Program-made: the position numbers and the translations under genes
Notes under the pieces: generated by a model
What the model was told of the DNA's origin: nothing
What the model saw: the letters and a program-made list of their open reading frames with translations, nothing else
The model's database searches: none
Shown: piece after piece, positions 1 to 64,000 of the stretch
Numbering within the stretch: position 1 is the stretch's first letter
Layout of the letters: every line of letters starts with the position of its first letter
NCBI GenBank assembly: GCA_947497145.1
Contig: CANMFQ010000001.1
Span: 186,001 to 250,000 of the forward strand
DNA length: 64,000 bases
Direction of reading: 5' to 3'
From: an uncultured Flavobacteriaceae bacterium
Lineage (GTDB): Bacteria; Bacteroidota; Bacteroidia; Flavobacteriales; Flavobacteriaceae

Positions 1-297
1 TCACCATGGGTAACGGGTAATGAAGAACGCCTAATTAAAATAACACTTAACGGTCTTATGGGGCCTCTTACTTTAAATGGGCATACCTATCCTGGTCAAG
101 TGCCTATGACGCCGTACGGAGGTATGTTGAAAGATGAAGAAATAGCCTCGGTTTTAACCTTCGTTAGAAATACTTTTGGTAATAAGGCATCGGCGATTTC
201 TCCTGAAATGGTCAAAAAGGTACGTGAAGAAACTAAAGATAAGAAGGGCTTTTATACACCAGCAGAATTGCTGAAAGCACATCCTATGGAAAAATAA
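1..297 (+). CDS. C-terminal end of a c-type cytochrome domain protein (5' end outside window)
   Basis: The frame is open from base 1 (first codon TCA) to TAA at 295-297, so this is the last 98 residues of a longer protein. It aligns by eye with the C-terminus of the dehydrogenase-cytochrome c fusion at 5988-7736: both have a WV-x-G segment, an LNG or EG turn, an NG-x-TY motif, an axial-methionine-like segment (VPMTPYGG here, VMPQHG there), LKD-x-(E/D)IA and an FGNKAS ending. The haem-binding CxxCH must lie outside the window. It is therefore probably the tail of a secreted cytochrome c or of a second PQQ/sorbosone dehydrogenase-cytochrome fusion. Identity of the N-terminal part is unknown. 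Confidence 0.75.
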   Translation, partial: SPWVTGNEERLIKITLNGLMGPLTLNGHTYPGQVPMTPYGGMLKDEEIASVLTFVRNTFGNKASAISPEMVKKVREETKDKKGFYTPAELLKAHPMEK

Positions 298-347
298 TTT
301 AATCCGCTTTTCGCATTTGAACTTAGTGATAATCAGGATTTAAAGTA

Positions 348-376
348 GTACCGCATCAATAGCATTGATGCGGTAC
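348..376 (+). terminator. Perfect 13-bp hairpin after the partial cytochrome gene
   Basis: Arms 348-360 and 364-376 are perfectly complementary (GTACCGCATCAAT and its reverse complement) around a 3-nt loop AGC. It lies 50 nt past the stop of the partial cytochrome gene and before the convergent mutarotase gene. The following bases (GTATTTAATT) are only weakly T-rich, so it may terminate transcription or simply stabilise the mRNA 3' end. Confidence 0.5.
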
Positions 377-483
377 GTATTTAATTCATGTTTGAAAAGC
401 GTTTTATGAAGCTTATCTTGTCGTGCTTTTAAGTAGGATCACGAAGTTCTATTGCATAATGCAAGTGTATAGATGCTTTTTTA

Positions 484-819
484 TTAAGCATTAAAGTCAA
501 ATATCTTCTCCATGAGTAACCATTTTTCTCCTGGTTTTGCAATAGGTAATGCTTGTTGGTAATCCCACATTAAATCTTCCCAATCTTGAACTCTTGAATT
601 TTCGGTATCCATTTGCGCCTTTTTCTCAAAAGAGAAATCATCATTAACCTCCATAATCATAAAAAGGCGGTTTGAGATTCTATAAATTTCCATGTGTACA
701 ATTCCAGAATCCCTAAGGCTATCAAGAATTTCGGGCCACACATCGCTATGGTATTTTTCGTAGGCAGCTATAAGTGCTGGATCATCTTTTAAATCTAAGG
801 CTAAGCAGTGTCTTTTCAT
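484..819 (-). CDS. L-rhamnose mutarotase family protein (RhaM-like, DUF718)
   Basis: This 111-residue protein has the full length and signature of the RhaM family, which interconverts the alpha and beta anomers of L-rhamnose or related 6-deoxyhexoses in the cytoplasm. Visible family features are the Y20-x3-H24 pair in EKYHSDVWPE (the catalytic His of the family), the MEIYR strand near residue 43, and a C-terminal WEDLMW plus GEKW-x-LMEKIF block. No signal peptide is present. It is transcribed on the minus strand 27 nt downstream of the DUF1501 gene and may share its transcript. In marine flavobacteria such genes usually accompany fucose or rhamnose catabolism, so the natural sugar here could be L-fucose as easily as L-rhamnose. 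Confidence 0.85.
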   Translation of the reverse strand: MKRHCLALDLKDDPALIAAYEKYHSDVWPEILDSLRDSGIVHMEIYRISNRLFMIMEVNDDFSFEKKAQMDTENSRVQDWEDLMWDYQQALPIAKPGEKWLLMEKIFDFNA

Positions 820-846
820 TTGTTTGTTATTTATGTTTATTCAAAT

Positions 847-2334
847 TTAACTTAAAATATCTTTTACTATGTTACCATGAACATCGGTTAGGCGATAACG
901 TCTCCCTTGATGTTTGAAGGTAAATTGCTCATGGTCTATGCCCATTAAATGCATTAAGGTAGCTTGAAAATCATGTACATGTACGTTTCCTTCAACAGGG
1001 TTAAATCCAAAATCATCAGATGCACCATGGGTATAGCCTGGTTTTATGCCGGCACCAGCCATCCATAAGGTAAAAACATAAGGATGATGATCTCTACCCC
1101 AATTACGAACATCTTTAATATTGCCTTGTAAAAAGGGAGTGCGACCAAACTCTCCGCCCCAAATCACCAAAGTGTCTTCAAGCATACCACGTTGTTTTAA
1201 ATCTTTGATAAGGGCAGCACTAGCTTGATCGGTATCTTTACATTGAATTTTTAATTGATAATTGAGATTGTTATGTTGATCCCAACCTGCATGCATACAT
1301 TGAATAAAGCGAACATCACGTTCAGCTAATCTACGTGCCATAAGACAGTTGTAGGCAAAGCTACCCTTACGGTGCACGTCGGCTCCATACATTTCTAAGA
1401 TATGTGCAGGTTCGTCTGAAAAATCGGTGAGTTCGGGTACACTCATTTGCATTTTATAGGCCATTTCATATTGTGAGATACGAGTGTTTATTTCTGGGTC
1501 TCCATAGTGAGCATGGTTTATTTCGTTTAAAGCCTGCATATCGTCTAAAATTTTTCTACGCATTTCACGACTTACTCCTTCAGGGTTTTTTAAATACAAT
1601 ACAGGGTCACCACCACCTCGAAATTTTACGCCTTGGAATTTGGTGGGAAGAAAGCCGCTTCCCCAGTAGTAATCGTAAAAAATTTGTCCGCAGCTAGCTT
1701 CCTTATCCCGTGAGGTCATGGCAACAAAATCGGGAAGGTTTTTGGCGGTTGTTCCTAACCCGTATGTTAACCATGAGCCTATGCTGGGTCTGCCGGGTTG
1801 CTCAGAGCCTGTTAAAAAGAAGGTTATCGCTGGTGCATGGTTTACAGATTCGGTATACATTGATTTTATAAAACAAAGGTCATCAGCAATTTTAGCCGTA
1901 TGTGGCATAAGATCAGAAACCCAAGCGCCACTTTTTCCATGTTGGGCGAAGTTCCCAATCCCTGCAATTACGGGTCGTACCGCTTGCTCACCCGTCATTG
2001 TAGAAAAGCGTTTCCCTTTGGTGAGCGAATCGGGTATTTGTTCGCCATGCCATTTACGTAGCATGGGTTTATAGTCAAAAAGATCTACATGAGAGGGTGC
2101 ACCATTTTGAAAAAGATAAATCACACGTTTTGCTTTGGGTGCAAAATGGGGTAGTTTGTTGCCGTTGCTTAGCGGTGATTGTAAAAGATTGGGTGTTGCA
2201 GCAGACAGTAAGTAGGGATTTAGCATAGAACTCAAAGCAGCCACGCCAATACCTTGTGCCATTTTTCCAAAAAAATTGCGGCGTGTAATGCCTGCTTGGT
2301 ATGCTTCAAAAGGATGTAAAATGTTCTTGCTCAT
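847..2334 (-). CDS. DUF1501 family exported protein (sulfatase/alkaline phosphatase-like fold)
   Basis: This 495-residue protein starts with a twin-arginine signal (TRRNFFGKMAQGIG near residues 17-30), so it is probably exported folded. The DUF1501 hallmark FQNGAPSHVDLFDYKP sits near residue 75, and metal-binding-type segments follow, such as GWDQHNN and GEFGRTP, then a C-terminal HDFQATLMHLMGID block. Pfam places DUF1501 near the alkaline phosphatase/sulfatase superfamily, but the substrate is not established. It follows the PSD1 gene with no gap: the upstream TAG is directly followed by this ATG, so the two are almost certainly co-translated. The pair is typical of Planctomycetes and Verrucomicrobia and is less common in flavobacteria. 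Confidence 0.9.
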   Translation of the reverse strand: MSKNILHPFEAYQAGITRRNFFGKMAQGIGVAALSSMLNPYLLSAATPNLLQSPLSNGNKLPHFAPKAKRVIYLFQNGAPSHVDLFDYKPMLRKWHGEQIPDSLTKGKRFSTMTGEQAVRPVIAGIGNFAQHGKSGAWVSDLMPHTAKIADDLCFIKSMYTESVNHAPAITFFLTGSEQPGRPSIGSWLTYGLGTTAKNLPDFVAMTSRDKEASCGQIFYDYYWGSGFLPTKFQGVKFRGGGDPVLYLKNPEGVSREMRRKILDDMQALNEINHAHYGDPEINTRISQYEMAYKMQMSVPELTDFSDEPAHILEMYGADVHRKGSFAYNCLMARRLAERDVRFIQCMHAGWDQHNNLNYQLKIQCKDTDQASAALIKDLKQRGMLEDTLVIWGGEFGRTPFLQGNIKDVRNWGRDHHPYVFTLWMAGAGIKPGYTHGASDDFGFNPVEGNVHVHDFQATLMHLMGIDHEQFTFKHQGRRYRLTDVHGNIVKDILS

Positions 2335-4887
2335 CTACTGTCGGGTTATGGTTTCATCAAGGTTAAAAAGTAATGAACTTATGACAGCATAGGCAGCATG
2401 CTCGCTTACCTCTAAATCTGTGTTTTTTTTGTATTCACCAATGCTTGTGATTTTTTTTGCCGCAACCAAGTTATTGGTATAAGTGTTTTTAAGTTCAGTA
2501 AGTCTGTTGTGTAGTATATCAATTTCTTCTTTGATTGGCATTCTTGAAGTGACCAGTTTAAAGCCGTACTGTAAACGTTTTTTGTCATCAATATCATGTT
2601 TTAGTATACGCTCTGCTAATACTCTGCTTGCCTCGGTAAATGTAATGTCGTTTAGTGTGGTTAAGGCATGTAATGGAGTATTTGTTTTTAAGGTGCGAAC
2701 GGTGCAAATTTGTCGCGATGCATTGTCGAATATAAAGGTAGGGCCTACAATACGGCGCCAAAAAGTATACAAGCTTCTTCTGTATAGGGCATCACCAGCA
2801 TCTTGTTTGTATTTCATTTGGCCAAAAGTAGCTTCATCCCAAATACCTTTGGGTTGATAGGGTTTTACAGGAACTCCGCCAATAGAATCTTTTAATAATC
2901 CACTAGTAAATAATGCCTGATCACGTAACATCCATGAGGGTAAACGCATTCGTGTAGCCCTTGCTAAATAATTGTTTTCAGGATCAAGAGCCAATAACGC
3001 TTCAGAGACTTTTGATGATTGACGGTAGGTGGCGCTCATTACTATTTTTTTAAATAGACGCTTTAAGTCCCATCTGTTTTCTTGAAAATCGGTCGCCAGC
3101 CAGTCTAATAATTCTGGATGTGTTGGTAGGGTTCCTTGAACGCCAAAATCTTCTGAGGTTTTCACAATGCCATTGCCAAAGAAAGCTTGCCAATAGCGGT
3201 TTACGGTAACTCTAGCCGTTAAGGGGTGTTGATCAGAAAATAGCCATTTGGCTAGCGTTAGCCTATTGTTTGTTTCAGTTTCCTCAAGGGGAGGTAATAG
3301 TGCTGGTACATTAGGCTTAATGGTGTCTGTAAGTATTGGTGTTTGGTATCCGCCTCTATCCAAGACAAAGGTAGGTCTGGGCTCTTCAAGCTGATCCATA
3401 ACCATAACTTGAATGTGTTTTGCCGTAATCGCATCGTATTTGCTCATTGTTTTTTGGAGCTTCTCAATGGTTTTTCCATAGGAATCTATGGGCTTAAAAT
3501 ACTTGGTTAATTGTTTAAAACTCCCTGTTCCTCTCAGTTTGGGTGGTTTTAATAGAATGCGAGGGTCTAAATCTTTAGTGTTTTTAGCCACTTCAGATTC
3601 AGAAGCTGGCAAGCCTACTGCTCTAGGGAATTTTTTCAATTCCAGTATTTCTACCTCAGATTGTAATGAAGCAATATAGGTTTCAAGCTGTTCAATTTTC
3701 TTTTGCTCCACTTCTGGAGCAAGGGTTAAAAGGGGTTTTATTTTTCCGCCCCATCCACCGCCTTCTTCTGAAGTTTGATTGAAATAATAAAAAAGTTGGT
3801 AATATTCTTTTTGGGTGATATTGTCAAATTTATGGTCATGACAACGAACGCAGTTTAATGTTAAACCAAGCCAAACGGTACCTGTGGTTTCCGTGCGGTC
3901 AAAGACATTGGCTACTCTTGTTTCTTCGGGAATAGTACCTCCTTCTGTATTATAAGTGTGGTTTCTATTGAAAGTGGTGGCTAAAATATCATCAGTAGTT
4001 GCTTCAGGAAGCAAATCGCCTGCCAATTGTTTGATACTAAATTCGTTATAAGGCATGTTGTTATTGAATGCTTCAATGACCCAATCACGCCATGGCCATG
4101 CATCACGAGTAAAATCGCCCTGAAATCCGTTTGTGTCTGAATAACGGGCAACATCTAACCATTCCCAAGCCCATCGCTCTCCATAACTTTTTGAGGCTAA
4201 TAAACGATCAACCAAAGTTTCATAAGCGTTGGCAGAAGTATCGTTTTTAAAAGCATTGATTTGAGCTATGGTAGGAGGTAATCCGGTTAAATCAAAAGAC
4301 AAACGTCGTATAAGTGTTTCTTTTGACGCTTCTTCAGTGGGTGCTAGGTTTTGATTTTCTAGTTTGTTTAGAACAAAATAATCGATTTCATTTTTTACCC
4401 ATGCTGTATTATCAATCTTTGGAAGCGTTGATTTTTTAGGAACTTCAAAGGCCCAATGTTTTTTCCATTCCGCTCCCTGCTCCACCCATTTTATCAATAA
4501 GGCTTTTTCGGTATTTGTTAAATGCATATTTGATTCAGCTGTGGGCATAACCAATTCAGGGTCATTGGTTAGAATACGTTTGATTAGTTCACTCTCATTT
4601 GGTTTTTCAGGTACTACAGGAAATCGATTTGTATCAGCTAAAGGAGCAAAAACGCTAGCTTCAACATCTAACCTAAGTTTTGCTTTTCGCGCTTTTTCAT
4701 CAGGGCCATGACAACTAAAACAACGATCAGAAAGAATAGGGCGAATATGAAAATTGAAATCTATTTTTTTAGGAAGCTTTTCATAAGCCGAAGACACTCC
4801 CTCTGGTATATTAGAGCTGCAATTGACAAGAAAACTATATCCAACAAGAAACAATAGTCTTAGGTATATGTTTTTAGTTCTTAGCAT
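2335..4887 (-). CDS. PSD1 cytochrome c / DUF1549 / DUF1553 lipoprotein
   Basis: This 850-residue protein opens with a lipoprotein signal (FLVNC, Cys23). A planctomycete-type cytochrome c domain follows, with haem motif CFSCH at residues 56-60 and the CHGPDEKARKAKLRLD block. Next comes DUF1549 (from about residue 145, DYFVLNKLE, then RRLSFDLTGLPPT), a middle region, and DUF1553 (TLAKWLFSDQHPLTARV then NRYWQAFFGNG). The domain order and length match the PSD1 family. It is predicted to be anchored on the periplasmic or outer face of a membrane and to carry out haem-linked redox chemistry of unknown specificity. It is the first gene of a minus-strand operon with DUF1501 and perhaps the mutarotase, divergent from the CBM9-like gene. 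Confidence 0.92.
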   Translation of the reverse strand: MLRTKNIYLRLLFLVGYSFLVNCSSNIPEGVSSAYEKLPKKIDFNFHIRPILSDRCFSCHGPDEKARKAKLRLDVEASVFAPLADTNRFPVVPEKPNESELIKRILTNDPELVMPTAESNMHLTNTEKALLIKWVEQGAEWKKHWAFEVPKKSTLPKIDNTAWVKNEIDYFVLNKLENQNLAPTEEASKETLIRRLSFDLTGLPPTIAQINAFKNDTSANAYETLVDRLLASKSYGERWAWEWLDVARYSDTNGFQGDFTRDAWPWRDWVIEAFNNNMPYNEFSIKQLAGDLLPEATTDDILATTFNRNHTYNTEGGTIPEETRVANVFDRTETTGTVWLGLTLNCVRCHDHKFDNITQKEYYQLFYYFNQTSEEGGGWGGKIKPLLTLAPEVEQKKIEQLETYIASLQSEVEILELKKFPRAVGLPASESEVAKNTKDLDPRILLKPPKLRGTGSFKQLTKYFKPIDSYGKTIEKLQKTMSKYDAITAKHIQVMVMDQLEEPRPTFVLDRGGYQTPILTDTIKPNVPALLPPLEETETNNRLTLAKWLFSDQHPLTARVTVNRYWQAFFGNGIVKTSEDFGVQGTLPTHPELLDWLATDFQENRWDLKRLFKKIVMSATYRQSSKVSEALLALDPENNYLARATRMRLPSWMLRDQALFTSGLLKDSIGGVPVKPYQPKGIWDEATFGQMKYKQDAGDALYRRSLYTFWRRIVGPTFIFDNASRQICTVRTLKTNTPLHALTTLNDITFTEASRVLAERILKHDIDDKKRLQYGFKLVTSRMPIKEEIDILHNRLTELKNTYTNNLVAAKKITSIGEYKKNTDLEVSEHAAYAVISSLLFNLDETITRQ

Positions 4888-5078
4888 GAGTGTGTTTGGT
4901 AGTTAGCTATTTTCAGCGATAACAAAAGGTAATTTATGCGCTTAACAGGTTTTGATTTGATTTTCATTCCTCAAAATACAAATTTTACGCATACTTGTAA
5001 AAGTTGAATACGATAAAAATTTAGTAACTTAGGGCTACCCTTATGTTTTGTGATGTCTGTTCAATTAAAAGTGCTATT

Positions 5079-5807
5079 ATGTTAAAAAACAATACGTTAA
5101 TACTATTTTTTATTATCGCTATTTTTGCGACTTGTAATGCCCAAAAAGAAATAGATAAAATCTTGAAGGTACAGGAAATTAAAGCTGCTACAGATGTAAC
5201 GCTTTCAGAGGTGTCAGTACTTCTTGAAGCGCAGACAGAATTGCATCCCATAGCGGTCTTAAATTGGTCAGCTTTCCCATATAAACCAGCGGTAGGTTTT
5301 CGAATAGCGCACGCCAATAATCAAATATGGTTAAAATATTATGTTACAGAAGAAAATATTTTGGCACAAACAGAAGAAATAAACGGCGGTGTTTCTGGAG
5401 ACAGCTGTGTAGAGTTCTTTTTTGACCCCTTAGCCAATGGTAATTACTATAATTTTGAGTTTAGCTGTATTGGAAAACCACATTTGGCTTATGGGCCAGG
5501 GCGTGGAAAACGACGGTTTGTTGATCCGCAATTGATACAAAATGAGCTTCAAATAACCTCTACCTTAGGAAGCAAAACATTTGCTGAAAAAACAGGAGGA
5601 CATTCATGGGAAATGACCATGATTATTCCAGCTTCAATGTTTATTCACGATAAAGGCATTAAATTAAAAGGACTCAGAACAAAAGCAAACTTTTTTAAGT
5701 GTGGTGATAAGACTTCAATCAAGCATTACCTAACATGGAATCCTATTGTTGCTGAAAAACCAGATTTTCATCGTCCAGAACAGTTTGGAACGGTTGTTTT
5801 TGAGTAA
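5079..5807 (+). CDS. Carbohydrate-binding family 9-like exported protein
   Basis: The start chosen is ATG 5079, giving MLKNNTLILFF and a clean signal peptide (IIAIFATCNAQ); an upstream in-frame ATG at 5043 would place polar residues before it. The mature part resembles the CBM9-like domain of bacterial sugar-binding proteins. Features are an early strand (VLNWSAFPYKPAVGFRIAH), NQIWLKYYV, the segment GDSCVEFFFDP, NYYNFEFSCIG, and an HSWEMTMIIP strand before a C-terminal LTWNPI-x-HRPEQFGTVVFE. That final block is characteristic of the flavobacterial family. It probably binds a glycan or sugar at the cell surface or in the periplasm. It is divergent from the PSD1 operon and upstream of the dehydrogenase-cytochrome gene. 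Confidence 0.8.
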   Translation: MLKNNTLILFFIIAIFATCNAQKEIDKILKVQEIKAATDVTLSEVSVLLEAQTELHPIAVLNWSAFPYKPAVGFRIAHANNQIWLKYYVTEENILAQTEEINGGVSGDSCVEFFFDPLANGNYYNFEFSCIGKPHLAYGPGRGKRRFVDPQLIQNELQITSTLGSKTFAEKTGGHSWEMTMIIPASMFIHDKGIKLKGLRTKANFFKCGDKTSIKHYLTWNPIVAEKPDFHRPEQFGTVVFE

Positions 5808-5987
5808 GAGTATAAGTCTATATGTTTTGCATTCAGAAGCTTGCGTATGTAGTTAAAGTGTATTAATTTCCATTTTAGTGTCATCTCTGTTTGAGAAAAG
5901 TCAGTATTAAGTTATCTAGCTTTTATATGCTATTTTTAATCGGCTACCTTCTGGTTTGCAAGTGACGACAAATTTAAAAATGAAAAA

Positions 5988-7736
5988 ATGACTATCTCCC
6001 ACTTTGTTAAGCTGTTTTTATTTTTAGCAATTTGTTCTTTGTTTCAATGCTCAGAAGAAATTCCCAATGGAGGGCTGTTACTACCTGATGGTTTTAAGGC
6101 AACAATTATGGTGGATAGCATCAAAGAACGTGTGCGCCATATGGCTGTCACAGACGATGGTATTTTATATGGAAAATTGAGAGAATCTCATGATAATGCG
6201 GTTATTGCCATAAGAGATACGGATAATGATGGAAGCGCTGATGAGATTGAAAAGTTTGGGGGATACGGATCAAAACAACATTGGAGTTACTCTACAGCCA
6301 TGAGAATTTATAATGGCTATATCTATTTTAGTTCAGAGTTGGTGGTGTATCGATATAAACTTAAGCCAGGGAGTATGTTGCCTGATGGTGATTTAGAGGT
6401 AGTACTTACTGATGATCATGAGCATGGTAGGCATGAACATATTGGAAAACCACTTGCGTTTGATAATAAAGGGTATATGTACGTTCCTTTTGGTGCGCCT
6501 TCAAACTCCTGTCAAGACCCTAAAAGAACTCCGGGAGCTCCTGGTCTAGATCCTTGTCCTCAATTAGAAAACCATGGGGGTGTATGGCGGTTTGATGCTA
6601 ACAAATTAGGACAGACCCAAAAAGATGGTGTTAGGTATGCATCAGGTATTCGATCAGTAGTTGCAATGGACTGGAATCCTGTAGATGAGAATTTATATAT
6701 TGTTATGCATGGTCGGGATGATTTATTGCGTCTTTTTCCTGATCGTTTTACCCCTTGGGAAAGTGCTCTCTTGCCTTCAGAGGAGTTTATGCGAGTTACT
6801 GAAGGTGCTAATTTCGGATGGCCGTATTGTTATTACGATCAAATTAAAGGCAAGAAGGTATTAGCTCCAGAGTATGGGGGCGATGGAGATATTATTGGTC
6901 GTTGTGATCAATTTGAAGATCCTATAGTTGGCTTTCCAGGGCATTGGGCACCTAATGATTTGGTGTTTTATAAAGGAGGGCAATTTCCTGATCGCTATAA
7001 GGAAGGCGCATTTATTGCTTTTCATGGTTCAACCAATAGAGGGCCTTATCCTCAATCAGGCTATATTGTTGGTTTTGTTCCGTTTAAAGATGGAAAGCCC
7101 AGTGGCGACTGGGAAGTTTTTGCTGATGGTTTTGCAGGAGTAGACCCCATTGAGAGTGTTAATGACGCTTTGCTTAGGCCTATGGGAATAGCATTTGACA
7201 AAGAAGGAGCTATGTATATATCAGATTCAGTAAAAGGTCGAATTTGGAAGATTACTTTTAACGGCGATAAAAACAATTTTGGTAAAGACCAGCTCGCTGC
7301 AATGGAGAAAAGAAAAGCTGCAACCCACATACGTACGCCTGATAAAATTAATGATAATCTTGCCAAAGATGCAGCTTCTGTTGGTGAGGCAGTGTACTAT
7401 ACCTATTGTGTTAACTGTCATCAAAAAGACGGAGGGGGTGCTACAGGTAGATTTCCACCTTTGATTAATACTGATTGGGTTAATGGAGATAAACAACGCT
7501 TAATTAATGTTATTTTAGAAGGAATGGAAGGTGCCATTCAAATAAATGGAGAGACCTATAATGGAGTAATGCCACAACATGGTTTTTTGAAAGATACTGA
7601 TATTGCTAATGTACTTACTTACATCCGCACAAATTTTGGAAATAAAGCAAGTGCAATTGAAGCATCTGAAGTTGCAAAGCAGCGAGCTATTCTTGAAAAA
7701 TTGAAAACGGAAAAGGTACTGGAAACAGAAAAATAA
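5988..7736 (+). CDS. Sorbosone/PQQ-type sugar dehydrogenase fused to cytochrome c (lipoprotein)
   Basis: The 582-residue protein begins with a lipoprotein signal (SLFQC, Cys21). Residues of about 30-430 form a six-bladed propeller of the soluble glucose/sorbosone dehydrogenase type: the blades carry YASGIRSVVAMDWNP, HGRDDLLRLFPD, GANFGWPYCYYD, APNDLVFY and a final PMGIAFDKEGAMYISD. A C-terminal cytochrome c domain has CVNCH at residues 474-478 and a VMPQHG segment able to supply the axial Met. The likely reaction is periplasmic oxidation of an aldose or sugar derivative, with electrons passed to the attached haem. The true cofactor (PQQ or none) and sugar cannot be read from sequence. No PQQ synthesis genes are in the window. 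Confidence 0.88.
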   Translation: MTISHFVKLFLFLAICSLFQCSEEIPNGGLLLPDGFKATIMVDSIKERVRHMAVTDDGILYGKLRESHDNAVIAIRDTDNDGSADEIEKFGGYGSKQHWSYSTAMRIYNGYIYFSSELVVYRYKLKPGSMLPDGDLEVVLTDDHEHGRHEHIGKPLAFDNKGYMYVPFGAPSNSCQDPKRTPGAPGLDPCPQLENHGGVWRFDANKLGQTQKDGVRYASGIRSVVAMDWNPVDENLYIVMHGRDDLLRLFPDRFTPWESALLPSEEFMRVTEGANFGWPYCYYDQIKGKKVLAPEYGGDGDIIGRCDQFEDPIVGFPGHWAPNDLVFYKGGQFPDRYKEGAFIAFHGSTNRGPYPQSGYIVGFVPFKDGKPSGDWEVFADGFAGVDPIESVNDALLRPMGIAFDKEGAMYISDSVKGRIWKITFNGDKNNFGKDQLAAMEKRKAATHIRTPDKINDNLAKDAASVGEAVYYTYCVNCHQKDGGGATGRFPPLINTDWVNGDKQRLINVILEGMEGAIQINGETYNGVMPQHGFLKDTDIANVLTYIRTNFGNKASAIEASEVAKQRAILEKLKTEKVLETEK

Positions 7737-7926
7737 ATAATAGAGCAGCATTTAGATAAATTGCAAGATAAGGTGATGACCCAATTGTAAAATTACTGAA
7801 TATGCGACTGTTTTTTCTAGCCAAGTGAAAAAGAAAAAGAAAAAACGCCAGAGCGGCGGTAGGTATGAGGTCTTTGCCTGGTAATATTGCTGTAGAAATT
7901 GAAATGATTGTAGAAATTCAAGATGA

Positions 7927-8943
7927 ATGATATATAAAGTAGATAACAGATATAGCAAATACAGTAGGGCAATACTGTTTGGGTTGTTATTTTTTATGTT
8001 ACTCAATTGCAAACCCAAAGCGCAAGAACCTGAGTTCTTGTTTAGAACCGCCCTTTTGGTAAATGAAGACCATACATGGTACAAGGCCTTTCAATATTTT
8101 GGTGAAATTATAGAAGCGCGTTCCAAAGGAAGAATTAAAGTGCAGTTGTATCCGTCAGAACAGTTGGCCAAGGAGATTGAGGCTATACGTATGATTCAGG
8201 CAGAGGTTATTGAAATGACTACTACGGGTTCTACTTTAACCAATTGGTTTGAGACGGCTGTCTTTTGCGAGCTTCCTTTTTTAATGCGCAATGCTGATGA
8301 TATGGATGCCTATATCAATGGACCTATTGGAAAATTGATGGAAGAAGAAATGATTGCAAAAGCAGGTGTTAGGGCTTTGGGACATTTTGAAAGAGGTCCG
8401 CGACATTTAACATCAAATAGACCGATAAAACACCCCGATGATTTAAACGGATTAATTATTAGAGTACCTAATGTACCTTCTTTTGTAACAGCATGGAGTG
8501 CTTTGGGGGCTAAACCTACGCCTATGTCATTTTCAGAAGTATTTACTTCCTTGCAGCAAGGTACTATTGAGGCACAAGAAAATCCGTTTGCAATGATTAA
8601 TAATGCTGGTTTTGCTGAGGTGCAACAGTATTTAAATTTAACTGGGCATGTGATGAGTTGGGTATATCCTGTAGTGGGAGAAAAGCAATTTCAAAAATTA
8701 CCTCCAGATTTGCAAGAGTTATTTTTAGAAGCAGGGAAAGAAATGCAGGCCTATGAGCATCGTCTTTTTTTAGAAAATGAAAAAAGTGTGCAAGGCGAAC
8801 TTAAAGCAAAGGGCATGCAATTTATACCTGTTGATAAAGAAGCTTTTGCTAAAAAATGTGAACAAGCAATTTATGACAGTCTCTCTCCAGAAATGCAACA
8901 AATTTTTAACCAACTAAAAAAAGCTCAAAATGAAGGTTCGTAA
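7927..8943 (+). CDS. TRAP transporter solute-binding lipoprotein, DctP family
   Basis: This 338-residue protein has a lipoprotein signal (MLLNC, Cys28) followed by the DctP fold: GRIKVQLYPSEQLAKEIEAI near residue 60, the RGPRHLTSNRPIKHPDDLNG-type segment near 155, then LIIRVPN and EVFTSLQQGTIEAQENP. The Arg in LIIRVPN matches the conserved arginine that binds the ligand carboxylate in this family, so an organic or sugar acid is the expected ligand. It overlaps the following dctQ gene by 14 nt and is the first gene of a dctPQM operon. Its position behind the sugar dehydrogenase fits uptake of an oxidised sugar, but that link is inferred. Confidence 0.93.
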   Translation: MIYKVDNRYSKYSRAILFGLLFFMLLNCKPKAQEPEFLFRTALLVNEDHTWYKAFQYFGEIIEARSKGRIKVQLYPSEQLAKEIEAIRMIQAEVIEMTTTGSTLTNWFETAVFCELPFLMRNADDMDAYINGPIGKLMEEEMIAKAGVRALGHFERGPRHLTSNRPIKHPDDLNGLIIRVPNVPSFVTAWSALGAKPTPMSFSEVFTSLQQGTIEAQENPFAMINNAGFAEVQQYLNLTGHVMSWVYPVVGEKQFQKLPPDLQELFLEAGKEMQAYEHRLFLENEKSVQGELKAKGMQFIPVDKEAFAKKCEQAIYDSLSPEMQQIFNQLKKAQNEGS

Positions 8944-9397
8944 GCGTATTGGGCGTATGCTCAAAATCGGGACACTACTAAGCACATGGGGGCTTATTGG
9001 TACCGTCTTGCTACAAATTGTTTGTCGGTTTTCTCCTATTGATACTCCAGCATGGACAGAGGAAGCGTCGCGGGTGTTTTTTGTTTATGCCATATCCTTT
9101 GCTGCTGGTTTAGCAATGAAAAATGAATATTTTGTGCATTTAGATATGTTTTTTAGTAGGTTTAAACCAAAAGTTCAGCTTTTTTTAAAGCTACTAATTC
9201 CTATGCTATCATTCATACTGTTTTTTATAATGGTTGTATTTGCAGTAAAATTGGTTGTGTTAGGTACTGCCGAAACATCACCAGGAATGGGCTTAAATAT
9301 GGGTGTGGCATTTTTTAGTATGCTCATTATTGCGACATCAATTTGTTATTATTTGGGTGTAAAAATCCTAGCCAATTTTAAAAACCGAAAGCGATGA
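8930..9397 (+). CDS. TRAP transporter small membrane subunit, DctQ family
   Basis: The 155-residue protein has the four-helix layout of DctQ subunits. Family motifs visible are TPAWTEEASRVFFVYAISFAAG near residues 39-60 (split by the conserved W-TEE-x-R) and a hydrophilic turn FVHLDMFFSRF. A long third helix and a final helix end in a basic tail (KNRKR). It is the membrane partner of DctM in sodium-driven tripartite uptake. It overlaps dctP by 14 nt upstream and dctM by 4 nt downstream, indicating translational coupling. Confidence 0.92.
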   Translation: MKVRKRIGRMLKIGTLLSTWGLIGTVLLQIVCRFSPIDTPAWTEEASRVFFVYAISFAAGLAMKNEYFVHLDMFFSRFKPKVQLFLKLLIPMLSFILFFIMVVFAVKLVVLGTAETSPGMGLNMGVAFFSMLIIATSICYYLGVKILANFKNRKR

Positions 9398-10668
9398 TTT
9401 GGATTTTGGTTGTTGTTTTTGTTTTGGGCTTGGTGTTGCGTTTTCCCATTGCTTTTGCCTTAGGCCTATCTTGTTTGGTGTATGTGCTTTTTGCAGGAAT
9501 ACCACTTATTATTATCCCTATGAAAATGTATTCAGGGATTGATGTTTTTGTACTCTTAAGTGTACCCGGCTTTATTATGGCAGGAAATCTTATGAATCAC
9601 GGCGGACTTACCGAAAAGATAATTACCTTTTGTAATCATCTTTTAGGGCATGTTAGAGGCGGATTGTCTCTTGTGAATATTGGTGCTTCAATGCTTTTTG
9701 CCGGAATTTCTGGTACGGCTATTTCAGATACTGCTAGTATGGGTTCGGTAATGATTCCGGCAATGAAAAAAGAAGGGTATGATAGCGGCTTTTCTTGTGC
9801 AGTTACGGCAGCTTCCTCAACTGTTGGCCCTATAATTCCACCAAGCGTTCCCATGATTATTGCTGCTACTTTAAGTGGATTGTCAGTGGGGAAATTATTT
9901 CTTGCAGGAGCGCTTCCTGGTCTTATGCTTGGTGTTGGTCTTATGTTTGTGGCTTATTTTATTTCTAAGAAAAGAAAATATCCCAAACATAAAAAAAGTG
10001 GTTTTAAGCAAATAGCACTGGGTTTTGTAGATACTTTCTGGTCGCTTTTAATGACGTTTATAATCTTATATGGTATAATCGGTGGCATTTTTACCCCTAC
10101 GGAAGCTTCAATTGTTGCTGTAATGTATGCCCTGGTGATTGGTAAGTTTGTCTATAAAAAATTGAATTTTAAGAATATTCAAGTGGTAGTACTTGATTCC
10201 ATGAAAACCTCGGCCTCGTTAATGATTTTAGTAGGCTTTGCTAATTTGTTTGGGTATATTTTAATAACAGAACAAATACCACAATCCATTTCAAGTGAAA
10301 TTCTCGGATTTACCACCAATAAATATATGGTGCTGCTACTAATTAATATGTTACTTATTGTTGTAGGTACGTTTATGGAAACTATTGCGGCCTTGTTAAT
10401 TCTGTTTCCTATTCTTCTTAAAGTGGCGTTAGCGGTAGATGTAGACCCTATTCATTTTGCAGTAATTGCGGTTTTAAATTTGATTATTGGCTTAACCACA
10501 CCCCCAGTGGGAGTTTGTTTGTTTGTAGCGTCTAGTATAGGGAAAATACCCATTGGAGAAGTGAGTAAAGCTGGTTTTCCATTTTTATTAGTCAGTTTGT
10601 TAGTTTTGATTTTGGTAACTTTATTTCCTGTTTTGTCATTGTGGTTACCAAATTTGTTTATGGATTAA
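9394..10668 (+). CDS. TRAP transporter large permease subunit, DctM family
   Basis: At 424 residues this is a full-length DctM permease with roughly twelve hydrophobic segments. Family landmarks include PGFIMAGNLMNHGGLTEKI, the pseudo-symmetric SGTAISDTASMGSVMIPAMK (first half) and TPTEASIVAVMYAL plus LTTPPVGVCLFVASSIG (second half), and IIPPSVPMIIAA. It forms the sodium-coupled transport channel together with DctQ in the inner membrane. The start overlaps the dctQ stop by 4 nt. A single complete dctPQM set is present with no linked sensor kinase, so ligand-specific regulation is not visible here. Confidence 0.95.
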   Translation: MIWILVVVFVLGLVLRFPIAFALGLSCLVYVLFAGIPLIIIPMKMYSGIDVFVLLSVPGFIMAGNLMNHGGLTEKIITFCNHLLGHVRGGLSLVNIGASMLFAGISGTAISDTASMGSVMIPAMKKEGYDSGFSCAVTAASSTVGPIIPPSVPMIIAATLSGLSVGKLFLAGALPGLMLGVGLMFVAYFISKKRKYPKHKKSGFKQIALGFVDTFWSLLMTFIILYGIIGGIFTPTEASIVAVMYALVIGKFVYKKLNFKNIQVVVLDSMKTSASLMILVGFANLFGYILITEQIPQSISSEILGFTTNKYMVLLLINMLLIVVGTFMETIAALLILFPILLKVALAVDVDPIHFAVIAVLNLIIGLTTPPVGVCLFVASSIGKIPIGEVSKAGFPFLLVSLLVLILVTLFPVLSLWLPNLFMD

Positions 10669-10680
10669 AAGCTTGTTGTA

Positions 10681-11031
10681 ATGGACACCAATACCAATTT
10701 TTATTTGGCACAAGAAGAGTCTAATAAGGCTTGCCTGCTGGCAATGAGGGCTATAGTATTGTCTTATGCTGAAATGACAGAAACTAAAAAATACGGGATG
10801 CCTTGCTTTTGTTATAAAGGAAAAATCTGTTGCTATATTTGGATTGATAAAAAAACGAATGACCCCTATTTTCTTATGGCAGCAGGGAGAGAACTGCATC
10901 ACCCAGCCTTGGAGGAAGGGGATAGAAAGCGCATGAAAATTTTACGAATTAATGCAAATGAAGATTTACCTGTAGCAATTATTGATGCTGTTATGAATGA
11001 GGCATTCAAATTATGCGATGTAAAAAAATAA
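10681..11031 (+). CDS. DUF1801 domain protein
   Basis: This 116-residue cytoplasmic protein matches the DUF1801 (YdhG/YjhX-like) family. It has an N-terminal helix with LAMRAIVLSYAE, the KKYGMPCFCYKGK core (the family's conserved G-x-P-x-F/Y-Y-K-K strand), an IWIDKKTNDPYFLM strand and a C-terminal helix. The biochemical role of the family is not established. It starts 12 nt after dctM on the same strand, so it probably rides on the TRAP operon transcript, but nothing ties its function to transport. Confidence 0.8.
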   Translation: MDTNTNFYLAQEESNKACLLAMRAIVLSYAEMTETKKYGMPCFCYKGKICCYIWIDKKTNDPYFLMAAGRELHHPALEEGDRKRMKILRINANEDLPVAIIDAVMNEAFKLCDVKK

Positions 11032-11109
11032 GTAGACTCTGGTCGCAAAAAGAAGCAAATTTATTTTTTGGGTAATTTTTACCAGACACTAAATAAAAAA
11101 ATATAGGAT

Positions 11110-11925
11110 ATGATACGACTGAAAACACAAGTTTTAATTTTTCTTTTAGGCACTATTTGGGGTGTCGCTCAAAATACCGGATATGAATTGGTAGAAAATA
11201 TAGGGTATTATGATAGTGCCGCTCAAGAAGCAGATGCCTATCTTAAAGAGCGCTGTAAGCTGGACGTTTATTATCCTAAAGATACAACCAATGTAGCCGT
11301 AGTTGTTTGGTTTCATGGTGGGGGACTAGAGTTTGGTGAGAAAAATATTCCAGATGGTTTATTAGAAAAAGGTGTTGTTGTGGTATCGGCAAATTACAGG
11401 TTGCATCCCAAGGTGCAACATCCCGTATATATTGAAGATGCAGCAGCAGCTGTTGCTTGGGTTTTTAAGAATATTAATAAGTATAACGGTGATGCATCGC
11501 ATATTTTTGTTACCGGGCATTCCGCTGGAGGCTATTTAGCGAATATGGTTGGTTTAGATAAAAAATACCTTAATAAGTTTGATGTTGACGCAAATAAGCT
11601 AGCAGGTTTAATACCTTTCAGCGGACACACAATTACACACTTTACCATTCGCAAAGAAATGGGGATTATTGGAACGCAACCAATTATAGATACCTATGCA
11701 CCGCTTTATCATGTTCGTGAAGATGCACCACCAATGTTATTAATTACTGGTAATCGTGAGAAGGAATTATTGGGGCGCTATGAAGAGGTGGCGTATTTTT
11801 ATAGGATGATGAAGGTCAATAATCACCCTGATATTGAACTGATGGAACTAGATGGGTATGGCCACAATATGGTATACCCTGCCATTCCTTTATTATTAAA
11901 TTTTGTAAAAGAGCACTCAAAATAG
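11110..11925 (+). CDS. Exported alpha/beta hydrolase (esterase/lipase, BD-FAE/HSL-like)
   Basis: The 271-residue protein has a cleavable signal (VLIFLLGTIWGVAQN). An alpha/beta hydrolase domain follows, with the oxyanion motif WFHGGGLEFGE near residue 76 and the nucleophile elbow GHSAGGYLAN near residue 136. The later acid region is DAPPMLLITGNRE, and the catalytic His is probably in GYGHNMVYP near the C-terminus. The HGGG and GHSAGG pair places it among carbohydrate-acetyl or small-ester esterases. Given the locus it may deacylate a sugar ester in the periplasm; that substrate is inferred. It is 78 nt after the DUF1801 gene and may be the end of the same operon. Confidence 0.88.
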   Translation: MIRLKTQVLIFLLGTIWGVAQNTGYELVENIGYYDSAAQEADAYLKERCKLDVYYPKDTTNVAVVVWFHGGGLEFGEKNIPDGLLEKGVVVVSANYRLHPKVQHPVYIEDAAAAVAWVFKNINKYNGDASHIFVTGHSAGGYLANMVGLDKKYLNKFDVDANKLAGLIPFSGHTITHFTIRKEMGIIGTQPIIDTYAPLYHVREDAPPMLLITGNREKELLGRYEEVAYFYRMMKVNNHPDIELMELDGYGHNMVYPAIPLLLNFVKEHSK

Positions 11926-12514
11926 GTCTTTATACCGTGCTTTGGATTAAAGTGTCAGGAGCCTACATTTTGGTCTAGTGAATTGTTTTGGCGGCAGTGT
12001 TGAAAAACTTGGGTTTAGCACAGTTTAAAAGACTTGATTTTAAAGAAAAGTTTTATTTTAGCGTCCTGAATTTATGGCCTCGTAGTTCAATGGATAGAAT
12101 AGAAGTTTCCTAAACTTTAGATGCAAGTTCGATTCTTGCCGAGGCTACAATGGTTTAAATTGAATGCGAAGGTGTTTTTTACTGCATTGTATTGCTTCAA
12201 ACGAGCAACTTGATGAGAGAGGAGGTAAAAAAAACGATCTTTGTTTTTGATTCTTGCACTGCAGCTGTCTGTATCCATATTAATAACAATTTTCCCCTAC
12301 ACTCAGGTGTAGCTTTTGCTATAAAGTTGCTCTTAAGCTAGCGAAAATAGTTTTCTTTAAAATAGTAATTCATAACGTACTTTTTGTATTATAGAGTTGA
12401 TTTTCAGTTAGCTGTATTAGCTTTTTTGATTGGATAGAATACACTACATCAATAATTAATTTCTCTTTTAAATAACCAATTGTATATTTGAGTTGGTATT
12501 TAAATAGCTATCCC
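11926..12514. other. Intergenic stretch holding one tRNA
   Basis: Apart from the tRNA at 12076-12147, no convincing coding frame, repeat or hairpin with a T-run was found on either strand. The 370 nt between the tRNA and the GDPD gene are AT-rich and probably contain the GDPD promoter, but no clear TAnnTTTG box was seen. Confidence 0.5.
12076..12147 (+). tRNA. tRNA-Arg, anticodon CCT
   Basis: A full cloverleaf can be drawn. The acceptor stem is 12076-12082 with 12140-12146 (one G-T pair) and the D stem is GTTC/GAAT. The anticodon stem 102-106/114-118 (offsets from 12000) surrounds the loop TTCCTAA with anticodon CCT at 12109-12111. The T stem GCAAG/CTTGC encloses TTCGATT, with discriminator A at 12147. 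CCA is not encoded. It reads AGG arginine codons. Confidence 0.93.
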
Positions 12515-13258
12515 ATGAAATTTACAGTAATTTTACTTTCAGTATTCTTTTTTTTAAGTTGTAATAATATGAGTGAACCTTTGGTTATTGGGCATCGCGG
12601 TGCTATGGGGCATGAAACGGAGAATACCCTTCCATCTATTCAAAAAGCAATGGATTTAGGGGTTGATATGATTGAAATTGACGTTTTTAATGTTAAAAGT
12701 GGAGAAACCGTTGTTTTTCATGATGACGATTTAGGTCGTATCACAAATGCTGGGGGTGCTATTGAAGATTGGACGTATTACGATTTACGCAAAGTAATTG
12801 TTGATGGTGGTCATAAAATTCCAATGCTTCAAGATGTACTCAAATTGATTGATCACAAAGTAAAACTCAATATAGAATTAAAAGGGGCAGGCACTACTGA
12901 CAGGGTGAATTTTATTATTAACTACTACATTAAAAACAGGGGTTGGAAGTTGGACGATTTTATAATTTCAAGTTTTAAATGGGATGAACTCAAAGCAATG
13001 CGTGCTTTAAACCCTGATATTCCTATTGCTGTTTTAACGGATAAAGACCCAGTTGATGCTATTCCTATTGCCAAAGAGCTCAATGCAGAAGCCATTAACC
13101 CTAATTATAAAGCACTAACGGCCGAAAATAGCCGTCAAATTCAAGAAGCAGGATTTAAAATTTATGTTTGGACGGTCAATGAACCAGCTGATATTGCTAG
13201 TATGAAAAGTTTTGGTGTGGATGGCATTATTACCAATTACCCAGAACGTGTTAAATAA
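12515..13258 (+). CDS. Glycerophosphodiester phosphodiesterase family lipoprotein
   Basis: ATG 12515 gives a typical lipoprotein signal (VFFFLSC, Cys16); an upstream in-frame TTG at 12488 is unlikely. The 247-residue protein is a GDPD TIM barrel: GHRGAMGHETENTLPS carries the first catalytic His and the E-N-T-x-P motif, DMIEIDV and VFHDDDLGR supply the metal ligands and second His, and the end has VWTVNEP and GVDGIITNYP. It hydrolyses glycerophosphodiesters to glycerol-3-phosphate and an alcohol, probably in the periplasm. The stop overlaps the next ATG by one base (TAATG), coupling it to the flavoprotein gene. Confidence 0.92.
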   Translation: MKFTVILLSVFFFLSCNNMSEPLVIGHRGAMGHETENTLPSIQKAMDLGVDMIEIDVFNVKSGETVVFHDDDLGRITNAGGAIEDWTYYDLRKVIVDGGHKIPMLQDVLKLIDHKVKLNIELKGAGTTDRVNFIINYYIKNRGWKLDDFIISSFKWDELKAMRALNPDIPIAVLTDKDPVDAIPIAKELNAEAINPNYKALTAENSRQIQEAGFKIYVWTVNEPADIASMKSFGVDGIITNYPERVK

Positions 13259-14535
13259 TGTTTGATGTACTAATTATTGGTGGGGGTGCTGCGGGCTTTT
13301 ATGCAGCCATTCATATTGCAGAAGCCAAACCAAATATAAAGATAGCCATTCTGGAGCGGGGTAAAGACGTGCTTTCTAAAGTGAAAATTTCAGGAGGTGG
13401 GCGTTGTAATGTTACTCATGCAGAATTTGATCCTGGTGCATTAGTTAAAAATTATCCTAGGGGAGAAAAGGAGCTTTTAGGCCCTTTTCATACCTATTGC
13501 AGCGGTGATACGGTTTCGTTTTTTGAAGAAAGAGGCGTTCCCCTAAAAATGGAAGCTGACGGTAGAATGTTTCCTGCTTCTAATTCTTCACAAACCATTA
13601 TTGATTGTTTTTTAAAAGAGACCGATAGGTTAGGTATTCAGGTATTGAAACATAGCAGTGTAATCGCTATAAACCCACCCAAAGAAGAAGCTGTATGGAC
13701 GGTGACTTCTATAAAAAAAACATACAGCTGTAAAAAGCTCTTAGTAGCTACAGGGAGTAATCCAAAAATATGGAAAATGCTTGAAAATTTAGGGCATTCT
13801 GTAACACCTCCTGTTCCGTCATTATTTACATTTAATTGTAAAGACGAGCGTATTAAAGGTATTCCAGGAGTAAGTACGAAAGCACGTGTTGAGGTTTTGG
13901 CAAAAAAAACATATACTTCAAAAATAACCATTAAACTAGGTAGCAAAACAGCAGAAAAGGTGCTTTTAAGTGAAGAAGGTCCTGTGTTAATTACGCATTG
14001 GGGTTTGAGTGGTCCTGCAATATTAAAGCTGTCTGCTTGGGGAGCCCAAATTTTAAATGATTGTAATTATAAGTTTTGGATTCGTATTAATTGGCTGCCC
14101 GATTATCACCCTGAATCAATTATTGATTTTCTTATGGAAATCAAAGACGTTGAGGCAAAAAGAACTGTATTAAGGACAAAAGCGGTAGACTTGCCAAGGC
14201 GTTTATGGACAAATTTGGTTAGAGCTGCCAATATACCTGAAGACATGAAGTGGGCTGATGCTACCAGACCATTATTGCAAAATTTAGCAAATCAGTTAAC
14301 ATCTTGTGAGTTTCAAATAGAAGGTAAAAGTACTTTTAAAGATGAGTTTGTTACCGCTGGTGGGGTACGTTTAAAAGAAATCAATTTTAAAACATACGAA
14401 AGCAAAGTGCAGCCTAATTTGTTTTTTGCAGGAGAGGTAATTGATGTTGATGGAATTACGGGTGGTTTTAATTTTCAAAATGCTTGGACTGGGGGCTATA
14501 TTGCCGCGCAAGGGATTATAAAAAGTTTAAATTAA
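13258..14535 (+). CDS. HI0933/BaiN-type FAD-dependent oxidoreductase
   Basis: This 425-residue flavoprotein has the FAD-binding GGGAAG at residues 8-13, then SKVKISGGGRCNVTH near residue 41. Further along are the GRMFPASNSSQTIIDCF segment, LLVATGSNP, THWGLSGPAIL in the inserted domain, and the C-terminal FAD motif GEVIDVDGITGGFNFQNAW. All are hallmarks of the HI0933 family of NAD(P)/FAD-dependent oxidoreductases (annotated as aminoacetone oxidase or BaiN in places). The physiological substrate is unknown. It is translationally coupled to the GDPD lipoprotein by a one-base stop-start overlap. Confidence 0.9.
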   Translation: MFDVLIIGGGAAGFYAAIHIAEAKPNIKIAILERGKDVLSKVKISGGGRCNVTHAEFDPGALVKNYPRGEKELLGPFHTYCSGDTVSFFEERGVPLKMEADGRMFPASNSSQTIIDCFLKETDRLGIQVLKHSSVIAINPPKEEAVWTVTSIKKTYSCKKLLVATGSNPKIWKMLENLGHSVTPPVPSLFTFNCKDERIKGIPGVSTKARVEVLAKKTYTSKITIKLGSKTAEKVLLSEEGPVLITHWGLSGPAILKLSAWGAQILNDCNYKFWIRINWLPDYHPESIIDFLMEIKDVEAKRTVLRTKAVDLPRRLWTNLVRAANIPEDMKWADATRPLLQNLANQLTSCEFQIEGKSTFKDEFVTAGGVRLKEINFKTYESKVQPNLFFAGEVIDVDGITGGFNFQNAWTGGYIAAQGIIKSLN

Positions 14536-14592
14536 AACCAAAGATTGAAACGTAAATTGAAATCGATAGGGTTTTATGCATAGTTTAGGAAA

Positions 14593-15138
14593 ATGAAAAC
14601 GTATGTAGCGCTACTTCGTGGAATTAATGTAAGTGGTAAAAACAAAATCAATATGGCTGATTTGAAAGCCATGTTAGCTAGTATTGGGTTGAGTCACGTG
14701 AAAACCTATATTCAAAGTGGTAATGTGGTTTTTAAGGCTGAAGAAACAGCACCAGCATTTCTTGAAAAACAAATAGAAAAGGGTATTGCCGATGCTTTTA
14801 AACTTGAGGTGCCTGTTTTGGTGCGCTCTAAAGATGATGTTCAACAGCTTGTAGCTAAAAATCCGTTTATGGCTGTAGATGATATTCCTGAAAAAGGCCT
14901 GTATTATGTCTTTTTGAAGCAATCCCCTAATGCAGATGTTATCGCCGAATTTGAAGCAACAAAATACTTGAATGAAGACTTTTTATTAATCGATACCTGT
15001 GTGTATTTGTATGTCAAAAATGGTTATGGTAAGGCAAAATTAAATGCCAACGTTATAGCTAGAAAATTAAAAGTTGTAGCAACTGCCAGAAACCATAAAA
15101 CCATGTTGCGAATTACTGAGATGGTTGCAGAAATTTAG
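14593..15138 (+). CDS. DUF1697 family protein
   Basis: The 181-residue protein shows the DUF1697 signature at its start: YVALLRGINVSGKNKI, MADLKAMLASIG, and KTYIQSGNVVF. The C-terminal block ATARNHKTMLRI is also typical of the family. It is cytoplasmic with no signal peptide. The function of the family is unknown. It lies 57 nt downstream of the flavoprotein gene and is convergent with tspO, whose stop is 26 nt away. Confidence 0.88.
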   Translation: MKTYVALLRGINVSGKNKINMADLKAMLASIGLSHVKTYIQSGNVVFKAEETAPAFLEKQIEKGIADAFKLEVPVLVRSKDDVQQLVAKNPFMAVDDIPEKGLYYVFLKQSPNADVIAEFEATKYLNEDFLLIDTCVYLYVKNGYGKAKLNANVIARKLKVVATARNHKTMLRITEMVAEI

Positions 15139-15164
15139 CGATTTGTTTTAACTCGTTTTAATGA

Positions 15165-15638
15165 TTAGTTTAATTCCCAAATTTTGTAATTCAAAGCACT
15201 AGCAAAGCACACCCACAAGAAGTAAGGAACCAACAAATATGCTGCGATTTTATTTACCACGTGAAACCAACGTATGGTTAAGCCTAATAAAATCAAAAGC
15301 ATTACAATAACCATAAATGCCCAAAAGGGTTCTCGTAGACCAAAAAACACAATGCTCCAAGCTGCGTTTAAAAGTAGTTGAAATCCAAAATGGTAAAGGG
15401 CTGTTTTAACCCATATATGGTGCATACCTTTGCTCCAAACTATACCCGCAGATACGCCCATGAGTACATATAAAATTGACCATACAGGTGCAAAAAGCCA
15501 ATTTGGCGGATTAAAAAAAGGTTTTTCCAGCGTGGCATACCAAGTGTTTACCGAGCTTTGTGTTGCAAAACTAGAAAGAAAACCAATGAGCAAGCAAATA
15601 CTCACGGAAATGATAATATTGGTCAGTTTTTTCTTCAA
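15165..15638 (-). CDS. tspO: TspO/MBR family membrane protein (TTG start proposed)
   Basis: The TspO signature is complete: SSFATQSSVNTWYATLEKPFFNPPNWLFAPVW (given here in parts as the W-Y-x5-P-x2-PPNW-F-PVW block), then LYVLMGVSAGIVW, LLLNAAWSIVFF, and a final YLLVPYFLWVCFASALNY. Five hydrophobic segments are visible. An upstream in-frame ATG at 15797 would add a 53-residue polar extension absent from the family. I propose TTG at 15638, which gives MKKKLTNIII and 157 residues, the normal length. TspO binds tetrapyrroles and related ligands in the membrane. It is convergent with the DUF1697 gene. Confidence 0.85.
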   Translation of the reverse strand: MKKKLTNIIISVSICLLIGFLSSFATQSSVNTWYATLEKPFFNPPNWLFAPVWSILYVLMGVSAGIVWSKGMHHIWVKTALYHFGFQLLLNAAWSIVFFGLREPFWAFMVIVMLLILLGLTIRWFHVVNKIAAYLLVPYFLWVCFASALNYKIWELN

Positions 15639-15980
15639 AAGGGTTGGTTTTTTCTCTAAAATAATGAATTTATTGCTTGTAAGGTAATTATTCTTGAAAG
15701 AGTTTTTTTTAGATGATGGTCCGTTTATGTAATAGGATTTATGGTGGGTCTTTGAAGTCCAATAAAATACAGTCAATCTTTCATTGTGGTATTGCATCGA
15801 AGTACATTACAAAACCCTGTATAGCGTGTTATCTTTGAGTGGTTTTAACACCTGAAAAATTTCAAATGGACAAAGTGACTCTAAAGTGAACCATCAATTT
15901 AGCAGTGTGATATATTTTGTACAATCGTATTTGGTTCGTGCAAAAAAATATTTTTCTGCAACATACATCGGCTTAAAAAC

Positions 15981-15988
15981 TATCTTTG
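15981..15988 (+). promoter_or_regulatory. Probable promoter -7 box of the mevalonate cluster
   Basis: TATCTTTG matches the Bacteroidota -7 consensus TAnnTTTG and lies 16 nt before the ATG of the decarboxylase gene. A T-rich TTTTTCTG about 22 nt upstream may act as the -33 element. Confidence 0.45.
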
Positions 15989-16004
15989 TTCAAATTGTAT
16001 TTTA

Positions 16005-17087
16005 ATGACTGAGAAAGATTTTATCCCATTGCCATATTCACATGAACATAGCGAAGGAAAAGTAACGTATAAATCTCCCAGTAATATTGCTTTGGTAAAA
16101 TATTGGGGAAAAAAAGAACATCAAATTCCTGCCAATCCATCTATTAGTTTTACCTTAGATGCTTGTGCCACAACCACTACAATTGCGTATAAAAAATTAG
16201 AAAATCCAACACCTAATTTCTCATTCGATTTATGGTTTGAAGGAAAGCCTAAAGAAACTTTTAAGCCTAAAATCGAAATCTTTTTTAAACGCATAGAAAA
16301 ATACCTTCCTTTTTTAAAAGAATATCATTTTGTTATAGAAACGTCAAATTCGTTTCCTCATAGTAGCGGAATAGCATCCTCTGCAAGTGGAATGTCTGCT
16401 TTGGCACTATGTTTAATGCATATTGAAAAAGAACGAATGCCTTCTATGGAAAAGGACTTTTTTACTAAAAAAGCTTCGTTTTTAGCCCGTTTGGGCTCAG
16501 GGAGTGCTTGTAGAAGTATTGAAGGTGATTTGGTACAATGGGGGCATCATGAAAACACGGTAGGTAGTTCAAATTTATATGGTATTAAGTACCCTTATTC
16601 AGTGCATTCGGTGTTTAATAATTATCACGATACCATATTGTTGGTTGATAAAGGGCAAAAGAAAGTGAGTAGTTCAGTGGGTCATGATTTAATGCATCAA
16701 CACCCTTTTGCAAAAAACCGATTCGTTCAAGCGCACGAAAATTTGACAAAACTTCGCACGGTTTTTGCGCAGGGAGATTTGAAAAAATTTATTGAAATAG
16801 TAGAAAGTGAAGCCTTAACCTTGCATGCTATGATGATGACCAGTCTTCCTTATTTTGTACTAATGAAACCAGAAACCTTGCAAATCATTAATAAAATATG
16901 GGATTTTAGAGCATCTTCAGGAGCAAATATTTGCTTTACCTTAGATGCTGGTGCAAATGTACATGTGCTCTATCCAGCGGCCGAAAAAGAAGAAATAATT
17001 ACTTTTATTAAGAATGAGTTGGTTGTATATTGTGAAAATGGACAGTACATTTGCGATAGAATTGGTTTTGGCGCTAAAAAAATGTAA
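16005..17087 (+). CDS. mvaD: Diphosphomevalonate decarboxylase
   Basis: This 360-residue GHMP-family enzyme carries the decarboxylase signature SPSNIALVKYWGKKEHQIPA near residue 24 and NPSISFTLDA after it. The phosphate-binding loop SSGIASSAS is at residues 120-128, followed by LARLGSGSACRSIEG. The C-terminal FTLDAGANVHVLYP completes the family pattern. It converts mevalonate diphosphate to isopentenyl diphosphate with ATP, releasing CO2. It heads a four-gene plus-strand run with mevalonate kinase, a prenyltransferase and a pseudouridine synthase, an arrangement I recall as common in flavobacteria. The steps before mevalonate and phosphomevalonate kinase are not in the window. Confidence 0.95.
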   Translation: MTEKDFIPLPYSHEHSEGKVTYKSPSNIALVKYWGKKEHQIPANPSISFTLDACATTTTIAYKKLENPTPNFSFDLWFEGKPKETFKPKIEIFFKRIEKYLPFLKEYHFVIETSNSFPHSSGIASSASGMSALALCLMHIEKERMPSMEKDFFTKKASFLARLGSGSACRSIEGDLVQWGHHENTVGSSNLYGIKYPYSVHSVFNNYHDTILLVDKGQKKVSSSVGHDLMHQHPFAKNRFVQAHENLTKLRTVFAQGDLKKFIEIVESEALTLHAMMMTSLPYFVLMKPETLQIINKIWDFRASSGANICFTLDAGANVHVLYPAAEKEEIITFIKNELVVYCENGQYICDRIGFGAKKM

Positions 17088-17146
17088 CTTATTTGCATAA
17101 TTGCGTCAAATAAGCGTTAAGTTAAGAAATACTAAATTAGGAGAAT

Positions 17147-18085
17147 ATGAAAGGTCCTTTGTTTTATTCTAAGATATTGCTCTTTGGAGAGTATGGAATT
17201 ATAAAAGATTCTAAGGGCTTGTCTATACCTTATAATTTTTTTAAAGGCGCATTGAAAACGGATGAAAACCCTACGAAAGAAGCGTTGGCATCAAATGCTC
17301 ATTTAACCAATTTTGTAACCTATTTAGAAGAGCTTTGTACGAAAGAACCAAATCTTGTTAATTTTGATTTTAAGGCATTGAAGAAAGATGTAGCTGCGGG
17401 GATGTATTTTGACAGTTCCATTCCACAAGGTTATGGTGTAGGAAGTAGCGGAGCTTTGGTTGCTGCTATTTATGATAAATATGCCAGCGACAAAATTACG
17501 GTTCTCGAAAATCTTACAAGAGAAAAATTGTTGAAATTGAAAAAGATTTTTGGTACAATGGAGTCTTTCTTTCACGGAAAATCTTCTGGTTTAGACCCCT
17601 TAAACAGCTATTTGAGTCTGCCTATTCTTATCAATTCACAAGACAATATTGAGTCTACAAGTATACCAAGCCAGAATACAGAGGGTAAAGGCGCTGTTTT
17701 TTTACTAGATAGCGGTTCTACTGGCGAGACTGCTCCTATGGTGCAACTCTTTATGGAGAAGATGAAACAGGAAGGCTTTAGAGCAATGTTGAAAAATCAA
17801 TTTATCAAACATACAGATGCCTGTGTAGAAGATTTTGTAAACGGTAATGTAAAATCATTGTTTACCAATTTGAAACAATTATCTCATGTGGTGTTAGACA
17901 ATTTTAAACCTATGATTCCGGCAAAATTTCATAAGCTCTGGAAACAGGGTATTGAAACCAATGATTATTACTTGAAACTTTGCGGTTCAGGTGGTGGAGG
18001 CTATATTTTAGGTTTTACCCAAGATATTGAAAAGGCAAAAGCGGCACTTAAAGGGTATAATTTAGAAGTGGTGTACAACTTCTAG
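17147..18085 (+). CDS. Mevalonate kinase (GHMP kinase)
   Basis: The 312-residue protein begins with KILLFGEYGIIKDSKGLSIP, the N-terminal GHMP-kinase motif with the mevalonate-kinase-like GEY. It has the ATP loop GYGVGSSGA at residues 95-103, a FFHGKSSGLDPLNSYLS segment providing the catalytic Asp region, and the C-terminal KLCGSGGGGYILG loop. It phosphorylates mevalonate at the 5 position. It lies 59 nt after the decarboxylase. A phosphomevalonate kinase has a similar fold and cannot be fully excluded, but the SGLDP motif favours mevalonate kinase. Confidence 0.85.
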   Translation: MKGPLFYSKILLFGEYGIIKDSKGLSIPYNFFKGALKTDENPTKEALASNAHLTNFVTYLEELCTKEPNLVNFDFKALKKDVAAGMYFDSSIPQGYGVGSSGALVAAIYDKYASDKITVLENLTREKLLKLKKIFGTMESFFHGKSSGLDPLNSYLSLPILINSQDNIESTSIPSQNTEGKGAVFLLDSGSTGETAPMVQLFMEKMKQEGFRAMLKNQFIKHTDACVEDFVNGNVKSLFTNLKQLSHVVLDNFKPMIPAKFHKLWKQGIETNDYYLKLCGSGGGGYILGFTQDIEKAKAALKGYNLEVVYNF

Positions 18086-18100
18086 TGCAACACATAAACA

Positions 18101-19006
18101 ATGCTTAATAGAAAAAACAAACTCTTACTTTTAAAGTTGTTGAGTCTGTTTTCAGTAGTACGCGGCTATAACATTTTAATGATTGTTTTAGCGCAATATT
18201 TGGCGTCTATTTATATTCTTTCGCCAAATTTTCCTTTACGAAAGGTTGTTTTTGATGTAAGTCTTGGTTGTATTGTTATTGCTTCGGCGCTAGTTGTGGC
18301 ATCAGGCTATATCATTAATAATTTTTATGATGCAGAAAAAGACCTTATTAATAAACCCAATAAAAGTATTTTAGACCGTATAGTAAGTCAGCGGTTTAAG
18401 CTTATCACCTACTTTATACTTAATTTTTTAGCGGTAATAGTAGCTAGTTATGTTTCTTTTAGGGCGGTTTTCTTTTTCTCTTTATACATTTTTGGTATTT
18501 GGTTGTATTCACACAAGTTAAAAAAAGTGCCTTTTGTAGGTAATTTTGTTTCTGCGGTTTTAGCCATTACACCCTTTTTCGCAGTTTTTGTGTATTACAA
18601 AAATTTTGAAACGGTTATTTTTGTTCATGCTATCTTTCTTTTTCTACTTATTTTGGTAAGAGAAATGATTAAAGATTTAGAAAATGTAAAAGGTGATTTA
18701 ACTCAAAATTACCGAACTATTCCTGTTATCTATGGTGCTAGAATGTCTAAAATTTGTATTACTGTTTTAATTTTCCTCACATTAATTCCCTCTCTTTTAT
18801 TGATAATTTCTTTTGATGTAGGCGATATGAGTTATTATTTTATCGGATGCGTTGCGTTGTTGCTCCTGTTTTTAGGGTTGTTGTTAAAAGCGCAAACAAG
18901 AGTCCATTATGTTTGGCTTCATAATATTTTGAAATTTATTATTATCGTAGGAGTATTTAGTATTCTATTGATTGATGTAGACCTTGTTTTAAATCGTATT
19001 CTATAG
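18101..19006 (+). CDS. UbiA-type prenyltransferase (geranylgeranylglycerol-phosphate synthase-like)
   Basis: This integral membrane protein of 301 residues has about eight hydrophobic segments. The UbiA aspartate motif is at residues 73-81 (NNFYDAEKD, D77 and D81), followed by LINKPNKS. A second Asp-rich segment REMIKDLENVKGD lies in the later loop. These bind the Mg2+-diphosphate of a polyprenyl donor. In Bacteroidota this subfamily is usually annotated as geranylgeranylglycerol-phosphate geranylgeranyltransferase; a quinone-ring prenyltransferase is the alternative. It follows mevalonate kinase by 15 nt, so the prenyl donor pathway and a user of that donor are co-transcribed. Confidence 0.85.
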   Translation: MLNRKNKLLLLKLLSLFSVVRGYNILMIVLAQYLASIYILSPNFPLRKVVFDVSLGCIVIASALVVASGYIINNFYDAEKDLINKPNKSILDRIVSQRFKLITYFILNFLAVIVASYVSFRAVFFFSLYIFGIWLYSHKLKKVPFVGNFVSAVLAITPFFAVFVYYKNFETVIFVHAIFLFLLILVREMIKDLENVKGDLTQNYRTIPVIYGARMSKICITVLIFLTLIPSLLLIISFDVGDMSYYFIGCVALLLLFLGLLLKAQTRVHYVWLHNILKFIIIVGVFSILLIDVDLVLNRIL

Positions 19007-19147
19007 ATAATAACTGGTCAAAAATGTCCAATAAATAGAAAATCAGCCAAACATATTACTTATTAAAAAAATTGGTTTATTGCTCACCAAGCGGGAGATA
19101 GATTTTTTTTAAACCATAGAATCAATCCTACATATAAAACCCTTTGT

Positions 19148-19155
19148 TACCTTTG
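19148..19155 (+). promoter_or_regulatory. Probable -7 promoter box of the pseudouridine synthase gene
   Basis: TACCTTTG fits TAnnTTTG and lies 16 nt before the start codon. No good TTG element is seen at the usual distance upstream, so the call is tentative. Confidence 0.35.
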
Positions 19156-19171
19156 CAAATAAATTAAAATT

Positions 19172-20014
19172 ATGGGCAGGAAAGATTCCAACACGGGAGA
19201 TAGAAAATCAGGTAGAGAAGGAGGTTCTTTTAGAAAGAAAAGTTTTGCAAGGGGCAATTCACCCATCAAGAAAAAGACCGAGGTGAAAAAAGAATCAAAT
19301 CCTAATGTGATTCGGTTAAATAGATATGTTGCCAATTCTGGGGTATGCTCGCGCCGTGAGGCAGATATTTATATATCGGCGGGTAATGTTACCGTAAATG
19401 GTAAACCCATTACAGAAATGGGATACAAAGTACAGTTGACTGATGATGTGCGTTTTGATGGCCGAAGGCTAAATCCTATAAAAAAGGAGTATGTATTACT
19501 CAATAAACCCAAAGATTTTGTTACTACTGGAAGAGATGAAAGAGGAAGACGTACGGTTAATAGTTTGGTTTCGGGCGCATCAAAATCAGAATTAGTACCA
19601 GTTGATAAGTTAGATAAAAGCACCACAGGCTTGTTGCTTTTTACTAATGATAATGAGCTTGCTAAAAGACTAGCACGCCCCAAAAACGGACTTCGAAAAA
19701 TTTACCATGTTACCCTAACTAAAGAATTGCGTAGTGCAGATTTGAAACGCATTGAAGAAGGTGTTACTGTTGATGAGAATATTGTGAGAGTACAAGATGT
19801 TAGTTTTGTAGATAACGCTCCTAAAAACCAAGTAGGAATAGAAATTTTTAGTTCACGAAACAATATTGTAAAACGACTTTTTGAAGAACTGGGTTATGAA
19901 ATCACCATGCTTGATAGGGTTGTGTATAGTTCTTTAACAAAAAAAGACCTTCCTCGCGGGCATTGGCGCTATTTAACAGAGCAAGAGGTAATTAATTTAG
20001 GAATGGTAAAGTAG
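19172..20014 (+). CDS. RsuA/RluB family pseudouridine synthase
   Basis: The 280-residue protein has a basic, low-complexity N-terminal extension of about 45 residues (rich in K, R, S, G). An S4 RNA-binding domain follows (LNRYVANSGVCSRREAD, GNVTVNGKP), then a pseudouridine synthase domain with the catalytic motif PVDKLDKSTTGLLLFTND (Asp of KLD) and KIYHVTL. The C-terminal block is IEIFSSRNNIVKRLFEELGYE, as in RluB. It should modify 23S or 16S rRNA uridines. The basic extension is common in Bacteroidota homologues and may aid rRNA binding. It ends the mevalonate gene run, with a strong terminator directly behind it. Confidence 0.93.
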   Translation: MGRKDSNTGDRKSGREGGSFRKKSFARGNSPIKKKTEVKKESNPNVIRLNRYVANSGVCSRREADIYISAGNVTVNGKPITEMGYKVQLTDDVRFDGRRLNPIKKEYVLLNKPKDFVTTGRDERGRRTVNSLVSGASKSELVPVDKLDKSTTGLLLFTNDNELAKRLARPKNGLRKIYHVTLTKELRSADLKRIEEGVTVDENIVRVQDVSFVDNAPKNQVGIEIFSSRNNIVKRLFEELGYEITMLDRVVYSSLTKKDLPRGHWRYLTEQEVINLGMVK

Positions 20015-20043
20015 GTAAACTAACTATTTGATAGTATATAATA

Positions 20044-20073
20044 GAAGGGCTGGTTGAATGCAACTAGCCCTTC
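20044..20073 (+). terminator. Rho-independent terminator after the pseudouridine synthase
   Basis: Arms 20044-20056 and 20061-20073 form a 13-bp stem (one G-T pair) around the loop AATG, followed by the T-rich TTCTGTTTT. It lies 30 nt past the stop codon. Confidence 0.8.
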
Positions 20074-20459
20074 TTCTGTTTTAGAACGGTGTTAGGTCTT
20101 TTTATCATGGAGCATAATACCTATGTGATTTTTTAATCGTAGGGCGATAGCCAAGAAGTTAATTTTCCGTTTGCTTTAAGATGAAAACTATTTTTTTTGG
20201 CTGTATATGTCGTATCCTTGAGCCCAGATTTTGACTCTAGTATAGAGGTTTAAAAGCGGAAATAAAAGGTTCTTTTTGAACGCTGCAATGGTGTTTTTCC
20301 GCTGTTAGTGTTTCTTAAAACCTATTAAATATGCATTTCATCGACAAACCACTACATTTTATCGTTTTGCTATAATAAAATAAGGGTTTGGCAACAATTA
20401 TTATTTTGTCTGGTAAACCCTACCTACTTTCGATGCATAATTTAGATTTAACCAAGATT
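20074..20459. other. Intergenic region before the surface-protein module
   Basis: No coding frame with a plausible start, no tRNA and no strong repeat was seen in these 386 nt. The region presumably holds the promoter of the first tail-fibre-like gene; AT-rich segments near 20370-20410 are candidates but no full -33/-7 pair is clear. Confidence 0.4.
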
Positions 20460-21689
20460 ATGTCCCTAAAAAGTTCCCTTCACATCGTTTTAATGCTTGT
20501 ATGTGTCCAATCCTTTGCTCAGTTGGGTATAGGTACAGCAATGCCAAACCCTTCAGCACAGTTAGATGTGGTGACTGCAGACAAAGGAGTACTGATTCCT
20601 CGCGTGTCATTGACCTCTATAACAGATGCAACCACTATTAGTAGTGGCAATGTAGAAAGTCTTCTGGTATACAATACCAATACTACAGTGAGTCTTTTGC
20701 CAGGTTATTATTATTGGGCAAATAGTAGGTGGAACAAAATAGTAACGGAGTCAGAAATCACTGCGCTACCCAAAAATGTTACCTCTACAAATGGCTCTAT
20801 TACTGGTGTGGCTAATAATGCTGCATTGGCAGCCATGAATTTAGAGGTTAAGGTCGATAATAGTTCTATTGAAGTAAATGGTGTCAATGGTTTACAGCTT
20901 AAAGATGCAGGAATTACTAGTGCTAAAATTAAAGAAAATGCTGTAGATGGTACAAAAATACAGGTTACAGGAGAAGCTAGTGGCTCTATGCTTTACCATA
21001 ATGGTACCCATTGGGTAGATTTTCCCAAAGGTACTGCTGGGCAATATTTAAGAATGAATGCCGCTGGTACGGCACCACAATGGACGGCATCTAAGCGCAT
21101 TGGTGAGTTTGTTTTTGCCAAATCTGGACTAACTGTTACCGAGGGCTATTTGCCTGTTACTCCGGGAACAGTAGCCAATGGAGCGGTAGATTACCCCCTT
21201 TGGGCAGCAAAATATCCCGAATTTGTTTCCGGAGACGACATTGTTTTTCCGGCTGATGTAGCTGGTATGTTTTTGCGCAATCTTGGCGGAACCGCAGCTG
21301 CTGAAGGTGTTTTACAAAGTGACGCAACGGCCAGACCCAATACCCCTTTTACTACGGCTTCTGGAACTAGCTCCTCAGATGGAGCGCATACGCATCAGTA
21401 TTCAAGAACGTATAGGATTGAAACATCAGGTTGGTATGGTAGAGGTACTCATAGTTGGACATCGGTTACAGTCCCTTTTAACGGTTGGAGTTCTAAAATT
21501 AGAACAGCTGAAGGAGGAGATGGCTCGGCCAATGGAGCAATTCGTCTACAGGGGTCAAGCTATAATACCGATTCTAAAGGAAATCATACCCACACAATCC
21601 CAGCTTTGAGTGTAACAGCTGGAGGAGATGCCGAAACCCGACCCGTGAACCGAGCCTATCAATTATATACTATTGTAGATACCTATTGA
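20460..21689 (+). CDS. Secreted protein with phage tail-fibre/collar-like C-terminus (copy 1)
   Basis: ATG 20460 gives a signal peptide ending VCVQSFA|Q (residues 1-20); an earlier in-frame ATG would add 24 residues before it. The 409-residue protein then has a flavobacterial surface-protein region (LIPRVSLTSITDATTI, LLVYNTNT, GYYYWANSRWNKI) and coiled or triple-helical stretches (ITSAKIKENAVDGTKI). The C-terminal half resembles tail-fibre tips: GDDIVFPADVAGMFLRNLGG, QSDATARPNTPF, HxH motifs (AHTHQ, NHTHT) and a final ETRPVNRAYQLYTIVDTY. The ETRPxNxA-y ending and HxH spacing are features of tailed-phage receptor-binding tips. It is closely paralogous to the next gene. Probable role: trimeric surface adhesin; inferred. 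Confidence 0.75.
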   Translation: MSLKSSLHIVLMLVCVQSFAQLGIGTAMPNPSAQLDVVTADKGVLIPRVSLTSITDATTISSGNVESLLVYNTNTTVSLLPGYYYWANSRWNKIVTESEITALPKNVTSTNGSITGVANNAALAAMNLEVKVDNSSIEVNGVNGLQLKDAGITSAKIKENAVDGTKIQVTGEASGSMLYHNGTHWVDFPKGTAGQYLRMNAAGTAPQWTASKRIGEFVFAKSGLTVTEGYLPVTPGTVANGAVDYPLWAAKYPEFVSGDDIVFPADVAGMFLRNLGGTAAAEGVLQSDATARPNTPFTTASGTSSSDGAHTHQYSRTYRIETSGWYGRGTHSWTSVTVPFNGWSSKIRTAEGGDGSANGAIRLQGSSYNTDSKGNHTHTIPALSVTAGGDAETRPVNRAYQLYTIVDTY

Positions 21690-21820
21690 ATAGTATTAAT
21701 TCTCTTTTTTAATATTAAAATTTTAGTTTAAATGATAAACTACTAGACCTACGGTCATTTCATCTATATAAACCATAATTATGCTCTATTTCTAATTGAG
21801 TTTTAACCAATACATTTCTT

Positions 21821-22981
21821 ATGTCCCTAAAAAGCTCCCTCCAAATTATGTTGATGATTATATGTACGCAATCTTTCGCCCAGTTGGGTGTGGGTACTGC
21901 AACGCCAAACGCCGCTGCACAACTAGATGTTGTTGCTACAGATAAGGGTATACTTATCCCTAGAATAGCACTAACCGCTTTAACTGATGCAACTACTATT
22001 ACCAGTGGCAATGTAGAGAGTATGATGGTGTATAATACCAACACCACAGCCAATCTTTCACCCGGTTATTATTACTGGGCAAATGGTACTTGGAACAAAG
22101 TTGCCACCCAATCAGAAATTACAGCCCTACCCAAAGATGTTACTTCTACAAATGGCTCTATTACGGGAACTGCTAGCAATGCAGCACTAGCAGTTATGAA
22201 TTTAGAAGTTAAGGTAGATGATAGTACTATTGAGGTAGATGCCAGCAATGGTTTGCAATTAAAAGATGCTGGTATTACCGCTGCTAAAATAAAAGAAAAT
22301 GCTGTAGACGGCACTAAAATAAAGCTTACTGGTGAGGCCAATGGTTCTATGCTATATAATAATGGAACCGATTGGGTAGATTTTCCTAAAGGCACTGCTG
22401 GTCAATATTTAAAAATGAATGCAGCAGGCACCGCACCAGAATGGGCTACCGAAGTGAAACCTGTATCAAAAAGAATAGGCGAATTTGTATATGCAAAAAC
22501 TGGAAAAACAGTTGCCGATGGTTACCTGCCAGTTGCTCAAGGAACAATAACTGATGGAGCAGTAGATTACCCCCTTTGGGCAGCCCAATACCCAGAATTT
22601 GTTTCGGGAGACGATATTGTTTTCCCTGTTGATGTGGCAGGTATGTTTTTACGGAATACTGGCGGAAATGCAGCTGCTGAAGGAACGTTCCAAGATGATG
22701 CAACAGCTAGGCCAAATACAGCATTTACCACCGATAGTAAAGGTTATCATAGTCATTCATTGAGTGGCTCTTATACCCATTCTGTGCGGTATACAGGGAA
22801 TAATACGGTTACTGCACAAGACAACCACGCAGGGGGTACTGAATATGATGTTAACTCATCTGGTGTACCGTCAATAAATGCTGCTGGAAATCATACTCAC
22901 ACTATCACGGGTGGCGGAGATAATGAAACAAGGCCCGTAAACCGCGCCTACCAATTGTATACCATTGTAGATACCTATTAA
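21821..22981 (+). CDS. Secreted protein with phage tail-fibre/collar-like C-terminus (copy 2)
   Basis: The 386-residue paralogue of the preceding gene starts MSLKSSLQ and has signal peptide ICTQSFA|Q. The N-terminal 240 residues are nearly collinear with copy 1 (LIPRIALTALTDATTI, MMVYNTNT, ITAAKIKENAVDGTKI, GDDIVFPVDVAGMFLRNTGG). The tip differs: it has YHSHSLSGSYTHSVRY, a shorter variable segment, NHTHTITGGGD and the shared ETRPVNRAYQLYTIVDTY. So the conserved shaft and frame are kept while the HxH-rich tip has diverged, as expected for receptor-binding domains. It lies 131 nt after copy 1 and 34 nt before the T9SS substrate gene, on the same strand. Confidence 0.75.
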   Translation: MSLKSSLQIMLMIICTQSFAQLGVGTATPNAAAQLDVVATDKGILIPRIALTALTDATTITSGNVESMMVYNTNTTANLSPGYYYWANGTWNKVATQSEITALPKDVTSTNGSITGTASNAALAVMNLEVKVDDSTIEVDASNGLQLKDAGITAAKIKENAVDGTKIKLTGEANGSMLYNNGTDWVDFPKGTAGQYLKMNAAGTAPEWATEVKPVSKRIGEFVYAKTGKTVADGYLPVAQGTITDGAVDYPLWAAQYPEFVSGDDIVFPVDVAGMFLRNTGGNAAAEGTFQDDATARPNTAFTTDSKGYHSHSLSGSYTHSVRYTGNNTVTAQDNHAGGTEYDVNSSGVPSINAAGNHTHTITGGGDNETRPVNRAYQLYTIVDTY

Positions 22982-23015
22982 TACAGTTGCCTATTAGGCG
23001 TTTAAAACAAAACAA

Positions 23016-25004
23016 ATGCATAACTTAAAAATACTGGTTCAAGGACTTTTTTTTACAGCTATAGTTGCTGTGCAAGCCCAAATAACCAATACAGGTGAAC
23101 TAAGTATCTTAGCTGATACGGAGGTGGGAGCCGTAGCTAGTTTTCAGAATACAGCTTCAGGAAATATACATAATAATGGAATTCTTTCTTTGTATGCCAA
23201 TTATGAAAACCAAGGCAACTTTTCTTTTCTAACAGCTACGGGAGGTACTGTTCTGTTTAAAGGTGTATCCCTGCAACAATTAACAGGTAGCGGTACCAAT
23301 AGCTTTTATACGGCAATCTTTGATAATCCTACGGGAACAGTTGCCTTTAGTTTAGCTACGGCGATAACTATAGCCAATAGTGTCAATTTTGCACAAGGTG
23401 TTATTAAAAACGATGAATTTGGCGGTAGTATACTATTGGGAGCTTCAGCTACCTATTCTAATACGTCAAACACCGCTTATGTAGAGGGTATATTACAGAA
23501 AGAAGGTAATTCGGCATTTACGTTTCCTATAGGAGATGATGGTTTTTATAGAGGAGCTACCATTTCTGCTCCAGATGCGCTCAATGCAATTTTTGCTTCT
23601 CGTTATATACTAGAAAACAGCAATACTGCTTATCCTCATAATGCATTTGTAGGAAACATCGGCTTTATTAATGATATGGAATACTGGAAGGTAGATAGAA
23701 CGCAAGGAACATCAGAAGTAAGTGTCACCCTCGGCTGGGATGCCGCAACTTCACCAATGGAATTGCTAAATGCAGACACCTCAGAAATTCATATTGTGCG
23801 ATGGGATACAGAACAGGCCGCATGGGTAGATGAGGGAAGTGTTGTAAACGAAGGAGACCAGACGGTTACTACAGCTCAACCGATAGGAAAATATGGCGTA
23901 TTTACCCTAGCAAAGGTATCAACAGATACCACAGATACCGATGGTGATGGCGTACCCGATTATGTAGAGAATAACGCTATGCCTCCAACGGACCCCAATG
24001 ATGCTGGAGATTATACAGATACCGATGGTGATGGTGTACCCGATTATGTAGAAAATAATTCCAATCCCAAAACCGACCCCAACGATCCGGATGACTTTGT
24101 GGATACCGATGGTGATGGTATTCCCGATCATATAGAAGAATCTGGTGTAGATACTGATGGCGATGGTGTGCCCGACTATATTGAAATAAACGGCGATCCC
24201 GCCACGGATCCCAATAATCCAGATGATGTTGCGGATACTGATGGTGATGGTGTACCCGATTATGTGGAAACCAATGGTGATCCTGCCACCGACGCCAATA
24301 ATCCGGATGATGTTACAGATACGGATGGTGATGGTGTGCCAGATTATGTAGAGACAAACAGTGAGCCTGCTACCAACCCTAATAATCCAGATGATTTTGT
24401 AGATACGGATGGTGATGGCGTGCCCGATTATGTTGAAATAAATGGTGACCCCGCTACTAATCCAAATGATTCAGAAGATGCCACCGATAGTGATGGTGAT
24501 GGTGTGCCAGATTATGTAGAGACAAACAGTGAGCCTGCTACCAACCCTAATAATCCAGATGATTTTGTAGATACGGATGGTGATGGCGTGCCCGATTATG
24601 TTGAAATAAATGGTGATCCAGCTTCTAATCCTAATGATAAAAATGACTTTGCTGATGCGGATGGCGATGGTATTTCAGATTATGAGGAAGGAGGCTATAC
24701 CACAGAAGATATCTTAATAGAAAATGATATGGTTTCTAAAAGTCAAGCTTCTGGCTTTTTTGAAATTGTAAATATTGAAGCTTTTCCTAACAACTCGGTT
24801 CAAATATTTAACCGACATGGCATAGCGGTATTTAATGTGGAAGGCTATAATAATGGGTCAAGAGCTTTTAAGGGTGTTTCTGGTGGTAAGATAACTGTAA
24901 AGAAAGGTGAAGGCCTTCCTACGGGAGTCTATTTTTACGTCATAAAATACAGGAAAGAAAGCAATAGTAGAATTAAATCTGGTTATCTGCATGTTAGCCA
25001 ATAA
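23016..25004 (+). CDS. Thrombospondin type 3 repeat protein with T9SS type B sorting domain
   Basis: This 662-residue exported protein begins with a signal peptide (LFFTAIVAVQA|Q). Residues of about 20-300 form a beta-rich region (LSILADTEVGAVASFQNTA, IGDDGFYRGATIS). Residues 307-558 hold ten calcium-binding type 3 repeats built on DTDGDGVPDYVE, most spaced 28 residues. The last 100 residues are a gliding-associated C-terminal domain (VQIFNRHGIAVFNVEGYNN, GVYFYVIKY, GYLHVSQ), the type B signal for secretion by the type IX system. It is followed by PorP/SprF, the usual partner for type B substrates. Predicted location is the outer surface or medium. Its repeats contain a recent 168-bp tandem duplication. 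Confidence 0.9.
   Translation: MHNLKILVQGLFFTAIVAVQAQITNTGELSILADTEVGAVASFQNTASGNIHNNGILSLYANYENQGNFSFLTATGGTVLFKGVSLQQLTGSGTNSFYTAIFDNPTGTVAFSLATAITIANSVNFAQGVIKNDEFGGSILLGASATYSNTSNTAYVEGILQKEGNSAFTFPIGDDGFYRGATISAPDALNAIFASRYILENSNTAYPHNAFVGNIGFINDMEYWKVDRTQGTSEVSVTLGWDAATSPMELLNADTSEIHIVRWDTEQAAWVDEGSVVNEGDQTVTTAQPIGKYGVFTLAKVSTDTTDTDGDGVPDYVENNAMPPTDPNDAGDYTDTDGDGVPDYVENNSNPKTDPNDPDDFVDTDGDGIPDHIEESGVDTDGDGVPDYIEINGDPATDPNNPDDVADTDGDGVPDYVETNGDPATDANNPDDVTDTDGDGVPDYVETNSEPATNPNNPDDFVDTDGDGVPDYVEINGDPATNPNDSEDATDSDGDGVPDYVETNSEPATNPNNPDDFVDTDGDGVPDYVEINGDPASNPNDKNDFADADGDGISDYEEGGYTTEDILIENDMVSKSQASGFFEIVNIEAFPNNSVQIFNRHGIAVFNVEGYNNGSRAFKGVSGGKITVKKGEGLPTGVYFYVIKYRKESNSRIKSGYLHVSQ
24324..24616 (+). 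repeat. Near-recent tandem duplication inside the type 3 repeat region
   Basis: Bases 24324-24448 and 24492-24616 are identical over 125 bp at an offset of 168 bp, which equals two 84-bp (28-residue) repeat units. Other units in 23934-24690 have diverged at synonymous sites, so this pair is the youngest copy event. Confidence 0.9.
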
Positions 25005-25026
25005 CCATTTTCTGAATAAAAATAGT

Positions 25027-25965
25027 ATGCAAAAAATTTATATTACATTGGTGTTGCTAACGGTTTCGGTTTGTTCTGTTCTTGCGCAACAAGATGCCCA
25101 GTACACGCAGTATATGTACAATACACAAGCGGTAAACCCTGCTTATGTTGGATCGAGAGGGGTATTTAGTGCAGCGGCACTTTACCGTACGCAATGGGTT
25201 GGGCAAGACGGCGCGCCCAGCACGCAAACATTAAATGTAAACAGTCCTGTTTCTAAGCGGGTAGGAGTGGGCGTGTCTATTGTAAGCGATGAAATAGGTA
25301 ATGGTACCTACCGAAATACGTCTTTTGATGCCGATTTTTCATATACCATACCCACGTCGCAATCAGGTAAATTATCTTTTGGACTAAAGGCAAGCGGTCA
25401 TTTGTTGGACGTAAACTTAACCAATTTAAGAAATTATAATCCAGGGCTTCTTGCTCCCGAAGATAGTGGTGTAGATAAACGTTTTTCGCCTAATTTTGGA
25501 GCTGGTGTTTATTACTATACCAACCGTTTTTACGCAGGGGTTTCGGTGCCTTCTTTTTTAGAAACCGAACATTTTGAGGTTTCAGAGGAAACCAACTCCT
25601 ATATTTCAAAAGAAAAAAATACATTTTATCTCATGGCGGGCTATGTGACCAATATAAACGCTAACCTTAAATTAAAACCAGCTGTATTGGTGAAGACTGT
25701 TGCTGGTGCTCCATTACAGGTAGATGTGTCTGCAACCTTTTTATTAAATAATAAACTTTCATTTGGTGCTGCCTATAGATGGGATGCCGCAGTAAGTGCG
25801 CTTGTTGGGTTTCAATTTAGTGACAAGTTCTTGATAGGCATTGCTCATGATAGGGAGATTACAGAATTTGGAGGCACGCAGTTTAATAACGGCTCTTTTG
25901 AGTTCTTGCTAAGATTTGAGCTTCCTACTACGAAGGGTACAGGAATAACGTCTAGATTTTTCTAA
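25027..25965 (+). CDS. PorP/SprF family type IX secretion-associated outer membrane protein
   Basis: ATG 25027 gives MQKIYITLVLLT and a signal peptide ending SVLAQ; an in-frame ATG at 24991 would overlap the previous gene and add polar residues. The 312-residue mature-type sequence shows the PorP/SprF hallmark QQDAQYTQYMYNTQAVNPAYVGS, then ALYRTQWVGQDGAPSTQTL, and a C-terminal barrel with a final aromatic residue (TSRFF). Such proteins are outer membrane partners needed for export or attachment of type B T9SS substrates, and bind PorE/peptidoglycan-associated parts. Its place 22 nt behind the type 3 repeat protein indicates a dedicated substrate-porin pair. Confidence 0.93.
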   Translation: MQKIYITLVLLTVSVCSVLAQQDAQYTQYMYNTQAVNPAYVGSRGVFSAAALYRTQWVGQDGAPSTQTLNVNSPVSKRVGVGVSIVSDEIGNGTYRNTSFDADFSYTIPTSQSGKLSFGLKASGHLLDVNLTNLRNYNPGLLAPEDSGVDKRFSPNFGAGVYYYTNRFYAGVSVPSFLETEHFEVSEETNSYISKEKNTFYLMAGYVTNINANLKLKPAVLVKTVAGAPLQVDVSATFLLNNKLSFGAAYRWDAAVSALVGFQFSDKFLIGIAHDREITEFGGTQFNNGSFEFLLRFELPTTKGTGITSRFF

Positions 25966-26048
25966 TGCATAAATGGGTTTAAGCACAATGGGCTACAGTG
26001 TGCAATTAAGACTTTAAAAAGGTAGAAGTATAAAGACCACTTCGCTGT

Positions 26049-26079
26049 AAGAAACAAGAGTAAAGACGTCCTGTTTCTT
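26049..26079 (+). terminator. Possible weak terminator behind porP
   Basis: Arms 26049-26056 and 26072-26079 (AAGAAACA with TGTTTCTT) form an 8-bp stem with a 15-nt loop, followed by GCCTCTTTTTAA. The loop is long and the T-run is offset, so the call is tentative. Confidence 0.35.
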
Positions 26080-26239
26080 GCCTCTTTTTAACAGCTATTC
26101 TTTTAATCTAGGGGCTATACCTTACAATAAAAAAAGGTATGCAAATATGGGTTTAGTACTAGATTGCGCATAAAGGCGGCATACTATTTGTTTTATTTAA
26201 AACAATTTGTTATATTTTGATTATTCTTTCATTTTCTAC

Positions 26240-26269
26240 TTGCCTAATTCAGGGTATTAACTACATTTG
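26240..26269 (+). promoter_or_regulatory. Promoter of asd
   Basis: TTG at 26240-26242, a 19-nt spacer, and TACATTTG at 26262-26269 give a textbook Bacteroidota -33/-7 pair. The start of transcription would fall near 26275, leaving a leader of about 20 nt before the GTG start. Confidence 0.6.
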
Positions 26270-26295
26270 TCTTCCAAAATTATAAATACATAAAA

Positions 26296-27285
26296 GTGAA
26301 AGTAGCAGTTGTAGGAGCCACCGGAATGGTAGGCGAGGTAATGTTAAAAGTATTGGCAGAGCGTAATTTTCCATTAACGGAATTGCTCTTAGTAGCTTCT
26401 GAGCGATCGGTTGGTAAAAAATTACCGTATAAAGGTGAAGATTATACCGTTATAGGACTTTCAGATGCGGTTGCCGCAAAACCCGATATCGCCATATTTT
26501 CGGCAGGTGGAGATACATCTATAGAATGGGCACCCAAATTTGCAGCAGTAGGTACCACGGTTATTGATAATTCTTCTGCTTGGCGTATGGATCCTACTAA
26601 GAAATTAGTAGTGCCAGAAATTAATGCTAACACCTTAACTGCTGAAGATAAAATTATTGCTAACCCCAATTGTTCAACAATTCAGTTAGTAATGGCACTT
26701 TCACCTTTGCATAATAAATATAAGATGAAACGCGTGGTTATATCAACGTATCAGTCGGTTTCTGGTACGGGTGTGAAAGCAGTTCGTCAGTTAGAAAATG
26801 AAATAGCAGGTGTACAAGGTGAAATGGCGTATCCTTATCCAATAGGTAGAAATGCTTTGCCACATTGTGATGTTTTTTTAGAAAACGGTTATACCAAAGA
26901 AGAGATGAAATTGGCACGAGAACCACAGAAAATACTTGATGATAGAACATTCTCTATAACAGCTACTGCAGTACGTATTCCAACTGCTGGAGGACATTCA
27001 GAGTCTGTTAATGTTGAATTTGAAAATGATTTTGAATTGAATGCTGTGCGACAATTACTTAATGAAACTGATGGGGTGACTGTGCAAGATAATCCCGATA
27101 CCAATACCTATCCTATGCCTATTTACGCACATGATAAAGATGAGGTATTTGTTGGTCGTATTCGTAGAGATGAAACACAAAGAAATACCTTAAATATGTG
27201 GATTGTTTCAGACAACCTTAGAAAAGGTGCTGCTACAAATGCTATTCAAATTGCTGAGTATTTGGTAAAACATGCATTAGTATAG
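26296..27285 (+). CDS. asd: Aspartate-semialdehyde dehydrogenase (GTG start)
   Basis: The 329-residue enzyme opens directly with the nucleotide-binding motif KVAVVGATGMVGEVMLK, so the GTG at 26296 is the start. It then has FSAGGDTSIEWAPKF, VIDNSSAWRM, the active-site segment NPNCSTIQLVMAL with the catalytic Cys, and TYQSVSGTG. Near the C-terminus are the substrate-binding RIPTAGGHSESVNVE and the catalytic-type His of that segment. It reduces aspartyl phosphate to aspartate semialdehyde with NADPH for Lys, Thr, Met and diaminopimelate synthesis. It is a single-gene transcription unit by its own promoter and terminator. Confidence 0.97.
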   Translation: MKVAVVGATGMVGEVMLKVLAERNFPLTELLLVASERSVGKKLPYKGEDYTVIGLSDAVAAKPDIAIFSAGGDTSIEWAPKFAAVGTTVIDNSSAWRMDPTKKLVVPEINANTLTAEDKIIANPNCSTIQLVMALSPLHNKYKMKRVVISTYQSVSGTGVKAVRQLENEIAGVQGEMAYPYPIGRNALPHCDVFLENGYTKEEMKLAREPQKILDDRTFSITATAVRIPTAGGHSESVNVEFENDFELNAVRQLLNETDGVTVQDNPDTNTYPMPIYAHDKDEVFVGRIRRDETQRNTLNMWIVSDNLRKGAATNAIQIAEYLVKHALV

Positions 27286-27310
27286 TAGGTAGTTGCATCT
27301 GCCTTACATT

Positions 27311-27356
27311 AAAAAAATACCTTTAGCTTACATTTAAGTTATTAAGGTATTTTTTT
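27311..27356 (+). terminator. Terminator behind asd
   Basis: Arms 27311-27323 (A7 then TACCTT) and 27344-27356 (AAGGTA then T7) form a 13-bp stem with a 20-nt loop, followed by more T. It sits 26 nt past the stop codon. Confidence 0.75.
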
Positions 27357-27383
27357 TTGGTATTTTTAGCGCCAGTCTAATAT

Positions 27384-29573
27384 ATGTTTATGAAAACGAA
27401 TTACTTTCTCATCGTATTCTCGCTATGCATACTAACGAGTAGTGCGCAAACAAAAACTCATACTATGTCTATGAAATACCCCGTAACAACAAAAGGTACT
27501 ACGGTTGATGATTATTTTGGAACAAAAGTGAAAGATCCTTATCGGTGGTTGGAGGATGATAGAAGTGCAGAAACAGAAGCGTGGGTAAAGGCGCAGAACA
27601 AAACCACTTTTGGATATTTAGATCAAATTCCTTTTAGAAATTCACTCAAGAACAGATTGAAGGAATTATGGAATTACGAAAAACTAAGTGCCCCATTTAA
27701 AAGAGGTGACTACACCTATTTTTATAAAAATGACGGGCTTCAAAACCAGTATGTGGTATATCGTAAAAAAGGAGATGCTAAGGCTGAAGTATTTTTAAAC
27801 CCCAATACTTTTTCAAAAGATGGAACTACTTCTCTTGCAGCATTAAGTTTTACTAAAGATGGCTCTTTAGCTGCGTATTTGATTTCAGAGGGTGGTAGTG
27901 ATTGGCGTAAGGCTATTGTTATGAATACCGAGACCAAGAAAATTGTAGAAGATACCTTAGTTGATATCAAATTTAGTGGCATTTCATGGCGTGGTAATGA
28001 AGGCTTTTACTACTCTAGTTATGATAAACCCAAAGGGAGTGCTCTTTCAGCAAAGACCGATGAGCATAAAGTGTATTACCATAAAGTAGGAACTTCACAA
28101 AAGGAAGATGCTTTAATTTTTGGAGGAGTACCATCAGAAAAGCACCGTTATGTTGGCGCTAGTGTAACTGATGATGAGCGTTATTTGCAAATAACGGCTT
28201 CAGTATCAACATCGGGGAATAAACTTTTTGTGCGAGACTTAGAAGATCCTAATGGCAAGTTGCTTCCTGTAGTTGATAATACTGAAAACGACCATTATAT
28301 TATTGATAATGTGGGGTCTAAACTTTATATCGTTACTGATAAAAATGCTCCAAACACAAAAGTTGTAACGGTTGATGCGGCCAATCCTGGTGTTGAAAAT
28401 TGGGTGGATTTTATTCCTGAAACGGAGCATGTACTCACAGTTAATACGGGAGGGGGATACTTTTTTACAGAGTATATGGTAGATGCCATTTCAAAAGTGT
28501 TCCAATACGATTATGATGGTAATTTGATTCGTGAGGTAGTTTTACCTGATTTAGGAAGTGCATCAGGTTTTGGTGGTAAACGAGAAGATAAAGAGTTTTA
28601 TTTTTCATTTACAAATTACATCATTCCAGGTTCTTCATATAAATACAATGTTGAAACAGGTAAATACACACTTTATTGGAAGCCTCAAATTGATTTTAAT
28701 GCTGAGGATTATGAAAGTAATCAAGTCTTTTATACGTCTAAGGATGGTACTAAAATTCCGATGATGATTACCCATAAAAAGGGACTTAAACGTAACGGAA
28801 AAACACCAACTATTCTATATGCCTATGGAGGGTTTAATATTAGTCTAACACCCTCATTTAGTATCGCAAATGCTGTATGGTTAGAACAAGGTTGTGTTTA
28901 TGCAGTGCCTAATATTCGTGGAGGAGGCGAATATGGTAAAAAATGGCATGATGCAGGTACAAAAATGCAAAAGCAGAACGTTTTTGATGATTTTATCGCC
29001 GCAGGTGAATACCTGATTTCAAATAATTACACTAGTTCAGATTATTTGGCCATTCGTGGGGGTAGTAATGGTGGTTTGTTGGTAGGGGCAACATTGACCC
29101 AGCGTCCTGATTTAATGAAGGTAGCATTGCCTGCAGTAGGTGTTATGGATATGCTTCGGTATCATACCTTTACTGCTGGTGCCGGTTGGGCGTATGATTA
29201 TGGTACGGCAGAAGATAGTAAAGAGATGTTTATGTATCTCAAGAAATATTCTCCTGTACATAATGTAAAGAAGGGAGTTAAATATCCAGCGACTTTGGTG
29301 ACTACGGGTGATCATGATGACCGTGTGGTGCCCGCGCATAGTTTTAAGTTTGCAGCTGAATTACAAGAAAAGCAAGCGGGTGAGAACCCAGTTCTTATAC
29401 GTATTGAAACCAATGCAGGTCATGGGGCAGGTACGCCGGTAAGTAAAACTATTGAGCAATACGCTGATATTTTTGGTTTCACCTTGTACAATATGGGATT
29501 TAAAGAATTGCCAAACCCTATCGTTGTGAATGATATTCCTCAAAAAGAAGATACGAAGCAAATTAAAGATTGA
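27384..29573 (+). CDS. Exported prolyl oligopeptidase family serine peptidase (S9)
   Basis: This 729-residue protein has a signal peptide ([14 protein letters not shown]) and then the two-domain S9A layout. The N-terminal helix and propeller carry [18 protein letters not shown], and the C-terminal alpha/beta hydrolase domain carries [14 protein letters not shown] and [13 protein letters not shown]. The catalytic triad is visible: Ser561 in GGSNGG, Asp near 645 in HDDRVVP, and His680 in NAGHGAG. It cleaves after proline in short peptides; export suggests periplasmic peptide digestion. ATG at 27384 and 27390 are both possible starts. It is monocistronic, behind the asd terminator. Confidence 0.95.
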
Positions 29574-29840
29574 TTAGAGTTAAGTTTCAGTTGTATTGGG
29601 TGGGTTGGTTTATATCATTTCAAACTAAAGAAAGGGCAGTTTCAATATTTCATGAATATGTCCGTTCTGTAAATTAGAGAACCAATTTTATGAATACTTC
29701 CCCAAGGCTATTCTTAGAAAATTGTCAATACGCTTATGTTTAATCCGTTTTTAAGGCGTAATAACGTTTAATGCATAAAGCGAGTTAAACTTGTTTTAGG
29801 GTGTAATGGGTACAAGTACTATCAAATAGTTATATAAAAA

Positions 29841-30815
29841 ATGCTGCAATTAGATCATGTTTCTTTTGCTTATGATAACCTTTCTGTTTTAGAAGATATT
29901 AATCTAAAAATAAAGGAAGGAGAACACGTTTGTGTTATTGGAGAAAGTGGATGTGGTAAAAGTACCTTACTCAAAATACTCTACGGACTCTTAGAAATTG
30001 ATACAGGAGAGGTGTATTGGAATGATACTCAAATCTTGGGGCCTGCGTACAATCTTATCCCGGGAGAACGGTATATGAAATACCTCTCACAAGATTTTGA
30101 TTTAATGCCGTTTACCACGGTTTATGAAAATGTGAGTCAATTCCTTTCCGTTTTAGAACCCGAATTGCTCAAGGAACGTACCAATGAATTATTAGCCACC
30201 ATTGAGATGACCGATTTTTCAAGTACTAAGGTGCGTTATTTGAGCGGGGGGCAACAACAACGTGTAGCCCTAGCAAGAGTACTGGCGCAAGAGCCTAAAA
30301 TTCTGTTGCTTGATGAGCCTTTTAGTCATATTGATAATTTTAGAAAAAATAGCCTGAGAAGAAACTTGTTTGGGTATCTAAAAAGTAAAAATATTACCGT
30401 AGTTACTTCAACGCACGACCCGTATGATATGCTGCCATTTGCTGATAGGGTTGTGGTTTTAAGAGATAAAAAAATTATGGCTGTAGATACGCCTAAAGAA
30501 TTATACGAACATCCCAAAGATATCTACATAGCTTCCCTGTTTGGGCAGGCAAACAGAATTCCTATCAACATTGTAAAAACTTACGCAGATACCAAAAGAC
30601 GCATCATTGTGTATGCGCATGAATTTAGAGTTTCTAATAAATCGGGCTTAGAAACGGTTGTTAGCCAGTCGTTTTATATGGGAGGTTATTATTTAGTAGA
30701 GGGCATTTATGAGGAAAGTAAGATCTATTTTCATCACCATGAACCCTTAGAAAAGGGTAAAGAAATTTATTTAAATGTGTCTATCGAAACTATAAATCGT
30801 CGTTTGGCTGTTTAA
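29841..30815 (+). CDS. ABC transporter ATP-binding protein without linked permease
   Basis: The 324-residue protein has a full ABC domain: Walker A GESGCGKST (34-42), a Q-loop LSQDFDLMPF, signature LSGGQQQR (134-141), Walker B ILLLDE (154-159) and the switch His in TSTHDPYD. A C-terminal extension of about 90 residues looks like the beta-rich regulatory (TOBE-like) region of PotA/FbpC-type importers. No permease or binding protein gene is adjacent; upstream is the peptidase gene and downstream a convergent metallo-hydrolase 16 nt away. Substrate is unknown. Iron or polyamine import is a guess from the domain layout only. Confidence 0.88.
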   Translation: MLQLDHVSFAYDNLSVLEDINLKIKEGEHVCVIGESGCGKSTLLKILYGLLEIDTGEVYWNDTQILGPAYNLIPGERYMKYLSQDFDLMPFTTVYENVSQFLSVLEPELLKERTNELLATIEMTDFSSTKVRYLSGGQQQRVALARVLAQEPKILLLDEPFSHIDNFRKNSLRRNLFGYLKSKNITVVTSTHDPYDMLPFADRVVVLRDKKIMAVDTPKELYEHPKDIYIASLFGQANRIPINIVKTYADTKRRIIVYAHEFRVSNKSGLETVVSQSFYMGGYYLVEGIYEESKIYFHHHEPLEKGKEIYLNVSIETINRRLAV

Positions 30816-30831
30816 AATGTACCAAACTAAT

Positions 30832-31875
30832 TTAGTCCATGTTTTCCCAGTTTGCTGTTGCATGAGCAGATTCCGACAAATCTATTAACGCACCTAATGG
30901 GGGTGTTGTAAAAGCTTGGTCAAGTGTTTTGCATGCTTTTGAAAATCGTTCTATAGGGTCTTTCCAATGGTGTTGTGCTAATGCAAACCCTGCCCAATGT
31001 ACAGGCATTATAAGTTGCGCATTTACATCTTTTGCTGCCTGCACCGATTCTTCGGGAAACATGTGAATTTGACGCCAATTGTCGTTGTACTGCCCACATT
31101 CCATAAAAGCAAAGTCAAATGGCCCAAGTTTTTCTCCAACCGTTTTAAAATGGTTTCCGTAACCGCTATCGCCACTAAAGTAGATGTTCTCAACTACATT
31201 TTTTATAGCCCAGCCTCCCCATAAAGATTTGGCTCTGTCGGTTAGCCCTCTTCCTGAAAAATGACGCGTTGGCGTAAAAGTGATGTCAATGCCTTCAAAG
31301 TTCGCTGTATTCCACCAATCAAACTCCTTAATTATGGTTTCTGGAATACCCCATTTTTCTAAATGTCTACCACAACCCAAAGCTACATAAAACTGTTTTA
31401 CTTTAGTTTTTAATAATATTATGCTGTCTAAATCCAAATGGTCATAGTGGTCGTGCGAGAGTAAGATCAAGTCAATCTCAGGGAAATGCGTGATTAAATC
31501 AAGCGTATTTTTTGAAAAACGTTTCATGCCGAATGGTGAAATTGGCGCTGCATTTTCACCCAACATAGGGTCGATAAGTATTGTTTTGTTGGCAATTCTT
31601 AACAATACAACAGAATGCCCGTACCAAATAAATTTTACTTTTTTTGATGGGTTAAGAAAGGCTTTTTCGTTGAGCGGAATTATGGGCAAATTTTGTTTTG
31701 GTATCCTGCCTTGCTTTTTAAAAAATTGTTGGTACACTAGTTTTGGAATCTTTAAAGGGCTAATATCCATAGTAGTATCCTCTAAATTCAAGAATTTTTT
31801 ACCATCCCATTGTTTTGAATGACTATATTTTTCTTTGAGTTGAGGTGTTAGCTTTCCACCAAATTGTTTTGTCAT
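30832..31875 (-). CDS. MBL-fold metallo-hydrolase (UlaG/NAPE-PLD-like)
   Basis: This 347-residue protein has a metallo-beta-lactamase fold with KFIWYGHSVVLLRI and TILIDPML. The metal motif is LLSHDHYDHLD, followed by TFTPTRHFSGRG and YFSGDSGYG, and a late His in MPVHWAGFALAQHHW. The order and the early GHSxVLL strand match the subgroup with NAPE-PLD and UlaG, which hydrolyse phosphodiesters or lactones. Lengths near 350 favour the NAPE-PLD-like group. There is no signal peptide. It starts 13 nt downstream of the molybdenum hydroxylase large subunit and may be in that operon, though no functional link is evident. Confidence 0.87.
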   Translation of the reverse strand: MTKQFGGKLTPQLKEKYSHSKQWDGKKFLNLEDTTMDISPLKIPKLVYQQFFKKQGRIPKQNLPIIPLNEKAFLNPSKKVKFIWYGHSVVLLRIANKTILIDPMLGENAAPISPFGMKRFSKNTLDLITHFPEIDLILLSHDHYDHLDLDSIILLKTKVKQFYVALGCGRHLEKWGIPETIIKEFDWWNTANFEGIDITFTPTRHFSGRGLTDRAKSLWGGWAIKNVVENIYFSGDSGYGNHFKTVGEKLGPFDFAFMECGQYNDNWRQIHMFPEESVQAAKDVNAQLIMPVHWAGFALAQHHWKDPIERFSKACKTLDQAFTTPPLGALIDLSESAHATANWENMD

Positions 31876-31888
31876 GTACGATTTAATT

Positions 31889-34054
31889 TCAGCTTAATTG
31901 TAGTGGCATTGTTCGTAATCGTTGTCCTGTTAATCGAAAAATAGCATTGGCAATAGCTGCGCCAATGGGGCCTAAAGGAGGTTCTCCTACGGCACCAGGG
32001 GTGTCAGCGTTTTGTAAAAGTACAACATCAATTTCTTTGGGTGCATTTCGCATCAATGCCATTTGATACGGGCCATAAATCGTTGGTGTTAACATACCGT
32101 CTTCAACTTCCATTTTTTCAAACATCGAAGCACTCATTCCCATAATAATAGCTCCTTCGCATTGTGCACGTACTTGGTCGGGGTTGACAATAATACCAGG
32201 ATCCATGGCACAGGTGACTTTATGAACTTTAATGGTGTTGTCTTTTATAGATACTTCTACTACCTGAGCACAAGGGGTGTTTGTATCTGTTGAAGCTGCA
32301 AACCCCATTGCTCTGCCATTTTTAACATCGTTAGTGTATCCTGCTTTATGTGCAGCAGCTTTAATAACTTCTTTGAGTCGGTAGCCACGGTCATCATCTT
32401 GAATTTGTGCCAAACGAAAGGCTACAGGGTCTTTTTTTGCCGCTATAGCTAGCTCGTCCATAAAACTCTCTATAGCAAAGGTATTTGCTAACAATCCTAA
32501 ACTGCGCCACCAGCTAGTTGCAAAAGGAAGTTTTTGACGCCATGAAATGGTTCGAAAATTGGGAATGCTTTCATATTGAATCATGCCGCCACGCCAAGCG
32601 CCCAAATCGGCACCTAATATGGGCGCAGCAATACTAGGCACCATAGGCGAGCCAAAAGCAACATCACCACTTGAAACATTGTGCTCTAAAGCTTCAATGA
32701 GGCCATCGGGGTTCAGTTTTGCTTTGAGTACATGATGGGTGGGAGGCCTAAATGTATCGTTTTGAAACTCTTCTTTTCTATTAAAAAAGCACTTTACGGG
32801 TTTGCCCACTGCTTTTGACATTACAGCAGCTTGAATTGCATTTGGCGTATGTAAACGCCTTCCAAATCCACCACCTAAAAAAGTGGGGATTATATGAACT
32901 TGGTTTTTCTCAAAGTTGAGCCTTTCTGCAATTTCATCACGGGTGAGTTTTACAACCTGAGTTGATAGTATAATCGTTGCTTTATCTGCCGTTACATGAG
33001 CCACTGCTCCATTGGGTTCAAGTTGCGCATGCGCTCCAATAGGGCTTTTGTATTCGGCTGTAATTAATGCTTCTTCATCACTCAAAATGCCTTTAGCATC
33101 GCCTTCTTTTTGAATAACAAAAGGTTTGCCATTACCTACAGCTATTAAGGATTCAATATCAGCGGTTTGCCAATTGCGGTCAATTTCCCATGTTACTTCA
33201 ATAGCGTTTTTGGCATGCTCTGCTTCCATGCGTGATGTTGCTACTACCCCAACAAAATCAGGTTCTTTAATTATTTTTATTACCCCAGGCATTCCTGCGG
33301 CTTTGCTGGTGTTGGCTGTGATGTATTTGGCACCAATGTTACTAGGCCTAACAACAGCGCCATAGAGCATATTGGGTAATGAGGCGTCCATGCCAAAAAT
33401 AGGTGAGCCAAAAACTTTCTCCTTTAGGTCTACTCGTGCTAGCGGTTTTCCGATGTATTTATACGTCTTAGTATCTTTTAAATTTGGTGTCTCTGGTACG
33501 TTCCAATCAGTAATGTCTTTAACGGCTTCAGCATAAGTCATCGTTTTTCCGCCGCCCGATAGTACGCCGTTTTTAATAGTGAGTTGCACCGGAGCCATAC
33601 CTAATTTTGATGCAGCTTCGTTTTTAATCATTTCGCGCATAGTGGCTGCCAATTCTCGTAAAGGCATCCATAAGCTAGATATGGAAGTACTTCCGCCTGT
33701 GGCAAATTCGTCTATATTACCTGAAGCTGATGGAGCATGAACGACCTGTATTTGTTCCATAGACACCTCAAGTTCATCCGCCGTCATTTGCGCGAGTCCG
33801 GTAAAAGTGCCTTGCCCCATTTCTACTTTGGGGCTGTATAAGATAATTGTATTGTTTTCGGTTATTTCAAACCATATAACAGGTGTGCTTGTATCGCCTA
33901 AATATGGTGCATCGGTGGTGTTTATGGCTGTGGCAATACCTCTTCTAATCGGGTTTTTGAATATATAGGTACCAACAGCTAATACGCCAACAGTACTTAG
34001 TGCTCCTCGAATTAAAAACTTACGACGGGGTATTTTTTTTTCTTTTTTGTCCAT
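31889..34054 (-). CDS. Molybdopterin-binding subunit of an Ior-type molybdenum hydroxylase
   Basis: This 721-residue protein has a twin-arginine signal (RRKFLIRGALSTVGVLAVG), so the folded holoenzyme is probably periplasmic. It shows two Ald_Xan_dh_C2-type regions, with VEMGQGTFTGLAQMTADEL early, GGGFGRRLHTPNAIQAA in the middle and the C-terminal GEPPLGPIGAAIANAIF that contains the catalytic Glu. This arrangement matches isoquinoline 1-oxidoreductase beta (IorB) and related aldehyde oxidases. It hydroxylates an N-heterocycle or oxidises an aldehyde at a Mo centre. The small Fe-S subunit is just upstream (6-nt gap). No FAD subunit is present, as usual for this subgroup. Confidence 0.93.
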   Translation of the reverse strand: MDKKEKKIPRRKFLIRGALSTVGVLAVGTYIFKNPIRRGIATAINTTDAPYLGDTSTPVIWFEITENNTIILYSPKVEMGQGTFTGLAQMTADELEVSMEQIQVVHAPSASGNIDEFATGGSTSISSLWMPLRELAATMREMIKNEAASKLGMAPVQLTIKNGVLSGGGKTMTYAEAVKDITDWNVPETPNLKDTKTYKYIGKPLARVDLKEKVFGSPIFGMDASLPNMLYGAVVRPSNIGAKYITANTSKAAGMPGVIKIIKEPDFVGVVATSRMEAEHAKNAIEVTWEIDRNWQTADIESLIAVGNGKPFVIQKEGDAKGILSDEEALITAEYKSPIGAHAQLEPNGAVAHVTADKATIILSTQVVKLTRDEIAERLNFEKNQVHIIPTFLGGGFGRRLHTPNAIQAAVMSKAVGKPVKCFFNRKEEFQNDTFRPPTHHVLKAKLNPDGLIEALEHNVSSGDVAFGSPMVPSIAAPILGADLGAWRGGMIQYESIPNFRTISWRQKLPFATSWWRSLGLLANTFAIESFMDELAIAAKKDPVAFRLAQIQDDDRGYRLKEVIKAAAHKAGYTNDVKNGRAMGFAASTDTNTPCAQVVEVSIKDNTIKVHKVTCAMDPGIIVNPDQVRAQCEGAIIMGMSASMFEKMEVEDGMLTPTIYGPYQMALMRNAPKEIDVVLLQNADTPGAVGEPPLGPIGAAIANAIFRLTGQRLRTMPLQLS

Positions 34055-34060
34055 AATAAA

Positions 34061-34540
34061 TTAAGAATTTTCAGAAGAGGTGGTTGCTAATTCAGCGGCG
34101 CGATGAATTGCTTTTCGCATGCGATAATAAGTGCCACAACGACAAACATTAACTATATTTTGATCAATATCCTCATCAGTAGGATTTGGAATTTTAGCCA
34201 ATAAGGCAGCAGTAGCCATCATAAAGCCTGGTTGGCAATAACCACATTGCGGAACAATTTCTTCTACCCATGCCTGTTGAACAGGATGAGGGTTTTTGGC
34301 ATCACCCAAGCCTTCAATGGTGATAATTTGTTTTCCTTCAGCAAACTTTACAGGATACAAGCAGGAGCGAACGGCTTCCCCGTCTACATGTAATGTACAG
34401 GCACCACAGGCTGCTTTTCCACAGCCAAATTTTGTTCCTTTTAAATTAAGTATATCGCGAACTACCCAAAGTAAGGGGGTGTTTTCATCAGTAATAGTTA
34501 CAGATTTTTGTTCGCCATTAATAAAAAATGAGATGTTCAT
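34061..34540 (-). CDS. (2Fe-2S) small subunit of the Ior-type hydroxylase
   Basis: ATG at 34540 is preferred (MNISFFINGEQ); a longer frame from 34702 would add 54 residues without a signal peptide. The 159-residue protein has a plant-ferredoxin cluster (Cys40, 45, 48 and 60 in GCGKAACGACTLHVDG and following) and a C-terminal helical domain with a second cluster (QCGYCQPGFMM near 99-102, VCRCGTYYRMRKAI near 133-135). It passes electrons from the Mo subunit to an external acceptor. It lacks an export signal of its own and probably travels with the Tat-exported partner. Confidence 0.93.
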   Translation of the reverse strand: MNISFFINGEQKSVTITDENTPLLWVVRDILNLKGTKFGCGKAACGACTLHVDGEAVRSCLYPVKFAEGKQIITIEGLGDAKNPHPVQQAWVEEIVPQCGYCQPGFMMATAALLAKIPNPTDEDIDQNIVNVCRCGTYYRMRKAIHRAAELATTSSENS

Positions 34541-34812
34541 AATGATAACATTTTTGTTAAACTTAAGCTGTTGCGAAAGCTTTTTTTGAAACAAAATACA
34601 AAAGATTGAGGCGTAAGGGATACCGTCATTCTGCATAGTTATTTTGTAATAATTTCGTGCAATAGCTATAGCTTTTATGCTACAAATATCGCATGCCTGC
34701 AAGATAGTAATAATTCATATGTGGTGGTAGTGTTTTGTTTTTCAGTAGGGTAATAGCGCTTGAAATTGTTGTTTATGAAACTGGTTATTCTACTTTAAAA
34801 AACAATAAGCCG

Positions 34813-34820
34813 TACCTTTG
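34813..34820 (+). promoter_or_regulatory. Probable -7 promoter box of the beta-propeller lipoprotein pair
   Basis: TACCTTTG matches TAnnTTTG and lies 18 nt before the ATG at 34839. The -33 element is not clear. Confidence 0.4.
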
Positions 34821-34838
34821 CATATTCAATAAAGAGAC

Positions 34839-36089
34839 ATGAAAGTATACAATTTTATATTTACGATGCTATTTTTTCTTGGTAGCTATAGCTGTTCTAA
34901 AAATACGGAAGCAACAGAAGAGCCTGTACAACAACCTACTTCCCCCGGGAATTCTGTGATATTAGATTCGTTTACGCCTTGTGAAAACGGAATGGCTGGT
35001 TTGTACCCTTGCAGCGGTTATGATTTTGTTGCTAGACTAGCACTTTCAGATTTTCAAGCACAAGCTGGTAATGATAGTTGGGGCTGGACAGATGCTACTA
35101 CTGGTAAAGAATACGCTATAATGGGTTTGAATAATGGTACTGCCTTTGTAGATATCTCAGATGATGAAAACCTAATTTATTTGGGAAAATTACCCACCGC
35201 AACTAGTTCAAGCTCATGGCGCGATATTAAGGTATATAATGACCATGCCTTTATAGTTTCTGAGGCGGCAAATCACGGTATGCAGGTTTTTGATTTAACT
35301 AAATTGAGAAATGTAGCCAATGCTCCCGAAACTTTTGTTGCAGATGCTAGGTACACTGGTTTTGGTAATGCACATAATATTGTCATTAATGAAGAAACTG
35401 GTTTTGCCTATGTGGTGGGTACAGACCGCGGTGATGCATTTCGAGGTGGTGCACATTTTATTAATATTCAAGACCCTAAAAACCCTGTAGCTGCTGGTGG
35501 GTATGCTGAAAACGGATACTCACATGATGCGCAGGTGGTCACATATAATGGCCCTGATACCGATTATACGGGGAGAGAAATTTATGTAGGTGCCAATGAA
35601 GATGTGGTTGTTATCGCTGATGTAACCGATAAAGACAACCCTACCCATATTGCTTCTGTTACTTACCCAAATATTTCATATACGCATCAAGGTTGGTTTA
35701 CTGAAGATCAAAAATATTTTATTTTGGGTGATGAATTGGATGAAACAAATGATGGTTTTAAATCGCGAACCCTTATTTTTAATTTTAACGATCTTGATAG
35801 TCCTTCTTTGCATGATACCTATTTGGGAACCACTAGTGCTATTGATCACAATGGCTATGTAAAGGGAAATACTTTTTTTCTTGCTAATTATACAGCAGGC
35901 GTTCGTATGCTTGATATTGCTGGAATAGCTAATAGAAGCATTACTGAAGTAGGTTTTTTTGATACTTTTCCTGCTACCGATAATGCTGATTTTTCTGGAG
36001 TTTGGAATGTATATCCTTATTTTTCAAGTGGTAAAATTGTGGTGAGTGATATAAAAGCTGGGTTGTTTATTATTAAAAAATCAAATTAA
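34839..36089 (+). CDS. Choice-of-anchor B family lipoprotein (LVIVD-like propeller)
   Basis: This 416-residue protein has a lipoprotein signal (SYSC, Cys19). It then matches the choice-of-anchor B family: NGMAGLYPCSGYDFVARL, WGWTDATTGKEYAIMG, GTAFVDISD, SSSWRDIKVYNDHAFIVSEA, GMQVFDLTKLRNV, GNAHNIVINEETGFAYVVG, the conserved SHDAQVV, SYTHQGWFTEDQKYFILGDE and a final ADFSGVWNVYPYFSSGKIVVSD. The family forms surface or periplasmic propellers of unknown function. The next lipoprotein gene begins 2 nt after its stop, so the two are made together. Confidence 0.9.
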   Translation: MKVYNFIFTMLFFLGSYSCSKNTEATEEPVQQPTSPGNSVILDSFTPCENGMAGLYPCSGYDFVARLALSDFQAQAGNDSWGWTDATTGKEYAIMGLNNGTAFVDISDDENLIYLGKLPTATSSSSWRDIKVYNDHAFIVSEAANHGMQVFDLTKLRNVANAPETFVADARYTGFGNAHNIVINEETGFAYVVGTDRGDAFRGGAHFINIQDPKNPVAAGGYAENGYSHDAQVVTYNGPDTDYTGREIYVGANEDVVVIADVTDKDNPTHIASVTYPNISYTHQGWFTEDQKYFILGDELDETNDGFKSRTLIFNFNDLDSPSLHDTYLGTTSAIDHNGYVKGNTFFLANYTAGVRMLDIAGIANRSITEVGFFDTFPATDNADFSGVWNVYPYFSSGKIVVSDIKAGLFIIKKSN

Positions 36090-36091
36090 AA

Positions 36092-37438
36092 ATGAAGCCA
36101 TTTCTGTTAGTTATCTGTTTTTTGGTTGTTTTTGGTTGTGCCAAGGATGCTGACTTGTCTGGTGTGAATGAAATTACCAAAACACAATTTGTAGGAGAAT
36201 TAGACTGGGTTAAAACCTATGGCGGATCTGGCGAAGAAACTGCGCAGGCAATCATAGCTACCGCCGATGGAGGGTATGCGGTTTTAGGATTTTCTAATAG
36301 TACAGATGGTGATTTAGAAGGTAAATCAATACCAGTAAATGATTATTGGCTATTAAAATTGGATGGTAGTGGAGCACTTGAATGGAGTAAAACCTATGGC
36401 GGAAGTAAAGATGATAGAGGGCAGAGTTTGGTACAAACAAAAGATGGCGGTTATGCCCTAACCGGATATGCCATGAGTGATGATGGTGATGGTAGTGTGA
36501 ATAAAGGTTTTCATGATAATTGGGTGCTTAAATTGGATGCTTTGGGCGCTATTGAATGGGAGAAAAGTTTTGGGTTTTCAGGACATGACCATTCGTATGA
36601 TATTTTACAAACGGAGGATGAAGGCCTCTTTTTTGTTGGTTTTTTAGATATTACATCGGCCAGAGCAGACGGAAATACGGAGAAGTTAAACTCAGTAACC
36701 AGTCACGGTGTAGGAGAATTTTGGGCAAGCAAAGTTGATGCGCATGGTGCATTGCAATGGCGTGGATATTACGGAGGTTCTAATAATGACCGTGCACACG
36801 CCGTTGTGCAGGCTGATGATGGGGGTTTTGTCTTGGCAGGTTTTACGGAGAGCGACGATTTTGATGTGAATAATTCACGAGGTAGTTATGACTTTTGGGT
36901 GGTTAAAATTAATAATTCAGGTACAACAGTTTGGAAAAAATCGTACGGAGGTACGGGTATTGAAAGAGCGCAAGATATTGCCAAAACTAACGATGGCGGT
37001 TTTGTGATTACAGGTAGTACTTTTAGTAATGATGTTGATGTTTCTAAAAATAATGGAGAATCAGATATTTGGCTTATTAAAATTGATGCGGCTGGGGAGT
37101 TGGTTTGGGAACAAACCTTTGGTGGTAGCCAGTTTGATGCTGCGCATAGTGTAATTGCTAGTAAAGATGGTGGTTTTATAATTACAGGAAATGCTAAAAG
37201 TACCAATAAGGATTTGAGTGATAATGCTGGTGAAAATGATATTTGGTTAATCAAAACGGATGCTAATGGTAGCATGGTATGGCAAAAAACTTTTGGTGGA
37301 AGTGGCCTTGATTATGGTTTTGATGCCGTAGAAACCGTAGACGGAAGTATTGTAGTAGTAGGGGAGACCGCTAGTGCCGATTTTCAAAATATCCAAAATA
37401 AAGGACGCGCTGATGTAGTGGTGCTAAAGGTTAAATAA
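36092..37438 (+). CDS. Lipoprotein with seven repeated propeller-type blades
   Basis: The 448-residue protein has a lipoprotein signal (VVFGC, Cys16). The rest consists of about seven repeats near 55-60 residues, each built as W-x-K-(T/S)-Y-GG-S, then D/E-x-A-x-(A/S/D)-(I/V), then D-GGY/F-(A/V)-(L/I)-TG, then a linker, and ending (D/Y)-x-W-(L/V)-x-K-(L/I)-D. Seven copies suggest a closed seven-bladed beta-propeller. Such T9SS-era flavobacterial proteins are usually annotated hypothetical. It is translated directly after the choice-of-anchor B gene (2-nt gap). Function is not known; a paired surface complex is plausible. Confidence 0.82.
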   Translation: MKPFLLVICFLVVFGCAKDADLSGVNEITKTQFVGELDWVKTYGGSGEETAQAIIATADGGYAVLGFSNSTDGDLEGKSIPVNDYWLLKLDGSGALEWSKTYGGSKDDRGQSLVQTKDGGYALTGYAMSDDGDGSVNKGFHDNWVLKLDALGAIEWEKSFGFSGHDHSYDILQTEDEGLFFVGFLDITSARADGNTEKLNSVTSHGVGEFWASKVDAHGALQWRGYYGGSNNDRAHAVVQADDGGFVLAGFTESDDFDVNNSRGSYDFWVVKINNSGTTVWKKSYGGTGIERAQDIAKTNDGGFVITGSTFSNDVDVSKNNGESDIWLIKIDAAGELVWEQTFGGSQFDAAHSVIASKDGGFIITGNAKSTNKDLSDNAGENDIWLIKTDANGSMVWQKTFGGSGLDYGFDAVETVDGSIVVVGETASADFQNIQNKGRADVVVLKVK

Positions 37439-37627
37439 ATGCCATATAACTTCAAGAAAATGCTTCAAAAATAAGCCTGTAGTGTTACTGGTGTTACAAT
37501 ACTATTTTTGACTGAACTTGCCCTGTTTTATTCATTTGAACTTCGTATAATCTTATCGAACCTCAAGGAGGTTGAGTATAGCATAGTTTACTTTTGTAAT
37601 GAAATATACACCTGTTTAATCCGCTTT

Positions 37628-38146
37628 ATGAAAAGAATAGATTTTATTCACAAAACTACTTTTTTAACGAGTGCCGTAAGTATTGGAGGTATCTCAGTAA
37701 TCAACGGATTTACAAAATTAAAACCTATTAAAGAATTCAAATTCATGCAAGAACAGCATCCAAACCTAGATTTAATTCATGCTTTTTTTACAGCATACGG
37801 AAATAATGATTCCCATGAGATACAAAAAGTACTAGATGAAAATATTAAATGGCATATACCGGGTAATCATCCTTTAAGCGGTACTAAAACCGGTATAGAA
37901 GAAGTGCTTAAATTTTTCAAGCAATTGGGTAAATGTTCGTTTAAGGCGGAACCAATTGTAATGGGGGTAAATGATACGCATGTAATTGACTGCCATAGAA
38001 ATTGGAGTAATCTTAAAAATGAAGAAAATTTAGATAGTATGTCCTGTCTACTATGGAGGATTGAAAATAACAAAATTAAGGAGGTGCATAATTTTCCAGA
38101 AAACCAGCAGGTAGTCGATTTATTTTTTGGAAAATTATATGGGTAG
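37628..38146 (+). CDS. NTF2/SnoaL-like protein with N-terminal hydrophobic leader
   Basis: I chose ATG 37628 (MKRIDFIHKTTFL), which gives a hydrophobic leader (LTSAVSIGGISVI) ahead of the domain; a longer frame from 37508 has no support, and an internal ATG at 37745 would give a leaderless 133-residue form. From about residue 45 the sequence fits an NTF2-like (SnoaL/ketosteroid isomerase) cone: LIHAFFTAYGNND, IQKVLDENIKWHIPG, GIEEVLKFFKQLG, VIDCHRNW, LLWRIENNKIKEVHNFPENQQVVDLFF. The substrate and whether the leader is cleaved are unknown. Confidence 0.72.
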   Translation: MKRIDFIHKTTFLTSAVSIGGISVINGFTKLKPIKEFKFMQEQHPNLDLIHAFFTAYGNNDSHEIQKVLDENIKWHIPGNHPLSGTKTGIEEVLKFFKQLGKCSFKAEPIVMGVNDTHVIDCHRNWSNLKNEENLDSMSCLLWRIENNKIKEVHNFPENQQVVDLFFGKLYG

Positions 38147-38626
38147 TTTTAGTATCCTGTAAAAGCCTGAATCTGTTTGTGAAATGCTAACATCGTAGCT
38201 TGTTTCCGCACTATTTCTATCTAAATTAATAGTACGCAAACCATTCATTTAGCTGTAATTTCAAAAGGCGAAAAATTTTAGAATTTATGGTTCATGTGAG
38301 GGTTGCTACCTTAATCCTGCGGTATGTGTTGATGCTTCGTTATGCTCCTTAAATGGGTAATAAAACATACCGTTTTCTTCTGTTTAGTATCCCAATAGCT
38401 AATGGGTCGATATCATAAAATTAATATACCCAACACAGCGTTTTATTTTGATGTGATTTTGAAACGTCACCTATTTTCTAATGCCTAAAACGGTATAATA
38501 GAAAAGACCTATCCATACATACGTTATAATAATGTTAGTTCCTGTGTAAAAAAGGGACTTATACTGTATATTTGTAAACTATTTAGAATCGTACCAAATA
38601 AATTTTGGTGTTAATACATACTAGTT
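38147..38626. other. Intergenic region ahead of the suf operon
   Basis: Nearly 480 nt without a supported gene. The right end carries the probable sufA promoter (38567-38574). No strong hairpin, tRNA or small ORF with a good start was found; the length leaves room for regulatory sites not recognisable by eye. Confidence 0.45.
38567..38574 (+). promoter_or_regulatory. Probable -7 promoter box of sufA
   Basis: TATATTTG fits TAnnTTTG and lies 52 nt before the sufA ATG. The upstream -33 element is weak (TTCCTG about 22 nt away). Confidence 0.4.
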
Positions 38627-38956
38627 ATGATTGAAGTGTCGGAAACAGCTAAGAAAAAAGTCATTGATTTAATGACTGAAGAAGGCTTTGATGCATCTAA
38701 AGATTATGTTCGTGTGGGCGTTAAAAGTGGCGGATGCAGCGGATTGTCTTATGAGTTAGATTTTGATAATAAAATTGGCGAAACAGATAAGATATTTGAA
38801 GACAATGGCGTGCGTATTATTGTAGATAAAAAGAGCTTTTTATATCTCGTAGGAACTGTTTTGGAGTATTCAGGCGGGCTCAATGGTAAAGGATTTGTAT
38901 TTAACAACCCCAATGCGCAGCGTACCTGTGGTTGTGGAGAGAGTTTTTCTTTATAG
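38627..38956 (+). CDS. sufA: Iron-sulfur cluster assembly A-type carrier (SufA/IscA family)
   Basis: This 109-residue protein matches the HesB/IscA/SufA family at full length: the SGGCSGLSYELDF segment holds the first conserved Cys, and the C-terminal RTCGCGESFSL holds the C-x-C pair. It accepts or carries Fe-S or iron to apo-targets in the cytoplasm. It opens the suf region and is 119 nt from sufB, so it may share its transcript. Confidence 0.95.
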   Translation: MIEVSETAKKKVIDLMTEEGFDASKDYVRVGVKSGGCSGLSYELDFDNKIGETDKIFEDNGVRIIVDKKSFLYLVGTVLEYSGGLNGKGFVFNNPNAQRTCGCGESFSL

Positions 38957-39075
38957 AAAATAAAAAATATTGAAAACGGGTTTACACCCCAATAAGTAGC
39001 AAATAGTATTAAATGTGTTAAAAAGAGATGGCAGTATATGTACGCTTTTGATTTTTAACTTATGAATTGCAGCAT

Positions 39076-40521
39076 ATGGCATATACGGAAGAGGAATTAA
39101 AAAAAGAATTAGAAACCAAAGAATACGAATACGGTTTCTACACCGATATTGAATCTGATACCTTTCCCAACGGATTGAATGAAGAAATTGTGGTCGCTAT
39201 TTCTAAAAAGAAAGAAGAACCTCAGTGGATGACTGATTGGCGTTTGGAAGCCTTTAAGGCATGGAAAGAAATGGAAGAGCCAGAATGGGCAAATGTGCAT
39301 TATGAAAAGCCCGATTTTCAGGCTATTTCATACTATTCAGCACCTAATAGCAAACCAAAATATGATAGTTTGGATGAGGTAGATCCAGAGTTGTTGGAAA
39401 CCTTTAAAAAGCTGGGTATTTCAGTTGATGAGCAGAAAAAACTAGCCAATGTTGCAGTTGATATTGTTATGGATTCTGTTTCTGTGGCTACAACGTTCAA
39501 AAAAACATTAGCAGAAAAAGGTATTATTTTTTGCTCCATTTCAGAGGCAATTAAAGAGCATCCAGAATTGGTGAAAAAATATTTGGGTACGGTAGTGCCT
39601 CAAAAAGATAATTTTTATGCTGCTTTAAATTCGGCAGTATTTTCTGATGGTAGTTTCTGCTATATCCCAAAAGGGGTTCGTTGCCCTATGGAGTTGTCAA
39701 CCTATTTTAGAATCAACCAAGCAGGTACGGGTCAGTTTGAGCGTACGTTGGTTATTGCAGATGAGGGTAGTTATGTGAGTTATTTAGAAGGTTGTACGGC
39801 ACCATCACGTGACGAAAACCAATTGCATGCAGCAGTTGTTGAGCTTATTGCACTTGACGATGCTGAAATAAAATACTCAACGGTGCAAAACTGGTTTCCT
39901 GGCAATAAAGAAGGAAAAGGCGGGGTTTACAATTTTGTAACGAAAAGAGGTTTGTGTGAGAAAAATGCCAAAATATCTTGGACTCAAGTAGAAACAGGCT
40001 CTGCAGTTACATGGAAATATCCATCGTGTATTTTAAAGGGTGATAATGCTATAGGTGAGTTTTATTCTATTGCCGTAACCAATAATTACCAACAAGCAGA
40101 TACCGGTACAAAAATGATTCATCTGGGTAAAAACACCCGTAGTACCATCATATCAAAAGGGATATCAGCAGGAAAATCACAAAATAGTTATCGAGGCTTA
40201 GTGCAGATTAATAGTCGAGCAAAAAATGCGCGAAACTTTTCGCAATGTGATTCGCTATTAATGGGGAATGAATGTGGAGCACATACGTTTCCATATATCG
40301 AAGCTAAAAATAAATCTGCTCAAATAGAACACGAAGCTACAACGAGTAAGATTGGTGAAGACCAAATTTTTTATTGCAATCAAAGAGGTATCGATACCGA
40401 AAAAGCAATTGCATTAATTGTAAATGGCTTTAGTAAAGAAGTACTTAATAAGTTGCCGATGGAGTTTGCCGTAGAAGCGCAAAAATTACTAGAAATAAGT
40501 TTGGAAGGTTCTGTAGGATAA
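39076..40521 (+). CDS. sufB: Fe-S cluster assembly scaffold protein SufB
   Basis: ATG 39076 ([12 protein letters not shown]) is the start; an in-frame TTG 9 nt upstream is unlikely. The 481-residue protein has the SufB layout: an N-terminal [15 protein letters not shown] region, [45 protein letters not shown] (split by conserved Cys), and the beta-helix core with EGCTAP. The end has the [19 protein letters not shown] and FYCNQRGID segments, including the Cys and Glu residues used in cluster assembly. It forms the SufBCD complex with genes at 41417 and 42240. Its TAA overlaps the next ATG by one base. Confidence 0.97.
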
Positions 40522-41411
40522 TGAAAAATAGACGATTTAAGATGAAAAAAATCACCTTTTTGTTAGGGTTGCTACTTATTGTTGCTTGCAAAGAAGTACA
40601 AAAGAAGCCCGTAGAAACTCAGGTGAAAACAATGGAGAAACCTGAGGTTAAGCTCTACACCTTTAGTGGCGGAACGGTAATGGTAAACAATTTGGAGTTG
40701 TTTTCTCAAGATACTACCTATCATGGTCAATCAAAAGAGTTTTCTGACCCTTTTTATGTTATCGTTCATCCTAAGGGAAATTTAATGTGGGATGCCGGAC
40801 TTCCTGAAAATTTGGTAACAGCACAAGAACCATTTACTACACCTAACGGGAATTTTACGATTTCAAGAAAGCAAGCTGTAGCAAATCAATTGAAGACTAT
40901 TGGCCTTAGCAAAGATGATATTAACTATATCGCTTTGTCGCACACCCACTTTGACCATACAGGTCATGCCAATGAGTTTGAAAACTCAGTATGGTTGGTG
41001 CAAGGCGCTGAATATGATTTTATAACCAGTGCAGAAATGATGAATTCAAATTCAGATTTGTACAATGCTATTGCTAAATTGAATAACGTACAACGGCTCA
41101 ATGGTGATTTTGATGTTTTTGGCGACGGTACGGTTGTTATCAAAGCTATGCCAGGGCATACACCCGGTCATCAAGTATTGTATTTAGATTTGGTAGAAAA
41201 TGGCCCTACTTTGTTAACTGGTGATTTGTATCATTTGTACGAAAATAGAATGCATAAAAGAGTGCCAAGTTTTAATTATGATGTGGCACAAACCTTAAAA
41301 AGTATGGATGTTTTTGAAGCTTTTGCAAAAGAAAAAAATGCAAAAGTATACATACAACACCAAAAAGAAGATTTTAATAAAATGCCTAAGGCACCTGAAT
41401 ATTTAAAATAG
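40521..41411 (+). CDS. MBL-fold lipoprotein, N-acyl homoserine lactonase-like
   Basis: The 296-residue protein (or 289 from ATG 40542) has a lipoprotein signal (LLLIVAC) and then an MBL domain close to the AHL-lactonase subgroup: LMWDAGLPE, the metal motif LSHTHFDHTGHANEF, then VKAMPGHTPGHQVLYLDL-type sequence with PGHTPGHQ, LLTGDLYHLYENR and a late IQHQKEDF. This subgroup hydrolyses acyl lactones, but periplasmic or surface anchoring is unlike classical cytoplasmic lactonases. It sits inside the suf operon: its start overlaps the sufB stop by one base and sufC begins 5 nt after its stop. Co-expression with Fe-S assembly is certain from spacing; the reason is not known. Confidence 0.85.
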   Translation: MKNRRFKMKKITFLLGLLLIVACKEVQKKPVETQVKTMEKPEVKLYTFSGGTVMVNNLELFSQDTTYHGQSKEFSDPFYVIVHPKGNLMWDAGLPENLVTAQEPFTTPNGNFTISRKQAVANQLKTIGLSKDDINYIALSHTHFDHTGHANEFENSVWLVQGAEYDFITSAEMMNSNSDLYNAIAKLNNVQRLNGDFDVFGDGTVVIKAMPGHTPGHQVLYLDLVENGPTLLTGDLYHLYENRMHKRVPSFNYDVAQTLKSMDVFEAFAKEKNAKVYIQHQKEDFNKMPKAPEYLK

Positions 41412-41416
41412 AGAAC

Positions 41417-42169
41417 ATGCTTAAAATTAACGACTTACACGCAAGTATAGAGGACAAGGAAATATTGAAAGGAATAAACTTATCAGTAAATGCCGGTGAA
41501 GTTCATGCAATAATGGGACCCAATGGTTCAGGTAAAAGTACCTTGGCATCTGTAATAGCAGGGAAGGAAGAATTTGAAGTTACCAAAGGTTCTGTTGCCT
41601 TAGACGGCGAAAATTTAGAAGACGCAGCACCTGAAGAAAGAGCACACAAAGGGGTGTTTTTATCGTTTCAATATCCTGTAGAAATTCCTGGGGTATCGGT
41701 AACTAATTTTATGAAAACTGCAATTAATGAATCTCGTAAGGCAAGAGGTGAGGCTGATATGCCTGCCAATGAGATGTTAAAGCTTATTCGTGAAAAAGCA
41801 GAATTGCTAGAAATTGATAGAAAGTTCTTATCAAGGTCACTTAATGAAGGATTTTCTGGTGGTGAAAAGAAACGGAATGAGATTTTTCAAATGGCAATGC
41901 TAGAACCCAAATTAGCAATTTTAGATGAAACCGATTCTGGTTTAGATATTGACGCCCTGCGTATTGTTGCCAATGGGGTGAATAAATTAAAAAGTAAAGA
42001 CAATGCAGTGGTTGTTATCACACACTACCAGCGTTTGCTAGAGTATATTGTTCCTGATTTTGTGCATGTTTTGTACAATGGAAAAATAGTAAAATCAGGC
42101 GGTAAAGAGTTGGCATTAGAGCTTGAGGCTAAGGGCTATGATTGGCTTAAAAATGAAGCCGTAGTTTAA
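41417..42169 (+). CDS. sufC: Fe-S cluster assembly ATPase SufC
   Basis: This 250-residue ABC ATPase has Walker A GPNGSGKST at residues 34-42. The SufC-type segment VFLSFQYPVEIPGVSVTNF follows, then the modified signature FSGGEKKRNEI, Walker B LAILDETDSGLDIDAL and switch VITHYQRLLEYIVPDFVHVL. These are diagnostic for SufC rather than a transporter. It powers the SufBCD scaffold. The coding start is 5 nt behind the lactonase-like gene. Confidence 0.97.
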   Translation: MLKINDLHASIEDKEILKGINLSVNAGEVHAIMGPNGSGKSTLASVIAGKEEFEVTKGSVALDGENLEDAAPEERAHKGVFLSFQYPVEIPGVSVTNFMKTAINESRKARGEADMPANEMLKLIREKAELLEIDRKFLSRSLNEGFSGGEKKRNEIFQMAMLEPKLAILDETDSGLDIDALRIVANGVNKLKSKDNAVVVITHYQRLLEYIVPDFVHVLYNGKIVKSGGKELALELEAKGYDWLKNEAVV

Positions 42170-42239
42170 GAAAAATACCTGCAAAATAAACGGTGTTGAT
42201 ACAGCATTATACCTTGTACTACTTTTAATACAAAAGAAA

Positions 42240-43556
42240 ATGGATTTAAAAGATAAATTGATTTCCTCCTTTATGGCATTTGAGAACAATGTGGATATAG
42301 ACCACCCAGTTCATGACGTGCGTACGGAGGCCATAAAGAATTTTGAACAAAAAGGTTTCCCTTCTAAGAAAGACGAGGCCTGGAAATATACATCGCTTAA
42401 TAAATTGCAGAAAATAGATTTCAGTATTTTTCCGAAGCAGGAAAATGCGCTGGATTATAAGGATGTAAAAAAATACTTTATTCATGATATTGATACCTAT
42501 AAAATAGTTTTTATTGATGGTATTTATAGTTCATACCTTTCAGAAACTACCCATGATGGCGTTGATATTTGTTTGATGAGTGCTGCGCTTTCAAAGCCTA
42601 TGTACAAGCAGATAATTGATGTGTATTTCAATAAAGTAGCTTCTAAAGAAGATTCGCTAACCAATTTGAATACGGCTTTTAGTAAAGAGGGAGCGTATAT
42701 TTATATTCCTAAAAATAAAATGCCTAAAAAGCCTGTTGAAATTGTTCATTTCGCGACAGGTAACGAGGCGGCATTAATGTTGCAGCCAAGAAACCTTATT
42801 GTGGTTGAAGAAAATGCAGAGATTCAAATTATTGAACGGCACCAAAGTTTAACCACCAACGAAGTGCTAACCAATTCTGTTACCGAGATATTTGCTGCAA
42901 AAAGTGCCATTATTGATTATTACAAGGTCCAAAATGATGCTCAAAAGGCTTCATTAATAGATAATACCTATATCAACCAAAAAGATAAGAGTTTTGTAAA
43001 TGTGCATACCTTTTCTTTTGGAGGCAAGCTTACCCGTAATAACCTAAACTTCTATCAGAATGGGGAGTATATGGATTCAACCATGAAAGGGGTGACTATT
43101 TTGGGCGAAAAACAGCATGTAGACCATCATACGTTGGTACATCATATTCAGCCAAATTGTGAAAGCCACCAAGATTACAAGGGTATCTATGGTGAAAATG
43201 CAACAGGCGTTTTTAACGGAAAGATAATCGTTGATAAAATCGCTCAAAAAACCAATGCTTTTCAGCAAAACAATAATATTTTAATTAGCGATAAGGCAAC
43301 TATTAATACCAAGCCGCAATTAGAGATTTTTGCTGATGATGTAAAATGTTCACACGGTTGTACAATAGGTCAGCTTGATGAAGATGCTATGTTTTACTTG
43401 CAGTCTAGAGGTATTCCTGAAAAGGAAGCTCGTGCTTTGTTAATGTATGCTTTTGCTAATAATGTTTTAGAGAGTGTGCGTATTCCAGAGTTGAAGGTTA
43501 GAATTAACAAGCTAATCGCAAAGAAATTAGGCGTTAATTTAGGCTTTGATTTGTAG
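42240..43556 (+). CDS. sufD: Fe-S cluster assembly protein SufD
   Basis: The 438-residue protein is a SufD subunit: an N-terminal helical region with GFPSKKDEAWKYTSLNKL, a central beta-helix, and the C-terminal signature HHIQPNCESHQDYKGIYGE, VFNGKIIVDKIAQKTNAFQQ, KPQLEIFADDVKCSHGCTIG and YLQSRGIPEKEARALL. The conserved His in the SHG segment is involved in cluster assembly with SufB. It lies 70 nt after sufC, and its TAG is followed one base later by the sufS ATG. Confidence 0.96.
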   Translation: MDLKDKLISSFMAFENNVDIDHPVHDVRTEAIKNFEQKGFPSKKDEAWKYTSLNKLQKIDFSIFPKQENALDYKDVKKYFIHDIDTYKIVFIDGIYSSYLSETTHDGVDICLMSAALSKPMYKQIIDVYFNKVASKEDSLTNLNTAFSKEGAYIYIPKNKMPKKPVEIVHFATGNEAALMLQPRNLIVVEENAEIQIIERHQSLTTNEVLTNSVTEIFAAKSAIIDYYKVQNDAQKASLIDNTYINQKDKSFVNVHTFSFGGKLTRNNLNFYQNGEYMDSTMKGVTILGEKQHVDHHTLVHHIQPNCESHQDYKGIYGENATGVFNGKIIVDKIAQKTNAFQQNNNILISDKATINTKPQLEIFADDVKCSHGCTIGQLDEDAMFYLQSRGIPEKEARALLMYAFANNVLESVRIPELKVRINKLIAKKLGVNLGFDL

Positions 43557-43557
43557 T

Positions 43558-44784
43558 ATGGCAGCACATACACTTGATATCGAAAAAATTCGTAAAGATT
43601 TCCCTATTTTACAACGTGAGGTAAACGGTAAACCCTTGGTGTATTTTGATAATGCCGCTACCTCGCAAACACCAAAACAGGTAATTGACGTAATTGTCGA
43701 TTACTACGAGAATTACAATGCGAATATTCATAGAGGTGTACATGCGCTATCGCAAGAAGCTACAGATTTGTATGAGCAAGCGCGTATAAAAATTCAAAAA
43801 CATTGTAATGCGGCAAAGGCACATGAAATTATTTTAACCTCAGGTACTACGCATGGTATTAACATTGTGGCAAACGGCTTTTCATCGCTTTTGAAAAAGG
43901 GAGACGAAATAGTGGTTTCTGCCATGGAGCATCATTCTAACATAGTGCCTTGGCAAATGCTCTGTGAGCGAACAGGAGCGGTGTTAAAGGTGATTCCGAT
44001 GAATGAAAACGGTGAATTACGCCTTGATGCCTATGATGCCCTTCTTTCTAATAAAACCAAATTAGTGTTTTGTAACCATGTCTCAAATGCTTTAGGTACG
44101 GTTAATCCTATAAAGGTAATTATTGATAAAGCGCATGCTATTGGAGCGGCAGTTTTAATTGATGGTGCTCAGGCGGCACCTCATATTAAGGCCAATGTAC
44201 AAGAGCTCAATGTTGATTTTTATGTCATTTCTGGTCATAAAGTATGTGGCCCTACCGGAATTGGTATGTTGTACGGCAAGGAAGAATGGTTGGAAAAATT
44301 ACCACCTTATCAAGGTGGTGGTGAAATGATTGCTGAGGTTACTTTTGAGAAAACAACCTATGCAGGGTTGCCTCATAAATTTGAAGCAGGTACGCCCAAT
44401 ATTGCAGGTGGTATTGCTTTTGGTGCGGCAATAGATTATATGAATGCTTTGGGCTTTGATGACATTGCAGCTTACGAACAAGAACTTTTGCAGTATGCTA
44501 CCGAAAAGTTAATAGCGATACCGAACCTTAAAATTTACGGAAATGCAGCTAGTAAAACGGCTGTTATTTCTTTTAATATTGAAGGGCTACACCCGTATGA
44601 TATAGGGTCTATTTTAGATAAATTGGGTGTTGCAGTAAGAACAGGGCATCACTGTGCTCAACCCATTATGGACTTTTATAAAATACCAGGTACAGTACGT
44701 GCCAGTTTTAGTTTTTATAATACCAAAGAAGAGGTAGATGTGCTGGTCTCGGCAGTATTACGCGCTAAGGCGATGCTTTCTTAA
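43558..44784 (+). CDS. sufS: Cysteine desulfurase SufS
   Basis: ATG 43558 (MAAHTLDIEKIRKDFP) is the start; an in-frame TTG at 43546 overlapping sufD is unlikely. The 408-residue type II cysteine desulfurase shows VYFDNAATSQTPKQVID, NIHRGVHALS, TSGTTHGIN, the AMEHHSNIVPW segment, the PLP lysine K228 in ISGHKVCGP and the catalytic C366 in RTGHHCAQP. It takes sulfur from L-cysteine and hands it to SufE. It ends the tight sufB-S run; sufE is 2.1 kb further on. Confidence 0.97.
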   Translation: MAAHTLDIEKIRKDFPILQREVNGKPLVYFDNAATSQTPKQVIDVIVDYYENYNANIHRGVHALSQEATDLYEQARIKIQKHCNAAKAHEIILTSGTTHGINIVANGFSSLLKKGDEIVVSAMEHHSNIVPWQMLCERTGAVLKVIPMNENGELRLDAYDALLSNKTKLVFCNHVSNALGTVNPIKVIIDKAHAIGAAVLIDGAQAAPHIKANVQELNVDFYVISGHKVCGPTGIGMLYGKEEWLEKLPPYQGGGEMIAEVTFEKTTYAGLPHKFEAGTPNIAGGIAFGAAIDYMNALGFDDIAAYEQELLQYATEKLIAIPNLKIYGNAASKTAVISFNIEGLHPYDIGSILDKLGVAVRTGHHCAQPIMDFYKIPGTVRASFSFYNTKEEVDVLVSAVLRAKAMLS

Positions 44785-45180
44785 GACTTATTTACATTGT
44801 TGAATTTCCTATTCTTTTATTGTGTTATAGGATGAGGGTACTATCTTGTGTCTGGTGAGCTACAGATTAAAACCTGCTATAGCCTATGATTTTCCTAAGA
44901 AAATACTTTCCTGTGTTTAATATTTTGATAATGTATCGTAGCAATTGATTTTTTAATGTGTTATGATGCAAAATGTTGAACACAATTATATGACGTACAG
45001 TTAGAGGGTTCTTTTTTTTAAGTCGTTAAAATTCGTTTTTGAGTTATACATTATTGTAGTATTTTACCTTCATTATAAACGGTTTTATTTCTTTTATTTT
45101 TGAATAAATATTACAAAACATTAAGAATATGTTAAATTTTTCGTATTTTTAGAGGATAAATAACTAAAAAACAAATAATT
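44785..45180. other. Intergenic region between sufS and the metalloprotease gene
   Basis: These 396 nt are strongly AT-rich with no supported coding frame. No sufS terminator hairpin was recognised. The last 60 nt before the metalloprotease probably hold its promoter (an A/T-rich TATTTTTAG segment), but it does not match the consensus exactly. Confidence 0.4.
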
Positions 45181-46260
45181 ATGAAAAAAGTATTTTTTGC
45201 TTTGGCACTATTGGGTGTAGTGTTAGTTGCTTGTGATGATGAGGCTTCAGGTGTAGAAAATGAGCCAATCGCACAAGAAGAATTAGTAGATATGAGTGAT
45301 TTTTCATTGTATGTTGAAGCTGACGATTTCGATAGTAAATCTACTAGTAGTAAGTCTGCGAGTGTTTTTGAAAAGTGTGTCGCAATGAAAAATTTGGAAT
45401 ATCGATTAGAAAAAAACAAGGGCTTAGCAAAAAAAATGTATGACATTGAATATGCTACCCGAAAGGCTATTGCTTTAAAAAAAGGTGGACAAGGTAAACC
45501 CGGTAACGGCGGTGGAGGAGGAGGAGAGACAGGTCCTATTTATGAAGGAGCTATAACGATTCCTGTGGTAGTTAATATTATAGAGAAAAATGCAGGGCAA
45601 GTTACCACTGCTCATATAAATTCGCAGATAGCTATTCTTAATGACGATTTTAACAATAATAATTCAGGTACTAGTGGTGTTCCTTCTGCATTTGCCAATC
45701 TAGTTGCTGATGTTAATGTAACCTTTACTTTGGCGGGTGTTAATAGAAAGACTTCTTCAAAGGCTTCTTGGGGTACTAACGATGCCATGAAAGACCCCTC
45801 TCAAGGTGGATGGGCACCAACAGACCCTGCTAATACGCTAAATCTTTGGGTTTGTGAAATAGGTGGTGGAATTCTTGGGTATGCTCAGTTTCCTGGCGGT
45901 GCACCAGAAACAGATGGCGTGGTCATTGGGACTGATTTCTTCGGAGAGAATTCCGCTGGAGGTATATACGGTCATGGAAGAACCGCAACGCACGAAGTTG
46001 GACATTGGTTAAACCTAAGACATATTTGGGGAGATGGCAGATGTAATCGCGATGATTTTGTCGCTGATACGCCAAAATCTGATAGAGCAAATTATAATTG
46101 TCCTACATATCCTACCACGCATTGCCGTAGTGCGGATATGACTATGAATTATATGGATTACGTCCAAGATGACTGTATGTATATGTTTACTACTGGACAG
46201 AATGATAGAATGCGTGCCTTGTTTGTTGCTGGGGGACCAAGAGCTGGTTTTGTAAATTAA
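45181..46260 (+). CDS. M43-family zinc metalloprotease lipoprotein (pappalysin/cytophagalysin-like)
   Basis: This 359-residue protein has a lipoprotein signal (VVLVAC, Cys18), a propeptide-like region with a Gly-rich linker near residues 105-120, and an M43 catalytic domain. The zinc motif is HEVGHWLNLRH from residue 271, followed by GWD-like IWGDGRC. The Met-turn is MTMNYMDY, and the Cys residues in the NCPTYPTTHC region are typical disulfide formers. IPVVVNIIE and QIAILNDDFNNNN are the family's N-terminal strands. It is predicted to cleave proteins at the cell surface. A strong terminator follows at once, so it is a separate unit inserted in the suf region. Confidence 0.92.
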   Translation: MKKVFFALALLGVVLVACDDEASGVENEPIAQEELVDMSDFSLYVEADDFDSKSTSSKSASVFEKCVAMKNLEYRLEKNKGLAKKMYDIEYATRKAIALKKGGQGKPGNGGGGGGETGPIYEGAITIPVVVNIIEKNAGQVTTAHINSQIAILNDDFNNNNSGTSGVPSAFANLVADVNVTFTLAGVNRKTSSKASWGTNDAMKDPSQGGWAPTDPANTLNLWVCEIGGGILGYAQFPGGAPETDGVVIGTDFFGENSAGGIYGHGRTATHEVGHWLNLRHIWGDGRCNRDDFVADTPKSDRANYNCPTYPTTHCRSADMTMNYMDYVQDDCMYMFTTGQNDRMRALFVAGGPRAGFVN

Positions 46261-46269
46261 TATTTTTAT

Positions 46270-46319
46270 ATAACAAGTGTATAAAGGGTGTCTATTTGGA
46301 TGCCCTTTTTACTTGTTAT
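46270..46319 (+). terminator. Long terminator behind the metalloprotease
   Basis: An inner stem of AAAGGG-type bases at 46283-46292 pairs with 46299-46308 (two G-T pairs), followed by a T-run. An outer 9-bp stem ATAACAAGT (46270-46278) with ACTTGTTAT (46311-46319) extends it. Confidence 0.8.
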
Positions 46320-46425
46320 ATTTTTCACCTATTGCGGATTAGGCTTTGTATTACCAAATAATAATATGGGTTTGAGATGCAAATGACTTCTTAACTCGAA
46401 AAATGATATTAATTCTCACCTATTT

Positions 46426-46851
46426 ATGAAATATTCGCTATTTTTTATATTCTTATGTTTTCTAAACGCTTGCGCTCAAGAAGTTCAAAAATTGGAAAAT
46501 ACTGTTGCTATAACCTATACTGCACTTACAAGAGGTTCTAGTTTTAAATGTGTGTTGAGTAACAATAGTGTTACAGTACTATCTAGTAATGACGATGTGA
46601 AAAAGAAGACTATTAACCAAGAAGAATGGATTACTATTGCCAATCTTGTTGATGCTATAGCTTTGGCTGATATGCATACTTTTATTGCTTTGACAGAAAA
46701 TCAGGCGGTTGATAGGGCTAGAATGGCGAATTTGTCAATTATTTTCAATGGGAAGTTGTATGAATCAGTCGCCTTTGATGAGGGGAGTCCGCCCAAGGAA
46801 TTAAAGCCATTGATAACTCATATACGTGCATTAGCAGAAACTGTTGAATAG
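46426..46851 (+). CDS. Small lipoprotein of unknown function
   Basis: This 141-residue protein has a lipoprotein signal (FLCFLNAC, Cys16). The mature part has an ITYTALTRGSSFKCVLS strand pair, an INQEEWITIANLVDAI helix, and a C-terminal FDEGSPPKELKPLITHIRAL helix. I do not recognise a named family. It resembles small periplasmic beta-alpha proteins found near housekeeping genes in flavobacteria. It is 60 nt upstream of sufE on the same strand, and the probable sufE promoter begins inside its last codons. Confidence 0.65.
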   Translation: MKYSLFFIFLCFLNACAQEVQKLENTVAITYTALTRGSSFKCVLSNNSVTVLSSNDDVKKKTINQEEWITIANLVDAIALADMHTFIALTENQAVDRARMANLSIIFNGKLYESVAFDEGSPPKELKPLITHIRALAETVE

Positions 46852-46874
46852 CAGTTATTCTTGTCGTATTTTTG
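46844..46874 (+). promoter_or_regulatory. Promoter of the sufE-DUF59-DUF2480 group
   Basis: TTG at 46844-46846, a 20-nt spacer and TATTTTTG at 46867-46874 form a good -33/-7 pair. It overlaps the end of the small lipoprotein gene and lies 38 nt before the sufE ATG, suggesting that sufE is transcribed apart from sufBCDS. Confidence 0.55.
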
Positions 46875-46911
46875 CAAAGATTTACAATAATCCACTTAGA
46901 AAGAAAAACGT

Positions 46912-47334
46912 ATGAGTATTACAGAAATACAAGAAGAAATTGTAGATGAATTTTCAATGTTTGACGATTGGATGCAGCGGTATGAATATATGATTGAATT
47001 GGGTAAATCATTACCCATGATAAAAGAAGCGTATAAAACCGACGATAATATTATCAAAGGTTGTCAAAGTAAAGTATGGGTACATGCCGAGTTGGTTGAA
47101 GATAAATTGGTGTTTACTGCAGATAGTGATGCCATCATTACTAAAGGAATTATTGCCATTTTAATTCGTGTGTTTAGTAATCAAAAGCCAGCAGATATTA
47201 TTGAAGCGAATACTGATTTTATTGATGAAATAGGGCTAAAAGAACACTTGTCGCCTACACGAGCCAATGGTTTGGTAAGTATGATAAAGCAATTGAAGCT
47301 ATATGCAGTAGCGTATCAAACCCAGTTAAATTAA
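46912..47334 (+). CDS. sufE: Sulfur acceptor protein SufE
   Basis: The 140-residue protein matches SufE at full length: FDDWMQRYEYMIELGKSLP, then the sulfur-accepting Cys51 in IIKGCQSKVWV, then TADSDAIITKGIIAILIRVFS and the C-terminal LSPTRANGLVSMIKQLK. Cys51 takes persulfide sulfur from SufS and relays it to SufB. It is separated from sufS by the metalloprotease and lipoprotein genes, and is followed at 57 nt by a DUF59 gene. Confidence 0.96.
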   Translation: MSITEIQEEIVDEFSMFDDWMQRYEYMIELGKSLPMIKEAYKTDDNIIKGCQSKVWVHAELVEDKLVFTADSDAIITKGIIAILIRVFSNQKPADIIEANTDFIDEIGLKEHLSPTRANGLVSMIKQLKLYAVAYQTQLN

Positions 47335-47391
47335 GATTTTAAGTCATTTTTTGATGCTGTTTACGAGCAATCAAATATTAAATATTTTATA

Positions 47392-47721
47392 ATGAGCGAA
47401 GAAGTAGCAATAGACACTCAAGAATTGGGTGAAAAAATAGTAAAGGTTTTAAAGACTATATATGACCCTGAAATTCCAGTTGATATTTATGAATTGGGAT
47501 TGATTTATGATGTTTTAGTAAACGAAGATAATGAGGTGAAAATATTAATGACGCTAACCTCTCCTAATTGCCCTGTGGCTGAATCACTGCCAGTTGAGGT
47601 AGAAGAGAAAGTAAAGTCGTTAAATATGGTGAAGGACGCTGAGGTAGAAATTACATTCGACCCGCCTTGGACACAAGATTTAATGAGTGAAGAGGCGAAA
47701 TTAGAACTGGGGATGTTATAA
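47392..47721 (+). CDS. SufT/MIP18-type DUF59 protein
   Basis: This 109-residue protein has the DUF59 core: LKTIYDPEIPVDIYELGLIYD, then KILMTLTSPNCPVAESLP with the conserved Cys, and EVEITFDPPWTQDLMSEEAK. In SUF systems such proteins (SufT) support Fe-S maturation. It lies between sufE and the DUF2480 gene; neighbours are 57 nt and 25 nt away, so the three are probably one transcript. Confidence 0.92.
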   Translation: MSEEVAIDTQELGEKIVKVLKTIYDPEIPVDIYELGLIYDVLVNEDNEVKILMTLTSPNCPVAESLPVEVEEKVKSLNMVKDAEVEITFDPPWTQDLMSEEAKLELGML

Positions 47722-47746
47722 GGTGTTGTAGGTATTGAATTTAAAT

Positions 47747-48271
47747 ATGACAAACGTGAAAAAAGAAGAGCCAATTGTAAATAGAGTTGCGCAAAGTAAG
47801 TTGGTTACTTTTGATTTGGAAGATTATTATCCAGAAGGAAAACGTATTGTTCTTGATATTAAAGATTGGCTTTATGAAGGTTTTATTCTGAGAGAAAAAG
47901 AATTTAGAAATTATATAGCCAATCATCAATGGGAAAATTACCAAGATGCTTACGTTGCGCTAACATGTACGACCGATGCGATTATACCAGGTTGGGCATT
48001 TATGTTGGTTGCCTCAAAGCTACATCCTTATGCAAAAAGGGTGATTATAGGTACGCTTGAAGAGCTAGAAACTTCTTTGTTTCAAACGGTTATAGCGAAT
48101 TTAGAGGTTGCTCATTGTAAAGATAAACCCGTTATTATAAAAGGTTGTAGCAATAAGCCAGTACCCCCAAATGCCTATGTTTGGGTTACTGCAAAATTGC
48201 AAAATATAGCAAAAAGTATCATGTATGGAGAGGCTTGTTCTTCGGTCCCCATATATAAAAAGTCAAAATAA
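47747..48271 (+). CDS. DUF2480 family protein
   Basis: ATG 47747 (MTNVKKEEPIVNRVAQS) is chosen over an in-frame TTG at 47735. The 174-residue protein matches the flavobacterial DUF2480 family: VNRVAQSKLVTFDLEDYYP, LDIKDWLYEGFILREKEFR, CTTDAIIPGWAFMLVASKL, GTLEELE and KGCSNKPVPPNAYVWVTAKLQ. It is cytoplasmic. The family function is unknown, but the gene is nearly always next to suf genes in this group, which suggests a role in Fe-S assembly or repair. Confidence 0.9.
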   Translation: MTNVKKEEPIVNRVAQSKLVTFDLEDYYPEGKRIVLDIKDWLYEGFILREKEFRNYIANHQWENYQDAYVALTCTTDAIIPGWAFMLVASKLHPYAKRVIIGTLEELETSLFQTVIANLEVAHCKDKPVIIKGCSNKPVPPNAYVWVTAKLQNIAKSIMYGEACSSVPIYKKSK

Positions 48272-48304
48272 TTTGAGGTAGATGTGTGACATTTACTACT
48301 TTTG
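48272..48304 (+). promoter_or_regulatory. Promoter of the DUF3078 gene
   Basis: TTTG at 48272-48275, a 21-nt spacer and TACTTTTG at 48297-48304 fit the Bacteroidota pattern. It begins right at the DUF2480 stop codon, 31 nt before the chosen start. Confidence 0.5.
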
Positions 48305-48334
48305 CGTGTCTTAAAAAGAAACATTAAACATATT

Positions 48335-49267
48335 ATGAAAAAAACAATTTTCGCTTTCTTAACAATTTTTGCGGTGTCATTTAGTTATGCACAGACAATA
48401 GAAGAATTAAAAGCTGAGCAAGCTATAAAAAAGGATTCTGTAAAGGCAATTCAGGCTCGTGTAGATGCCCTTCAAGGACAAATAGACACTTTCCCAGGAT
48501 GGAAAAAAGGTATTTTTGGTACCCTTGGCGCTAACCTTTCAGGAGCCAATAACTGGTACGCTCAAGGTACGCCAAACAATTCTTCTGGAAATATTGGAAT
48601 TACATTAAATGCATTTGCCAATTTAGATAAAGAGAAGTTTTTCTGGAGAAATGCAGGAAACGTAAACTTGCAATGGGTAAAATTGGACAATAAGGATATT
48701 TCTACTGATGATGATAGTTTCAACGGAACTACTGACGTTTTTAATATTACTTCATTGTACGGTTATAAACTGAGTGAAAAATTCGCAATTTCTGCCTTAG
48801 GTGAGTACAGAACATCTATTATCAACAATTTTAATGATCCTGGTTACTTAGATGCTGGTATTGGTGCTACTTGGACGCCTATTAAAGATATGGTAGTGGT
48901 GGTACACCCATTAAACTACAACTTTGTATTTGCAAAGGATGATGTAGCGTATACTTCTTCTTTGGGTGCTAAAATAGTGGTTGATTATACTAGAAAAATT
49001 GGCGCGATTAGCTTTAAAACTAATTTCTCTACCTTTCAGAGTTATAAAAGTGGTGACTTATCTAACTGGACATGGATAAACTCTTTTGGATATACCTTAT
49101 GGAAAGGAATAGGTCTTGGATTTGAGTTTGGTTTACGTAACAACAAGCAAGAGGCATTGGCTAACGCTTTAGGTCAAACCCCAGCAATTACGCCTACTCC
49201 AAGTTTTGATAACATAGATAATCCAATTCAGAGCTATTGGTTATTTGGATTGAATTACTCGCTATAA
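48335..49267 (+). CDS. DUF3078 family exported outer membrane-type protein
   Basis: ATG 48335 gives MKKTIFAFLTIF and a signal peptide ending VSFSYAQ; an upstream frame start is unsupported. The 310-residue protein has a short coiled stretch (IEELKAEQAIKKDSVKAI) and the DUF3078 core: GWKKGIFGTLGANLSGANNW, FFWRNAGNVNLQWVKLDN, YKLSEKFAISALGEYR, PGYLDAGIGATWTP and ending IQSYWLFGLNYSL. Repeated strands and a terminal hydrophobic residue suggest an outer membrane barrel. Function is unknown. It has its own promoter and a strong terminator. Confidence 0.9.
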   Translation: MKKTIFAFLTIFAVSFSYAQTIEELKAEQAIKKDSVKAIQARVDALQGQIDTFPGWKKGIFGTLGANLSGANNWYAQGTPNNSSGNIGITLNAFANLDKEKFFWRNAGNVNLQWVKLDNKDISTDDDSFNGTTDVFNITSLYGYKLSEKFAISALGEYRTSIINNFNDPGYLDAGIGATWTPIKDMVVVVHPLNYNFVFAKDDVAYTSSLGAKIVVDYTRKIGAISFKTNFSTFQSYKSGDLSNWTWINSFGYTLWKGIGLGFEFGLRNNKQEALANALGQTPAITPTPSFDNIDNPIQSYWLFGLNYSL

Positions 49268-49295
49268 GCTAGAACAACAAATCTTATTTTAATAT

Positions 49296-49324
49296 AAAAC
49301 GCCCCGACAGTCACGGGGCGTTTT
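49296..49324 (+). terminator. Rho-independent terminator behind the DUF3078 gene
   Basis: Arms 49296-49306 and 49314-49324 (AAAACGCCCCG and its complement) form a GC-rich 11-bp stem with loop ACAGTCA, continuing into a T-run. Confidence 0.92.
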
Positions 49325-49856
49325 TAGTTTAAGTAGGGTTTTATTTTTATTGTAAGAAACTGGTTGTAATTACAAAGCACTAAAATTGGTTAAGGTTATG
49401 TTTTAAATGGGGTGCTTTTTGTAAAACACATGCCGAATGTAGTTGTATTGGGTTATTACAGTAAATTTTTGTTGTATATGCTTGAAAACATGTGGTGTAG
49501 GTTGTTAATATTGTGTATTTAACCCTGAATGCATCTACATCTTAATGCTGTAACATGTAGGTTATGGTATCTATTGGGGTTGATCTAGCTATCTGGCGTG
49601 TGATTGGAAACAGGTGAATTTAATTTTTGGGTGTTTTTTGATCAGGCAGTAAATATAGATTAACGTAAGTCCAGTGGCTTAGGGGTGTGATATCGCCAAT
49701 AATAGGGGGTAGCTCATTGATTTGAAAGCGTACGCTTTCAAATATTTTTTTTGAACTTCTATAAAGTTAATCGTTAAAGTGCGTTTTTGTGCCAATGGGT
49801 TTCATACTCCTTCTTTGTGAAATATGCAGGCTGTTGTTGCTTTTTGTAAGCTGTGA
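49325..49856. other. Intergenic region between DUF3078 and nrdA
   Basis: More than 500 nt with no supported gene. It contains a perfect 22-bp palindrome at 49731-49752 followed by a T-run, described separately. The nrdA terminator lies at its right end. Short T-rich and GT-rich stretches are common but no tRNA or coding pattern is seen. Confidence 0.45.
49731..49752. repeat. Perfect 22-bp palindrome
   Basis: TTTGAAAGCG-TA-CGCTTTCAAA is self-complementary over 22 bp. As RNA it could be a 9-bp hairpin with a GTAC loop followed by TATTTTTTTT, hence a plus-strand terminator; as DNA it could be an operator. No plus-strand gene lies directly upstream. Confidence 0.6.
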
Positions 49857-49894
49857 AAAAGCCAACACCCCATTTTTATGGGATATTGGCTTTT
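49857..49894 (-). terminator. Terminator of the nrdB-nrdA unit
   Basis: Arms 49857-49865 and 49886-49894 (AAAAGCCAA with TTGGCTTTT) enclose an inner CCCAT/ATGGG stem. On the minus strand it ends in a T-run and lies about 40 nt past the nrdA stop. Confidence 0.75.
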
Positions 49895-49930
49895 GTCTTC
49901 TAAGAATTAAAAACTGTGTAAGCGTTAGCT

Positions 49931-52432
49931 TTATGAGCCGCACATGAGGCAATCGTCATCTGCTTGGCCTTCTTTGGCACGCGCTATCATTTCCTTCATT
50001 TCTTGAGGAGTCATGGGTTTTATATCAACCTCTGTTTGAGCCGTAGCGGTAACAGGTGTTGTTTGTACCTGCATGGTTGCTGCTGCTGCCGCTGATGGCG
50101 GTGGTGTAGTAGTAGCTGCCATTTCTGCTTCGGCCGCAATGCTTGTAGGTTTTTCTTTTTTCTTGGTGTTGTCTAAGGTGAACTTAATAGCATCAACAGC
50201 TGCTTTGGTTCTTAAATAGTACATTCCCGTCTTTAAGCCGCTCTTCCAGGCGTAAAAGTGCATTGAAGTTAATTTTGAATAATTCGCATTCTCCATGAAT
50301 AAATTCAACGACTGGCTTTGGTCAATAAAATAGCCTCGCTGTCTTGACATATCGATAATGTCTTTCATGCTTAATTCCCAAACGGTTTTATACAAGTCAC
50401 GTATTTCTTGAGGAATGGTTTCTATGTGTTGAATAGAGCCGTTAGCGCGCATTAGCTCTTGTTTCATATTTTCATTCCAAAGACCTAGGGCAACCAAATC
50501 TTCTAAAAGATGTTTGTTGACAATGATAAATTCTCCAGAAAGTACTCTTCTGGTATAAATATTAGAAGTGTAAGGCTCAAAACATTCATTATTGCCAAGT
50601 ATTTGAGAAGTTGATGCTGTTGGCATCGGTGCAACTAAAAGGGAGTTTCTTACGCCATTTTTTAGCACATCTTTACGTAATTTTCCCCAGTCCCAACGGC
50701 CAGAAAGCTCGTCGTCATTAATGCCCCAAAGATTATGTTGAAATTTACCTTGTGAAATAGGAGAGCCTTCGTAAGATGAATAAACACCTTCTTCTTTAGC
50801 AGCTTCCATTGAAGCGGTAACAGCTGCAAAATATAATGTTTCAAATATTTCTTGGTTTAATTTTTTAGCTTCATCGCTAGTAAAAGGTAAACGCAACATT
50901 ATAAAAGCATCGGCTAAACCTTGAACACCAAGACCAATTGGTCTGTGGCGCATATTAGAATTTTCTGCTTCTTTTACAGGGTAGTAGTTTCTGTCAATAA
51001 CGCGATTTAAATTTTTGGTCACGCGTTTGGTAACTCTAAATAGCTCTTCATGGTCAAATGCTCCGTTTTTAACAAACATAGGTAATGCAATCGACGCCAA
51101 ATTACATACGGCAATTTCATCAGGAGCGGTGTACTCCATAATTTCGGTACATAAATTTGATGAACGAATGGTGCCTAAGTTTTTCTGATTACTCTTACGG
51201 TTTGCTGCATCTTTGTAAAGCATGTACGGTGTGCCGGTTTCAATTTGAGATTCTAAAATTTTCTCCCAAAGATCACGTGCTTTTACGGTCTTTCGACCTT
51301 TGCCTTGCGCTTCATAGCTAAGGTATAATTTTTCAAATTCCTCACTATGCGTTGTAAAAAGACCAGGGCATTCGTTAGGGCACATAAGTGTCCAGTCTTC
51401 ATTGGCTTCAACACGTTTCATGAATAAATCTGAAATCCACATTGCGTAAAACAAATCGCGCGCACGCATTTCTTCTTTTCCGTGATTCTTTTTTAAATCT
51501 AAAAACTCATAAATATCGGCATGCCATGGCTCCATATAAATGGCAAAACTACCTTTTCTTTTTCCACCACCTTGATCTACGTACCTTGCGGTATCATTAA
51601 ATACTTGAAGCATGGGTACGATACCGTTTGATGTACCATTGGTGCCAGCAATATAAGAGCCTGTTGCTCTAATGTTGTGAATAGAAAGACCAATTCCTCC
51701 AGCAGATTGTGAAATTTTGGCTGTACTCTTTAGGGTGTCATAAATACCATCAATGCTATCATCTTTCATGGCTATTAAAAAGCATGATGACATTTGTGGC
51801 TTTGGTGTTCCAGAGTTGAATAAGGTAGGCGTAGCATGTGTAAAATATTTTTTAGACATCAGCTCGTAGGTTTCTATGGCTGCATCTAGATCATTTAGAT
51901 GAATACCTATAGAAACACGCATAAGCATATGTTGTGGTCGCTCAGCTATATTTCCGTTTATTTTTAAAAGATAGGAACGTTCTAGGGTTTTAAAACCAAA
52001 ATAATCGTAGCCAAAATCTCGGTTATAAATAATAGTAGAGTCTAATCTTTCTGCATTTTCTGAAATTACCTTATATACTTCATCAGAAAGTAAGGGGGCT
52101 TTTTTTCCTGTTCTTGGGTTTACATACAGGTACAAATCCTCCATGGTTTCAGAGAAGGACTTTTTAGTGTTTTTGTGAAGGTTAGAAACCGAAATACGCG
52201 CTGCTAGTTTTGCATAATCAGGGTGGGTCGTGGTCATAGTAGCTGCAATTTCTGCGGCTAAATTGTCTAATTCAGAGGTGGTAACCCCATCATACAGTCC
52301 TTCTATGACACGCATGGCCACTTTTAAAGGATCTACCAGCCCATTGAGGCTGTAGCATAATTTTCGTATTCTAGCTGTAATCTTGTCGAACATGATCAGC
52401 TCTTTTCTTCCGTCTCTTTTTACTACATACAT
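49931..52432 (-). CDS. nrdA: Class Ia ribonucleoside-diphosphate reductase alpha subunit
   Basis: The 833-residue enzyme has an N-terminal ATP-cone ([20 protein letters not shown]), the R1 barrel with [38 protein letters not shown], the active-site region [26 protein letters not shown] (with C-x-E), and [20 protein letters not shown] long Ala/Thr/Pro-rich linker of about 60 residues leads to the C-terminal C-x-x-C (DDCLMC) that is reduced by thioredoxin. It reduces ribonucleoside diphosphates with NrdB. nrdB is upstream on the same strand but separated by 476 nt. Confidence 0.96.
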
Positions 52433-52908
52433 AATTTAAACTACGATTTTAGATTTGCGAATTACAATATATAAATTGATGTGTTTAGTCTCAATTTCAT
52501 GCATTCGTCATTGTTAATGGTTTGTGTTTATAATTTTATATTTTGAAGTATAACTAATGTAAGCTACTTCTGTTTTGTGTTTTCTGTAAGCAGCACTTTT
52601 AGATCTGCTATGGGGATGTTGCTTGTGTGCTTAATGCTTCAGCATCCCTTATTTTAAGCTGTCTTTAGACGCTGCGTATGCGTTGTAAATGCTATTGTAT
52701 GCTAATTTTGGTAGCATTTAAATAGTATTCCATCAATAGCAAAATTTGTTTTAGTTATTGCTTTTGAATACTCGTGCAATAGCTTTAAAAGTTTGCTTTC
52801 TCAAGATGTCGTTGTATGAGTCTAAGTAATTTTTAAAACTTCCGTTTCAAAATTGTTCAGCACTTTATACGCCATAAAAAAATGACGATTTGTATTTAAT
52901 GATACGCA
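52433..52908. other. Long gap between nrdB and nrdA
   Basis: No gene was found in these 476 nt. A small hairpin (52687-52694 with 52712-52719) is the only structure noted. nrdA may have its own promoter here, but no exact TAnnTTTG on the minus strand was seen. Confidence 0.4.
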
Positions 52909-53895
52909 CTAGAAATCAGCGTCAAAGCTAATTTTTTGCGCATCCTCATCTTTGTCTTTATTGAGAACACCAGCTTTTTGGTATTCAGAAACTCGCTTTT
53001 CAAAAAAGTTTGTTTTTCCTTGTAGTGAAATCATATCCATAAAGTCGAATGGATTTGTTGTGTTGTATACTTTGTCGCATTCAAGCTCTACAAGAAGTCT
53101 GTCGGTTACAAATTCTAAATATTGCGTCATTAATTTTGAATTCATGCCAATTAAACTCGCAGGAAGCGATTCGGTAATAAATTCACGTTCAATGTCTAAG
53201 GCGTCAGTCAAGATTTGCGTAATACGTTCTTTTGGCACTTTGTTTATTAAGTGTTTGTTGTGTAGGTGTACTGCATAATCACAATGCATACCTTCATCTC
53301 TTGATATCAATTCATTAGAAAAAGTAAGTCCTGGCATTAGGCCTCTCTTCTTTAGCCAAAAGATAGAGCAAAAAGCTCCAGAGAAGAAAATTCCCTCTAC
53401 TGCAGCAAAAGCGATCAACCGTTCTGCAAAGCTAGGAGAGTCTATCCAGTTCAATGCCCAGTCTGCTTTTTTCTTTATTGCAGGAAAGTTTTCAATAGCC
53501 TTAAATAATATATTTTTTTCCTTTTCGTCTTTAACGTACGTGTCAATTAACAGAGAATAGGTTTCAGAGTGAATATTCTCCATCATAATCTGAAAGCCAT
53601 AGAAGAATTTAGCCTCAGCATATTGTACTTCACTTACAAAGTTCTCAGCAAGATTTTCATTTACAATACCGTCAGAAGCAGCAAAAAATGCTAGAATATG
53701 TTTAATGAAATAACGTTCGTCATCATTTAACTTATTTTTCCAGTCATTAATATCTTCGCTAAGATCAATTTCTTCTGCTGTCCAGAAACAAGCCTCGCAT
53801 TTTTTATACCATTCCCATAAATCATGATGTTTGATAGGGAAAATCACAAATCGATCGTCGTTTGTTTCTAAAATTGGCTCTAATGCTGTAGACAT
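52909..53895 (-). CDS. nrdB: Class Ia ribonucleoside-diphosphate reductase beta subunit
   Basis: This 328-residue R2 protein has the diiron ligand segments [61 protein letters not shown] and [16 protein letters not shown]. The C-terminal tail ends with [11 protein letters not shown], the type of acidic and aromatic tail that docks on NrdA. It generates the tyrosyl radical used by NrdA. A TCTTTG box near 53955-53962 on the minus strand may be its promoter. Confidence 0.96.
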
Positions 53896-54204
53896 AGTCT
53901 TGTAAATTTAAAATGTTAGTGTAGGCTTTCAAAATTTACCCATTCGCTGGGCTTACAAAGATGGAAAAAAAGCACTGGTTTTAAGGTGGTATTTTAAAGA
54001 TTCCATGACAAAGTTTTTAACACTAAATGTTGAAATCTAGGCTCGGTACTGATGTATGCTAACTTTGTGTGAGAATAAAAATTCTAAATAAATGTCTCAA
54101 AAAAAATAAACCAAAAAGTATGTTTGTGAATATACTTTTTGGTTTATAAATATCTTGTAAAAAAACAGGAATTTACTTTTAGAAAAAGCGCTTTTTATTT
54201 TAAA
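53896..54204. other. Gap upstream of nrdB with a terminator-like inverted repeat
   Basis: The region holds the nrdB promoter area and, at 54107-54146, a 15-bp inverted repeat described separately. No other gene is supported. Confidence 0.45.
54107..54146 (-). terminator. Minus-strand terminator with a 15-bp stem
   Basis: Arms 54107-54121 and 54132-54146 are perfectly complementary (TAAACCAAAAAGTAT and its complement) around a 10-nt loop. Read on the minus strand the stem is followed by TTTTTTTTGAG, a classic terminator. No confirmed minus-strand gene lies just upstream of it; it would insulate nrdB from the unit at 54.4-54.7 kb. Confidence 0.75.
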
Positions 54205-54369
54205 ATGCTCTTTCCTTTTAGTATATCAACAAAAACAGGAATGGCTTTAACTGCTGTATCGTTTATTACTATAGGTAAGCGTAGAGGAAAGTGCGAAAAA
54301 GGTGCTTTTAAAGGGAAAGAGGTACATGATAAAGAAGGTGGTTTTTTAATCGCTACTGATTATTTGTGA
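54205..54369 (+). CDS. Possible small basic protein, uncertain
   Basis: From ATG 54205 the frame gives 54 residues: a hydrophobic start (FPFSISTKTGMALTAVSFI) and then a Lys/Gly-rich tail (TIGKRRGKCEKGAFKGK). A second start at 54241 would give 42 residues. The codon use looks like the neighbours, and a terminator follows at 54449-54480 in the same direction. No family is recognised and no promoter is clear. It may equally be a non-coding spacer, so the call is weak. Confidence 0.28.
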   Translation: MLFPFSISTKTGMALTAVSFITIGKRRGKCEKGAFKGKEVHDKEGGFLIATDYL

Positions 54370-54448
54370 AGGCTAAGGTGCGGTTCTTTTGATTTGATGT
54401 TTGCAAAGCAAAGTATGACGGGCTGTTCACTAGCCGTGTTAAAATAAA

Positions 54449-54480
54449 AAAAAGGTTTGAAATTTGCATCAAACCTTTTT
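54449..54480 (-). terminator. Bidirectional terminator, 3' end of the candidate ncRNA
   Basis: Arms 54449-54460 and 54469-54480 (AAAAAGGTTTGA and its complement) form a 12-bp stem with loop AATTTGCA. A-runs and T-runs flank both sides, so it can act on both strands; on the minus strand it follows the candidate RNA directly. Confidence 0.85.
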
Positions 54481-54715
54481 TTAGGATACTACCATTCCGT
54501 ACGATTCTCCTAGCGTATTATAAATAATATTAGCTGCGATGGCGCTGACTTAGGTAGTTCCCCCGAAACCTAAAATCGAGCAATCACCTTGTTCAAACTA
54601 GTTGGCAAGATGCCCAATATGCAACTATTCGTTAGACGAGTGGGCTTATAGAAAGAACAATAACTGTTCTGATTATTCGCCTTCTCTAGAATCGTACCTT
54701 AATGGAATGGTAGTT
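54449..54715 (-). ncRNA. Candidate structured non-coding RNA gene
   Basis: On the minus strand a promoter-like TTGACA-N19-TAAAAT (54753-54723) predicts a start near 54715. The transcript would then be a 227-nt sequence (54714-54488) closed by long complementary ends: 54488-54498 with 54704-54714 (11 bp, perfect), and 54499-54513 with 54686-54697 (about 12 bp with a small bulge). Inside, hairpins GAACA/TGTTC, TAGTTG/CAACTA and TTAGGT/ACCTAA can form. A rho-independent terminator at 54480-54449 follows directly. No coding frame of note is present on either strand. Family is unknown; a 6S-type RNA (Rfam 6S-Flavo) is one hypothesis, and a miniature inverted-repeat element is the main alternative. 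Confidence 0.55.
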
Positions 54716-54722
54716 TCATAAA

Positions 54723-54753
54723 ATTTTAAGAGTTCCTTTTCCCCTTTTGTCAA
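54723..54753 (-). promoter_or_regulatory. Promoter of the candidate ncRNA
   Basis: On the minus strand TTGACA occupies 54753-54748 and TAAAAT 54728-54723, separated by 19 nt. The start of transcription would coincide with the first base of the closing stem, which strengthens the RNA-gene reading. Confidence 0.5.
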
Positions 54754-54950
54754 TCGTATTTGTATTTTAAATTCTTCTTGAAGTTTTATCTGATTAATTG
54801 TACTGAGATTGTAATTGGTTAATTATGGGGGAATTATGGCAAAACTACAATTTTTAAAGGTTATCATCCAATAAAAATTATTGATATTTTTGTGCTAAAA
54901 ATGTTCTCTTTTTTTTATGGCGTATTACTCTTACATTCATTGCATTTATT

Positions 54951-55493
54951 TTATTGCTTTTCGGCAATAAAATCTCCCGTTAAATGAACGGTATTCCCTT
55001 TACTGTTTTCTAAACTTATATTTAATTCTCCGGTTATTACGGTATCATTGCTGTGTGTAATTTGAATTTTTCCTTTTCTTGCGAAAAAAGGTATTTCTCC
55101 TAATGGTTTTATGTTCGCAAAGCCAAAAACACCATCAAAATAATTTAATAAACTATCAAAATTTCTTGAGACTTTATAAGAGCCTTTTTGAATTTTTGAA
55201 GAGGTGTTTTTTCGGCATAGTAGAAATTGCATTGTGTTGCACGAATTGTTGTCAGTACATTTGAATATTAATGTTGAATACGACGTGCCATCACTAGCTT
55301 TATTGATTACGTTTTCATAATGAATTACGCCTTTAAGCTCTTCATTGAGTCCACCCGTAGCTTTAAAGGTGTATTCTCCGTAATACATTGTATTGGCAAC
55401 TGTTTCTTCGTTGAATTTTGAACTAGAAATCAATAACGAGAAAACCGGTATGCAAAGGCATAACCTTGAGAGCTTTGAAAATAATGGGTGCAT
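54951..55493 (-). CDS. Exported protein of unknown function
   Basis: The 180-residue protein has a hydrophobic leader (LCLCIPVFSLLISSS). The mature part is beta-rich, with YYGEYTFKATGGLNEELKGVI, STLIFKCTDNNSCNTMQFLLC (two Cys pairs), FGFANIKPLGEIPFF, and a C-terminal GELNISLENSKGNTVHLTGDFIAEK. The ending resembles small surface or periplasmic beta-sandwich proteins of flavobacteria whose last strand reads as x-L-x-G-x-F. I do not recognise a family. A 43-residue small ORF lies 27 nt upstream on the same strand, possibly in the same unit. Confidence 0.65.
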   Translation of the reverse strand: MHPLFSKLSRLCLCIPVFSLLISSSKFNEETVANTMYYGEYTFKATGGLNEELKGVIHYENVINKASDGTSYSTLIFKCTDNNSCNTMQFLLCRKNTSSKIQKGSYKVSRNFDSLLNYFDGVFGFANIKPLGEIPFFARKGKIQITHSNDTVITGELNISLENSKGNTVHLTGDFIAEKQ

Positions 55494-55520
55494 TTCTAGT
55501 TGATTTAGGTTTAGGGAACG

Positions 55521-55652
55521 TTAGTCTTTCAAAGTATTTTTGGCTATTTCATGTGTAGCAATGGTATCAGTATTGCTGTTTGCTTTTTCAGTTAAAACTG
55601 AAATAAAAAGCATGATTGCTAAAACTAATAACATATAAAAACACCTTTTCAT
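55521..55652 (-). CDS. Possible 43-residue membrane or secreted peptide
   Basis: ATG on the minus strand at 55652 opens a frame of 43 codons ending TAA at 55521. The product starts MKRCFYMLLVLAIMLFISVL (a positively charged end and a hydrophobic core like a signal peptide or single membrane helix) and continues with a short polar tail rich in T, N and K. It lies 27 nt upstream of the 180-residue exported protein gene on the same strand. No family is recognised; the signal-like layout is the only support. Confidence 0.45.
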   Translation of the reverse strand: MKRCFYMLLVLAIMLFISVLTEKANSNTDTIATHEIAKNTLKD

Positions 55653-56122
55653 AGTAGCTGATTTATTAGGTTATTTTGATTTGTATAGTATTTAAGGTTG
55701 ATATGACTAAGGTAATGCGAGACATCAGTTTTATAAACTCGTTATGTGCAAATGGTATGTTATCTTGTATAAATGGTAAATGATTTGGTGATAGATTTTG
55801 ATTATTTTGGCAATAAGAGCGGGTGTGCTGTTGTATATTGCTGCTCATTCTTATGCAAAGTTTGATTTACCGCATTTATTTTTGGGATCGCGTAATTTTA
55901 TTGTATTTTCAGAATGATTTTTGTTGATTAGGTGCAGCAATATATCGTTGTTTTTTTTTATGAACTGAGCAACGGATGTTATTGAAAATAAATGTCGTAT
56001 TACCTGATTTTTTAACCAACTATACTGAAATAACTTCCATTGATACATGTTTTTGAATTATACTTTTATAACAACTTATATTTGATTAGTAATCTGGGTA
56101 TAAACGTAGTAACTAGGTAATT
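55653..56122. other. Intergenic region before the LytTR regulator
   Basis: No supported gene lies in these 470 nt; the longest minus-strand frames (60 and 65 codons) have atypical composition and no leader or family. The right end contains the regulator promoter at 56052-56084. Confidence 0.45.
56052..56084 (+). promoter_or_regulatory. Promoter of the LytTR regulator-kinase pair
   Basis: TTTG at 56052-56055, a 21-nt spacer and TATATTTG at 56077-56084 match the Bacteroidota pattern. The leader to the ATG at 56123 would be about 30 nt. Confidence 0.5.
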
Positions 56123-56857
56123 ATGATAGATGCTGTAATAGTAGACGATGAGAAAAAGGCATTGCAAAGCCTATCTTGGGAATTGACAAATTTTAGCAAT
56201 GAAATAAATGTATCAGCGTCTTTTACTGATCCTTTTGAAGCCTTAAGTCATTTAGAAAAGAATACGCCAGATTGCCTTTTTTTAGATATTGAAATGCCTA
56301 CAATGGATGGTTTTCAATTTATTCAAAAGTTAACAAACAAGAATTTTCCCGTAATTATCACTACAGCATACAACCAATACGCTATCAAGGCGCTTAAAAA
56401 TGAGGCTATTGATTATCTTTTGAAACCAATTGATTCTGATGATTTAAAAGATACGATTGTTAAGATTAAAAAGTTTAATGCTAAAAACTACAGCGTAGAT
56501 AGATTAGAGAAGATATTACTTACCTATAATTCAAAAGCGATACACAAAAAAATCACATTCAATACTGATGGGAAATTGGTTTTTTTAGATAGTGATGAAA
56601 TTCTATATGCAGAATCAGATGGTAACTATAGTACCATTCATCTGGCTGATGGTCATAGAATAGTGCTGACCAAAAAATTGAAGGAAGTAAATGAAATATT
56701 ACCTGATGAATCATTCTTTAGAATACATAATTCGTATATAATAAATCTTTCCAAAATAAAAGAGTTTTTAAAAACTGACGGATACGTGATATTAAAACCC
56801 AACCATAAAATACCAGTATCTCGTCAAAAGAAATCTGATTTTCTTGACATGTTGTAA
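56123..56857 (+). CDS. LytTR-type response regulator
   Basis: This 244-residue protein has a receiver domain (VIVDDEKKALQSL, phosphoacceptor D55 in LFLDIEMPTMDG, switch TTAYNQYAIKAL, and YLLKPID). A C-terminal LytTR DNA-binding domain follows, with KLVFLDSDEILYAESDGNYSTI-type sequence split by conserved residues, then DGHRIVLTKKLKEV, FFRIHNSYIINLSKI and KIPVSRQKKSDFL. It should bind promoter repeats when phosphorylated by the kinase whose gene starts 8 nt later. Its targets cannot be read here. Confidence 0.95.
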   Translation: MIDAVIVDDEKKALQSLSWELTNFSNEINVSASFTDPFEALSHLEKNTPDCLFLDIEMPTMDGFQFIQKLTNKNFPVIITTAYNQYAIKALKNEAIDYLLKPIDSDDLKDTIVKIKKFNAKNYSVDRLEKILLTYNSKAIHKKITFNTDGKLVFLDSDEILYAESDGNYSTIHLADGHRIVLTKKLKEVNEILPDESFFRIHNSYIINLSKIKEFLKTDGYVILKPNHKIPVSRQKKSDFLDML

Positions 56858-56865
56858 ATTTCCAT

Positions 56866-58845
56866 ATGCTTACTAACACTCAAAATAAGGAATCCTCCGC
56901 CTATGTACATTTTGTACACGCTTCAAGAAAGAGCTTGTTTGTCGGTTTCTTTTTTATATTTTTTCAGACGTTTTCTCAAATAGTGCCCCCAAGTTTTGCT
57001 AAGGTGGTAGATAGCATCGTTGCAGTAGCTCCTAAAGATTTTACAAATCTTCATACGATGTTTAGGGCCAGTAGAAATGACACTATTTTAATGCGTTACC
57101 TATGTCGAATTTCTTCTGAACAAGACTATAAAAGCGGAGCTGCTTATGCTTTAAATGAACTTGGTAGAAAATACCGAAACATTTCAAATTATGATAGGGC
57201 TATTGAGCTTCACAAAGAAGCATTAGCTGTAGCTGAGGCAGATAAAAATGTGCAATTTATTGCGTTGAGCTTAAATAATTTGGGGGTGGTTTACCGTAGA
57301 ACTTCATCTATACGAACGGCTATGGATTATCATCAAAAAGCTTTGGAGCTTGCAGAAACGGTTGAAAATCCGCCAAAAAGTTTAAGACGTAGCATCAATA
57401 TTTCAGTAAATTCTATTGGCAATCTGTATCGAAAGCTAGAGCAGTATGAGAAGGCTATTGAGTATTTTGAACGGGCGTTACAACTTGAAACCGAATTAAA
57501 TAACCAGCTTGGTCAGGCTATTAATTTTCAAAATTTAGGAAGCTGTAAAGAGGAATTAGGAGATTTAGAAACAGCTTTGGTGAACTATAGAACCTCTTTA
57601 GCTCTTAATGAGAGCATTAATAATAGTCAGGGGCGTATAATTTGTAATAATAGTATTGCTCAAATTTATTTGAAGCAAAACAATCCTGAAGACGCCTTAG
57701 AAATTCTTGAAGCTAATCTTTTAGATGCAAGAAAGTTAGGTGATGGGTTGTTGATTGTGCCAGTATATATTTTTAAAGGTTGGGCAAAAATGAATATGGG
57801 GCAGTATAGGACGGCAGAAAAGGAAATGCTTCACGGTTTGAAGCTTTCTAAGCAGTATAATTTGCCAACATATACCATTCAAGTAAGTCATCTCTTGTCA
57901 GAATTATATAAAAAAAACAAGGACTTTGAAAAGGCGCTTACTTATAATGTTATGGCTGAAGACCTTGAGGAAAAGGTGTTAAATGAGAATACGATTAGTT
58001 ATGTGAATGATATTATTTTTCGCTACGATTCGCAGAAGAAAAGTAATAAAATAGCAATGCTCGCTAAAGAAAATGAGAATGTGAAACTTGAGCTGAGAAA
58101 AAATAGAACTATCTTATTGATAGCAGGTGTGGCGTTGACTTTCTTGGCAGGTATTTTTTACATACTCTACAGGCAATATCAGCTCAAAAATGAGAAGCAG
58201 TTATTGACACTTGAGCAAACAATGCTTCGTAGTCAAATGAATCCTCATTTTTTGTTTAATTCTCTCAATTCTATCAAGCTATATATCATTAATAATGAGC
58301 AAAAGAATGCTGTGTATTATTTGAATAAGTTTTCGAAATTGGTGCGTAAAATACTCGAAGCTTCTTCATTACGAGAAATACCACTTGCTGAAGAGTTGGA
58401 GACAGCGCAATTGTATATGAATATTGAGAATATTCGTTTTTCTAATGAAATTGATTTTCACATAAAAGTTGAAGACAATATTGATGTGCAAAATGTAAAA
58501 ATACCATCATTAATTTTACAACCATTTTTAGAAAACGCCCTTTGGCACGGACTTTCATCAAAAGAAGGGGATAAAAAAATTGTGATAACTATTTCAAAAG
58601 CTACCGAAGAAGGTCATATTCATATTGGCATTATTGATAATGGTATTGGTAGGGTTGCCTCTGAGAAAATAAAATTAGGGAAGGTGCTGAAACGTAAATC
58701 AATGGGTATTGATATAACTAAAGAGCGATTGGCTAATTTTTCAAGAGATTATCAAAATTCTTTCAATCTTGATATTATTGATTTGTTTCATGATGATGGT
58801 GAGGCTAAAGGCACTAAAGTGTCGTTATACATACCTGTTATTTAG
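56866..58845 (+). CDS. TPR-containing LytS-family sensor histidine kinase
   Basis: The 659-residue kinase begins with a hydrophobic leader (LFVGFFFIFFQTFSQ). Residues of about 85-385 form tetratricopeptide repeats (ALNELGRKYRNISNYDRAIEL, SLNNLGVVYRRTSSIRTAMDY, NSIGNLYRKLEQYEKAIEY), then a coiled stretch, one transmembrane helix near 417-435 (LLIAGVALTFLAGIFYILY) and a His_kinase domain. The phosphorylated His461 lies in MNPHFLFNSLNS, and an ATPase lobe follows with LILQPFLENALWHGL and IDNGIGR. The periplasmic TPRs probably sense a protein or peptide partner. It pairs with the LytTR regulator upstream and overlaps the convergent DUF3109 gene by 8 nt. Confidence 0.95.
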   Translation: MLTNTQNKESSAYVHFVHASRKSLFVGFFFIFFQTFSQIVPPSFAKVVDSIVAVAPKDFTNLHTMFRASRNDTILMRYLCRISSEQDYKSGAAYALNELGRKYRNISNYDRAIELHKEALAVAEADKNVQFIALSLNNLGVVYRRTSSIRTAMDYHQKALELAETVENPPKSLRRSINISVNSIGNLYRKLEQYEKAIEYFERALQLETELNNQLGQAINFQNLGSCKEELGDLETALVNYRTSLALNESINNSQGRIICNNSIAQIYLKQNNPEDALEILEANLLDARKLGDGLLIVPVYIFKGWAKMNMGQYRTAEKEMLHGLKLSKQYNLPTYTIQVSHLLSELYKKNKDFEKALTYNVMAEDLEEKVLNENTISYVNDIIFRYDSQKKSNKIAMLAKENENVKLELRKNRTILLIAGVALTFLAGIFYILYRQYQLKNEKQLLTLEQTMLRSQMNPHFLFNSLNSIKLYIINNEQKNAVYYLNKFSKLVRKILEASSLREIPLAEELETAQLYMNIENIRFSNEIDFHIKVEDNIDVQNVKIPSLILQPFLENALWHGLSSKEGDKKIVITISKATEEGHIHIGIIDNGIGRVASEKIKLGKVLKRKSMGIDITKERLANFSRDYQNSFNLDIIDLFHDDGEAKGTKVSLYIPVI

Positions 58846-59407
58846 TGTGGTCTTTGGCAACTTCTTCTAGTTCTGCATACCATTTTTCACCAAATTTTCG
58901 AACCAACGCTTCTTTTACAAATTTATATATCGGCACTTTTAATTCTTCTCCTAGTGAGCAAGCAGGATCGCATATTTCCCATTTATGGTAATTTACCGCA
59001 GTTAATTCGGTGTATTCTTTAACTCTTACCGGGTACAAGTGGCAAGAGACCGGTTTTTTCCATGTAATAACACCTTGGTTGTACGCTTCTTCAATACCGC
59101 ATTTGGCCATCTTATTATCAGAGAAGATAACATAAGCACATTCGCTGCCTTCGATTAGAGGAGTTTCCCATTCGCCATCTTCTCCTTTTATAAAGGCGCC
59201 TTGCTCTTCAATAGCGGCAACACCTTCGGGTCGTAAAAAGGGTTTTACTTTGGCGTAGATATCTACTAAAATTTCTGTTTCGTCGTCATCTAAAGGTGCT
59301 CCAGCATTACCATCAACACAACATTGACCTTGGCAAGCGTTTAGGTTGCAGACAAAGTCATTTTCTATAATTTCTTCTGATACTATGGTTTTTCCTAATT
59401 GAAACAT
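58838..59407 (-). CDS. DUF3109 family cysteine-rich protein
   Basis: The 189-residue protein matches the DUF3109 family. It has VCNLNACQGQCCVDGNAGAPLDDDE near the N-terminus (several conserved Cys), the segment ECAYVIFSDNKMAKCGIEEAY, and the block KPVSCHLYPVRV with WEICDPACSLGEEL later. Eight or so conserved cysteines suggest a metal or Fe-S site, as in related YkgJ-like proteins. Cellular role is unknown. It is convergent with the kinase gene, overlapping it by 8 nt. Confidence 0.9.
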   Translation of the reverse strand: MFQLGKTIVSEEIIENDFVCNLNACQGQCCVDGNAGAPLDDDETEILVDIYAKVKPFLRPEGVAAIEEQGAFIKGEDGEWETPLIEGSECAYVIFSDNKMAKCGIEEAYNQGVITWKKPVSCHLYPVRVKEYTELTAVNYHKWEICDPACSLGEELKVPIYKFVKEALVRKFGEKWYAELEEVAKDHTK

Positions 59408-59549
59408 AAAAAGTATTTAACGAGCGCAAAGATACGTTTTCAAAAAAGAAATTAATACAGTAATTTATTTCGTTTCGAGAGCTGAAAAAACTATTTTTTA
59501 ACTGTAAATTTGTACGAAAATTCATAAGAAAGATAGAAAAGGTGATGTT

Positions 59550-60134
59550 ATGTCGTTAAATTTAAACTTTGATTTTCGGGAGATAGCTACTTCAAGCATG
59601 ATATTGTTTGCGGTAATTGATATTATAGGAAGTATTCCAATTATTATTGGACTTCGAAATAAGGTAGGCCATATACAGTCAGAAAAGGCCTCTATTGTTG
59701 CTGCTGTGCTTATGGTGGCATTTTTATTTGTAGGGGAAGAGATTTTAAATTTAATCGGAATTGATGTAAATTCATTTGCGGTAGCCGGTGCTTTTATTAT
59801 TTTCTTTTTAGCTATTGAAATGATTTTAGGGATAACACTGTACAAAGATGATGCGCCAGAAAGTGCTTCAATAGTGCCAATTGCATTCCCCTTAATTGCT
59901 GGTGCGGGTACAATGACTTCTTTACTTTCGCTGAGGGCTGAATATCATGTTGAAAACATTATAATAGCTATTGTTGTAAATGTTATTTTTGTTTATTTTG
60001 TGCTAAAATCTTCAAAACGTCTTGAAAAAATACTAGGTAAAAATGGTATCAGTGTTATTAGAAAGGTTTTTGGAGTAATACTTTTAGCTATTGCGGTAAA
60101 ACTATTTGCAACCAATATCAATCAATTGTTCTAA
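59550..60134 (+). CDS. MarC family integral membrane protein
   Basis: This 194-residue protein has six hydrophobic segments and the MarC (UPF0056) signatures: the early IATSSMILFAVIDIIGSIPII, the VAGAFIIFFLAIEMILG segment, the FPLIAGAGTMTSLLSL turn, and the C-terminal FGVILLAIAVKLFATNI. The family lies in the inner membrane; its function is not known, and the old antibiotic-resistance link was not confirmed. It is followed 126 nt later by a small membrane protein gene. Confidence 0.92.
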   Translation: MSLNLNFDFREIATSSMILFAVIDIIGSIPIIIGLRNKVGHIQSEKASIVAAVLMVAFLFVGEEILNLIGIDVNSFAVAGAFIIFFLAIEMILGITLYKDDAPESASIVPIAFPLIAGAGTMTSLLSLRAEYHVENIIIAIVVNVIFVYFVLKSSKRLEKILGKNGISVIRKVFGVILLAIAVKLFATNINQLF

Positions 60135-60260
60135 TATGCTTACGAAAAGTGAATAGTTGTTTTAGGAGGATGTTGATAGTTGGTTTTTGTAACTAAAACG
60201 AGTAGTGTGTGCGCTATTTACCTCATGCGCTGCTAAATGTGATAAAATAAATTTTTTGTT

Positions 60261-60464
60261 ATGGGTAAACCGATTACTTTAATTTTAATGGTGCTGGCCA
60301 TACTTTTGGCTGCTTTCAATTTTACTTTGGTAAATTTTGAAGCACCTTTTGTGGGTGATAGTTTAATTGCACTTATTGGTATTGCCGCTTCTTTGTGTGC
60401 AATTGTTTTGTTGTTGATTTTTGTTACCTCAAAAAAGATTCAAGATAAAATGAACAATAATTGA
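60261..60464 (+). CDS. Small membrane protein of about 67 residues
   Basis: It encodes two hydrophobic helices (ITLILMVLAILLAAFNFTLV and SLIALIGIAASLCAIVLLLI) joined by a short FEAPFVGD loop, with a basic and Asn-rich tail. No specific family is recognised, but such small two-helix proteins are common in flavobacteria. It lies behind marC on the same strand and ends before a bidirectional terminator. Confidence 0.7.
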   Translation: MGKPITLILMVLAILLAAFNFTLVNFEAPFVGDSLIALIGIAASLCAIVLLLIFVTSKKIQDKMNNN

Positions 60465-60549
60465 AATAGCTACAGTTGTACAGTATACGCATTCAAGATG
60501 GTTTGTGTTGAATTCATTTATTCTATTGAAAAACGAATCGAAGTAAACT

Positions 60550-60586
60550 AAAAAATGCCTCTAAAGTACATTTAGAAGCATTTTTT
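60550..60586. terminator. Bidirectional terminator
   Basis: Arms 60550-60565 and 60571-60586 form a 16-bp stem with one mismatch, A-rich on the left and T-rich on the right. It serves the small membrane protein gene and the convergent oxidoreductase gene. Confidence 0.8.
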
Positions 60587-60605
60587 AATCACTTTTGGTA
60601 GCTTG

Positions 60606-62030
60606 TTATGATAGCTCCCATCCTTTTCTGTATGTGCCTTTTACCCATGCATTGGCCATATCCCAATTGGTAACTTTCATATTGGCGCCATCCCAAAGAA
60701 TTTTGCGTCTTCCAGGGTATTCAAACGGATCCCAGTCTCCTGCTTTTTTTCCTGGTTTGAATTTTTTATACTGAAATGCTTTTATGGCTAGGTTGCCCAT
60801 AAGAACCGCTTCTGTTAATGGCCCTGAACGTTGAAAATCTGAAGAAGTTTCTACGCCATTCAAGCAACCTTCAACGAAGTTGTTTTGGTGTCCTTCAACA
60901 TCACCTTTAATACGTTTTAAATAAGGTTCTGGAGCATTAAATAATTTCATGTTTGAGCTAGGTAATAATCTAGCGTTTCTAGAATAGGTGTCTGCCACCA
61001 AAATGCCTTTAGTACCGTAGAAAATAGAGCCACCACCATTATTGCCAATGCTTTCACCATCTTTCAATTCATCAGGCAGGTCTGGTAAAAGTCCGCCGTC
61101 ATACCAATTTAAAGCGATGTCACCATGTTCTTGAGTGTTGAATTTTAGGCGTACTATTGATGATGCTGGGCATGACGAGCTATAATCAGCTTCGACAAAA
61201 TCGCCAACCCAGTTTGTGGTGCAACTAGCTTCGGCTTCAGTGGGGTATCCTAAATCAAGTACTCCAAATGGCGTTTCCATAATATGGCAACCCATATCGC
61301 CAAGAGCTCCTGTTCCAAAATCCCAAAAGCCTCTCCATTTAAAGGGGAGGTAAGCATCGTTATAATCACGTTTTGCGGCAGCGCCCAACCATAAATCCCA
61401 ATCTAAGCCTTTGGGTACAGGTTGTTTTTCTGTAGGTGCTGGCACGCCTTGTGGCCATACTGGGCGATTTGTCCAGCAATCTACCTTATATACTTTTCCA
61501 ATAATTCCTGATTGAATCCACTCTTTCGCTTCACGACTTCCGGCACTTGAAGCACCTTGATTTCCCATTTGTGTGACAATGCCATTTTCTTTGGCAACCT
61601 GTGTCATTAGGCGAGCTTCATTAATATTGTGTGTTAAAGGTTTTTCAACATAAGCATGCTTTTTAGCACGCATAAAGGGTAAGGCAATAGAGGCGTGCAT
61701 GTGATCAGGGGTAGCCACCATAATAGCATCAATATCGCCAAGGTGCTTGTCATAAACTTTTCTAAAGTCCTTAAAACGTTTTGCTTTTGGGTATTTTTTG
61801 TAGGTGTCTGCTGCCCGTCTATCATCAACATCACATAAGGTTACAAACTTTACTTTTTTAGTATTATCCAAACCATTGATTACGCCTGCTCCTCTTCCGC
61901 CAACACCAAAAGCGCCAACATAGAGCGTGTCGCTAGGAGGTACATGATTTTTTCCCATTACAAAACTCGGAACGATAGAGAATGCCGCCGAAGCGGCTGC
62001 GGTATTTTTAATAAATTTTCTTCTTTGCAT
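60606..62030 (-). CDS. Tat-exported Gfo/Idh/MocA family oxidoreductase
   Basis: The 474-residue protein has a twin-arginine leader (RRKFIKNTAAASAAF). The Rossmann-type fold follows: GAFGVGGRGAGVING, LCDVDDRRAADTYKKYP, then DAIMVATPDHMHASIALPFM and the catalytic-type AYVEKPLTHNINEAR (EKP). The later C-terminal domain has GDMGCHIMETPFGVLDLG and GTKGILV. Exported members of this family act on sugars and cyclitols with tightly bound NAD(P) in many Bacteroidota. Substrate is unknown; nothing nearby indicates a polysaccharide locus. It is a single-gene unit with a terminator behind it. Confidence 0.92.
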   Translation of the reverse strand: MQRRKFIKNTAAASAAFSIVPSFVMGKNHVPPSDTLYVGAFGVGGRGAGVINGLDNTKKVKFVTLCDVDDRRAADTYKKYPKAKRFKDFRKVYDKHLGDIDAIMVATPDHMHASIALPFMRAKKHAYVEKPLTHNINEARLMTQVAKENGIVTQMGNQGASSAGSREAKEWIQSGIIGKVYKVDCWTNRPVWPQGVPAPTEKQPVPKGLDWDLWLGAAAKRDYNDAYLPFKWRGFWDFGTGALGDMGCHIMETPFGVLDLGYPTEAEASCTTNWVGDFVEADYSSSCPASSIVRLKFNTQEHGDIALNWYDGGLLPDLPDELKDGESIGNNGGGSIFYGTKGILVADTYSRNARLLPSSNMKLFNAPEPYLKRIKGDVEGHQNNFVEGCLNGVETSSDFQRSGPLTEAVLMGNLAIKAFQYKKFKPGKKAGDWDPFEYPGRRKILWDGANMKVTNWDMANAWVKGTYRKGWELS

Positions 62031-62131
62031 CTTGTATATCTATTGGATTTAGTTTCGGGCAATGAATATACAAAAAAGAGTAAGACTAAGGATGATTTTA
62101 AGGTTGTTTGTTGCGCTGTTTAGGTGGTAAA

Positions 62132-62797
62132 CTAGCGCGTACCCACCCATTCTTGGTTAAATTGTTCCAAATATTCAAGCATAAAGGCATGTCTTTGCTG
62201 CGCTAGTTTTTTACCTGTTTCGGTATTCATTTTGTCTTTTAATAAAAGTAGTTTTTCATGAAAATGATTGATGGTGGGTGCAGTAGAATTTTTATATTCT
62301 TCTTTGCTCATGTGAAGATTTGGCGGAATGGCTGGGTTGTACAGTTCGCGGTTTTTAAAACCGCCATAATTAAAAGCACGTGCTATACCAATGGCACCAA
62401 TAGCATCTAACCTATCGGCATCTTGCACTATTTGAAGGGCTTTAGAAGTAAATATTTTTGTGTTACTTTCTTTGTTCAAAGTAGACTTAAAAGAGATATT
62501 TTCTATTATTTGAACAACATGGGTGATTATATCGGTATCTATTTTCAGCGATTTTAAAAAAGAAGCCGCCATTTTTGGGCCAACAGTTTCATCGCCATCA
62601 TGAAATTTAGCATCTGCAATATCATGTAGTAAAGCGCCTAGGGAAACTACCAGCGTATCGGCTTGTTCATGTTTTGCAATTTCTTGGGCAGTAGTGTAAA
62701 CACGTTGAATATGAAACCAGTCATGTCCACCTTCAGCTCCTTGTAACGTTTCTTTGACAAAAGCAATGGTACGACTTATTATTTCTGAATGATTCAT
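62132..62797 (-). CDS. HD-domain phosphohydrolase
   Basis: This 221-residue protein has the HD motif as H-x-HD: GGHDWFHIQRVYTTA near residue 23, then LGALLHDIADAKFHDGDE near residue 75, and VQDADRLDAIGAIGIARAFNYGG near 135. The arrangement matches the YedJ-like HD subfamily of small nucleotide or phosphoester hydrolases. It is cytoplasmic, without a signal. Its ATG overlaps the stop region of the upstream acyltransferase gene by 4 nt, so they are translationally coupled. Confidence 0.9.
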   Translation of the reverse strand: MNHSEIISRTIAFVKETLQGAEGGHDWFHIQRVYTTAQEIAKHEQADTLVVSLGALLHDIADAKFHDGDETVGPKMAASFLKSLKIDTDIITHVVQIIENISFKSTLNKESNTKIFTSKALQIVQDADRLDAIGAIGIARAFNYGGFKNRELYNPAIPPNLHMSKEEYKNSTAPTINHFHEKLLLLKDKMNTETGKKLAQQRHAFMLEYLEQFNQEWVGTR

Positions 62798-63531
62798 TTG
62801 AAAGAGTTTATGGCACTGGTGATAGTGGTTTCGGTTTTTGCAATTAGAGCGTCCAAATCACCATCTATGGGTATTGGCTCATGTGCTTGAAATGTAATGC
62901 TATTGCAAATGCCTAATGGAAATTTACCATAAGGCGACATTTTCCATGAGTTGTTGATAGAAATGGGAACAATCAATGCTGAGGGAGCGTTTTTCATTAA
63001 TAATTTTAAGCCTGTAGTTTTAAACGGTTTCGGATGTCCTGTTCTGCTTCGCGTGCCTTCTGGAAAAATCACAGCACTTCTGCAGTGTTTTTCAATATAC
63101 TTGCCCAGTTTGGCAATTTCTCTTAGTGCTTGTTTGTTGTCATTTCTGTCAATAAGCACTGAGCCACCGTGTCTTAGGTTATACGAAACGCTAGGGATGC
63201 CTTTGCCTAGTTCTTTTTTGCTTACAAATTTTGGGTGATGTTTACGCATATACCATATGATAGGCGAGATGTCATGCATGCTTTGATGATTGGCCACAAT
63301 AATCAAGGGGCGATCGGTAGGTATGGGATGACTTTTTTTAAAGGAAAAGGTAGTGCCTAAAAAAATGCTACATCGCATAAGGCATAGGTTCATTAAGGCA
63401 ACACTTTTGCCATGAAGTGCATAACCAAATACATTAAAACACAACCATTGAATAGGATGAAAAACCAAAAGCGTCAGTCCAAAAAAGAAGACGTAAATGA
63501 TAGATAAAGGGTAAGATAATAGTTTTTTCAC
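62794..63531 (-). CDS. 1-acyl-glycerol-3-phosphate acyltransferase (PlsC family)
   Basis: The 245-residue protein has an N-terminal membrane helix (SIIYVFFFGLTLLVFHPIQ) and the acyltransferase motifs: H-x4-D in VANHQSMHDISPI, the GSVLIDRNDNKQA segment, FPEGTRSRTG, and VPISINNSW. It transfers an acyl chain to lysophosphatidate at the inner membrane to make phosphatidate. It heads a two-gene unit with the HD phosphohydrolase. Confidence 0.92.
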   Translation of the reverse strand: MKKLLSYPLSIIYVFFFGLTLLVFHPIQWLCFNVFGYALHGKSVALMNLCLMRCSIFLGTTFSFKKSHPIPTDRPLIIVANHQSMHDISPIIWYMRKHHPKFVSKKELGKGIPSVSYNLRHGGSVLIDRNDNKQALREIAKLGKYIEKHCRSAVIFPEGTRSRTGHPKPFKTTGLKLLMKNAPSALIVPISINNSWKMSPYGKFPLGICNSITFQAHEPIPIDGDLDALIAKTETTITSAINSFK

Positions 63532-63918
63532 ACTACAAAAATAAGATTCTATTTATACTCTTACTACTTTAAAATCTTAGAATTTTAGGAATTTTATTTT
63601 TTATAATACTGAGGTAAAAAGCTTAGCATAGCGTTGGTTGCGAAATTATTTTCTATAGTTTTAGCTGGATTTAATGCAGGTAGAGAAAAAAGTAAGCGAT
63701 AAAAGTGCGTCTTTTAAGCAGGTATGTACATGCATAGTGAAATGGAAAAAATAAGAAGCGCTATTGTGTAATTGAATTTTAGTTAGGTTAGCATGAGTTG
63801 CTGCGGTGATTTCACGTATAAAGCTATTGTAAAAAACGCAAAAACCGTACTGTAAAGCACGGTTTTTGTATAGCTATTAACCTAGTGTTTGGCAACACTG
63901 CTCGTGTTATCTCAATGA
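63532..63918. other. Intergenic region before the right-edge gene
   Basis: The region holds a clear hairpin with T-run at 63840-63867 and the upstream area of the acyltransferase gene. No other gene or RNA was recognised. Confidence 0.45.
63840..63867 (-). terminator. Terminator of the right-edge gene
   Basis: Arms 63840-63848 and 63859-63867 (AAAAACCGT and its complement) form a 9-bp stem with a 10-nt loop. It lies about 50 nt past the stop of the minus-strand gene at the right edge, which fits a minus-strand terminator. Confidence 0.7.
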
Positions 63919-64000
63919 TTAACAGAACTCGTTATAGGCTTCTGTTAAGTTTTCTGCAATTAATTCTGCTGGTCTTCCTTCAATATGGTGACGCTCAATC
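63919..64000 (-). CDS. C-terminal end of an unidentified gene (5' end outside window)
   Basis: On the minus strand the frame reads IERHHIEGRPAELIAENL then TEAYNEFC and a TAA stop at 63921-63919. Only the last 26 residues are visible. The sequence looks like a helical C-terminus of a cytoplasmic enzyme, but no family can be assigned with honesty from this fragment. The terminator at 63840-63867 supports that it is the end of a real transcript. Confidence 0.6.
   Translation of the reverse strand, partial: IERHHIEGRPAELIAENLTEAYNEFC

Follow-up and report, generated by a model that had tools for sequence, protein, structure and literature searches.

Does an interval of a flavobacterial genome that has the look of an RNA gene encode an RNA family of its own, and what might such an RNA do? 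The question arises from a 64,000-nt (64-kb) stretch of DNA of an uncultured Flavobacteriaceae bacterium, the whole of which we call the window. An earlier note, made from the letters alone, had read part of its minus strand as a candidate new non-coding RNA gene with a promoter, a body whose ends pair around internal hairpins, and a terminator, covered by no coding frame. Comparison with related genomes bears this reading out at candidate status, with a covarying multi-branch fold followed by a terminator-like hairpin.

Limits, novelty and distribution of the RNA

The limits of the alignment and the covariance model place the structured core at about 54483–54719 on the minus strand (237 nt); the 227-nt body proposed earlier was right as a structured element and slightly short in length. 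The whole stretch from 54717 to 54440 folds with −85.6 kcal/mol (z = −6.87), and none of 200 dinucleotide shuffles was as stable. No listed ORF of at least 60 aa overlaps the RNA, and a terminator-like hairpin with a T run lies directly 3′ of the core (54447–54482, minus strand), both as the earlier note had it. By a rule devised for this analysis, a terminator-like hairpin occurs within 80 nt downstream of the RNA in 45 of 80 loci. A second hairpin, AAACCAAAAAGTAT...ATACTTTTTGGTTT, stands at 54107–54146 between the RNA terminator and nrdB; several relatives (e.g., L074, L087, L111 and L113) have a similar hairpin after the RNA, and the type looks like a recurrent flavobacterial terminator.

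Scanning the whole window with Rfam 15 at gathering scores returned only a tRNA elsewhere, and no family reached its gathering score over the RNA. A permissive scan of 54200–54900 gave STnc430 as its best row (29.9 vs 47 bits), a match that lay largely over the terminator and the RNA's 3′ end, and eight relatives' loci gave no Rfam match at E ≤ 1. The earlier note had offered 6S-Flavo (RF01685) as a possible identity; we rejected it because the genome's true 6S-Flavo lies elsewhere (on C15, 100.9 bits, over the cut-off) and the RNA, which has no match to that model, falls under every Rfam gathering score. RNase P RNA (RF00010) and bacterial small SRP RNA (RF00169) were rejected too, the genome's only matches being on C11 (183.1 bits) and C8 (47.9 bits). 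A divergent copy of such a housekeeping RNA (6S, RNase P or SRP) would suit the size and the single copy; with all three present elsewhere in the genome and no Rfam match over cut-off, we find the idea scarcely credible. Pairing ends would equally suit a miniature inverted-repeat element (MITE) or other mobile repeat, the note's chief alternative. The RNA, however, has a copy number of one in its genome and one match per positive genome, keeps a shared gene order and has a covarying interior, while viral contigs held no exact match to the 20-mer of its invariant hairpin (described below) and plasmids and phages no blastn match; we rejected this alternative, whose probability we put close to nil. 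In the literature covered, which took in few subscription journals and included PMC9723704, PMC3673130 and PMC4227749, we found no description of the RNA. We are highly confident that it represents a real RNA family that is new to Rfam.

The family occurs in many marine flavobacteria. A blastn search of 59 genomes, including the RNA's own, tallied 18: positives were the own genome, 12 of the 13 others of the genus and 3 of the 22 other family genomes, and two genomes outside the family (G046 and G058) were discounted as weak rows over query edges only. A covariance model built from the 16 blastn-found loci matched 39 of 298 Flavobacteriaceae genomes, in 34 of 236 genera, with one match each (G211, partial over 38 positions, and G236 were weak rows). 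Scanning GTDB contigs yielded at least 120 stretches with the RNA. Most of the 80 listed had titles from within the Flavobacteriaceae (Maribacter, Allomuricauda, Zobellia, Arenibacter, Robiginitalea, Eudoraea, Pricia and others), with Muricauda also among the contig titles and a few titled only Bacteroidia or Bacteroidetes, Cytophaga or Algicola. They include the culturable strains Zobellia uliginosa DSM 2061 and Maribacter polysiphoniae DSM 23514; 40 stretches outside these 80 served solely as a held-out set.

A covarying fold around an invariant hairpin

The consensus structure was computed by RNAalifold with ribosum scoring on an alignment of 55 sequences (A5); a mixed-strand alignment (A2) had been dropped in favour of A3–A5, and antisense model matches at the same positions were weak, none scoring above 26 bits. 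It comprises a two-part closing stem, a weak arm, and the elements P2, P3, P4 with a hairpin, and P5. Changes on both sides were seen in 44 of 63 base pairs and 90.8% of cells pair, in a structure that was itself derived from the alignment used for these counts. The covariation score was 0.288, compared with 0.167 in shuffles and at most 0.084 with slid partners, and none of 500 shuffles of the 55 sequences attained any of five structure measures. Base pairs thus covary across species, as in a structured RNA family, and the window's own sequence is able to form 60 of the 63 consensus pairs. On conservation and covariation, the locus specifies a new structured non-coding RNA family, the RNA itself being a candidate transcript.

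Individual helices (all on the minus strand) contribute to this picture to different degrees. The pairing ends proposed earlier correspond to two closing stems, both of which covary, an outcome that the earlier note had named as support for its reading. The 5′ strand of P1a (54704–54719, pairing with 54483–54498) makes up helices 1 and 2, with both-side changes in 9 of 12 and 2 of 2 pairs, respectively; after 6 unpaired nt on the 5′ side comes P1b (5′ strand 54689–54697, pairing with 54499–54507; helix 3), which contains a conserved GUACG, is paired in 98.8% of cells and changes on both sides in 6 of 9 pairs. The arm is the weakest helix (67.7% of cells paired). Both-side changes affect 5 of 6 pairs in P2 (5′ strand 54630–54635 with 54510–54515; helix 5), which has one A-C mismatch in the window, and all six in P3 (5′ strand 54621–54626 with 54532–54537; helix 6). 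P4 (54585–54612; helices 7 and 8) includes an inner hairpin at 54605–54594 that has one C-U mismatch in the window and both-side changes in 4 of 5 pairs. In the structure alignment P5 spans 54543–54582, and its lower stem, UGCUCGAUU / AAGUCAGCG, bears the invariant hairpin. The earlier structure to which A5 had been fitted (R1) contained neither P2 nor the arm nor the inner hairpin of P4, so the fit did not favour these three helices. The internal hairpins of the earlier note were found where it had placed them.

One part of the molecule follows a different rule. The hairpin in the window, AGGUUUCGGGGGAACUACCU (54552–54571, minus strand), consists of a stem AGGU/ACCU, a bulge CU, a second stem UUC/GAA and a GGGG loop. 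Its sequence GGUUUCGGGGGAACUACCU is identical in all 41 distinct loci found by blastn or by the model. The 19-mer GGTTTCGGGGGAACTACCT, which is the 20-mer without its first A, occurs in all 15 loci that blastn found and all 29 that the model found (41 distinct), the latter being what remained of 39 genomes after 9 not fetched as loci and the own genome; both the blastn and the model queries contain the hairpin motif and hence would favour it, although for most rows it is the whole molecule that carries the score. The first hairpin base is A in nearly all loci and G in L006, L040 and L213. The six inner pairs of P5 are constant in all 55 sequences, and distant members, in loci picked by the 20-mer, keep little besides the hairpin and GUACGG/CCGUAC of the closing stem. 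Searching 395 genomes of the phylum for the 20-mer with up to two mismatches returned six exact matches, all in Flavobacteriaceae, and two with two mismatches outside the family, compared with about five matches for a reversed-pattern control; in the family genomes of this search there were no versions with one or two mismatches. Because stem and loop are invariant without compensatory change, the letters themselves may be recognised by a constant partner.

We looked for such a partner among RNAs by searching for the complement of the hairpin core. TTCCCCCGAA had 241 matches in 12 RNA-positive genomes, a figure that includes each genome's own RNA gene, compared with 110 for the reversed control, and the excess may come from composition or codon use. 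Match numbers were uneven among the 12 genomes. No recurrent complementary target emerged from 30 of the 241 sites, where the sole shared gene was the RNA-adjacent gene A, described below.

The gene cluster and its probable LytTR regulator

Two upstream genes, a link to a LytTR regulator and the invariant hairpin were all absent from the earlier note. The RNA is the last member of a cluster that begins with a gene for a microprotein, B, followed optionally by a gene for a protein of about 180 aa, A; where both are visible, the order is B-(A)-RNA. Gene order was counted over 107 distinct loci out of 123 (14 duplicates were left out, as were L006 and L040, whose 20-mer begins with G), and since flank lengths differ these counts are lower bounds: a LytTR response regulator was upstream and divergent in 78, a kinase was present in 47, the protein A cluster was upstream in sense in 52 and nrdB was downstream in sense in 56. 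The last count confirms the expectation that syntenic copies would be found near nrdB, and it is also what one would expect if the RNA were an attenuator or riboswitch acting in cis on nrdB-nrdA, which lie downstream. Yet the window's RNA is separated from these genes by about 550 nt and a terminator-like hairpin, and in part of the 107 loci genes other than nrdB lie downstream; such a role strikes us as very improbable.

B in the window is a hydrophobic microprotein of 43 aa (55521–55652, minus strand) that starts with M-K-R-C and has one TM stretch by eye. Across loci most versions are 36–70 aa long with a start that is usually M-[KR]-[KR]-C, and B adjoins the RNA directly where A is absent and otherwise lies upstream of A. 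A regex found it upstream in sense in 88 of the 107 loci and in 32 of 37 further loci unused in making the regex, with one match elsewhere in 630,312 bases. By the same regex it was absent from 19 of the 107 (8 of them with less than 1,000 nt upstream) and from 5 of the 37, several of these loci having no upstream sequence. At E < 1e-4 a profile of B matched 42 of the 298 family genomes; relaxing the threshold to E ≤ 0.01 brought the number to 63, with most of the weaker matches falling within long ORFs. By profile, every RNA-positive genome but G211 has B at the RNA's locus (38 of 39; in G226 only at E = 0.0075).

Five genomes were positive for B and negative by the model. Their loci (L212–L216) were read by eye, and with filters off the model scored only the hairpin of L213. 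The RNA with its 19-mer is present in L213, where the B stop codon falls at the edge of the closing stem, and its first part is present in L212 before the contig ends; on reading by eye, no RNA was found in L214 or L216. In L215 (G170), B is followed by a candidate hairpin that retains GGGGAAC on a different stem and is possibly a much diverged member of the family. Similar TTTCAACA...CGTGTTAAAAACTTTG stretches precede nrdB in L213–L217 and are probably nrdB's own promoter or operator.

Protein A (54951–55493, minus strand; 180 aa) occurs at about half of the loci. It was found in 13 of 16 RNA-positive relatives and, weakly, in 1 of 43 RNA-negative ones. Its predicted structure (mean pLDDT 86.7) starts with a hydrophobic helix at the N terminus and is otherwise that of a beta protein, and on this model A is probably exported or anchored. 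We name no fold for A, because neither Foldseek (no match at E ≤ 0.001; top rows at TM about 0.2 to a hot-dog protein, the VtrA/VtrC complex and GFP-like barrels) nor a profile search of PDB sequences (best E 0.14 and 0.55) gave significant matches. Pfam and NCBIfam held no convincing family for A or B.

A short hydrophobic protein encoded beside an RNA in most loci brings to mind a type I-like toxin–antitoxin pair, with B as a small membrane toxin and the RNA as its antitoxin. The RNA gene, however, is not antisense to B, B is kept without a visible RNA in two genomes, and pairing of the invariant hairpin with the B start region was at shuffle level with no excess (88 loci, mean z −0.02; four loci below −2), so that we hold this explanation to be improbable. 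Neither was there an excess of hairpin pairing with the start regions of A (50 loci, mean z 0.03), nrdB (49 loci, mean z −0.25) or the response regulator (88 loci, mean z 0.06).

On the plus strand, the divergent LytTR response regulator (PF00072 and PF04397) lies at 56123–56857, followed by a TPR sensor histidine kinase (PF06580 and TPR families) at 56866–58845. Between the regulator and B, the minus strand carries LytTR-type direct repeats at 55778–55766 (TACCATTTATACA) and 55757–55745 (TACCATTTGCACA), a pair at 55745–55778 with a period of 21 bp, and a weaker pair directed towards the response regulator lies at 56014–56047 on the plus strand. We counted a pair as two TACCATTTATACA-like copies with at most four mismatches each, 20–24 bp apart, in the regulator–B interval of the 79 loci where the starts of both genes could be located. 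B-directed pairs were present in 72 of these loci (shuffle mean 1.6, maximum 5) and regulator-directed pairs in 35 (shuffle mean 2.4, maximum 7), with a repeat consensus drawn from the same sequences as the count; the spacing was exactly 21 bp in 73 of 77 B-directed pairs. Held-out loci had the 21-bp pair in 29 of 31, a figure without a shuffle control. The repeats sit before B, away from the immediate upstream side of the RNA. From repeats, spacing and adjacency we infer that the LytTR regulator probably controls the B-A-RNA cluster at the predicted sites of 21-bp period.

In the own genome, the paired pattern with up to three mismatches occurred at two places, and its reversed control at none. 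The second place (three mismatches; G000:C1:164404-164437, L219) lies close to genes for an OmpA-like protein and a histidine kinase, and is possibly a further regulon member or a chance occurrence.

Candidate roles and comparison with known systems

How the RNA is released bears on whether it acts as a molecule of its own. The TTGACA (54753–54748) and TAAAAT (54728–54723) of the earlier note, separated by 19 nt on the minus strand (54723–54753), are found exactly as claimed and form a promoter-like element by the E. coli consensus, from which the host sigma-A consensus differs. According to PMC9723704, the flavobacterial sigma-A consensus is TAnnTTTG, and the window's TAAAATTTTATG is a partial match to it. 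Over 82 loci, in which the preceding ORF was chosen by a heuristic, the gap from that ORF to the RNA was at least 90 nt in 43 (at least 181 nt in 35) and less than 90 nt in 39; in 19, the RNA lay within 15 nt of the ORF or overlapped it. TA-N(2-4)-TTT stood just upstream of the RNA in 21 of the 43 long-gap loci (shuffle mean 8.4, maximum 16), compared with 8 of the 39 short-gap loci (shuffle mean 4.9, maximum 12). An upstream TTG (−33) did not exceed the shuffle maximum at long gaps (13 of 43; mean 9.7, maximum 18) or at short gaps (13 of 39; mean 7.1, maximum 15). Since the match to TAnnTTTG is partial, the motif is enriched at long gaps only and TTG is not enriched, a promoter of the RNA's own in the window is no more than plausible. 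The long gaps with a promoter-like motif and the short gaps together suggest that the RNA may have its own start in some lineages, while other lineages excise it from the operon transcript. A TGGG[GA]A box was also seen 12–36 nt before the RNA in 14 of the 43 long-gap loci (shuffle mean 0.2; e.g., L025, L028 and L106) and before it in 2 of the 39 short-gap loci (shuffle mean 0.3), and is perhaps an ECF-type −35 element.

These gaps are central to an alternative in which the RNA acts purely in cis: as a structured part of the 3′ UTR or of the operon's end, it would stabilise the B-A mRNA or process it and play no part in trans. The short gaps, the L213 locus with its B stop codon at the closing stem, the constant gene order and the unremarkable TTG frequency are all compatible with this explanation, which we consider unlikely, if well worth keeping in view: the TA-N(2-4)-TTT motif is enriched at long gaps, more than two-fifths of the loci have gaps of 181 nt or more, and a stabiliser would have no obvious need for a 19-mer that stays invariant without compensatory change.

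The most likely reading, which we hold with somewhat more belief than doubt, is that of a trans-acting regulatory RNA of the LytTR two-component regulon. The LytTR response regulator would act at the paired repeats and thereby control the B-(A)-RNA cluster; the RNA would become a separate molecule, made from a promoter of its own at long gaps and processed out of the operon transcript at short ones. The closed multi-branch fold would then hold out the invariant GGGG-loop hairpin, which would bind in trans to a single unvarying partner, be it an RNA-binding protein or a short C-rich site in other RNAs, and this binding would adjust expression of the regulon. Weighing against this reading are the lack of a recurrent complementary site among the 30 examined, the shuffle-level pairing of the hairpin with neighbouring start regions, the short gaps, which suit a 3′ UTR element equally well, the position of the repeats before B, and the genomes and loci in which B or the RNA was found alone. 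We also entertain, as rather unlikely, that a single LytTR-driven operon supplies the RNA together with an exported beta protein and a membrane microprotein, and that the RNA works as a ribonucleoprotein built around the frozen hairpin. Were that so, it would amount to a new Bacteroidota signalling module linking envelope sensing to an RNA-binding partner, with a hairpin frozen at the level of letters across dozens of genera.

Little is known about the regulatory RNAs of Bacteroidota or the proteins that bind them, and the usual RNA-binding proteins Hfq and CsrA are often missing from these bacteria. The family brings with it a hypothesis on its regulator and two undescribed partner genes, and the unchanged 19-nt hairpin offers a natural bait that could expose a conserved RNA-binding protein or target.

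6S-Flavo has a long closing stem, and the new RNA resembles it as a flavobacterial structured RNA with this feature; it differs in size (237 positions vs 108 in 6S-Flavo) and in its separate genome location. As described in PMC9723704, the Rfp sRNAs of Flavobacterium psychrophilum (e.g., Rfp18) are structured intergenic sRNAs. By that description the RNA is like them, a candidate structured intergenic sRNA of the same bacterial family. Because a contig titled Flavobacterium sp. ASW18X (L074) holds the RNA, it may be one of the F. psychrophilum Rfp sRNAs, and its newness is relative to Rfam 15.

Regulators of a similar kind are paired with RNAs in Firmicutes, among them VirR, which carries a LytTR domain. 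AgrA binds direct repeats in the divergent region from which RNAIII, a regulatory RNA, is expressed (PMC4227749); FasA drives FasX and VirRS works via VR-RNA (PMC3673130). The cluster described here resembles RNAIII (AgrA), FasX (FasA) and VR-RNA (VirRS) in combining an AgrA-like or LytTR-type regulator with a candidate regulatory RNA, the regulator being adjacent in the window and a divergent homologue accompanying the 78 of 107 loci counted above. Unlike the Firmicutes LytTR RNAs, the new RNA belongs to another phylum, has no Rfam match and is placed under its regulator by prediction, and its peptide gene is a separate ORF that precedes the RNA. We would accordingly describe the likeness to agr/RNAIII as one of layout, and B-(A)-RNA as an undescribed gene cluster that ends in a new RNA family.
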